Position numbers and translations under genes: made by a program. The notes under the pieces are model-generated. The model was not told the origin of the DNA. It was given only the letters and a program-made list of their open reading frames with translations, and ran no database searches. A stretch of 33,433 nt of DNA from Micavibrio aeruginosavorus (lineage in GTDB: Bacteria; Pseudomonadota; Alphaproteobacteria; Micavibrionales; Micavibrionaceae), in the NCBI GenBank assembly GCA_016184045.1, contig JACPDM010000060.1:1-33433 (forward strand). Reading direction: 5' to 3'. Below, piece after piece: positions 1 to 33,433 of the stretch. Numbering within the stretch: the first letter of the stretch is position 1; every line of letters begins with the position of its first letter.

Positions 1-656
1 TTTTGCATCAGGCTGCACATTTCATCGCTGTAGGACTCGATCGTATTCTGCCAGAGGAGGAACCCGGCCCAATGCTCTGGGTGTTTTGCGATGAAGCTGT
101 AGGTTTCCAGCAAATCCCGGTCGCTCAGGTGCCTGCGGTCCTGACGGGATTCCAGCATGCTCTCCGACCCGTCGATGGCCTTGCGAATATCGTGCTCGAG
201 GGAAATGCGGAAATCTCTTTTTCCGGTCATTGGCGGTTTGTCGAGAATGCGCGGCAGCATGTCATCCATATTCTCGGCAAGCGTCCCGACGCTATCGACG
301 GGAAGATTGTGGAAGGATGGCTTTTCCAGCGTTTCAAGGAAATAGGCGCGCAAGGCCGCGTCGGGATAGGCAAGCCGCAGGCCGTCGGTGAATGATTTTA
401 TATTGGCGCTGATCATCGCCTGCGGAACGTCTTGCGGCCGGGGCTGCGGAAAGCCGGGATCGACGCCCATGATGCGGGTCGAGGTCACATCCGGGACGCC
501 GGTATAAACCTTGTCGCCGGGCGCGCGCGGGGCTTGCATTCCCTGATGGGGGCAGGCGGCGCGGGCAAAGCTGTCCTGCGCATAGGGCTTGTAGCCGCCT
601 TCATGGATAAGGCGGCCGAACACATCCCTGACAATGGGTGAAACCTGACCGGTCAT
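1..656 (-). CDS. Hypothetical protein, partial (C-terminus beyond left edge)
   Basis: The minus strand is open from an ATG at 656 to the window edge, about 218 codons with no stop. The ORF track omits it because it has no terminus. The protein starts MTGQVSPIVRDVFGRLIHEGG, has a Pro/Arg-rich stretch near residues 40-80, and then a soluble, charged, probably helical region (SLEHDIRKAIDGSESMLESR). I see no signal peptide or membrane segment and recognise no family. The plus-strand ORFs at 3-395, 157-345 and 432-641 are its shadows. It is divergent from the gene at 783, and the roughly 126-nt gap between them is AT-rich enough to hold both promoters. That it is coding is inferred from the long open frame and sensible composition; function is unknown. 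Confidence 0.6.
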   Translation of the reverse strand, partial: MTGQVSPIVRDVFGRLIHEGGYKPYAQDSFARAACPHQGMQAPRAPGDKVYTGVPDVTSTRIMGVDPGFPQPRPQDVPQAMISANIKSFTDGLRLAYPDAALRAYFLETLEKPSFHNLPVDSVGTLAENMDDMLPRILDKPPMTGKRDFRISLEHDIRKAIDGSESMLESRQDRRHLSDRDLLETYSFIAKHPEHWAGFLLWQNTIESYSDEMCSLMQ

Positions 657-731
657 CGGCCATCCATAGCACAGGGATCTATTATTATGCAAATTATTGC
701 AGCCAGGCAGTTCAATATTACGAAAATTAAA

Positions 732-760
732 TTGACAGGCTTTTGCGGTGCTGGTAGGTA
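732..760 (+). promoter_or_regulatory. Possible sigma70-type promoter for the gene at 783
   Basis: TTGACA at 732-737 is a perfect -35 hexamer. Seventeen bases later comes TAGGTA at 755-760, a poor -10. The surrounding DNA is AT-rich and a strong ribosome binding site follows at about 770. The -35 is convincing on its own; the -10 is weak, so this is tentative. Confidence 0.35.
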
Positions 761-782
761 GCGCTGTAGCGGAGGTGTAATT

Positions 783-1172
783 ATGTCATTTTTAAGCAGA
801 CTCTGGAGTGGCAAACAAGCGCCTGAGTTGACAGAGGATCAAAAACGCGAGCTTCGTATCGCGGCGGCTGTGAAGTTTTTTGATCTGCCCTGGGATGGAG
901 CGAAAAGAATGCAAGCTTCTCCGTTAAGCACGGTCAGCGATATTCTTGAGATTCAGGAATATTCCACCCGGGATCAGGCCGATCGCCAGCATTATTGCGC
1001 TGGGCTGCCTATCCCTAGCCGGACGTACTGGCAGCATAGAATTGACCATACCAAGATGGTTATGGCCAAACTTGGCTATGCCGATCAGGAAATAGAGCAG
1101 CATGCACGTTACCTGACTACAAAGCATGCAAGTCATTTTCATCCAAACAGAGTGAAGCGGGCTTTGGGTTAA
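783..1172 (+). CDS. Hypothetical protein, 129 aa
   Basis: The start is fixed by GGAGGT six bases before the ATG. The product is a small soluble protein, basic toward the C-terminus ([12 protein letters not shown]), with Trp, Tyr and His scattered through the middle and no signal peptide or membrane span. Residues 18-40 look helical ([19 protein letters not shown]). I do not recognise the family. It ends 46 nt before aroC on the same strand and may be co-transcribed with it, although aroC has its own ribosome binding site. The overlapping minus ORF 924-1229 has no supporting signal and is treated as a shadow. Confidence 0.6.
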
Positions 1173-1218
1173 GTCCGGTTGTGTGTACACTTGCCCTGTC
1201 AAAAGGGGAGTGGGCACC

Positions 1219-2237
1219 ATGAGCGGCAATCGCTTCGGAACACTGTTTCAGTATCAAAGCTGGGGCGAAAGCCACGGGCCGGCGATCGGCTGCGTCGTGG
1301 ACGGCGTGCCGCCGCGCATCCCTTTAAGCGAAGCCGACATCCAGCCATGGCTTGACCGGCGCAAGCCGGGGCAGTCGCGCTATACGACGCAGCGGCAGGA
1401 AGCCGACATCGTCAAAATCCTCTCCGGTACGTTCGAGGGGCAGACGACGGGAACGCCGGTTTCCCTGCTGATCGAAAACACCGATGCGAAGTCCAAGGAC
1501 TATTCCGACATCAAGGATAAATTCCGCCCCGGCCACGCCGACTACACTTACCAGATGAAATACGGCGTCCGCGATTATCGCGGCGGCGGGCGGTCCTCGG
1601 CGCGGGAGACGGCCATGCGCGTCGCCGCGGGCGCGATCGCGCGCAAGATTCTGCCCGGCGTGCAAATTCGCGCCGCCGTGGTGCAGATCGGGGAGCATAA
1701 AATCAACCGCGACAACTGGGACTGGTCGATTCTGGATGAAAACCCGTTTTTCACCGTGGACAAGGCGATTGTGCCGGTGTGGGAGGATTTTCTCGATGCG
1801 CGGCGCAAAGCCGGGTCCAGCGCGGGCGCGGTGGTCGAAGTCGTCGCCAGCGGTGTCCCGGCGGGGCTGGGCGCGACCGTTTCAAGGGCGTGGAGATTGG
1901 TGCGGGGTTTAACGCGGTCCTGCTGGGCGGAGAAGAAAATTCCGACGAGATCCGCATTGGCCCGGATGGCAAGCCTGTCTTCCTCAGCAACCATGCCGGG
2001 GGCATTCTCGGCGGCATATCGACAGGGCAGGATATCGTCTGCCGTCTGGCCTTCAAGCCGACCAGCTCGATCCTGATGCCAAAGCCGACCATTGATAAAC
2101 ACGGCAACGAGACCGAGATTGTTACCAAAGGCCGCCATGACCCCTGTGTCGGGATACGTGGCGCGCCGGTGGCGGAGGCGATGGTCGCTTGCGTTCTGGC
2201 GGATCACTGGTTGCGGCACAAGGCGCAATGTTTATAG
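1219..2237 (+). pseudogene. aroC: Chorismate synthase, frame broken by an internal deletion of about 52 nt
   Basis: AroC converts 5-enolpyruvylshikimate-3-phosphate to chorismate, the last step of the shikimate pathway, using reduced FMN. The start ATG at 1219 is preceded by AAAGGGGAG and opens with [20 protein letters not shown], the conserved N-terminus. Family signatures RPGHADYTY and [12 protein letters not shown] follow. The first frame is good up to [10 protein letters not shown] (codon ending 1872). Homology resumes in another frame at [19 protein letters not shown] (1884) and runs to a normal C-terminus at 2237. E. coli AroC has 21 residues (63 nt) between these blocks; here there are 11 nt, so about 52 nt are missing. 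Restoring them gives about 356 aa, a normal length. As written, the gene cannot make intact enzyme. Both halves are otherwise well conserved, so the lesion is recent or an assembly error. Confidence 0.85.
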
Positions 2238-2250
2238 GGGCATAAAGAAC

Positions 2251-4125
2251 ATGAAAAATCGCTGGAACCGACCGGGCTCGCTGTTCGTCAAACCCGCAGC
2301 GCCGCGCGCCCCGAAGGCCCCGTGGTGGGGCTCGCTGCTGCGCAAGCTCAGTTTCTTCAGGATTTTTCGCGGGCTGAGCACCGCCATCGGCGCGATGGTC
2401 CTGATCTCTATGTTCTTTGGCATGATTTTCGGCTCCGTTCTGGAACAGCAGGAAAACCCCGTGCCGCAGGACATGATTCTTGTTCTGCGCCTCAATCAGG
2501 GGCTTGAAGAAATCCCTGCCGTGAACAGCTTTCTTGCCGGACTTGAAAGCATCGCCGACCGTCGCCTCGCCGTTCAGGAGATGATCGAGGCCATCGATCA
2601 GGCCGCGACGGACCCGCGCGTCAGGGCCTTGAGTTTTTCCATCGAGGGCGGCGATTTCAGCATTGCGCGGGTGCAGGAATTGCGCGCCGCGATCAAGCGT
2701 TTTCGCGCCAGCGGAAAACCGGCCTATGCGTTCAGCCCGTCTTATGCCGAAGCGGGCGGCGGGATGGGGCCCTATTATCTGGCGGCGGCGTTCGAACAAA
2801 TCTGGCTTCAGCCCGTCGGCTTCGTCACCATCATGGGGTTTGACGCGGAGATGCCTTTCGCCGCTGCCGCGCTGAAAAAAATCGGCATCAATCCGCAGTT
2901 CTATCAGCGCAAGGAATATAAAAGCGTGATGGAAAACATCACGCGCGAAGACATGTCGCCGGAAAACCGGGAAATGATGACCTCGATCCTGCGCGACATC
3001 ATGGACGGGCTTGTCACGGATATTGCCGCGGATCGCAAAATGACGCCGCAAGCCTTCCGCATGGCCGTGGATCAGGGCGTTTTCACTGACCGGGAAGCCG
3101 TTGCCGCGGGGCTTGTGGATCGCCTTGGCCATGGCGACGCGGTCGTTGCCGAATTGCGCAAGCTCTTGACGGGGGATCCGGAAAATGAGGATTTGAAACT
3201 CTACGGCCTCAACCAGTATTACCACAACGCCCTGCAGGATACCGTCCCCGGCGACGCGCCGCAGGTCGGGTTTGTGCACGCCGTCGGCAATATCGTTCCG
3301 CGCGCGGATGGCGGCGGTATGGGGGACGGGATTATCGCCGCCGACAGGACGGCCTCCGCCATCCTTAAAGGGGTGAAAGACGAAGACATCAAGGCCATCG
3401 TCCTGCGCGTCGATAGCCCCGGCGGATCGCCGACGGCGTCCGAGACCATTCGCCGCGCGGTCGAGCGGGCGCTGGAGAAAAAGAAACCCGTGATCGTGTC
3501 CATGGGCGCGATGGCCGGGTCCGGCGGTTACTGGATCGTAACCGACGCGACGCGGATTTTCGCGCAGCCCGCCACCCTGACCGGGTCGATCGGCGTCGCT
3601 TCCGGAAAGCTGGAGGCCAGCGGCCTGATGAGAAAAATCGGCGTCAACTGGGACGGGGTCCAGATCGGCCATAACGCCGACATGAACTCCATCGTCAAGC
3701 CGTTCTCGGAAGACGGCGACAAGCGCATGCAGGCGATGATGGATTCAATCTATGCCGCCTTTACCGAGCGTGTCGCCACAGGGCGGAAACTGCCGCCGGA
3801 AAAGGTCGAGGCCATTGCCAAAGGCCGCGTCTGGACCGGGAGGCAGGCGCTTGGTCTTGGGCTTGTGGACGAACTGGGCGGTCTGGATGCCGCGATTGAT
3901 TACGCGGCGAAGCAGGTCGGCGCACAAAATCGCAGTCAGGTCAGGCTTGTCGAGCTGCCGCGCCCGCGCACGCCTTTTGACCGTCTTTTTGAACTGCTGA
4001 ATATCGAAGTGGCGATGGGGCGGATCGGCGGGGCTGTAACGGCTGTGCTCGAGCGCAAATTCACGCAGGCCGCGATGCCCGCGGTGTCGGTTTCCGATCC
4101 GTTTCTGGTGCAGGGTTTAAAGTAG
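2251..4125 (+). CDS. sppA: Signal peptide peptidase SppA, 67K (two-domain) type
   Basis: SppA is an inner-membrane serine protease that degrades signal peptides left after protein export. The product is 624 aa, close to E. coli SppA (618). I start it at the ATG at 2251 (MKNRWNRPGSLFVKP) rather than the track's 2092, because the longer version overlaps the aroC 3' end. One membrane anchor follows at about residues 40-65 (GAMVLISMFFGMIFGSVL). The N-terminal half carries the general-base lysine (KEYKS, Lys224) and the C-terminal half the nucleophile (AGSGGYW, Ser424). Their 200-residue separation equals that of E. coli Lys209/Ser409. It lies 13 nt after aroC and overlaps the convergent HAD gene by 9 nt at its 3' end. 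The large antisense ORF 2122-3672 is a shadow. Confidence 0.93.
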   Translation: MKNRWNRPGSLFVKPAAPRAPKAPWWGSLLRKLSFFRIFRGLSTAIGAMVLISMFFGMIFGSVLEQQENPVPQDMILVLRLNQGLEEIPAVNSFLAGLESIADRRLAVQEMIEAIDQAATDPRVRALSFSIEGGDFSIARVQELRAAIKRFRASGKPAYAFSPSYAEAGGGMGPYYLAAAFEQIWLQPVGFVTIMGFDAEMPFAAAALKKIGINPQFYQRKEYKSVMENITREDMSPENREMMTSILRDIMDGLVTDIAADRKMTPQAFRMAVDQGVFTDREAVAAGLVDRLGHGDAVVAELRKLLTGDPENEDLKLYGLNQYYHNALQDTVPGDAPQVGFVHAVGNIVPRADGGGMGDGIIAADRTASAILKGVKDEDIKAIVLRVDSPGGSPTASETIRRAVERALEKKKPVIVSMGAMAGSGGYWIVTDATRIFAQPATLTGSIGVASGKLEASGLMRKIGVNWDGVQIGHNADMNSIVKPFSEDGDKRMQAMMDSIYAAFTERVATGRKLPPEKVEAIAKGRVWTGRQALGLGLVDELGGLDAAIDYAAKQVGAQNRSQVRLVELPRPRTPFDRLFELLNIEVAMGRIGGAVTAVLERKFTQAAMPAVSVSDPFLVQGLK

Positions 4126-4806
4126 GATCTGCCTGAGTTTCGCTTCCAGATCGGGATAAGCCATGACGATATGGTCCACGCCGATATTGTGTTCCAGAAT
4201 CGCGATGGACGAATTCAGGCCGTAAGCAAGGGGCTGGATCGTGCAGGGAAGGTAATCGCGGGCCGCGACGGCGGCCAGAACGTCCTTGTGACGGTCGCCG
4301 ATATACCAGATGACGTCGCCCTCCTGCGGCTGCCGCGCCATTTTGCGCAAGGCCTGCAAAATAGGGTCCGGGAAGGGCTTTGACCGGGTAATGTCCTCGC
4401 GGAAAATGGTCACTTCAAAATATTGCGCGAGATCGAATTTCTCCAGGATGTCGTGGCCGTAGCCTTTGCCAAGCCCGTTGCTGACAAGCCCGATAGGGAT
4501 GTCCCTGGCCTTGAGCATTTCAAGGACGCTGTAAATCCCGGGGCAGGGTTCGACGATTTCCTCGACATCCTTGCGGCGGATCTTGTGCAGGGCGCGGTGG
4601 ACCAGAAGTTTCGGCCTCTTGCCGTTGCGGAATTCGACCAGCGGCGAATAGGGGATATTGCGGCGGAAAACGCCGGAGAAAAACTTGTTTATTTTATGAA
4701 AGGCATCGTCCATCCGCTCCAGAACATGCAAAAGGCGGGGGTGGATATGGCGCACGGTCGTGCCGTCCATGTCGAACAGGACGATTGTCGGCTTTTGCAG
4801 GGTCAT
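4117..4806 (-). CDS. HAD-superfamily hydrolase (phosphoglycolate-phosphatase-like)
   Basis: This 229-aa protein has the four HAD motifs in order: FDMDGTT near residue 11 (nucleophile Asp12, acid Asp14), LVSNG (motif II Ser), RSKPFPD (motif III Lys) and GDRHKDV (motif IV Asp). The middle segment fits a small alpha-helical C1 cap, as in Gph/PGP-type phosphatases. The substrate cannot be told from sequence. Its ATG overlaps the dxs stop (ATGA), so it is probably translationally coupled as the last gene of xseB-ispA-dxs-HAD. In many alphaproteobacteria a tlyA-like methyltransferase gene follows dxs, so this position is a variation. It is convergent with sppA and overlaps it by 9 nt. Confidence 0.85.
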
Positions 4807-6746
4807 GCGCGGCTCTCGCGAACCTTCGCGGCGATGTGCTCTGCGGTGAGGCAGGCTTCGTCATATTGCTTGCGCGGATCGTCATGGTCCTGAAAAGAAT
4901 CGGGCAGGGTCATGGCGCGCAGCAGGCATTTGCCGCTATCAAGCAAGCCCGCATTGGCTGCCTGTTGCAGGACCAGCGCGCCGAAACCGCAGACGGAGCC
5001 TTCCTCGACCGTGACAAGGAAGCCGTGGCCGGAAATCAGCCTGCCGATCAGATCCATATCAAGCGGTTTGGCAAACCGGGCATCGGCGACGGTGGCGGAA
5101 ATTCCCTGTTCGGCCAGCATGTCCGCCGCGAGCAAGCATTCCTGTAGCCGCGTGCCGTAGGACAGGATGGCGACATCCGTCCCTTCGCGCACGATGCGGC
5201 CCTTGCCGATTTCAAGAATTTCGCCGCGTTCGGGAAGGTCGTGGCCGATCCCGTCGCCGCGCGGATAGCGGAAGGCGATGGGGCCGCTGTCATGCGCGGC
5301 GGCGGTCGCTACCATATGCATCAGCTCTAGCTCATCCGCCGCCGCCATCAACGTCATATTGGGCAGGCAGCCGAGATAGGCGATATCGAACGCGCCCGCA
5401 TGGGTCGCGCCATCCGCCCCGACCAGTCCCGCGCGGTCCATGGCAAAACGGACGGGCAGGTTCTGGAGGGCGACGTCATGCACCACCTGATCGTAGCCGC
5501 GTTGCAGGAAGGTGGAATAAATGGCGCAGAACGGCTTGTAGCCTTCCGCCGCCAGTCCCGCGGCGAAGGTGACGGCGTGCTGCTCGGCGATGCCGACATC
5601 GAACATGCGTTCGGGGAAGGCGTGGCCGAACATATCCATGCCCGTGCCCGACGGCATGGCGGCGGTGATGCCGACGATTTTGTCGTCGCGCTGCGCTTCC
5701 GCGATCAGGCTCTGGGCAAAAACCTTCGTATAGCTGGGGGCGTTGGCCCGGGCCTTGCTTTGCTCCCCGGTGACGACGTTGAATTTGCTCACGCCGTGCA
5801 TCTTGTCGCGGGAGTTCTCCGCCGGGGCGTAGCCTTTGCCCTTTTTGGTGATGGCGTGGATCAGCACCGGACCGTGATGGTTGCTGTCGCGCACGTTTCG
5901 CAGGACCGGCAGCAGGTGGTCGAGGTTATGTCCGTCCACCGGGCCGATATAATAAAAACCCATTTCCTCGAACAGCGTCCCTGTGCCCATCGCCATGCGG
6001 GCGGATTCCTCGGCGCGTTTGACCGCGTGACGCAGGGGCGGAGGCAAGATTTCGACGACTTTCTTGCCCGCTTCGCGCGCGCCGATATAGGCGCGGGAGG
6101 AAACGAGCCGCGTAAGATAGCGGCTCATTGCGCCGACGGGGGGCGCGATCGACATTTCATTGTCGTTGAGAATGACGATGAGGCGGCTTTTCATCGCCCC
6201 GGCGTTGTTCATGGCTTCATAGGCCATGCCCGCGCTCATCGACCCGTCGCCGATGACGGCGATGATATTGTTCGCACCGCCGGAGAGGTCGCGCGCGACC
6301 GCCATGCCGAGCCCTGCGGAGATGGAGGTGGAGGAATGCGCCGCGCCGAACGGGTCGTAGGCGGATTCGCTGCGCTTGGTAAAGCCGGAAAGGCCGCCGC
6401 CCTGCCGCAGGGTGCGAATGCGATCGCGCCGCCCGGTCAGGATCTTGTGCGGGTAGCATTGGTGCCCGACATCCCAGATCAGGCGGTCTTCGGGCGTATT
6501 GAATACGGCATGAATGGCAACGGTCAGCTCGACCACGCCCAGCCCCGCGCCCAGATGCCCGCCGGTGGTGGAAACGGCGTCAATGGTCTCGGCGCGGAGT
6601 TCCCCGGCAAGGGTTTTGAGTTGGTCGTCGCTGAAGTGACGGAAATCCGCAGGCTCCTTGATTGAATCGAGCAAAGTCCCGCTGTCGTCCCCGCGCAGGC
6701 GGGGATTGGGGTCGTCAATCCGCGATTCAATTCCCGATTTTGTCAT
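4803..6746 (-). CDS. dxs: 1-deoxy-D-xylulose-5-phosphate synthase
   Basis: Dxs condenses pyruvate and glyceraldehyde-3-phosphate using thiamine diphosphate, the entry step of the MEP isoprenoid pathway. The product is 647 aa, normal to slightly long. The thiamine diphosphate motif GDGSM sits at about residues 166-170 with the expected NN downstream. [11 protein letters not shown] and [15 protein letters not shown] are Dxs signatures. The N-terminus is odd: residues about 7-22 ([16 protein letters not shown]) precede the usual start of homology ([15 protein letters not shown]) and are encoded by a palindromic repeat like those found between genes elsewhere in the window. The ATG at 6746 has only a weak AAGAG before it. 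It starts 15 nt after ispA and overlaps the HAD start. The long antisense ORF 5400-6665 is a shadow. Confidence 0.95.
6684..6709. repeat. Palindromic repeat copy inside the dxs coding region
   Basis: A perfect hairpin CCCCGC-GCAG-GCGGGG (6689-6704) is flanked by GTCGT on one side and ATTGG on the other. This matches the pattern GTCATyCCsGC...GCsGGrATCC seen between genes at 25346-25433. It encodes part of the non-homologous N-terminal extension of Dxs. Confidence 0.6.
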
Positions 6747-6761
6747 GACTCTTGAAAACTC

Positions 6762-7673
6762 TTACGCGCGCCGTTGCAAAACGTAATCGGCCATTTCCTT
6801 CAGGGTATCGGCGCGGCCCTGGAAGATATTGAGATGGGCCTTGGCTTGCGCGACCAGCATTTCGGCGCGGGCGCGGGCGGGGTCCTTGCCCATGGTGGAA
6901 ACGAAGGTGGATTTTCCGGCCTTGCCGTCCTTGCCGGAATCCTTGCCGGTTTCTGCGGCGGAACCTTCGACGTCGAGAATGTCATCCGTGACCTGAAAGG
7001 CGAGGCCAAGGTCGTTGGCGTAGTTGACGAGCGCCCGGCGCTGCGGATCGCCGGCTTTGCCGAGAACGGCTCCCGCCTCGCAAGCGAAAGAAATCAGTTT
7101 TCCGGTTTTCATGCGCTGCATGCGGCTGATGGTGCCGAGGTCGAAATCGGCCTTCTCGCCGATGATGTCGAGCATCTGCCCGCCGCACAGCCCTTGCGGC
7201 CCGGCGGCGTGGGCCAGCATGGTAACCAGTTCGCAGCGCACGCGCGGGTCTTCATGTGTGTCGGAGTCGGTCAGGACTTCGAACGCCAGCGCCAGCAGGG
7301 CATCGCCCGCAAGGATGGCCGTCGCCTGGTCGAAAGCGACGTGGGTCGCTGGCTTTCCGCGGCGAAGCTGCGCGTCATCCATCGCCGGAAGGTCGTCGTG
7401 GATCAGGGAGTAGCAGTGAACGAATTCCACCGCTGCCGCCGTACGCCGCGCGCGCATCGCATCGACGCCGAACAGTGCCGCCGATTCCATGACGAGGAAC
7501 GGGCGCAGGCGTTTGCCGCCGTTCAGGGTGCCGTAACGCATGGCCTCGTAAAGCGGGGCTTCGGCCAGATCGCTTTCGGGCAGCAGGCGCGCGATGGTCT
7601 TGTTGACGCCTTCGACGACATCGTTCATGCGGTCCTGAAGGGCCGGGCTGGCGTCGCGGGGTGAGGGGGCCAT
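6762..7673 (-). CDS. ispA: Polyprenyl (farnesyl/geranyl) diphosphate synthase
   Basis: This enzyme condenses isopentenyl diphosphate with dimethylallyl and geranyl diphosphate to make farnesyl diphosphate. At 303 aa it has the usual length. The first aspartate-rich motif is DDLPAMDD (residues 93-100) and the second is DDILD (230-234), preceded by FQVT. GGKRLRPFL (52-60) binds the diphosphate of the homoallylic substrate. The two residues between the first Asp pairs are typical of short-chain (C15) enzymes. The start at 7673 is preceded by AGGAG. It sits 27 nt downstream of xseB and 15 nt upstream of dxs, an order common in Proteobacteria. The chain length made is inferred. Confidence 0.93.
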   Translation of the reverse strand: MAPSPRDASPALQDRMNDVVEGVNKTIARLLPESDLAEAPLYEAMRYGTLNGGKRLRPFLVMESAALFGVDAMRARRTAAAVEFVHCYSLIHDDLPAMDDAQLRRGKPATHVAFDQATAILAGDALLALAFEVLTDSDTHEDPRVRCELVTMLAHAAGPQGLCGGQMLDIIGEKADFDLGTISRMQRMKTGKLISFACEAGAVLGKAGDPQRRALVNYANDLGLAFQVTDDILDVEGSAAETGKDSGKDGKAGKSTFVSTMGKDPARARAEMLVAQAKAHLNIFQGRADTLKEMADYVLQRRA

Positions 7674-7700
7674 GAAGTAACTCCTGTTTGCGTTGTTCTT

Positions 7701-7949
7701 TTACTCGGAATCAAACGGCGCGGTGCCGATTTTTCCATCCGGGCCGACGGTAATTTTTTCAATTTTCGCCTGCGCCTCGCGCAGCTTGCTTTCGCAGTGT
7801 TGTTTCAGGGCGACGCCGCGTTCATAGGCGCTGATGGAATCCTCCAGCGCCGCCTTGCCGGTCTCAAGATTGCGGACAATCGTCTCCAGTTCCGCCAGTG
7901 CGGATTCAAAGGACAGGGCAGCGATTGCTGCGTTTTTATTGCTGCTCAT
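7701..7949 (-). CDS. xseB: Exodeoxyribonuclease VII small subunit
   Basis: XseB binds XseA to form exonuclease VII, which degrades single-stranded DNA from both ends in the cytoplasm. The family core is clear: FESALAELETIVRNLETGKAALEDS, then YERGVALKQHCESKLREAQAKIE, two helices forming a coiled coil. I choose the ATG at 7949 (MSSNKN, 82 aa) over the track's TTG at 7970, because ATG is the normal codon, the length then matches the family (about 80 aa), and no Shine-Dalgarno precedes the TTG. It is the first gene of the xseB-ispA-dxs-HAD operon; its promoter should lie in the divergent gap 7950-8126. Confidence 0.92.
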   Translation of the reverse strand: MSSNKNAAIAALSFESALAELETIVRNLETGKAALEDSISAYERGVALKQHCESKLREAQAKIEKITVGPDGKIGTAPFDSE

Positions 7950-8085
7950 GACAACCGTCTGATTTTTCAAAAGAAATGTGCGGCGGGAGTGTAGGCCAGA
8001 TGGGCAAATTCCTCAAGTTTTTCTCATGCGCTGCGGCGGGCCCAGCCCCCCGTTCTTTGCAAATCTGGAAAACGAGGCCCCGGAT

Positions 8086-8091
8086 TATAAT
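8086..8091 (+). promoter_or_regulatory. Candidate -10 box for the small gene at 8127
   Basis: A perfect TATAAT lies 36 nt before the start codon of the 52-aa protein and upstream of its ribosome binding site. No good -35 is visible 16-18 nt upstream, so the assignment rests on the -10 and its position. Confidence 0.35.
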
Positions 8092-8126
8092 AAATTTATG
8101 ATTATGAAATCCGCGGGAGGCTCAAA

Positions 8127-8285
8127 ATGGCTCAAAACACCGAGAAAAATACAACCAATTCATTGAAAAACATGGATTTTCTGGCCTGGCAGATCAATCG
8201 TATCAAAGCCAGCCAGCGTAAAGAAGAAGTAAACCGGATTTTCAACAGCCGCGCCCGTCTGCGGAGCGAACTGCATCTAAACTGA
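8127..8285 (+). CDS. Small hypothetical protein, 52 aa (below the ORF-track cutoff)
   Basis: The ATG at 8127 is preceded by GGGAGG six bases upstream, one of the better ribosome binding sites in the window, and by a TATAAT at 8086. The product starts MAQNTEKNTTNSLKNMDFLA and continues as a basic, probably helical segment (WQINRIKASQRKEEVNRIF, then NSRARLRSELHLN). There is no signal peptide or membrane span. The charge pattern suggests an amphipathic helix that could bind a protein or nucleic acid; this is inference. It is divergent from xseB and convergent with the deacetylase-like gene, ending 11 nt before that gene's stop. I recognise no family. Confidence 0.6.
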   Translation: MAQNTEKNTTNSLKNMDFLAWQINRIKASQRKEEVNRIFNSRARLRSELHLN

Positions 8286-8296
8286 AGTCCGGGGGC

Positions 8297-9196
8297 CTAT
8301 TCCGCCAGCCCGCGCAGATGCGCGGCAACCCCGGATTTGAGGGCGGGCAGGTTGTAGCCGCCCTCCAGCACCGACACCGCCCGCGGAACGATCCGGCAAA
8401 GCCCGCGCGTCACCCACTCAAAATCATCCTCAACCAGATCCATCTGCGCCAGCGGGTCGTCCTTATGCGCGTCGAACCCGGCGGAGATCATCAGCAGGTC
8501 CGGCCCGAAAGCCTCCAGCGCCGGGAATGCTTTTTCTTCATAGGCTGCGCGGAAGGCGGCAGAGTTCGTTCCGGTGGGCAGGGGAATGTTCAGAACCCGC
8601 TCCGGAACCTGATCGCCCGGCCCGCCTGTGCCGGGGTAGAGCGGCCATTGATGTGTGGAGATGTAAAAAACATTCTCATGCGCCCGCGCCATGACATCGC
8701 TGCCATTGCCGTGATGGACGTCGAAATCGACGATGGCGATTTTCTGTGCCCCCAATGTTTGCGCGTGCAGCGCGCCGATAAAGACGTTGTTGAACAGGCA
8801 AAATCCCATGCTGCGCGACGGCTCGGCATGGTGCCCCGGCGGGCGCACGGCGCAAAAGGCGCGGCCTGTCTTTCCGGCGAGAACATCCTCGACCGCCTGG
8901 CAAACAGCGCCCGCGGCGTGCAAGGCGGCAATCCACGTGCCGGGGGAGGCGATGGTATCGGCATCGATCTGCGCAAGACCGCGATCAGGCATCGCCTCCA
9001 TCACCGCCTCGATATAGCGCATGGGGTGGCAGCGGGCGATCCATTCTGTTTCGGCTTCCGGCGCGGTGATGGTCTCAAGGCCAAGCTCATCAAAAAGATC
9101 GAGCAGGGTTTGTAGGCGCTCCGGGCATTCCGGATGGCCGGGGCCGGTATCGTGTTTGAGGCCCGAGCTATGTGTGTAGATGAACGGCAGGCTCAC
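8297..9196 (-). CDS. Histone-deacetylase-family (acetylpolyamine/acetoin-type) zinc hydrolase
   Basis: This is a zinc-dependent deacetylase of the HDAC/AcuC/AphA superfamily, class II-like. Visible residues are the start block [14 protein letters not shown] (15-28), [16 protein letters not shown] with the catalytic His pair 122-123, [10 protein letters not shown] with zinc ligands Asp159 and His161, and [12 protein letters not shown] with Asp242. I place the start at the GTG at 9196 (reading [12 protein letters not shown], 299 aa) instead of the track's 9307. The upstream 37 residues overlap the SIS gene and are not family-like, and the GTG overlaps the SIS stop as GTGA, implying coupling. 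The substrate is unknown; acetylated polyamine, acetoin metabolism or protein acetyl-lysine are family options. Confidence 0.9.
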
Positions 9197-9761
9197 GCCA
9201 GGCCCAGGCGCTGCTCCAGCGCCCCGCACAGCATTTGCCCCAGGGTAATATGCATTTCCTGAATCCGCGCGGTGGTATTCGAGGGAACGACCAGCAGCGT
9301 ATCGCAAAGCGCAGGCATTTTTCCGCCGTCGCGGCCCGAGAGGCCGACGGTGACGATGCCCATTGACCGCGCCCGTTCAAGCGCTTTCAGGACATTGGCG
9401 CTGTTGCCCGATGTACTGATGCCGATAGCGACATCGCCTTTGCGGCCAATGGCCTCGATCTGGCGGGAAAACAGCGCGTCAAAGCCGATACGGTCAGGGC
9501 CGACGTGTCCGTGGTCAGGGCGATGGCCGCAATCGCGGCGCGGTCCTTGATGTAACGCACGGCCAGTTCTGTGGCGAGGTGCTGCGCGTCCGCCGCGCTG
9601 CCGCCATTACCGAAGAACATGATCTTGCCGCTGCCGCGAACGGCCTTTTCACAGGCATCGAGCATCTGCCCGAACGGGGCCTTGAGCGTGGCGAAGGTTT
9701 TGTCGGCGACGGCCTTATGCTCGTCGGCTTCGGCCTGCCAGAAGGAATCCAGATCCGGCAT
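9193..9761 (-). pseudogene. gmhA: SIS-domain phosphosugar isomerase (GmhA/DiaA type), frame broken
   Basis: The N-terminal frame from ATG 9761 gives MPDLDSFWQAEADEHKAV, then [21 protein letters not shown], the GmhA/DiaA phosphate-binding SIS signature, up to [10 protein letters not shown]. Homology then resumes in another frame at [12 protein letters not shown] and runs through [16 protein letters not shown]-like and [20 protein letters not shown]-like sequence to a stop at 9193. Only 5 nt (9487-9491) separate the two blocks; GmhA proteins usually have about six residues there, so about 13 nt are missing. Restored length is 193 aa, typical of sedoheptulose-7-phosphate isomerase (lipopolysaccharide heptose synthesis). 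DiaA, a DnaA-binding paralogue, cannot be excluded. The stop overlaps the deacetylase GTG. As written the product would be truncated at 124 aa. Confidence 0.8.
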
Positions 9762-9763
9762 CT

Positions 9764-10666
9764 CTAGTTTTCGCCTGCCGCGGGTTCGATGGCGGCGGCG
9801 TCCGTATCAGGGGGAAGGGAGCGGTTATAGGCCAGTTCCCGGTCGCTGAGCTGAAACCCGATCAGGACCTTGTAATTGCGCATGTCGCTGCTGATGGCGG
9901 GGATGATCTGCCGCACCTGCTCGATCTTCGTGCCGGTATCGGCCACCGTGTCATAGGTCAGGGTCGTGGCGAAAACCTCCTTGGCGACGATGCTGCCCGC
10001 GTCGTTGGTAATCGCGACGAAATAGGGGTAGGCAAAGCTCGGTTTGTCGCTGGCATGGGCGCGGCCCTTGGGGCCGATCTGTCCTGCGAAGGCCAGTGTC
10101 ATATCGACGGTGACGGTCCTCGTCCCGGCGGTGCATTTGACTTCGACATCCTGCATCCGGATGGAGGACGCCAGATTCACGGATTCCATCTGCGCGCCTT
10201 CCGCGAACTGATGCACCTGATTGAGGTCGCTGACGATCCGCACATCGGGGCAGACCGGGGCTGCGGCGGCGATTTTCGGTGCTGCGGGCTGCTGAGGCTT
10301 CGCGGCAGGTTGCGGCTTTATAGCCGGCTGGGGCGGACGGGCCGAGGGGACCGGGATAATCTTGTCATCGCCTGCGACGGGAATCTGCGCCCCGGCGGCG
10401 GGGTCCATCGCCGCGAGCATGGACTCGGGCATGTTGTCGCCCGGCATCACGGAAAAGCCGTCATTGCCGGACAGGGCAACCTGCTGCGGCGCGCCCTGCG
10501 CGATGTGTTGCGACGGGGGCGCGGACAGAAGTTTATCCATGCTGAAATCCGCGAACAAATTTTGCGTGCTGGCGATGCTGCTGTGAACGTCCTGCCTGAC
10601 GGACTCGCATCCCCCGGCAGCAAGCGATATGGTTAGGGCCAAGCCCAGCAGCAAGTGATGCTTCAT
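9764..10666 (-). CDS. Putative lipoprotein, 300 aa
   Basis: I place the start at ATG 10666 (MKHHLLLGLALTISLAAGGC), with GGGGGA about 8 nt upstream, rather than the track's 10720. The N-terminus is a signal peptide ending in a lipobox-like AAGGC at Cys20, so a periplasm-facing lipid-anchored protein is likely. Residues about 110-145 are a Pro/Ala/Lys-rich linker (AIKPQPAAKPQQPAAP). The C-terminal half is a compact domain with CPDVRIVSDLNQVHQFAEG and DVEVKCTAGTRTVTVDMTLAF, reminiscent of a beta-sandwich. I cannot name the family. Its stop lies 2 nt before the SIS start, so it leads the lipoprotein-SIS-deacetylase operon. It is divergent from ispH. Confidence 0.75.
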   Translation of the reverse strand: MKHHLLLGLALTISLAAGGCESVRQDVHSSIASTQNLFADFSMDKLLSAPPSQHIAQGAPQQVALSGNDGFSVMPGDNMPESMLAAMDPAAGAQIPVAGDDKIIPVPSARPPQPAIKPQPAAKPQQPAAPKIAAAAPVCPDVRIVSDLNQVHQFAEGAQMESVNLASSIRMQDVEVKCTAGTRTVTVDMTLAFAGQIGPKGRAHASDKPSFAYPYFVAITNDAGSIVAKEVFATTLTYDTVADTGTKIEQVRQIIPAISSDMRNYKVLIGFQLSDRELAYNRSLPPDTDAAAIEPAAGEN

Positions 10667-10777
10667 TGTCAAAATCCCCCTGAATTCCGATACCTTAGCC
10701 GGATGGCGGGGCGGCTTCAAGGCTCTGTTTCCTCTTATTCTGTGGATTAAATTCCGCGCATCCTTTATAAAAATCCC

Positions 10778-11725
10778 ATGGAAAAACAGGTATTAACCAT
10801 TTTGCTGGCCGCGCCGCGCGGGTTTTGCGCCGGGGTGGACCGGGCGATCCAGATCGTCGAACTGGCGCTCCAGAAATACGGCGCGCCGGTCTATGTCCGG
10901 CACGAAATCGTGCATAACCGCTATGTCGTTGACGGCCTCCGCGCCAAGGGCGCGGTCTTTGTCGAGGAACTGGATGAAATTCCCGATGACGGGCAGCCCG
11001 TGGTGTTTTCCGCGCACGGCGTGCCGAAATCCGTGCCTGACGCCGCGCGGCAGCGGCAGATGTTTTTCATCGATGCGACCTGCCCGCTGGTGAGCAAGGT
11101 CCACCGCGAGGCGGAGCGTCATCATAAAAACGGCAGGCAGATCATCCTGATCGGCCATAAGGGCCACCCGGAAGTCATCGGCACGATGGGGCAATTGCCC
11201 CCGGGCGCGGTTCTGCTGGTGGAAACGCTTGAGGACGTCGCCGCGCTGGGCGTCGATGACGAGGCCAATCTGGCATGGTGCAGCCAGACGACGCTCTCGG
11301 TCGATGATACCGCGGCGGTGGTCGATGCGCTTCGGGCGCGCTTCCCTGAAATCGAGGGGCCGCACAAGGAAGATATTTGCTACGCCACCACCAACCGTCA
11401 GGCGGCGGTGAAGGCGATCGCGGCGGAGTCGGACATGCTTTTGGTTCTGGGCGCGCCGAACTCCTCCAACTCCAACCGTCTGGCGGAGGTCGCGCGGATC
11501 ACGGGCTGCCCGCGCGCGGCGCTGATCGAGCGGGCGGCGGATATCGACTGGGCGCTGTTTGACGGCATTCAAACCCTTGGCCTGACGGCCGGCGCTTCGG
11601 CCCCGGATATTCTGGTCGAGGAAGTCATCGATTCCTGCCGGGCGCGTTTTGATGTCCGGGTGGAGGAGGTGCGCATAACAGAGGAAAACGTCATCTTCAA
11701 GGTTCCCCGCGTTCTCGCGGCATAA
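10778..11725 (+). CDS. ispH: 4-hydroxy-3-methylbut-2-enyl diphosphate reductase
   Basis: IspH (LytB) is the last MEP-pathway enzyme, reducing HMBPP to isopentenyl and dimethylallyl diphosphate with a [4Fe-4S] cluster. The 315-aa product has the three cluster cysteines: Cys17 (PRGFCAGV), Cys102 (DATCPLV) and Cys201 ([10 protein letters not shown]). HEIVHN (His46) and GHKGHPEV (His130, Glu132) supply substrate-binding and acid residues, and SQTTLS the conserved threonine. The start is ATG 10778, which has only a weak Shine-Dalgarno. It heads ispH - P-loop protein - rnhA. With dxs and ispA nearby, three isoprenoid genes lie within 7 kb, in two separate operons. Confidence 0.95.
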
Positions 11726-11772
11726 TCGCCGGGGGCTGTATTTGTCCTCTATGTGACTGTAATATTCCAGCC

Positions 11773-12522
11773 ATGAAAATGACCCCTGAAGATTTTCTCA
11801 ACTGGCCGAAAAAAGCCGTTACCGTCACCGGTATGTCCGGACTGGGCAAGACGCATATCTCCTGCATGCTGGCAAGGCATGGCTGGACGCACTATTCCTG
11901 CGACGAAGTCATCGGGACGGAATTTCTGGCGCATGAACTCGGCGGCGCGGTGACGAAGAAGAATCTGTCCCCGCTCTCCGCCTTTATCGGGAGGGTCGGC
12001 AATCCCGCGAAGGGCGGCTTGCCGCTCGATGAATTCAGGCGTCGCCAGAATCTTTATTATCAGGCGGAATGCGAGTCCCTGCGCCGGGTCGGCAATGAAA
12101 TCGCATGGGCGAAGGGGCATTTCATCAACGATTCCACCGGAAGCCTGTGCGAAATCGAGGACGACGCCCTGCTGGACGAGCTCGGGCGGCAAACCTTGTT
12201 CGTCTATATCAAAGCCAGCGCGGAGGAAGAGGCCAGAATTCTTGCGCGTGCCGTCAGCTCGCCCAAGCCGCTGTTTTTTCCGCCCGCGATGTTTGATGGA
12301 TGGCTTGCCGAATTCATGCGCCGGAATAATGCGAAGACCGCCGCGGAGATCGATCCGGATGAATTTTCGCGCTGGGCTTTTCCGCTGCTGTTCAAATCGC
12401 GGCTGCCGAAATATCAGGCCTTGGCCGACCGCTACGGCGTGACCGTTCCGTCCGAAGCGATGGCGGCAGTGAAGACGGAGCGTGATTTTATCGCCTGTAT
12501 CGCGGAGGCGCTGCGCGCATGA
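11773..12522 (+). CDS. P-loop NTPase of unknown function
   Basis: This 249-aa protein has a Walker A motif GMSGLGKTH at residues 20-28 right after a beta strand (AVTVT), and [14 protein letters not shown] near residue 115 as a possible Walker B or substrate segment. The fold suggests a small nucleotide or metabolite kinase or ATPase, but no substrate motif is recognisable. It lies between ispH and rnhA, where many alphaproteobacteria carry thrB (homoserine kinase of the APH-like fold). This protein is not ThrB, because it has a classic P-loop. It overlaps the rnhA start by ATGA, so coupling is likely. The antisense ORF 11749-12528 is a shadow. Confidence 0.8.
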
Positions 12523-12953
12523 GTGCAAGCAAGAAGGTCGAGCTGTTTACCGACGGTGCCTGCAGCGGCAATCCCGGCCCGGGCGGGTGGGGGGCGATCT
12601 TGCGCTATAACGGCGTCGAAAAGGAATTGTCGGGGGCGGAAGCCATGACAACCAATAATCGCATGGAAATGACGGCGGCGATACGCGGGCTGGAGGCGTT
12701 AAAGCGCGGCTGCGCGGTCGATCTCTACACGGACAGCCAGTATCTGCAACTGGGGGTAACTCAGTGGATGAAAGGGTGGAAAGCCAAAGGCTGGCCTGCG
12801 CGCATCAAAAATCAGGATCTGTGGAAAGAACTCGATCTCCTGCTGCAAACCCATGATGTGCGCTTCCACTGGGTCAAGGGCCACGCGGGCCATCCGGAGA
12901 ATGAACGCGCCGACCGACTCGCGACAGCAGCGATTCGCGCGATGAAAACCTGA
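12519..12953 (+). CDS. rnhA: Ribonuclease HI
   Basis: RNase HI cleaves the RNA strand of RNA-DNA hybrids, removing R-loops and primers. At 144 aa it has the usual length, and every catalytic residue is present: Asp12 ([17 protein letters not shown]), Glu50 (NNRMEMTA), Asp72 (YTDSQYL), His122 (VKGHAGH) and Asp132 (NERADRLA). The ATG overlaps the preceding gene's stop by 4 nt. It is the last gene before the regulatory-site cluster at 13004-13062. Confidence 0.96.
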
Positions 12954-13003
12954 CCGCTTCGATTCCGGCAGCGCGCATCGGGCATAATTCCAGCACTTAA
13001 ACC

Positions 13004-13012
13004 TTATCCACA
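13004..13012 (+). promoter_or_regulatory. DnaA box (perfect consensus TTATCCACA)
   Basis: An exact match to the high-affinity DnaA box lies in the 192-nt gap between rnhA and the gene at 13146. It is the only perfect one I found in this gap, so it is more likely a DnaA-controlled promoter or titration site than a full origin. Confidence 0.6.
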
Positions 13013-13015
13013 GCT

Positions 13016-13038
13016 GAATCGCCGGATTCTGGTGAATC
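13016..13038. promoter_or_regulatory. Cluster of three GANTC (CcrM methylation) sites
   Basis: GAATC at 13016, GATTC at 13025 and GAATC at 13034 occur within 23 nt, with a fourth at 12961. GANTC is expected about once per 256 nt by chance. In alphaproteobacteria GANTC is methylated by CcrM and read by GcrA, and paired sites mark cell-cycle promoters. Confidence 0.5.
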
Positions 13039-13047
13039 GGGCGCTTT

Positions 13048-13062
13048 TTAACATTCGCTTAA
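13048..13062 (+). promoter_or_regulatory. CtrA box (TTAA-N7-TTAA)
   Basis: TTAACATTCGCTTAA is a perfect full CtrA recognition sequence, and the only one I noticed in the window. It lies 83 nt before the start codon at 13146 and 35 nt after the DnaA box, a typical position for a CtrA-activated promoter or a repressed origin element. Confidence 0.55.
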
Positions 13063-13145
13063 AGTTTATTGCACATCGTGAACATAACAGCCCGCACCAA
13101 GAACAACGCAACAATCACAAACGCGGGAATAACAAGGAGGATCAC

Positions 13146-13658
13146 ATGAGCACAACAGTGACCACACCACGGATCGACGAAGATTTTTCCTATACCCCAC
13201 TCGGCGCCTCTCACACCAGCCGGATCAAGGAACGGGTCGTTCTGCCTTTGCCGCCAGCCCTCGCGGATCTGGGGGCGGGGCAGGACACCCGGTTCGAGAT
13301 GGAGATCTACGCCCGCTTCATGCGCCATCTGCGCGATGTTCCTAACAGCCGGATGGAGATCAAGATCCTGTCCGCCATCCAGTTTACGGCGGACATGCTG
13401 GAAACCCCGGATGCGCTGGTCGCCAAGACGCTGGTCGATCTTGGCCTCAAGGCGCCGCGCAAGGCTTTTCCCATGTCGTTTCTGGATTTCTGCGACAAGG
13501 CGCTGCTGCGCCGGGACTGGGACCGGCATGACGGGAAGGGCAGGCCCCCATCCGCCGTCCTGATGCTGAAGGAACACTGGGACGGGATCGGCGAGGAGAA
13601 ACCCAGCCCCTTCCCGGTGCATTACGCGGTGGCGGGCGAGAGGTTGCTCCTCAACTAG
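13146..13658 (+). CDS. Hypothetical protein, 170 aa, likely cell-cycle regulated
   Basis: The start is fixed by AAGGAGG seven bases before ATG 13146; the track's start at 13032 would translate through the CtrA box. The product is MSTTVTTPRIDEDFSYTPLG..., soluble, with a predicted helical centre (FEMEIYARFMRHLRDVPNSR; EIKILSAIQFTADML) and a C-terminal Trp/Arg region (DKALLRRDWDRHDGKGRPP). There is no signal peptide, membrane span or recognised motif. Upstream lie a DnaA box, three GANTC sites and a CtrA box, so transcription is probably tied to the cell cycle. It is convergent with the penicillin-binding protein gene, 12 nt apart. Confidence 0.7.
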   Translation: MSTTVTTPRIDEDFSYTPLGASHTSRIKERVVLPLPPALADLGAGQDTRFEMEIYARFMRHLRDVPNSRMEIKILSAIQFTADMLETPDALVAKTLVDLGLKAPRKAFPMSFLDFCDKALLRRDWDRHDGKGRPPSAVLMLKEHWDGIGEEKPSPFPVHYAVAGERLLLN

Positions 13659-13670
13659 GCCGGCAGAACG

Positions 13671-15722
13671 CTAGTCGTTGAGTTTCCAGCTTTTGGACCG
13701 GTCCCGGGTTTGCTGCGACACAGGGATCCGGGCCGGTTCAGGGGCCGGAAGATAAGCCGAGGTTTCGGCGGTTGTGGCGGGCGTAACCAGAAGGCGACGG
13801 AGGAGCCCGCCGAAATCCCCGGATAGATCCGATATATCCCCCAAGGAAGAATCGGCAGACGGAAGGGAGGAGGCCAGCCAGCCTCTTCCCTTTACGCTAT
13901 GGGCCGTGGTCATGACTTCGCGCCAGATTCGCGCCGGGATCGACCCACCGGTGACGCGCTTCATCGATGTGTTGTCGTCGTTGCCGACCCAGACGCTGGC
14001 GACGAACTGGTCGGTGAAGCCGGAGAACCACGCATCGCGGAAATCCTGCGACGTCCCGGTTTTGCCCATGGCCGGGCGGCCTAACTTCGCACCCTGTCCG
14101 GTGCCGAAATCGACCACGCCGCGCATCATGCCCTGAAGCTGCGCGATAGCCTGCGGGTCGAACATGGCGCGGCCTGATTGCTGGGCGCGGGGCGGGCGCT
14201 GGTAAATCAGTTTCCCATCCTTGTCGGTGATGCGGCGGATGGCATAGGGCTTCACGGCGTAGCCGTCATTGGCGATGGTGCCGTAGGCGGTCACCATCTG
14301 GATCATCGGCACGCCGCTGCTGCCAAGGGCAAGGCTCAAGTCGCGTTGCAGGTCGGCTTCGATGCCGAGGCGGCGGGCGGTGCCGATGACGTAGCCGATG
14401 CCGATTTCCTTCGCCAGCTTGTAGGAAATGGTGTTGAGGGAATAGGCAAGGGCGGCGTAAAGCGGGACTTCGCCGTAATATTCGCTTTTGAAGTTGGTCG
14501 GGCGGTAGCGGCCCGTGGTGATCGGCTCGTCGATGACGATGGTGTCGGGGGTGTAACCGTGCTCCAGCGCCGTCAGGTACACCACCGGCTTGAACGACGA
14601 TCCCGGCTGGCGGTAGGCTTGGGCGGCGCGGTTGAACTGGCTGGCGGCATAATCGCGCCCGCCGACCATGGCCAGAACCGCGCCGTCGCGGGCCATGACG
14701 ATGATGGCGCCCTGTGTGACGTTTTTCTCCGCGCCTTCTTCCTCAAGGGCGCGGTTCAGGGCTTCTTCCGCGACTTTCTGGATTTCGGGGACGAGGGTCG
14801 TGTCGATGACGATATCCTCGTTCGGCGTGCCGATCAGCTTGTCGAGGTCGCCCGTGACCCAGTCGGTGAAATAGCGCACGGAATCCCCGTCCGCCCCGGC
14901 GGGTTTTTCGGTTGGGATGACGACCTGTTTGAGTTCTGTTTCGGCTTCCTTGTCGGTGATGTAGCCGGCATCGCGCATCGCGCTCAGGACCGTGTCGGCG
15001 CGCTGCTGCGACAGGCGGGGGTTGCTCATCGGGGAATAGCGCGACGGGGCTTTGAGGAGTCCGGCAAGAATGGCGGCCTCGCGCAGGTTCACATCGCGCG
15101 CGGATTTCTTGAAATAGGTTTGCGCGGCGGCTTCAACGCCGTATGTGCCGGAGCCAAGGTAAACGCGGTTGAGGTAGGCGGTCAGGATTTCATCCTTGGT
15201 CAGCTTGTGCTCGAGCCAGAGGGCCAGCAGGGCTTCCTGCACCTTGCGCTTCAGTGTGCGCTCGCGGCTTAAGAAAAGATTTTTGGCAAGCTGCTGGGTG
15301 ATGGTGGAGCCGCCCTGAACCACCTTGCCTTCGATCGTGTTGCGGGCGATGGCGCGGACGAGGCCGATAGGGTCGAGGCCGAAATGGCTGTAAAAGCGGC
15401 GGTCCTCAATGGCAAGGACGGCATAGACCATGTGCTTCGGCAACTCCTCGACGCCGACATTGATGCCTTTGAGTTCGCCGTAGCGGGCTACGGCGTTGCC
15501 GTTTTCATCGTTGAGGGTGATCGCGGGCTTGCGCTCGAAGCCCGGCTTTTCGATCAGCGAAGGCAGCTCCATGGCGTACCATCCGACCAGCAGCCCCACG
15601 GCGATGCACGCCCAGATGCCGACCGCCAGCCCCCAATGCGCCATCCGCAAAAGCAGGGCCTTCAGCGAGAATTTCTTCTTGCGGGCGGATGATTTGCGTT
15701 TTGATTTGGATGTGCGGGGCAT
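13671..15722 (-). CDS. mrcA: Penicillin-binding protein 1A (class A bifunctional PBP)
   Basis: This enzyme polymerises glycan strands and cross-links peptides of peptidoglycan in the periplasm. The product is 683 aa, with a basic cytoplasmic tail (1-20), one membrane anchor (about 28-48), a GT51 glycosyltransferase domain with AIEDRRFYSHFG (Glu106) and GGSTITQQLAKN, then a transpeptidase domain with SSFKP (Ser375 nucleophile), YSLNTIS (SxN) and GKTGTSQDFRDAWF (KTG). It lacks the long PBP1A insert domain of E. coli and is nearer the shorter alphaproteobacterial type. The Pro/Ser-rich C-terminal tail looks disordered. It is transcribed alone and is convergent with the gene at 13146. The plus ORF 14178-15272 is a shadow. 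Confidence 0.93.
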   Translation of the reverse strand: MPRTSKSKRKSSARKKKFSLKALLLRMAHWGLAVGIWACIAVGLLVGWYAMELPSLIEKPGFERKPAITLNDENGNAVARYGELKGINVGVEELPKHMVYAVLAIEDRRFYSHFGLDPIGLVRAIARNTIEGKVVQGGSTITQQLAKNLFLSRERTLKRKVQEALLALWLEHKLTKDEILTAYLNRVYLGSGTYGVEAAAQTYFKKSARDVNLREAAILAGLLKAPSRYSPMSNPRLSQQRADTVLSAMRDAGYITDKEAETELKQVVIPTEKPAGADGDSVRYFTDWVTGDLDKLIGTPNEDIVIDTTLVPEIQKVAEEALNRALEEEGAEKNVTQGAIIVMARDGAVLAMVGGRDYAASQFNRAAQAYRQPGSSFKPVVYLTALEHGYTPDTIVIDEPITTGRYRPTNFKSEYYGEVPLYAALAYSLNTISYKLAKEIGIGYVIGTARRLGIEADLQRDLSLALGSSGVPMIQMVTAYGTIANDGYAVKPYAIRRITDKDGKLIYQRPPRAQQSGRAMFDPQAIAQLQGMMRGVVDFGTGQGAKLGRPAMGKTGTSQDFRDAWFSGFTDQFVASVWVGNDDNTSMKRVTGGSIPARIWREVMTTAHSVKGRGWLASSLPSADSSLGDISDLSGDFGGLLRRLLVTPATTAETSAYLPAPEPARIPVSQQTRDRSKSWKLND

Positions 15723-15850
15723 GGCAGAGGGTAGATAGGGGATTTTCCTTAAAGAATCAAGATCTTCCCCGGAATATTACAAAAAATAAGGGCATGGAAA
15801 TGGCGCTTCCGGGGCGGAGGCAGGGCAGCGGGCGGTCCTGGCGGCTTTTT

Positions 15851-16468
15851 TCAGATCATCGGCGGCGGGGGCGGCGGGCCGTTGCGCCCGTCATTGTTCC
15901 GCTCCGGATCGCCCGGCCCGATCAGCCAGAAACAGATATTGTGAACTGCCCGGTTGAAATTGTTGCGCAGCCCTTTGTCATAGGGGGTGCGGGTCGTATA
16001 GCCGTAATAGCGCTCGCTATTGTTTTCATTCACGGCGACGAAGGCAAGGCGGCGGATGCCCGTGGGTTTTTGCAGTTCGTCAGCGACCGTCTGGGCGAAG
16101 AGCGCGCTGAAATGCACGGCGTCGTTATTGCTCTCGGCGCCCAGGAAACGGCGGATGGTCTGGAGGTGCGCTGCCGTTTTTTCATCATAGTGCAGGACAT
16201 GCAAGGCGGGGTGCGGGTCCGGGGCTCTGTGCTTGAGATCGATATAGAGAAAATCCGGTTCGATAGGATAGCCAAGGCTGTCGCGCGACATGGTCTGCGT
16301 CAGGATGCGCGCGGTATAGCCTTGTGCGATTTTCTCAAGGCTGTCGGCAGTGACGGCGATGGCTTGCGCAAGGACGCCATCAATGTTGCGCTTTCCCGAA
16401 ATTCTGGAAAGCGCGGCAAGATGGTCGGCAAGATACGCGTCAATCTTTACGTCTGTTTTGTGGGCCAT
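15851..16468 (-). CDS. Hypothetical protein, 205 aa, with polyproline C-terminus
   Basis: I start this at ATG 16468 (MAHKTDVKIDAYLADHLAAL), preceded by GGGAGAGAGG, instead of the track's 16576. The protein is soluble with no signal peptide. It contains DFLYIDLKHRAPDPHPALHVLHYDEK near the middle, then RYYGYTTRTPYDKGLRNNFN, and ends GRNGPPPPPPMI. The terminal run of six prolines is unusual and could be a docking tail. I recognise no family. It follows the GNAT gene on the same strand after about 43 nt. The 128 nt between its stop and the penicillin-binding protein start show no hairpin with a T-run. Confidence 0.65.
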   Translation of the reverse strand: MAHKTDVKIDAYLADHLAALSRISGKRNIDGVLAQAIAVTADSLEKIAQGYTARILTQTMSRDSLGYPIEPDFLYIDLKHRAPDPHPALHVLHYDEKTAAHLQTIRRFLGAESNNDAVHFSALFAQTVADELQKPTGIRRLAFVAVNENNSERYYGYTTRTPYDKGLRNNFNRAVHNICFWLIGPGDPERNNDGRNGPPPPPPMI

Positions 16469-16511
16469 TTCGGCCTCTCTCCCTGTACTCGGGATTACTC
16501 TATGCGGTCTT

Positions 16512-17045
16512 TCAGGTGCAGTCCAGCCAATAGCGCAGCCGCGATGGAAACTGATCTGTTTCCGGGGTTTTGTCACGCAATGTTGCGCCGCAAAACTCGA
16601 CGATGTTGATTGCCGGCAGATTATCCGGGGCGACGGTGATCAGGGCGCGCTCAATGCCAAGATAATTGGCGAACGGCTTGGCCTTGGTCAGGATTTTTTT
16701 TCCAAAACCCTTGCCGCGCATCGATGGGCGAATGGCGAAGTGGATATTGCCGCCCCATTTCTCAAGATGCCAGTTGAGGCGATGCCGGATATCGGCGGTG
16801 CCGATATACTCATCGTCCTTGACCAGCCAGAGAATGGTTTCCGGAACAGGCTCGACCCAGTCCTGAAACGGCTGGTGCGGATAGCCGCGCTCGGCGCGCA
16901 GGGCGTTGATGAATCCCGGGAAATCGTTCGCGACGCGGTGGATGTCGTTGTAAAGCTGCCGCCCCTCGGCGTGGTATTCCGCGAGGGCTTTGAGGAAGCT
17001 GTCTTTATATTCGATGTCGGGACGGACCAGTTTGGATGCAGACAT
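16512..17045 (-). CDS. GNAT-family N-acetyltransferase
   Basis: This 177-aa single-domain protein has the GNAT acetyl-CoA pyrophosphate-binding loop IRPSMRGKGFGKK (the Q/RxxGxG/A pattern), preceded by the beta-4 strand GGNIHFA and followed by ILTKAKPFANYLGIERALITVAPDN and INIVEFCGATL, the usual C-terminal half. ETILWLVKDDEYIGTADIRHRL matches the beta-2/3 region. Such proteins acetylate small amines or protein N-termini; the substrate cannot be told. It lies in a minus-strand run with the membrane protein gene (72 nt upstream) and the unknown gene downstream. Confidence 0.85.
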   Translation of the reverse strand: MSASKLVRPDIEYKDSFLKALAEYHAEGRQLYNDIHRVANDFPGFINALRAERGYPHQPFQDWVEPVPETILWLVKDDEYIGTADIRHRLNWHLEKWGGNIHFAIRPSMRGKGFGKKILTKAKPFANYLGIERALITVAPDNLPAINIVEFCGATLRDKTPETDQFPSRLRYWLDCT

Positions 17046-17117
17046 GGGCAGTAACTCGGATTATAGGTGGTCATACTCATAATCGAAGATGCCGGATTTG
17101 TAAAATTTGGAGGGTTA

Positions 17118-18447
17118 TTAAGGTTTTTCCCGTTGTTTTTCAGGGGGTTTACGGGTGATTTCGAACTGGTTCAGGATCTTGAACAGGGCCGCCAGCAGAA
17201 CGAAAACCGCCGCGCCCGCAAGCGGCGAAACCGCCGTGGCGGAGGTCAGCCCGAGCAGCAGGGCAAAGCCTGCAACCAGAAGGCTGAGGCTCGCCAGCGC
17301 CGCATGCATGCGGTTGCTGATCCGGCCATAGCCGAAAAAACTGGCAAGACTGAAACCGGCGATCAGCAGCAGAGCCCCGATCAAAATCCATTCCCGTTCG
17401 CTGAGGGGCAAGGGCATGTCGCTCATGCCAGATCACGCCGTCGACGAAGAAATGATGAATCTGGATCGCCGCAAAAACGACGGCGAGGGTCAGGTTTGCC
17501 GGTGTGTCGAAAATCTTGATGACCGCCACCGGCAACAGGGAAAACAGCGCAATCCCGCCGCAGAGATTCATGACGGACCACAGTGTCGTCGTTCCGGCAA
17601 TGTCCTTGATCCCGATTTTGCCGTCGCCATGCGCTTCCTTGAGTTGCACCGCCCATGAAACATAAAGATATTGCAGGCTGTGGAACGTGGAGACGAAGAT
17701 ATAGAAGGTCACAACGCTGGTCTCGAACCCGATCACGAACCAGAAAAGCTGCGCCAGCGCAGGGATGTAGAGGATCAGCGGCGGCGCTTTTTTATGCGCC
17801 AGCGCCCATTTGAGCGTCAGCGCCAGAAATGTGAGGCCGCCCGCTGCCGTCACCGCGACGCTGGCCCAGAAGGCCCAGTCCGGCATGGTGAAATTGATGA
17901 ACGGAATGCCGAGATAGGTCGACTCCCCGCTGGCGGCGACGGACGGATCGGTGATCAGCCGGGCTTTGACCCCCGCTTGCGAATAGAGTACGAAAAACGT
18001 GCCGAAGACGAAGGCGGACAGGGCCAGCCGTTCCAGCCTGCCGACAAAAAAGCCGCTGCGCCGGGCGTAGAGCATGGTTAGCCCAACGGTCTGGCCGCTG
18101 AAATGATAGGGCGACCAGATCAGGTAAAGCGTGATGAAATAGGACGCGAACAGCCCAGGGGAGAGCAGGGCGGCCCAGACCGCGATCGCGATCAGTATGG
18201 GCCAGACGATCCCCGTCATCGGGAGTTGCCGAACATTGTCGGCGGAGCGGTAGAAGCGGTACAGCGTCGCCGAGAAGTGGGGGTAGTTGAGGGCGTACTG
18301 CAAGAACAGCGCCGCCGGCATGACCGAGGCCAGCGGCAAATCCGGCACGGCGTAATGCATCCAGAAAAAAAGCAGGATGGAAAAACCGCCCATGAACAGG
18401 AAATCGGCTGGAAAATTCAGGAAATAGAGGTTCCGGTTCTCCGGCAT
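17118..18447 (-). pseudogene. Polytopic histidine-rich membrane protein, frameshifted near 17427
   Basis: From ATG 18447 (AAGGGG upstream) the frame encodes about nine membrane segments with conserved-looking histidine blocks: NYPHFSATLYRFY, WSPYHFSGQTVG, FHSLQYLYVSW and IQIHHFFVDGVIW. After VIWH the frame turns to low-quality sequence (HERHALAPQRTG...). The neighbouring frame (17118-17426) immediately carries three more membrane helices (WILIGALLLIAGF; LASLSLLVAGFALLL; LAGAAVFVLLAALF) and a basic tail. One indel near 17426-17430 (2 nt lost or 1 nt gained) joins them into about 443 aa. The histidines resemble metal- or heme-binding membrane enzymes, but I cannot name the family. If two genes are intended, the second has no ribosome binding site and would lie wholly inside the first. 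Confidence 0.6.
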
Positions 18448-18473
18448 CGCCGCCCCTTAAAACGCAGATCACA

Positions 18474-19877
18474 CTATACCAAGAATATACTCGCCAGCCC
18501 CAGAAAGGCAAAAAATCCCACGACATCGGTCACGGTGGTCAGGAAAATGGCCGAGGATACCGCCGGGTCGCTGCCGATTTTATCAAGGATAATCGGAATG
18601 GCCGCGCCGAAAAGCCCCGCGCAGAACAAATTGATGACCATGGCCGCGCCGATGACAAGGCCCAGCGGGACGCTGTGGAACCAGACCCCGGCGATCAAAC
18701 CCATCAGAATCGCGAAACCGATCCCGTTCAGGGTGGCAACCAGCGTTTCCTTGATAATGATCCGCATGGCGTTGGTGTCGGAGATCTCCCGTGTCGCCAG
18801 CGCGCGAACGGCGACGGTCAGGGTCTGTGTCCCGGCGTTTCCGCCCATCGAGGCGACGATCGGCATCAGCACGGCGAGCGCCACGATCTGCTCGATGGTC
18901 GCATCGAACAGGGCCACGACCGCGGATGCCAGAATGGCCGTCCAGAGATTGATAAACAGCCAGCGAAAACGCGACCAGGTGGTGGCGCGAAGGTTCCGGT
19001 AAATGTCGCTGTCGCCCTTGACGCCGCCGAGTTTCAGGATATCGTCCTGCGCTTCCTGGTCGATAACGTCCACGACGTCGTCGATGGTGATGACGCCGAT
19101 CAGCCTGTCCTCTTCATCGACCACCGGCGCGGACATCAGGTTTTCGCGGCGGAAGAGCTGCGCCACTTCTTCCTGATCCATCGTTGCCGGGATCGGGTGG
19201 GTGTCTTCAAGACGCAGGCTTTCAACTTTTTCGGAGCGCCGGGCGCGGACAAGGCGGTTCAGTGGAATTTCTCCGACAATGTGATAGCCGGGGTCGATCA
19301 CAAACAAATCGAAGAAATCATCCGGCAATTCATCGGCGGCGGCGCGCAGGAAGTCGATGGTTTTTCCGACCGTCCAGAATTGCGGAACGGCGACGAATTC
19401 CCGCTGCATCAGGCGGCCTGCGCTGTCCTCCGGGAAGCTCAGGCCCTCCTGCAAGGTCATCCGGGTCTTGGCGGAGAGGTGATGGATGATGTCGTGCTGG
19501 AAGTCCTCGTCCAGATTCTGGATCATGTAGAGCGCATCGTCGGAATCCAGCTCCGAGATGATGGCGGCCACCTGTTGCGGCGGCAGTTCCGGCAGGACGA
19601 TCCGCTGCAGGTCGGAGGAGAGTTCGGAAAAGACGTACGGGTCCATCTTTTCGCTGAATTCCTTCAGCAGCAATTGCCGGTCGGAATCGCTGATTTTTGA
19701 AATCAGTTCGGCGGTGTCCGCGTCGCTGAGGTCTTTAAGCTCCGCAAGGACTTTTTCGCGGTCGTCGCCGTTCAGGGCCTCGACGACCCCATTGATGAAA
19801 CGATCGCTCAGGCCGAAGACGATCTCGTCTTCTTCGGCTTCAGGCTTTTCGTCTGCCCGGTTTTCTGCTTCGACCAT
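18474..19877 (-). CDS. mgtE: Magnesium transporter MgtE
   Basis: MgtE is a homodimeric inner-membrane Mg2+ channel gated by cytoplasmic Mg2+. I start it at ATG 19877 (MVEAENRADEK, GGAG upstream), giving 467 aa, a typical length; the track's extra 32 residues overlap the maeB end. In order: an N domain of acidic helical repeats (LSDADTAELISKI... LPPQQVAAIISELDSDDALYMI), two CBS domains (about 170-295, ending LIGVITIDDVVDVID), the plug helix, then five membrane segments. MPIVASMGGNAGTQ is the family signature and TVTDVVGFFAF holds the pore aspartate. It lies 19 nt downstream of maeB and 26 nt upstream of the membrane protein. Confidence 0.93.
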   Translation of the reverse strand: MVEAENRADEKPEAEEDEIVFGLSDRFINGVVEALNGDDREKVLAELKDLSDADTAELISKISDSDRQLLLKEFSEKMDPYVFSELSSDLQRIVLPELPPQQVAAIISELDSDDALYMIQNLDEDFQHDIIHHLSAKTRMTLQEGLSFPEDSAGRLMQREFVAVPQFWTVGKTIDFLRAAADELPDDFFDLFVIDPGYHIVGEIPLNRLVRARRSEKVESLRLEDTHPIPATMDQEEVAQLFRRENLMSAPVVDEEDRLIGVITIDDVVDVIDQEAQDDILKLGGVKGDSDIYRNLRATTWSRFRWLFINLWTAILASAVVALFDATIEQIVALAVLMPIVASMGGNAGTQTLTVAVRALATREISDTNAMRIIIKETLVATLNGIGFAILMGLIAGVWFHSVPLGLVIGAAMVINLFCAGLFGAAIPIILDKIGSDPAVSSAIFLTTVTDVVGFFAFLGLASIFLV

Positions 19878-19896
19878 CGCGCTTTTCTCCGGAAGG

Positions 19897-22212
19897 TCAG
19901 AAGGCGAGGGCGCGCTGGTGCAGATGCCCCGATTGCATATCCGCCGCGAAAGACTGCGCATCGACGCAGGCAAAGGCGGTCATGTTCAAAATCCCCCGCG
20001 CCGTCGCCGAGGGCGTAAGGATATGCGCCGGCATTGCCGCACCCAGAAGAATCGGCCCGATGCCGATACCGTCGCCCAGAATCTTCATCATGTTGAAGGC
20101 GATATTCGCCGCATCGACATTGGGCATGATCAGCAGATTGGCCGCGCCTTCAAGGGTAGAGTTCGGCATGCTGTTCCTGCGGATCGTTTCGGAAAGGGCG
20201 TCGTCGGCATGCATTTCCCCGTCGATCTCCAGCCCCGGCGCGCGGCGGCGAATTTCGGCAAGCGCCGCCCGCATGCGGCAGGCGCTTTCGTCGTCATGCG
20301 TCCCGAAATTGGAATGGGAGAGGAGGGCGACTTTCGGCTTGATGCCGAAACGCGCCACTTCATGCGCGGCGAGAAGGGCCACTTCGCAAATCTGCGCGGC
20401 GCTCGGAGTCGGGTTGATCTGCGTGTCGCAGATAAAGAACGCTCCCTTGGACAGGATCATCACGTTCATCGCCGCGGGCGTATCCACGCCCGGAGTCATG
20501 CCGATGACATCGACCACGTCTTTCAGGTGTTTTTTGTACTGGCCGACCGTGCCGCAAATCATCGCGTCGGCATCGCCCTTTCGCACCATCAGCGATCCGA
20601 TCACGGTAAAGTCCGTGCGCAGGGTGGTTCTGGCCACCGCCGGGTTGACGCCCCGGCGCTCCATGATCTCGTGGTAGGAGGTCCAGTATTCGCGGTACCG
20701 GTGATCGTATTCGGGATCGACCAGCTCGAAATCCTTGCCGACTTTCATCCGCAGGCCAAGGCGTTTGATCCGCGTTTCGATGACTTCTTTCCGGCCGATC
20801 AGGATCGGCTTGGCGATGCCGTCGTCAAGGACGGTCTGCACGGCCTGCAGGACGCGGTCTTCCTCGCCCTCGCAATAGACGACGCGCTTGGGGTCCTGCT
20901 TGGCGCGGGCGAAGATCGGGCGCATCACCATGCTGGTGCGGTAGGTGTAGCTTTGCAGTTTCTGGCGATACGCTTCCCAGTCGGCGATCGGGCGGGCGGC
21001 GACGCCGGTTTCCATCGCCGTGCGGGCGACCGCCATGGGCAGCTCGACGATCAGGCGCGGATCGAAGGGTTTGGGGATCAGGTAGTCGGGGCCGAATTCC
21101 AGCTTTTCCTCGCTATAGACCGAGGCGACTTCCGGGCTGACCTCGCGCCGCGCAAGACTTGCGATGGCGTTGGCGCAGGCCATTTTCATTTCTTCGTTGA
21201 TGGCGGTCGCGCCGACATCCAGCGCGCCGCGGAACAGGAAGGGGAAGCACAGGACGTTGTTGACCTGATTGGTATAGTCGGATCGGCCCGTGCAGATAAT
21301 GGCGTCGGGTTTCGCGGCCTTGGCTTCTTCCGGCATGATTTCCGGCACCGGGTTCGCCAGCGCCATGATCAGCGGCGCCTTGCCCATTTTCTTGACCATC
21401 TCGCCGTTCAATGCCTTGGCAGCGGACAGGCCGAGGAAAATATCCGCGCCTTCCAGCGCCTCGGCCAGGGTTCGGGCGTTGGTTTCGACGGCGTATTGCT
21501 CCTTGTAAGGGTCCATCTGTTCCTTGCGGCCTTTGTAGATGACGCCTTTGCGATCGCAGACGATGATATTTTTTTTCGGCAGTCCCGCCTGCACCAGAAG
21601 GTTGAGGCAGGCGAGCGCCGCTGCGCCCGCGCCGTTGGCGACCAGTTTGATATCTTCAAACGTGCGGCCCTTGAGGTGCAGCCAGTTGGTGATGGCGGCG
21701 GTGGTGATGATGGCGGTTCCGTGCTGGTCGTCGTGGAACACCGGGATCTTCATGCGCTTGCGCAGTTCGGTTTCGACCTCGAAGCATTCCGGGGCCTTGA
21801 TGTCCTCGAGATTGATGCCGCCGAAGCTGGGCTCCAGCGCGGCGATGATCTCGATCAGTTTTTTCGGGTCTTTCTCGTCGATCTCAATATCGATGGAATC
21901 GATATTGGCGAATTTCTTGAACAGGACGGATTTCCCCTCCATCACCGGCTTGGATGCCAGCGCGCCGATATCGCCAAGGCCAAGGACGGCCGTGCCGTTG
22001 GAGATCACCGCGACCAGATTGCCGCGGGAGGTGTAGTCGAGCGCCTTGAGCGGGTCGGCGGCGATTTCCTCGCACGGGGCGGCGACGCCGGGGGAATAGG
22101 CGAGGGACAGGTCGCGCTGCGTGGCCATGGCCTTGGTCGGGACAATCGCGATTTTCCCCGGCGTCGGCAGGCGGTGATATTCAAGGGCGGCGTCGCGCAG
22201 GGTATCTTTCAT
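19897..22212 (-). CDS. maeB: NADP-dependent malic enzyme with phosphotransacetylase-like C-terminal domain
   Basis: MaeB decarboxylates malate to pyruvate, making NADPH. I start it at ATG 22212 ([20 protein letters not shown]), giving 771 aa, matching the roughly 760-aa two-domain family. The malic-enzyme half has the catalytic region [12 protein letters not shown] and [13 protein letters not shown]-type motif (here [13 protein letters not shown]), the metal site [10 protein letters not shown] and the Rossmann segment [11 protein letters not shown]. From about residue 430 a PTA/PTB-like domain follows ([19 protein letters not shown]... [16 protein letters not shown]); in related enzymes it is regulatory, sensing acetyl-CoA. 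It heads maeB-mgtE-membrane protein. The 890-aa plus-strand ORF is a shadow. Confidence 0.94.
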
Positions 22213-22321
22213 GGGTATCTCTTGACATAATGTTTGGGCCGCAGCCACAGGGGAAAGGCCCCCCTAAATGACCAGAGATTCTGGGCATTTTCAAGGCCGG
22301 GGTGTTGTGCAGGACGGCGGG

Positions 22322-22559
22322 TCAGAGGCGCTTTTTTGTAAAGGCTCTGCCTGATGCTGTTTTCAAGTAGGATTCAAACTGGATCGCCTGATTTTCATCA
22401 AAACGCGATATGGGTTTTCAGTGCCCAGGGTGTGAATTTCGATGTATGCGGCACTTTACCGGAATTATGATCTTTCAGGCGCTGCTTCAGGTCGCTTGTG
22501 CAGCCGGTGTAAAAACACTCGGGGTCAGATTGGCTGCGGAGAATATAGACATATTTCAT
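22322..22559 (-). pseudogene. GIY-YIG nuclease-superfamily protein (UPF0213-like), frameshifted
   Basis: From ATG 22559 the sequence reads MKYVYILRSQSDPECFYTG (the GIY-YIG core, here YVYI...YTG), then CTSDLKQRLKDHNSGKVPHTS and PWALKTHIAF, where a TGA (22398-22400) stops the frame at 53 aa. One frame over, at once, comes DENQAIQFESYLKTASGRAF and a TKKRL end at 22322, the standard C-terminus. Family members read AFxDxxxAxxFExYLK, so 2 nt are probably missing (or 1 nt is extra) after the TTTT. Repaired length is 79 aa, a usual size for this small family of uncertain function. Too short and broken for the ORF track. Confidence 0.75.
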
Positions 22560-22584
22560 GTTATAAACTTTTCAGGCCCGCTTT

Positions 22585-22600
22585 CGCTGACGCTTCAGCG
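22585..22600. repeat. Small hairpin between tRNA-Leu and the GIY-YIG gene
   Basis: CGCTGA-CGCT-TCAGCG is a perfect 6-bp stem with a 4-nt loop, downstream of the minus-strand tRNA. It could help terminate the tRNA transcript, but there is no clear T-run, so the role is uncertain. Confidence 0.3.
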
Positions 22601-22696
22601 CGGCAGCCTTCGCCCCAACAAGACCCATCCATTCAGATTGCTATGACGTCTAGACCTTGGCTGGCATGCCGAGCCGTAGCCCGGCAGGGCGAAGGC

Positions 22697-22783
22697 TGGT
22701 GCGGTCGAGAAGACTCGAACTTCCACGGGGGTTAGCCCACAGCGACCTCAACGCTGCGCGTCTACCAATTCCGCCACGACCGC
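22697..22783 (-). tRNA. tRNA-Leu (anticodon GAG), CCA encoded
   Basis: The minus strand starts GCGGTCGTGGCGGAATTGG and folds as a class II tRNA. The acceptor stem GCGGTCG pairs with CGACCGC, the D-arm contains GGTAGACGC, and the anticodon stem CAGCG/CGCTG encloses loop TTGAGGT with anticodon GAG. A long variable arm (GTGGGCTAACCCCCG) follows, then the T-loop GTTCGAGTC. The CCA tail is encoded (22697-22699). The body is 83 nt plus discriminator A and CCA. The ORF 22442-22735, translating GWCGREDSNFHGG, is an artefact of this tRNA. Confidence 0.95.
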
Positions 22784-22908
22784 ATTCCAGAAGGGGCTGA
22801 GGATTTTAGCCGCCATGTCAGTAGCAAATACGAAGGCGGGCTGCAAGCCCTTTAAACGGGGCAGCGAAGGGGATTGTCTCAGAGCCGTTATCCGGCTAGG
22901 TTAACCCT

Positions 22909-23550
22909 ATGGAAATTATCACATCCAAAGCCTTTGTTTCCTACCCCGAAGCCGTCCAGAAAATGGAGGCGCGGGTTGCCGCCATTCATGACGGGACGGC
23001 GGCGGAGGCGATCTGGCTTCTGGAGCATCCGCCGCTTTATACCGGGGGTACGAGCGCCGATCCTGCCGATTTGCGCGATCCCCAATTCCCGGTTTACGAC
23101 ACCGGACGGGGTGGGGAATACACCTATCATGGCCCGGGGCAGCGCGTGGCCTATGTCATGTTAAATCTTAAAGCACGCCAGCAAGTCCCTGATATTAAAA
23201 AATATGTCTGGCAGCTCGAGGAGTGGGTGATCCTCTCCCTGGCGCAGCTTGGCGTCACGGGGGAGCGCAGGCCGGGCCGCGTCGGTATCTGGGTGGTCAC
23301 GCCGGAGGGCGAGAAGAAAATCGCCGCCATCGGCGTGCGCATCCGGCACTGGGTGACGTTTCACGGTATCGCGGTCAACGTCAATCCCGACCTCTCCCAT
23401 TTTGGCGGGATCGTCCCTTGCGGCATTTCCGAATACGGGGTGACGTCGCTTTCGGATCTCGGCATTGAGGCCGGGATGGAGGCGCTCGACCGGGCGCTGC
23501 TGGAAAACTGGGCTCAGGTTTTCGGCGACAATCCGGCCGTCGCGGCGTAG
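22909..23550 (+). CDS. lipB: Octanoyltransferase (lipoyl(octanoyl) transferase)
   Basis: LipB transfers octanoate from acyl carrier protein to the lipoyl domains of 2-oxoacid dehydrogenases and glycine cleavage H protein, before LipA adds sulphur. The 213-aa product has [12 protein letters not shown] (68-79), the catalytic Lys137 ([11 protein letters not shown]) and Cys171 ([14 protein letters not shown]), matching E. coli Lys135/Cys169. [11 protein letters not shown] is the N-terminal signature. The start is ATG 22909 with a weak ribosome binding site. Its last 37 nt overlap the convergent amidohydrolase gene. Confidence 0.95.
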
Positions 23551-24377
23551 CGGTCAAGGGTTTTTGCCAGACGGGTCAAATCGTCCCTGACCCGCTGCCC
23601 TTTGACGGGATCGAAGGCGAGGCTTTCCTGATCCATGTACAGATTGCGGGCGATTTCGATCTGAAGGCTGTGGCCGCCTTGCGCCGGGCAGCCAGTGGTC
23701 TGGATGATCGACCCGCCGGAAAAATAAACCCCATTGGAACCAACGCTGTATCCAGCAGCTTTAAAGAAATCTCTGACCGTGGATGTCAGCTGCGGCGCGC
23801 AGGTCGTGTCATCCATATTGCCCAGAATAATGTCGTCGATCGTGCTTCCCGCGGGGCGGTTGAAGGAATGCATGTCGAGGTGAATCCGGAATCCGTGCGC
23901 CGCCTGCGCCCGGTTCAGCAGCGTGCCGAGGGCGGCGAAATAGGGGCGGTGGTAGTCGCGAATCCGGCGCTCGGCTTCCGCCGTGGTCAGGCGGGCGCTC
24001 TCATTATAGATGGCGGCGATGCGCCGGGATCGCGGCCCGGCGAAGGCCGGAAACAGGCTCAAATTCTGCTGGACATGGAAGGTCCGGCGTGGCGGATGCG
24101 GCCAGCCGCCCTTGATCATGCCGGGGTCGATTTCATCATCGAAACGGTTGAGGTCGATGCAGGTGCGGTGGATCAGTGCCTCAAGCACCGGAACCCCGGC
24201 GGAGGGCACATCCTCCAGAAGTTTTTCGACATGCGGGTCGTGCAGGAACATCAAATCCTGCCGCGCGCAGGCAAAACGGAAATGATCGGGCAGAACCACG
24301 CCGCTATGCGGGGTGTCGAAAACAACCGCGGATACGCCCGCGCCTGCCGGGTCGTGCACGATATAGGGAGTGGCCAT
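23514..24377 (-). CDS. N-formylglutamate amidohydrolase family protein (copy 1)
   Basis: This 287-aa protein belongs to the N-formylglutamate amidohydrolase (HutG-like) family, which hydrolyses N-formyl-L-glutamate or related N-acyl amino acids. Visible blocks are [16 protein letters not shown] (a conserved metal-site His), [40 protein letters not shown] (metal-site His) and [16 protein letters not shown] (conserved Glu). No other histidine-degradation gene is nearby, so the substrate is open. It starts 11 nt after the stop of the second copy and overlaps lipB by 37 nt convergently. Confidence 0.85.
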
Positions 24378-24388
24378 AGGGCCTTATA

Positions 24389-25285
24389 CTAATCGGCGGC
24401 CAGATTGACAAGGCTGGCGGCGGCGTAGGCGGAAATCGCCTGAATCAACTTCTCAATATCGCCCTTCAATGCATTGTAATTTTTGTTTTTTTCGTATTTC
24501 TTTTCATCCCAGTAGAGCGCCTTGTTGATTTCAAGCTGGAGCGAATGGCGGCCCGCCGCCGGGGCAGAAAAACGGCGCACGATCTCGACGCCTTTATAGG
24601 GGTTATTGATTGCCACGCGGTAGCCCATCGACCGCAGGGCATCGCGCAGGAAATGGGTGAAGGCAAGATCGCAGCTTGTCCCGTCGCGGTCGCCCAGCAC
24701 GAAATCCGGCTGCAAATGGTGCAGGTTATGCGGCCCGGTGGTCAGGCCGCTGGCCGAGGGCATGGAATGACAATTGATATGCCAGACCGCGCCATAGCGG
24801 TAATGCACATCATCAAGAATATCCTTTAACCTGTTGTGATATGGGTGATAATAGCGATCAAGCCGCGCCTGCACCTCGGCGATTTGAAGGCGGCGGTCAT
24901 AGACCGGCATCCCGGGCCGGACGAGGCGGCGGATCAGCCCGATCCCGGCATGGGAGCGCGCGGACGGCATCAGCGGCCCCGGCCAGCGTTCCGCCAGAAG
25001 GTCGGTATCAATGTCATAAGAAGCCCGGTTCACATCGATATAGGTGCGCGGGAACAGGGCGCAGAGCAACGTCGCCCCATGCTCCGGCGCAGCCATGAAC
25101 AGGGTATCGACATGGTTGTCCTCCGCCCGCTCCAGCGCCTCGAAGGGGCAGGCATGGCCGAAATCCGCCGGGTAGTCGCGCCCGCTATGCGGGGAGTCGA
25201 AGACCAGTGGCGCTTCCGCGGCGATCGGCCGGAAAACCTGATAAATGCCGGGCAGGCTGTGGTTATGACTTCCCTTTTGATCCAT
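24389..25285 (-). CDS. N-formylglutamate amidohydrolase family protein (copy 2)
   Basis: This 298-aa paralogue sits directly upstream of copy 1. It has the same blocks: LVFDSPHSGRDYPADF, FPRTYIDVNRASYDID, YYHPYHNRLKDIL, WHINCHSMPS and GRHSLQLEINKALYWDEKK. Outside these motifs the two copies differ widely, so the duplication is old or they were recruited separately, suggesting different substrates. The C-terminal part contains a lysine/asparagine-rich stretch (KKYEKNKNYNALKGD). The pair is probably one transcript. Upstream (25286-25464) lie palindromic repeats and the divergent serS. Confidence 0.85.
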   Translation of the reverse strand: MDQKGSHNHSLPGIYQVFRPIAAEAPLVFDSPHSGRDYPADFGHACPFEALERAEDNHVDTLFMAAPEHGATLLCALFPRTYIDVNRASYDIDTDLLAERWPGPLMPSARSHAGIGLIRRLVRPGMPVYDRRLQIAEVQARLDRYYHPYHNRLKDILDDVHYRYGAVWHINCHSMPSASGLTTGPHNLHHLQPDFVLGDRDGTSCDLAFTHFLRDALRSMGYRVAINNPYKGVEIVRRFSAPAAGRHSLQLEINKALYWDEKKYEKNKNYNALKGDIEKLIQAISAYAAASLVNLAAD

Positions 25286-25345
25286 ATCCAGTATCTTACA
25301 ACAATTCGCCTTCGGGCAGGTTAACTTTACGCTCCTTAAAAGAGC

Positions 25346-25433
25346 CGTCCTTCCGGCGAAAGCCGGAATCCAGAGATTTCGGTTTCCGGTTCGGCGGTTA
25401 TTTCACTGGATCCCGGCCTTCGCCGGGATGACG
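25346..25433. repeat. Pair of inverted palindromic repeat units
   Basis: Unit 1 (25346-25373) contains TTCCGGCGAAAGCCGGAATCCAG. Unit 2 (25405-25433) contains CTGGATCCCGGCCTTCGCCGGGATGACG. Each folds on itself, and the units are inverted copies that can pair with each other across a 31-nt spacer. They match the dxs-internal copy at 6684 in pattern and resemble the REP-like intergenic elements common in Proteobacteria. Confidence 0.7.
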
Positions 25434-25464
25434 GAGTGAGGGGCCGGGATATTGAGAGAAAAAC

Positions 25465-26775
25465 ATGCACGACATCAACGCCATCCGCAAAGACCCCGCC
25501 GCCTTTGACAAGAACTGGGCCCGCCGGGGGCTGGCCGCGCAGACGCCCGCGATCCTGAAACTGGACGAGGAGCGCCGCGCCGCGCAGACGGAAATGCAAA
25601 CCCTGCTCCAGCGCCGGAACGAAGCCTCGAAGGAAATCGGCGCGCTCAAGGCCAAGGGCGGCGACGCCGCCGCGCTGATGGCCGAAGTCGCGGGCCTCAA
25701 AGACCGCACGGCGGAGCTGGAGCAAAAAGAGGCCGCCCTGTCGGAATCCCTCAACGCGCTGCTTTCCGCCCTGCCGAACATGCTGGACGACGCCACGCCG
25801 GACGGCAAGGACGAGCATGACAACAAGGAAGTCCGCAAAATCGGCACACCCAAAAATCCGGCCACCCCGACGCCCGACCATGTCGCCATCGGCGAGGGGC
25901 TTGGCATGATGGATTTCGACACGGCGGCCAAAATGTCGGGCAGCCGCTTTGTCCTGATGCATTCTGGCCTTGCCCGGATGGAGCGGGCGCTGGCGCAGTT
26001 CATGCTCGACCTGCACACGACCGAGCACGGCTATACCGAGGTTTCCCCGCCGCTGATGGTGCGGGACCAAACCATGTACGGCACGGGGCAGTTGCCCAAA
26101 TTCGCCGAAGACCAGTTTAAAACCACGCGCGGCGACTGGCTGATCCCCACCGCCGAGGTGCCGCTGACCAATATCGTCGCCGACATGATTATCGAGGATC
26201 ATGCCTTCCCGCGCCGCTATACCGCCTTTACGCCGTGTTTCCGCCAGGAAGCCGGGGCGGCGGGCAAGGACACGCGCGGCATGATCCGCCAGCACCAGTT
26301 CTATAAAGTCGAGATGGTCAGCATCACCACGCCCGAACAAAGCGAGGAAGAGCACCAGCGCATGACCGCCTGCGCCGAAAACGTGCTGAAAAAACTCGGC
26401 CTGTCCTTCCGCACCATGGCGCTGTGCAGCGGGGATATCGGCTTTGGCTCGCGCAAGACCTATGACCTTGAGGTCTGGCTGCCGGGGCAGCAGAAATACC
26501 GCGAAATCTCGAGCTGTTCCAATTGCGGCGACTTTCAGGCCCGCCGCATGAAGGCGCGGTTCCGCGCGCCGGGCGAAAAGGACACGCGCTTTGTCCATAC
26601 GCTCAACGGCTCCGGCGTCGCGGTGGGGCGCGCCCTGATCGCGGTCCTTGAAAACTATTACGACCCCGCCGATGGCGGCGTGTTCGTGCCGGACGTTCTG
26701 CTGCCCTATATGGGCGGGATGAAAAAAATCCTGCCGCTTAAAGGCGGGGCGGAGCGCCTGACTGCCGCCGGGTAG
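25465..26775 (+). CDS. serS: Serine--tRNA ligase
   Basis: SerRS charges tRNA-Ser (and tRNA-Sec where present) with serine. The 436-aa product has the N-terminal coiled-coil tRNA-binding arm (about 30-105, [20 protein letters not shown] to [17 protein letters not shown]), then the class II catalytic core: motif 1 near [16 protein letters not shown], motif 2 [14 protein letters not shown] and motif 3 [28 protein letters not shown] is a family signature. The start is ATG 25465, preceded by GAGAG. A 38-bp palindrome carrying parS follows 25 nt after the stop. The antisense 420-aa ORF is a shadow. Confidence 0.96.
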
Positions 26776-26800
26776 GGCAGGGAAAACCGCGCCGGAATAA

Positions 26801-26838
26801 AAAATAGGAATTGTTTCACGTGAAACAATTCCTATTTT
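26801..26838. promoter_or_regulatory. parS: parS centromere site inside a 38-bp perfect palindrome
   Basis: The 16-bp core TGTTTCACGTGAAACA (26812-26827) is the canonical ParB/Spo0J parS sequence. The symmetry continues perfectly to 19 bp on each side (AAAATAGGAATTGTTTCAC and its complement), with no mismatch and no spacer. It starts 25 nt after the serS stop. The outer arms end in AAAA/TTTT and are followed by a T-rich stretch, so the RNA could also act as a two-way terminator. ParB binding is inferred from sequence; no parA or parB gene is in the window. Confidence 0.85.
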
Positions 26839-27467
26839 CTTGTTTTTGCCACCCTTGAAAATAAAGGATAAATCCGGAATCCTTCAGTTCGTTCGTCGAT
26901 TTTTTCAGCGCGTCCTGCTTTCAAGCTGAGTCACTTCCCCGCGTCATCGCCCGGACGGGCCGGGCAATGACAAGATTTGTATTTTTGCGTCAATCTGATC
27001 GCAGGATGCTCTGGCGCGACGAACGCCGCAGGCGGGGCGTCTTTCCGGTTCCTGTGGCCGGGCAGGGGAACCCGCATTTTACAGGGGTAATATAGGCATA
27101 AATTCCTATTATTGTCAAGGGCAATCGGCGGGTCGGGGTTTTAAAAAAGTTTTTTCAACGCAGAGGGCGCTGAGGAACGCGGAGGCGTTTTGGGTCCTTG
27201 GGCTTCCTTTCAGGCTTCATCCTGCCTTTCTGAAATGGACAGGACTTAACCGCGGATGTGTCTGTGTCCAACCGTGGTAAAGAATAGGGGGCAGATTTGA
27301 TTTAAGCTGCTCGATAAAACATGTCCACTACATATGTTCTTTATTTGTTCTTTTTGCGGGGTGTAAATTACGGTAAATAGAGGCGTTTGGCGGCTTTTAA
27401 ATTATGAAAAAATTATACGCTCTATGTTATGTTGTCGCTAAGTATGATGATTGAAGGGGATTTGAGT
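26839..27467. other. AT-richer non-coding stretch with palindromic and decayed repeats
   Basis: These roughly 630 nt have no credible gene on either strand. They hold a hairpin repeat (26943-26971), short GCAGAGG/GCGGAGG-type degenerate repeats around 27156-27188, and AT-rich DNA (27300-27440) that should contain the promoter of the gene at 27468. Composition departs from the GC-rich flanks. Confidence 0.5.
26943..26971. repeat. Palindromic repeat unit
   Basis: GTCAT-C-GCCCGG, a 5-nt loop, then CCGGGC-A-ATGAC forms an 11-bp stem with one C-A mismatch. The outer GTCAT/ATGAC is shared with the unit at 27899, so it belongs to the same loose family. Confidence 0.55.
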
Positions 27468-27815
27468 ATGAAGCTGCAATTTATGAAGGAAGTTTTTCCG
27501 GATGAAGGCATTAAGACCCATAGCGGCAAGCTGGCCATCGTCAATGGCGCGCGCGATATTAACAGCATTGAAATTGATCACGGAACAATTGAAGGGCAAC
27601 GTCTTAAGTCGCAGTTCCATCTGGCGCTCGTGACTCATGACGCCTTTGAAGGTCGCGACATGCTTCATATTCTGGCTTCATCGGCAACGAAAGAAAGTCT
27701 GATTGATAAATTGCGCCAAGGGGTCAAAGTATCGGACGTTGACCTTTGGTTTGATTCACTGCCCCGTAAAAGTCTGCTTCGTGACAACTTCAAGGTTGAT
27801 GGAGTGTTTTTATAG
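27468..27815 (+). CDS. Hypothetical protein, 115 aa, in AT-rich island
   Basis: The start at ATG 27468 is set by GAAGGGGA seven bases upstream; the track's 27429 lacks a site. The product starts MKLQFMKEVFPDEGIKTHSG and appears cytoplasmic, with alternating strands and helices (LAIVNGARDINSIEID; QFHLALVTHDAFEG; LHILASSATKESLIDKLRQG). No motif or family is recognised. Its codons are more AT-rich than those of serS or pcm on either side, and it is flanked by palindromic repeats and orphan non-coding DNA, which hints at a later arrival. The minus ORF 27438-27668 is a shadow. Confidence 0.55.
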   Translation: MKLQFMKEVFPDEGIKTHSGKLAIVNGARDINSIEIDHGTIEGQRLKSQFHLALVTHDAFEGRDMLHILASSATKESLIDKLRQGVKVSDVDLWFDSLPRKSLLRDNFKVDGVFL

Positions 27816-28112
27816 ATTTTCAGGGTCACATCTGCCTCTTGCAAAATAAGCAAGGGGGGGAATCCTGTAGAAACATTGATTAAGAAACTCACCAATACGT
27901 CATCACCCGGCTTGTCCGGGTGATGACAGTGGAAGATATTCACAATCAATGAGATCGCAATCAATGGGATCGGATTCGATTGAAAATGCAAATCACCGCA
28001 GCGGGCGCAAGGGGGATCAAGGTTTCCGGCTGGGTTTCAGGCGGGGCGGAAGGGATAAAATGGGCCTTGCGCGTTCTTGCGGGGCGGGGGAAAGTCGCCT
28101 AGAATCGGGGGC
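27816..28112. other. Intergenic region with a hairpin and a short direct repeat
   Basis: No gene is visible here. A palindromic repeat lies at 27899-27927. AATCAATGAGATCG (27944) and AATCAATGGGATCG (27959) form a 15-nt-period direct repeat with one mismatch. The last part (27990-28112) is GC-rich leader DNA for pcm. Confidence 0.45.
27899..27927. repeat. Palindromic repeat unit, perfect 12-bp stem
   Basis: GTCATCACCCGG, loop CTTGT, CCGGGTGATGAC pairs perfectly. It lies 83 nt after the orphan gene. There is no T-run, so it is probably a repeat element rather than an intrinsic terminator. Confidence 0.65.
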
Positions 28113-28811
28113 ATGGACACGAATACCAAGCGCGTTCTGCGCCTGATAATGCATCTCCGCAAAATGGGGATTACGGATACGAAAGTGCTGGCCGCGATCG
28201 AGCGCGTGCCGCGCGAGATTTTCATTCCGCGGCAGATGCACGATCAGGCTTATGAGGATATTGCCCTGCCGATCGGCCGGGGGCAGACGATTTCGCAGCC
28301 TTTCATCGTCGCCATCATGACGCAGGCGCTGGAGCTGAACGACCGGCACAAGGTGCTGGAGATCGGGACGGGCTCGGGGTATCAGGCCTGCGTCCTCGCC
28401 TGGATCTGCCGCCGGGTCTATACCATCGAGCGGCACAAGCCGCTGCTGGAGCGGGCGGAGGAGATTTTCCGTTACCTCAATATCCGCGACCTGCACAATA
28501 TCACGACAAAACACGGGGACGGGATGCGCGGCTGGCCGGAGCAGGCGCCGTTCGACCGCATCATCGTCACCGCCGCCGCGCAGGGCGCGCCGCCGCAGGC
28601 TTTGCTGGATCAGCTTGCCATCGGCGGAATCATGATCGTCCCCGTGGCCAAAGACGGCAAACAGGTTCTGCGCCGTTACAAGAAAGAGGGCGAGGATACG
28701 TTCGCGGTCAAGGATCTGCTGGATGTGCGTTTCGTGCCGCTGCTGCCTAATCTGGCGCGGACGACGGAGGAGGCGGACGATCCGGTGCCGGGGAAGAGCC
28801 ATGGGCGGTAG
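28113..28811 (+). CDS. pcm: Protein-L-isoaspartate O-methyltransferase
   Basis: Pcm methylates isoaspartyl residues in damaged proteins using S-adenosylmethionine, starting their repair. I start it at ATG 28113 (MDTNTKRVLRLIMHLRKMGI), giving 232 aa, normal for the family. VPREIFIP and IGRGQTISQPFIVAIMTQAL are the Pcm signature, VLEIGTGSGYQACVLAW is SAM motif I, VYTIERHKPLLERA the acidic second strand, and FDRIIVTAAAQGAPPQALLDQLAIGG the catalytic region. The last 11 nt overlap the LysM/M23 gene, an order common in Proteobacteria (pcm-nlpD). Confidence 0.93.
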   Translation: MDTNTKRVLRLIMHLRKMGITDTKVLAAIERVPREIFIPRQMHDQAYEDIALPIGRGQTISQPFIVAIMTQALELNDRHKVLEIGTGSGYQACVLAWICRRVYTIERHKPLLERAEEIFRYLNIRDLHNITTKHGDGMRGWPEQAPFDRIIVTAAAQGAPPQALLDQLAIGGIMIVPVAKDGKQVLRRYKKEGEDTFAVKDLLDVRFVPLLPNLARTTEEADDPVPGKSHGR

Positions 28812-29796
28812 GGGGAAAATCGCCGCGGCTCTGGCCTGCGTCCTTCTTCTTTCCGCCTGCTGGACCAGCGACGCGCCCGCGCCCTTCGTCAAATACGGGC
28901 AGCTTGAAGGCGCGCGCAGCACCGGGGCGCATACCGTGCAGCCGGGGGACACGGTCGGATCGCTGGCCGAGCGCTACAGGCTCGAGGTGCGCGACATCAT
29001 GGTGGCAAACAATTTGCAGCCGCCTTATATGCTACAGCCGGGGCAGCGTTTGCATTTGCCGCCGCCGCGTACCTACCGCGTGCGCGGGCGGGATTCGCTT
29101 TATAATGTGTCGCGCCTGTTCAATGTCAGCACGACGCAGATCGCGCGGCTCAACAACCTGTCCGCCCCTTATGTCCTGACGCGCGGGCAGGTGATCAAAC
29201 TCCCCGCCGTGGCGGAAGCGCCTTCGGCCCCGGTGGAAACCATCACCCTTGCGCCGGACGCGGCGGAGCGCGGCGTCAGCCTGCCGCCGCCGGTCATGGC
29301 AGGGGGGATCGAGCGCGAAGAGCTGTCCCCGCCGCAGGTCGCGGGCGTCGCCATTCCGGCCCCGCCGCCGCAGGTGGCGAATGCCAGCCTTGCCGCGAAA
29401 GTGCCCAGCACGACGCCGCCGCGCAGCGGGGCGAAGTTCCTCAAGCCCGTGTCCGGGCCGGTGCTCTCCGCTTACGGCCCGAAGCCGGGCGGGCTGCATA
29501 ATGACGGGGTGAACATCAAGGCCCCGAAGGGCGCGCCGGTGGCGGCGGCGGAAAACGGCGTCGTCGTCTATGCCGATACGATGAAGGGCTACGGCAATAT
29601 GGTCCTGATCCGCCACGCCGACCGGTGGATGACGGCTTACGCGCATCTCGACAATATTCAGGTCGCGCGCGGGGCGACGGTCAAGCGCGGCCAGACGGTC
29701 GGCGCGGTGGGGACGTCCGGCTCGGTCGGCGATCCGCAGCTCCATTTCGAGATCCGCCGGGGGACGGACGCCCTCAATCCCGAGAAATATATGTGA
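28801..29796 (+). CDS. LysM / M23 (LytM) lipoprotein, NlpD-like
   Basis: The 331-aa product begins MGGRGKIAAALACVLLLSACW, a lipoprotein signal with lipobox LSAC (Cys20). Two LysM domains follow (HTVQPGDTVGSLAERY to PGQRLHLP; TYRVRGRDSLYNVSRLF to RGQVIKLP), which bind peptidoglycan. Then comes a Pro/Ala linker and a C-terminal LytM domain. The metal motif is altered: canonical HxGxD reads HNDGVN here, keeping the His but not the Asp, while AYAHLD and LHFEI retain the other histidines. It may therefore be an activator of amidases, like E. coli NlpD, rather than an enzyme; this is inference. It overlaps pcm by 11 nt. Confidence 0.88.
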   Translation: MGGRGKIAAALACVLLLSACWTSDAPAPFVKYGQLEGARSTGAHTVQPGDTVGSLAERYRLEVRDIMVANNLQPPYMLQPGQRLHLPPPRTYRVRGRDSLYNVSRLFNVSTTQIARLNNLSAPYVLTRGQVIKLPAVAEAPSAPVETITLAPDAAERGVSLPPPVMAGGIEREELSPPQVAGVAIPAPPPQVANASLAAKVPSTTPPRSGAKFLKPVSGPVLSAYGPKPGGLHNDGVNIKAPKGAPVAAAENGVVVYADTMKGYGNMVLIRHADRWMTAYAHLDNIQVARGATVKRGQTVGAVGTSGSVGDPQLHFEIRRGTDALNPEKYM

Positions 29797-29823
29797 AGAG
29801 CTGTTTCTGGTTTCGCGATTTAT

Positions 29824-29852
29824 TTGACATAATTTATAAAACGGGGTAGGGT
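29824..29852 (+). promoter_or_regulatory. Possible promoter for the ELM1-like gene
   Basis: TTGACA at 29824-29829 is a perfect -35. TAGGGT 17 nt later (29847-29852) is a weak -10. If real, transcription begins near 29859, favouring the ATG at 29881 over the GTG at 29851. Confidence 0.35.
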
Positions 29853-29880
29853 GGCGCTCCATCACGGATGGTATGGTGCC

Positions 29881-30945
29881 ATGCTCAAGGGACTTTTCAC
29901 ACGGACAGCGAAACCGGTCTTTATCGGCCCGAAGCCAAGGATCGTCGTCGATTTCGGCCATGACGATCCGAGCCGGGGCGACATGCACGGCTTTGCCGGT
30001 CTTGCGCGGCGCATCGCGCATAAGCTCGGCGGGGATGCGGTCTTCGTCGATGCGGAGAGTCTGGCGCTGGCGCACCCGGATGGCGGCTCTCATCAGGAAC
30101 GGCTGATGGCGTTCTTTGAGAAAAGCGGATATCCCGACATTCTATTCGGCTGGAGCCGGGAAAGCGGCAATGCGCCGCTCGCGCGCCTGCGGCAAAACGG
30201 GACGGGGCTTGTCGTCAACAGTGTGAATGAAAAACTCTCCACGCACGTCCCGAGGGTCTGCGACTCCCCCCACATGGTCGCGCATCACTTAAGCGCGGAC
30301 ATCTTGCGCTTCGAGGGTGAAAAATTCGCCCGGGAATACGATGAATTGCCGCGCCCCTTTATCGCCGTTCTGGTCGCGGACTGCATCGAGCCGGAAGCGG
30401 ATTCCCAAAGGCTGGCGGAGATTTGCCGCAATTACGAGGAAGCGACGGTGTTCGTCTGCACAAGCCGCCGGTCGTGGAGCGATTTCTACGAGATGTTCCT
30501 TGAAAACCTTAAATCGCGCGCGGCGGAATCCGGGATGGGAGAGCGCCTGCACGTCGTCGGCTACGATTTCCAGTTCCATCAGGAAAGCTACGGGCCGAAC
30601 GCGCATTATAAGATGTATCCCGGCCTGCTCGATCAGGCCGATCATGTCATCCTGACAGGGTATTCCGGGTCGATCGCGTCCGAAGTTCTGGCGACAGGGA
30701 AGGTTCCCTTCGCCACCAAGCATGAATGGTACGGGCAGATGGTCGCGGACGGGCTTGTCGCCAGTTTCGAGGCGTGCAGTCCGGACAAGCCGTTTCAAAC
30801 CGCGCGGGTGACGCCGATCGACATTACCGCCGATCTGGCCGATTACATCATCGGCTGCCACCGCCGGAATCGCGAGGCGGCTTCCGGCTGGAGGCTGCCG
30901 GGGGCGGCAAGGAAAGCGGCGGCAAGCCCGGATTTCGTCCTCTAG
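29881..30945 (+). CDS. ELM1-like (mitochondrial fission ELM1 family, GT-B-like) protein
   Basis: The product is 354 aa from ATG 29881 (MLKGLFTRTAKPVFIGPKPR), or 364 aa from GTG 29851. The middle, FIAVLVADC... then TVFVCTSRRSWSDFYEMFL, and the later DQADHVILTGYSGSIASEVLATGKVPF, resemble the bacterial ELM1/DUF1022 family, which has a glycosyltransferase-like two-domain fold. The TSRR and ADxxxxTxxSxSxxSExLxTGK patterns drive this call. The function of bacterial members is not known; envelope glycan work is a guess. It has no signal peptide. It stands between the M23 lipoprotein and yajC, 84 nt after the former. Confidence 0.5.
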   Translation: MLKGLFTRTAKPVFIGPKPRIVVDFGHDDPSRGDMHGFAGLARRIAHKLGGDAVFVDAESLALAHPDGGSHQERLMAFFEKSGYPDILFGWSRESGNAPLARLRQNGTGLVVNSVNEKLSTHVPRVCDSPHMVAHHLSADILRFEGEKFAREYDELPRPFIAVLVADCIEPEADSQRLAEICRNYEEATVFVCTSRRSWSDFYEMFLENLKSRAAESGMGERLHVVGYDFQFHQESYGPNAHYKMYPGLLDQADHVILTGYSGSIASEVLATGKVPFATKHEWYGQMVADGLVASFEACSPDKPFQTARVTPIDITADLADYIIGCHRRNREAASGWRLPGAARKAAASPDFVL

Positions 30946-31059
30946 CCCCGTTCGATCCCCATAAAACGGCGCATAACCCGGGCGCATCCGCTTGATTTCG
31001 GGCCTTTTCCCTTTATAGTCCTTCGGGAAATTCACCTATTTTCCGGAAAGGGATAAACG

Positions 31060-31398
31060 ATGCTGATTTCTGCTGCCTATGCTGCTGGCGAGGCGACCAA
31101 GATGGCGGCGCCTGCGGGCGCTGGCGAGGCGTTCATGATGAACATGCTGCTGATCCTGATTTTGGTCATCCTGTTCTATGTCCTCCTCATCATGCCGCAA
31201 CAGCGCCGCTTCAAGGAACACCGGGCGATGCTGGACGCGATGAAAAAGGGCGACAAGGTTCTGACCGCCGCCGGGTTCCTCGGCACGGTGGATAGCGTCG
31301 ATAACGAGAAGGGTGAAGTCGTCGTCGATCTCGGCCACGGCGTCAAGGTCACGGCCCTGCGCGCGACCATCCAGATGAAAGTCGAAGGCAAGAAATAA
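31060..31398 (+). CDS. yajC: Preprotein translocase subunit YajC
   Basis: YajC is a small inner-membrane protein that joins SecDF and SecYEG. The 112-aa product has a single membrane span (about 27-46, MNMLLILILVILFYVLLIMP) followed by the hallmark PQQRRFKEHRAMLDAMKKGDKVLTAAGFLGTV. It starts at ATG 31060 with GGAAAGGG upstream and heads yajC-secD-secF. Confidence 0.95.
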   Translation: MLISAAYAAGEATKMAAPAGAGEAFMMNMLLILILVILFYVLLIMPQQRRFKEHRAMLDAMKKGDKVLTAAGFLGTVDSVDNEKGEVVVDLGHGVKVTALRATIQMKVEGKK

Positions 31399-31421
31399 AC
31401 CCCTGAAAGGGAAAAACCGTC

Positions 31422-33005
31422 ATGTCCTCCCAAACCATGATTCACATCCCGCGCTGGAAGAAGATCCTGATCGTCGCGGTCTGCGTCCTGTCGGTGGTCT
31501 ATGCCGCGCCGAACCTGCTGGACAAGCAGACGCGCGAGCATTTGCAGGCGACAAAGCCGAGCTGGATGCCGGTGCGGACGGTCAATCTCGGTCTTGATCT
31601 TCAGGGCGGTTCGCACCTGCTGCTGCAGGTGGAAGCCGACAAGGTGGTGGATGAGCGGGAGGATTCCCTTGTTTCCGCGCTGCGCCCCGAACTGCGCGAG
31701 CAGAAAATCAGCTATACCCGCATCCTCGCGATTCCGCAGGGCGTGCGGGTGACTCTCCGCGACACGGCGGACGTCCCCAAAGTCAAGGCTGCCCTGCGCA
31801 AGATGGACGACCAGCTTGACGTTCTGGTGGCCGAAGACGGGCTGACGGTCGAAGGCAAGCTGACCGAAGCGTCGATCAAGAAGATCAAGGACCAGACCCT
31901 TGGCCAGTCGATCGAGATTGTCCGCCGCCGCGTCGATGAAACCGGCACGCGCGAGCCGTCAATCGCGCGGCAGGGCGACGACCGGATTATCGTCCAGCTT
32001 CCGGGGCTTGATAACCCGCAGCGGGTCAAGGAACTCCTCGGCAAGACGGCGAAGCTGTCCTTCCATATGGTCACGGACGGAAGCGCCGATTTGCGCGAGT
32101 CCGGCGGGGGGCTGACCTTGCCGATGGCGGAAATGCCGGGGCAATCCCTGACTATTGCCCGCACGCCGATCCTCACCGGCGATATGCTGACCAACGCGCA
32201 GCCAAGCTTCCAGCAAGGCTTGCCGGTGGTCAGTTTCAATCTCAACGGCGTCGGGGCCAAGCGTTTTTGCGATGTGACCAGCAAACCGGAAAATATCGAG
32301 CGCCCGTTTGCCATCGTTCTGGACAACACCATCATTTCAGCCCCGTCCATCCGCGAGCCGATCTGCGGCGGAGCAGCGGTGATCTCTGGCCGTTTTACGG
32401 TGCAGGAAACCAATGATCTGTCCCTGTTGCTGCGCGCCGGGGCGCTGCCCGCGCCGCTTCACGTGCTGGAGGAACGCACGGTCGGGCCGTCGCTGGGGGC
32501 GGATTCCGTCGCTTCCGGCAAGAAGGCGCTGCTGATGGCGATGTTGTTCGTCACGATCATGATGTGCACGGCCTACGGCCTGTTCGGGATTTTCGCGGCT
32601 GTGGCGCTCACCATGAACATGATCATGATCATGGCGGTGATGTCGATTTTGCAGGCGACGCTGACCCTTCCCGGGATCGCCGGGGTGGTCCTGACCATCG
32701 GCCTTGCGGTCGATGCCAACGTGCTGATCTTCGAGCGCATGAAGGAAGAATTGCGCTCGGGCCGCAGCATCGCGGCGGCGCTGGATACGGCTTATAACCG
32801 CGCGCTGACGACGACTACGGACTCGAACCTGACCTCGCTGATCGCGGCGCTGATCCTGTTTTCCTTCGGGACGGGGCCGATCAAGGGGTTTGCGGTGACG
32901 ATGTCGATCGGTATCGCGACTTCTTATTTCTGCGCGGTGATGCTGACGCGTCTTATGATTACGACATGGCTGCATGTCAAAAAACCCAAAACCATCCCGG
33001 TATAG
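31422..33005 (+). CDS. secD: Protein translocase subunit SecD
   Basis: SecD with SecF uses the proton gradient to pull exported proteins across the inner membrane. The 527-aa product has an N-terminal membrane helix (about 11-28), then the family signature NLGLDLQGGSHLLLQVE, a periplasmic P1 domain (QSIEIVRRRVDETGTREPSI, the P1 base), FTVQETNDLSLLLRAGALPAPL, and five C-terminal membrane helices including GLAVDANVLIFERMKEELRSG, the conserved DANVLI motif. It starts at ATG 31422, 23 nt after yajC, and ends 4 nt before secF. Confidence 0.96.
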   Translation: MSSQTMIHIPRWKKILIVAVCVLSVVYAAPNLLDKQTREHLQATKPSWMPVRTVNLGLDLQGGSHLLLQVEADKVVDEREDSLVSALRPELREQKISYTRILAIPQGVRVTLRDTADVPKVKAALRKMDDQLDVLVAEDGLTVEGKLTEASIKKIKDQTLGQSIEIVRRRVDETGTREPSIARQGDDRIIVQLPGLDNPQRVKELLGKTAKLSFHMVTDGSADLRESGGGLTLPMAEMPGQSLTIARTPILTGDMLTNAQPSFQQGLPVVSFNLNGVGAKRFCDVTSKPENIERPFAIVLDNTIISAPSIREPICGGAAVISGRFTVQETNDLSLLLRAGALPAPLHVLEERTVGPSLGADSVASGKKALLMAMLFVTIMMCTAYGLFGIFAAVALTMNMIMIMAVMSILQATLTLPGIAGVVLTIGLAVDANVLIFERMKEELRSGRSIAAALDTAYNRALTTTTDSNLTSLIAALILFSFGTGPIKGFAVTMSIGIATSYFCAVMLTRLMITTWLHVKKPKTIPV

Positions 33006-33009
33006 AACC

Positions 33010-33433
33010 ATGATTATCAAACTGATCCAGCTGGTCCCCGATAACCTGAAGATCGATTTCTTCGGCCACCGCTTTTACGCCTTTCTGGCAAGCTTCATCA
33101 TTCTTGGCGGCTCGACCTTCTGCCTTGCGACCAAAGGCCTTAATTTCGGCATCGACTTCACCGGCGGGACGGTGATCGAGATTCAGGTGCAGGCAGACCC
33201 GCAGCTTGCGGAGATGCGCGAGCATCTTAATGATCTCGGCCTTGGCGAGGTGTCGCTTCAGGAATTCGGCAGCCCCCGCGACCTGATGATCCGCCTGCGC
33301 CAGCAGGAAGGCGGCCCGGAAGCGCAGCAGGCCGCGATCCAGAAGGTTCAGGACTCCCTGAACGCGCAGCTTGGCGAAGGCAAGGTGGATTTCCGCCGTA
33401 CGGAATTCGTCGGCCCGCAGGTCGGCGAGGAGC
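33010..33433 (+). CDS. secF: Protein translocase subunit SecF, partial (3' end beyond window)
   Basis: The first 141 residues are present. MIIKLIQLVPDNLKIDFFGH leads into one membrane helix (RFYAFLASFIILGGSTFCLA) and then GLNFGIDFTGGTVIEIQ, the SecF signature (GIDFxGG). A periplasmic segment follows (EFVGPQVGEE at the edge, the conserved VGP motif). It lies 4 nt after secD, so coupling is likely. Confidence 0.95.
   Translation, partial: MIIKLIQLVPDNLKIDFFGHRFYAFLASFIILGGSTFCLATKGLNFGIDFTGGTVIEIQVQADPQLAEMREHLNDLGLGEVSLQEFGSPRDLMIRLRQQEGGPEAQQAAIQKVQDSLNAQLGEGKVDFRRTEFVGPQVGEE

Follow-up and report, generated by a model that had tools for sequence, protein, structure and literature searches.

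Is the short intergenic region ahead of an uncharacterised gene in a Micavibrio genome a cell-cycle promoter, and which of its motifs have been kept in relatives? An earlier note on this DNA had placed a DnaA box, three GANTC sites and a perfect TTAA-N7-TTAA, taken as the recognition sequences of DnaA, CcrM/GcrA and CtrA, in one short stretch before a gene starting at 13146 (here gene X), and had proposed X as a candidate new cell-cycle protein. Reading of the sequence confirmed the three kinds of motif and their positions (Table 1). The window, which is the whole stretch of 33,433 nt that was analysed, is contig 115 of a MAG of 1.93 Mb in 162 contigs that is 81% complete, and the relatives of this MAG carry the names Micavibrio and Alphaproteobacteria MAGs.

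The motifs and their setting

Both boxes are single in the window. TTATCCACA occurs once with both strands counted, and TTAACATTCGCTTAA is the only TTAA-N7-TTAA, with 0.07 copies expected in each case. The three GANTC sites lie within 23 nt, and a cluster of three such sites had a frequency of 0.001 in shuffles of the 190-nt region. In 20,000 shuffles of this region, the frequency of a perfect CtrA box was 0.002 and that of a perfect DnaA box 0.0007, and no shuffle contained a DnaA-CtrA pair at a spacing of 44 to 46 nt. The gene order ispH-(thrB-like)-rnhA-X, followed by a convergent pbp1A, was found in most relatives, and the adjacency of rnhA and X was kept in most relatives whose sequence extends to that side, a divergent family of orthologues (f3) included. 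An RNA element was considered for positions 12900 to 13250 and rejected, with no match in Rfam.

Table 1. Features at the X locus, in coordinates of the window
Feature	Position	Strand	Remarks
rnhA (ribonuclease HI)	12519..12953	+	Pfam PF00075, 8e-46; NCBIfam NF001236, 6.4e-65; gene 5' of the promoter
DnaA box TTATCCACA	13004..13012	+	44 nt start to start 5' of the CtrA-type box; spacings of 24-25, 34 and 44-45 kept in relatives
GANTC site 1 (GAATC)	13016..13020		Triple not kept in orthologous promoters
GANTC site 2 (GATTC)	13025..13029		GATTC near the same position again in the closest relatives (L001-L004, L007, L008)
GANTC site 3 (GAATC)	13034..13038		Triple not kept in orthologous promoters
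CtrA-type box TTAA-N7-TTAA TTAACATTCGCTTAA	13048..13062		Proposed -35 region; kept in orthologous promoters
Downstream element, consensus cAa..TggA..TA	13074..13086	+	Column conservation; 26-38 nt past the start of the box
Proposed -10 region; predicted transcription start	~13077-13082; near 13089	+	Putative assignment
Ribosome binding site AAGGAGG	13134..13140	+	Read directly
Gene X, 170 aa, family-less	13146..13658	+	ATG at 13146; Micavibrionales-specific among the genomes searched
Class A penicillin-binding protein (PBP1A family)	13671..15722	-	TIGR02074, 3e-181; convergent with X; neighbour kept in relatives

Conservation, spacing and specificity of the boxes

Of 58 relatives, 35 have an orthologue of X. 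Orthologues were counted at 31 named loci and, by a profile search, in 101 of the 142 genomes of the order. X was not detected at the profile threshold in 25 of 98 good-quality genomes of the order, which we counted against our best explanation. The promoters compared were those of 89 distinct orthologues outside f3, each with at least 250 nt of upstream sequence. TTAA-N7-TTAA was perfect in 75 of these promoters and present with at most one mismatch in 88, and a forward DnaA box with at most one mismatch lay in the 75 nt before the CtrA-type box in 68. The other 21 promoters, about a quarter, had no DnaA box at this threshold and within this range. When 48 upstream regions were compared with shuffles, the CtrA box was present in 40 (0.45 expected) and the DnaA box in 25 (0.06 expected), and the pair at 44 to 46 nt was present in 23 regions versus none of the shuffles. 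The intergenic sequence flanking the boxes varies widely among genera, so that the boxes stand out. Both the DnaA box and the CtrA-type box show strong conservation at the X locus throughout the order. Conservation upstream of orthologues was the test that the earlier note had set for its motifs; the two boxes withstood it, but the GANTC triple, with 4 of 88 orthologous promoters, did not.

In f3, where X has diverged to E values of about 1e-10 to 1e-20, a CtrA-type box with at most one mismatch was found at 8 of 9 orthologues. At the f3 loci L240 and L242-L248, the second half of this box is often TTAG, the greatly diverged X still follows rnhA in most cases, and the promoters carry no DnaA box. 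At L138 in genome G470, X is tandemly duplicated, with a perfect CtrA-type box at both copies and a DnaA box at one of them.

The start-to-start spacings of the best boxes in the 68 promoters were 44-45 nt in 40, 33-34 nt in 12 and 24-26 nt in 5, with gaps at 27-32 and 38-42 nt, and a DnaA box at a phased spacing from the CtrA-type box was counted in 66 of the 89 promoters. Among 38 clusters of less than 65% identity, the spacings were 44-45 (25 clusters), 33-34 (8), 24-25 (2) and others (3), with the best periodicity at a period of 10.5 (R of 0.88); because of kinship among the genomes, these spacing figures describe a pattern and are not strict probabilities, and they come from a search that took the best match per promoter, with the phasing noticed before it was tested. 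The spacing classes lie about one helical turn apart, as expected from contact along a single face of the helix.

The exact pair with 20 to 40 nt between the boxes was found in 45 of the 142 genomes of the order versus none for the reversed control. Where the surroundings of a match were read, it mostly lay between rnhA and X, and the pair loci without these neighbours (L123-L126, L129 and L136) look like chance. A scan of 19 genomes at one fixed spacing with up to two mismatches returned only X promoters at zero mismatches, nothing at one mismatch and scattered matches at two. The pair thus marks about one promoter per genome and bears no regulon signature; a regulon sharing the DnaA-CtrA architecture was sought in the fixed-spacing scan of the 19 genomes and not found. 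Perfect TTAA-N7-TTAA was not enriched genome-wide relative to the reversed control in three relatives, and the box is therefore linked to CtrA by motif identity only.

Apart from the window, only a few promoters have the GANTC triple. A GANTC site inside the CtrA spacer (TTAAGANTC) was present in 37 of 88 promoters and in 19 of the 48 upstream regions versus none of the shuffles, which the spacer's own base preferences may account for. The CtrA-type box of the window has CATTC in the spacer and so contains no spacer GANTC. In the window as a whole, GANTC is strongly under-represented, with 91 sites versus 158.7 ± 13.8 in shuffles; such depletion would be in keeping with a genome where methylation of GANTC carries information. 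The gcrA gene of the window's genome (L031) has a reverse DnaA box at -153 and GANTC sites at -135, -124 and -111 in its upstream 300 nt, a layout that resembles the DnaA box and three GANTC sites of the X promoter. Upstream of a CcrM-like methylase gene at L102 and L103, there are 8 or 9 GANTC sites in about 140 nt, with a reverse DnaA box just before the methylase start. This crowd of sites suggests methylation feedback on the methylase gene.

Protein X and the regulators

The window copy of X, with its 170 aa, had no match above the curated cut-offs of Pfam or NCBIfam and none of any kind in PHROGs, which bears out the claim that it belongs to no known family. The orthologues share the conserved core YARFMRHLR.VPnSRmeIKiLSaIQFTADM...vaK.LVdlGLRAPR.AFP. 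The structure model of X is almost all helical (pLDDT of 81.9 and pTM of 0.72), and a model made from a shorter orthologue was poorer (pLDDT of 71.7). Protein X is probably small, soluble and helical. Fold searches with X against the PDB and viral models gave nothing at an E value of ≤0.001. The spacing of residues read by eye allows a guess at a helix-turn-helix at about residues 77 to 98 (ADMMDxSDAHVAKxLVDLGL).

The C-terminal domain of GcvP (PF21478) matched 6 of 26 X proteins weakly, with a best E value of 8.6e-5. The GcvP-like stretch, at about residues 76 to 125 of X, was seen in Pfam, PDB and genome searches, and a sequence search of solved structures with X gave only glycine dehydrogenase, at an E value of 0.31. 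The likeness to the GcvP domain is local (SDxxxAKxLxDxGxxAPxxxFP, over about 50 residues), and X is small and mostly helical in the model; X is likely not a member of PF21478. A profile search of 386 genomes of the class for homologues beyond the order gave strong matches in the same family only. The other, weak matches in class genomes fell in open reading frames of about 600 to 990 aa, and two of these frames (L119 and L121) carry the GcvP motif HAPTMSFP. X is specific to the Micavibrionales among the genomes searched. A phage origin of X was rejected, with no match in 50,697 phage records.

GcrA is encoded in the MAG itself. No CtrA was found in the 81% complete MAG by a PF00486 search and no CcrM by a PF01555 search, and dnaA is missing from it as well. 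The absence of ctrA and ccrM from the genome had been named by the earlier note as grounds for discarding its proposal, and formally this absence is there. However, the MAG lacks even the essential dnaA, and the absence of all three genes therefore most likely reflects the assembly. CtrA and DnaA are encoded in the congeners G001-G003, as is a methylase of CcrM-like layout; CtrA was recognised by its DNA-binding segment and the names CtrA and CcrM are readings of the sequence, not assignments by a curated model.

A CtrA-type promoter with a phased DnaA site as the likely reading

The columns 26 to 38 nt past the start of the box are conserved, with A at position 27 in 73 of 88 promoters. If this downstream element is the -10 region, the CtrA-type box would lie over -35 with its 5' base near -41, and the DnaA box would lie at about -85 (or at -75 or -65). 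The activated ctrA P2 of Caulobacter has its full CtrA motif at -39 (PMC4287350), and most CtrA-activated promoters have a single site at -35 (PMC11264516). We consider it likely that the X promoter is a CtrA-type promoter with the box at -35 and a helically phased upstream DnaA site, and the cell cycle very probably turns X on and off. Phosphorylated CtrA would bind the -35 box and activate the transcription of X. DnaA, at a site near -85 that in other lineages lies closer by one or two turns, could touch RNA polymerase or CtrA, and this contact would add a replication-initiation signal. X would then be made during a particular part of the cell cycle. In Caulobacter promoters that combine DnaA and CtrA sites, the expression profile appears to be dominated by CtrA (PMC4287350), and for this reason we prefer activation by CtrA with modulation by DnaA, a preference that draws on position.

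For the timing of expression, the proposal of X as a cell-cycle protein is a fair inference; we saw no sign that X itself acts in the cycle. A bolder reading makes X a dedicated cell-cycle regulator of the Micavibrionales, a functional counterpart of CtrA-pathway proteins restricted to one lineage, such as SciP, and its promoter a true cooperative module in which DnaA and CtrA touch across a few turns. We regard this as possible but doubtful. If true, such a module would tie the synthesis of X to both replication initiation and CtrA activation.

The same two boxes could also work as a toggle, with repression by CtrA and activation by DnaA (or the reverse): one protein would block polymerase and the other would recruit it, and X would be made only at low CtrA. 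Caulobacter offers precedents for each half, as hemE Ps has a consensus CtrA box at -35 and is nevertheless repressed by CtrA (PMC11264516), and DnaA activates gcrA, ftsZ, mipZ and hdaA (PMC3193534). However, the strongest repression of hemE Ps needs a second CtrA site at -10, of which none was seen at the X promoter, and full CtrA motifs near -35 accompany activation (PMC4287350); we consider a toggle unlikely. It is slightly less plausible that the 15-nt palindrome is bound by a regulator other than CtrA, with only its likeness to the CtrA consensus being real. The want of genome-wide enrichment would suit such a regulator, as would the consensus of the spacer itself, G-A-T-T-C-Y-R, which is outside the CtrA consensus, but the palindrome is exactly the published full CtrA motif (PMC11264516, PMC4287350), its distance to a -10-like element is constant, and the congeners have a CtrA gene.

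A locus with both boxes might also serve as a replication origin or as a site of DnaA titration or reactivation and not as a promoter, given that the Caulobacter origin is bound by both CtrA and DnaA (PMC3193534) and that genomes carry about one copy of the pair. We hold this to be highly improbable. In the complete congener G002, the sampled GC skew stays above zero between 0 and about 1.24 Mb and below zero from 1.36 Mb onwards, with flips near 0 and 1.3 Mb, but X lies at 0.80 Mb (804 kb), in the middle of a replichore, and an origin was rejected. DnaA boxes usually number just one or two, with a conserved -10-like element further downstream and then a start codon. Every motif at the locus is short, and a chance cluster is the reading that stands for the unconserved GANTC triple; for the DnaA and CtrA-type boxes it is refuted by conservation far above that in shuffles and in the reversed-pattern control, and as an account of the locus its probability is close to nil.

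With CtrA activation modulated by DnaA as the preferred reading, the X promoter can be set beside known systems. Caulobacter promoters that combine DnaA and CtrA sites are already known (PMC4287350). A literature search turned up no fixed geometry between DnaA and CtrA sites and nothing on CtrA in Micavibrio-type bacteria. New here is one DnaA-CtrA pair at helically phased spacings, order-wide, ahead of the same uncharacterised gene. The X promoter offers a clean natural test of DnaA-CtrA cooperation through contact, and X is marked as a first gene for the study of cell-cycle control in Micavibrio-type bacteria.

As at promoters controlled by GcrA and CcrM, GANTC sites are present at X, and GcrA and CcrM-like genes are found in the genus. 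However, GANTC lies between -10 and -35 in such promoters, whereas the sites in the window are 5' of the proposed -35 region and their triple is not conserved; no conserved core-promoter GANTC was found at the X promoter. Caulobacter promoters of the ctrA P2 type share with it the same consensus, a single full site and a position near the -35 proposed for X. In contrast to these, the X promoter adds a phased upstream DnaA box, order-wide, and serves a lineage-specific gene. The DnaA motifs at -82 in podJ P2 and -83 in mipZ P2 (PMC4287350) are close to the place expected for the main spacing class at X. However, CtrA and DnaA act through different promoters at podJ, and a CtrA repressor half site is present in mipZ P2, whereas at X a full CtrA box is joined with a DnaA box in one module.
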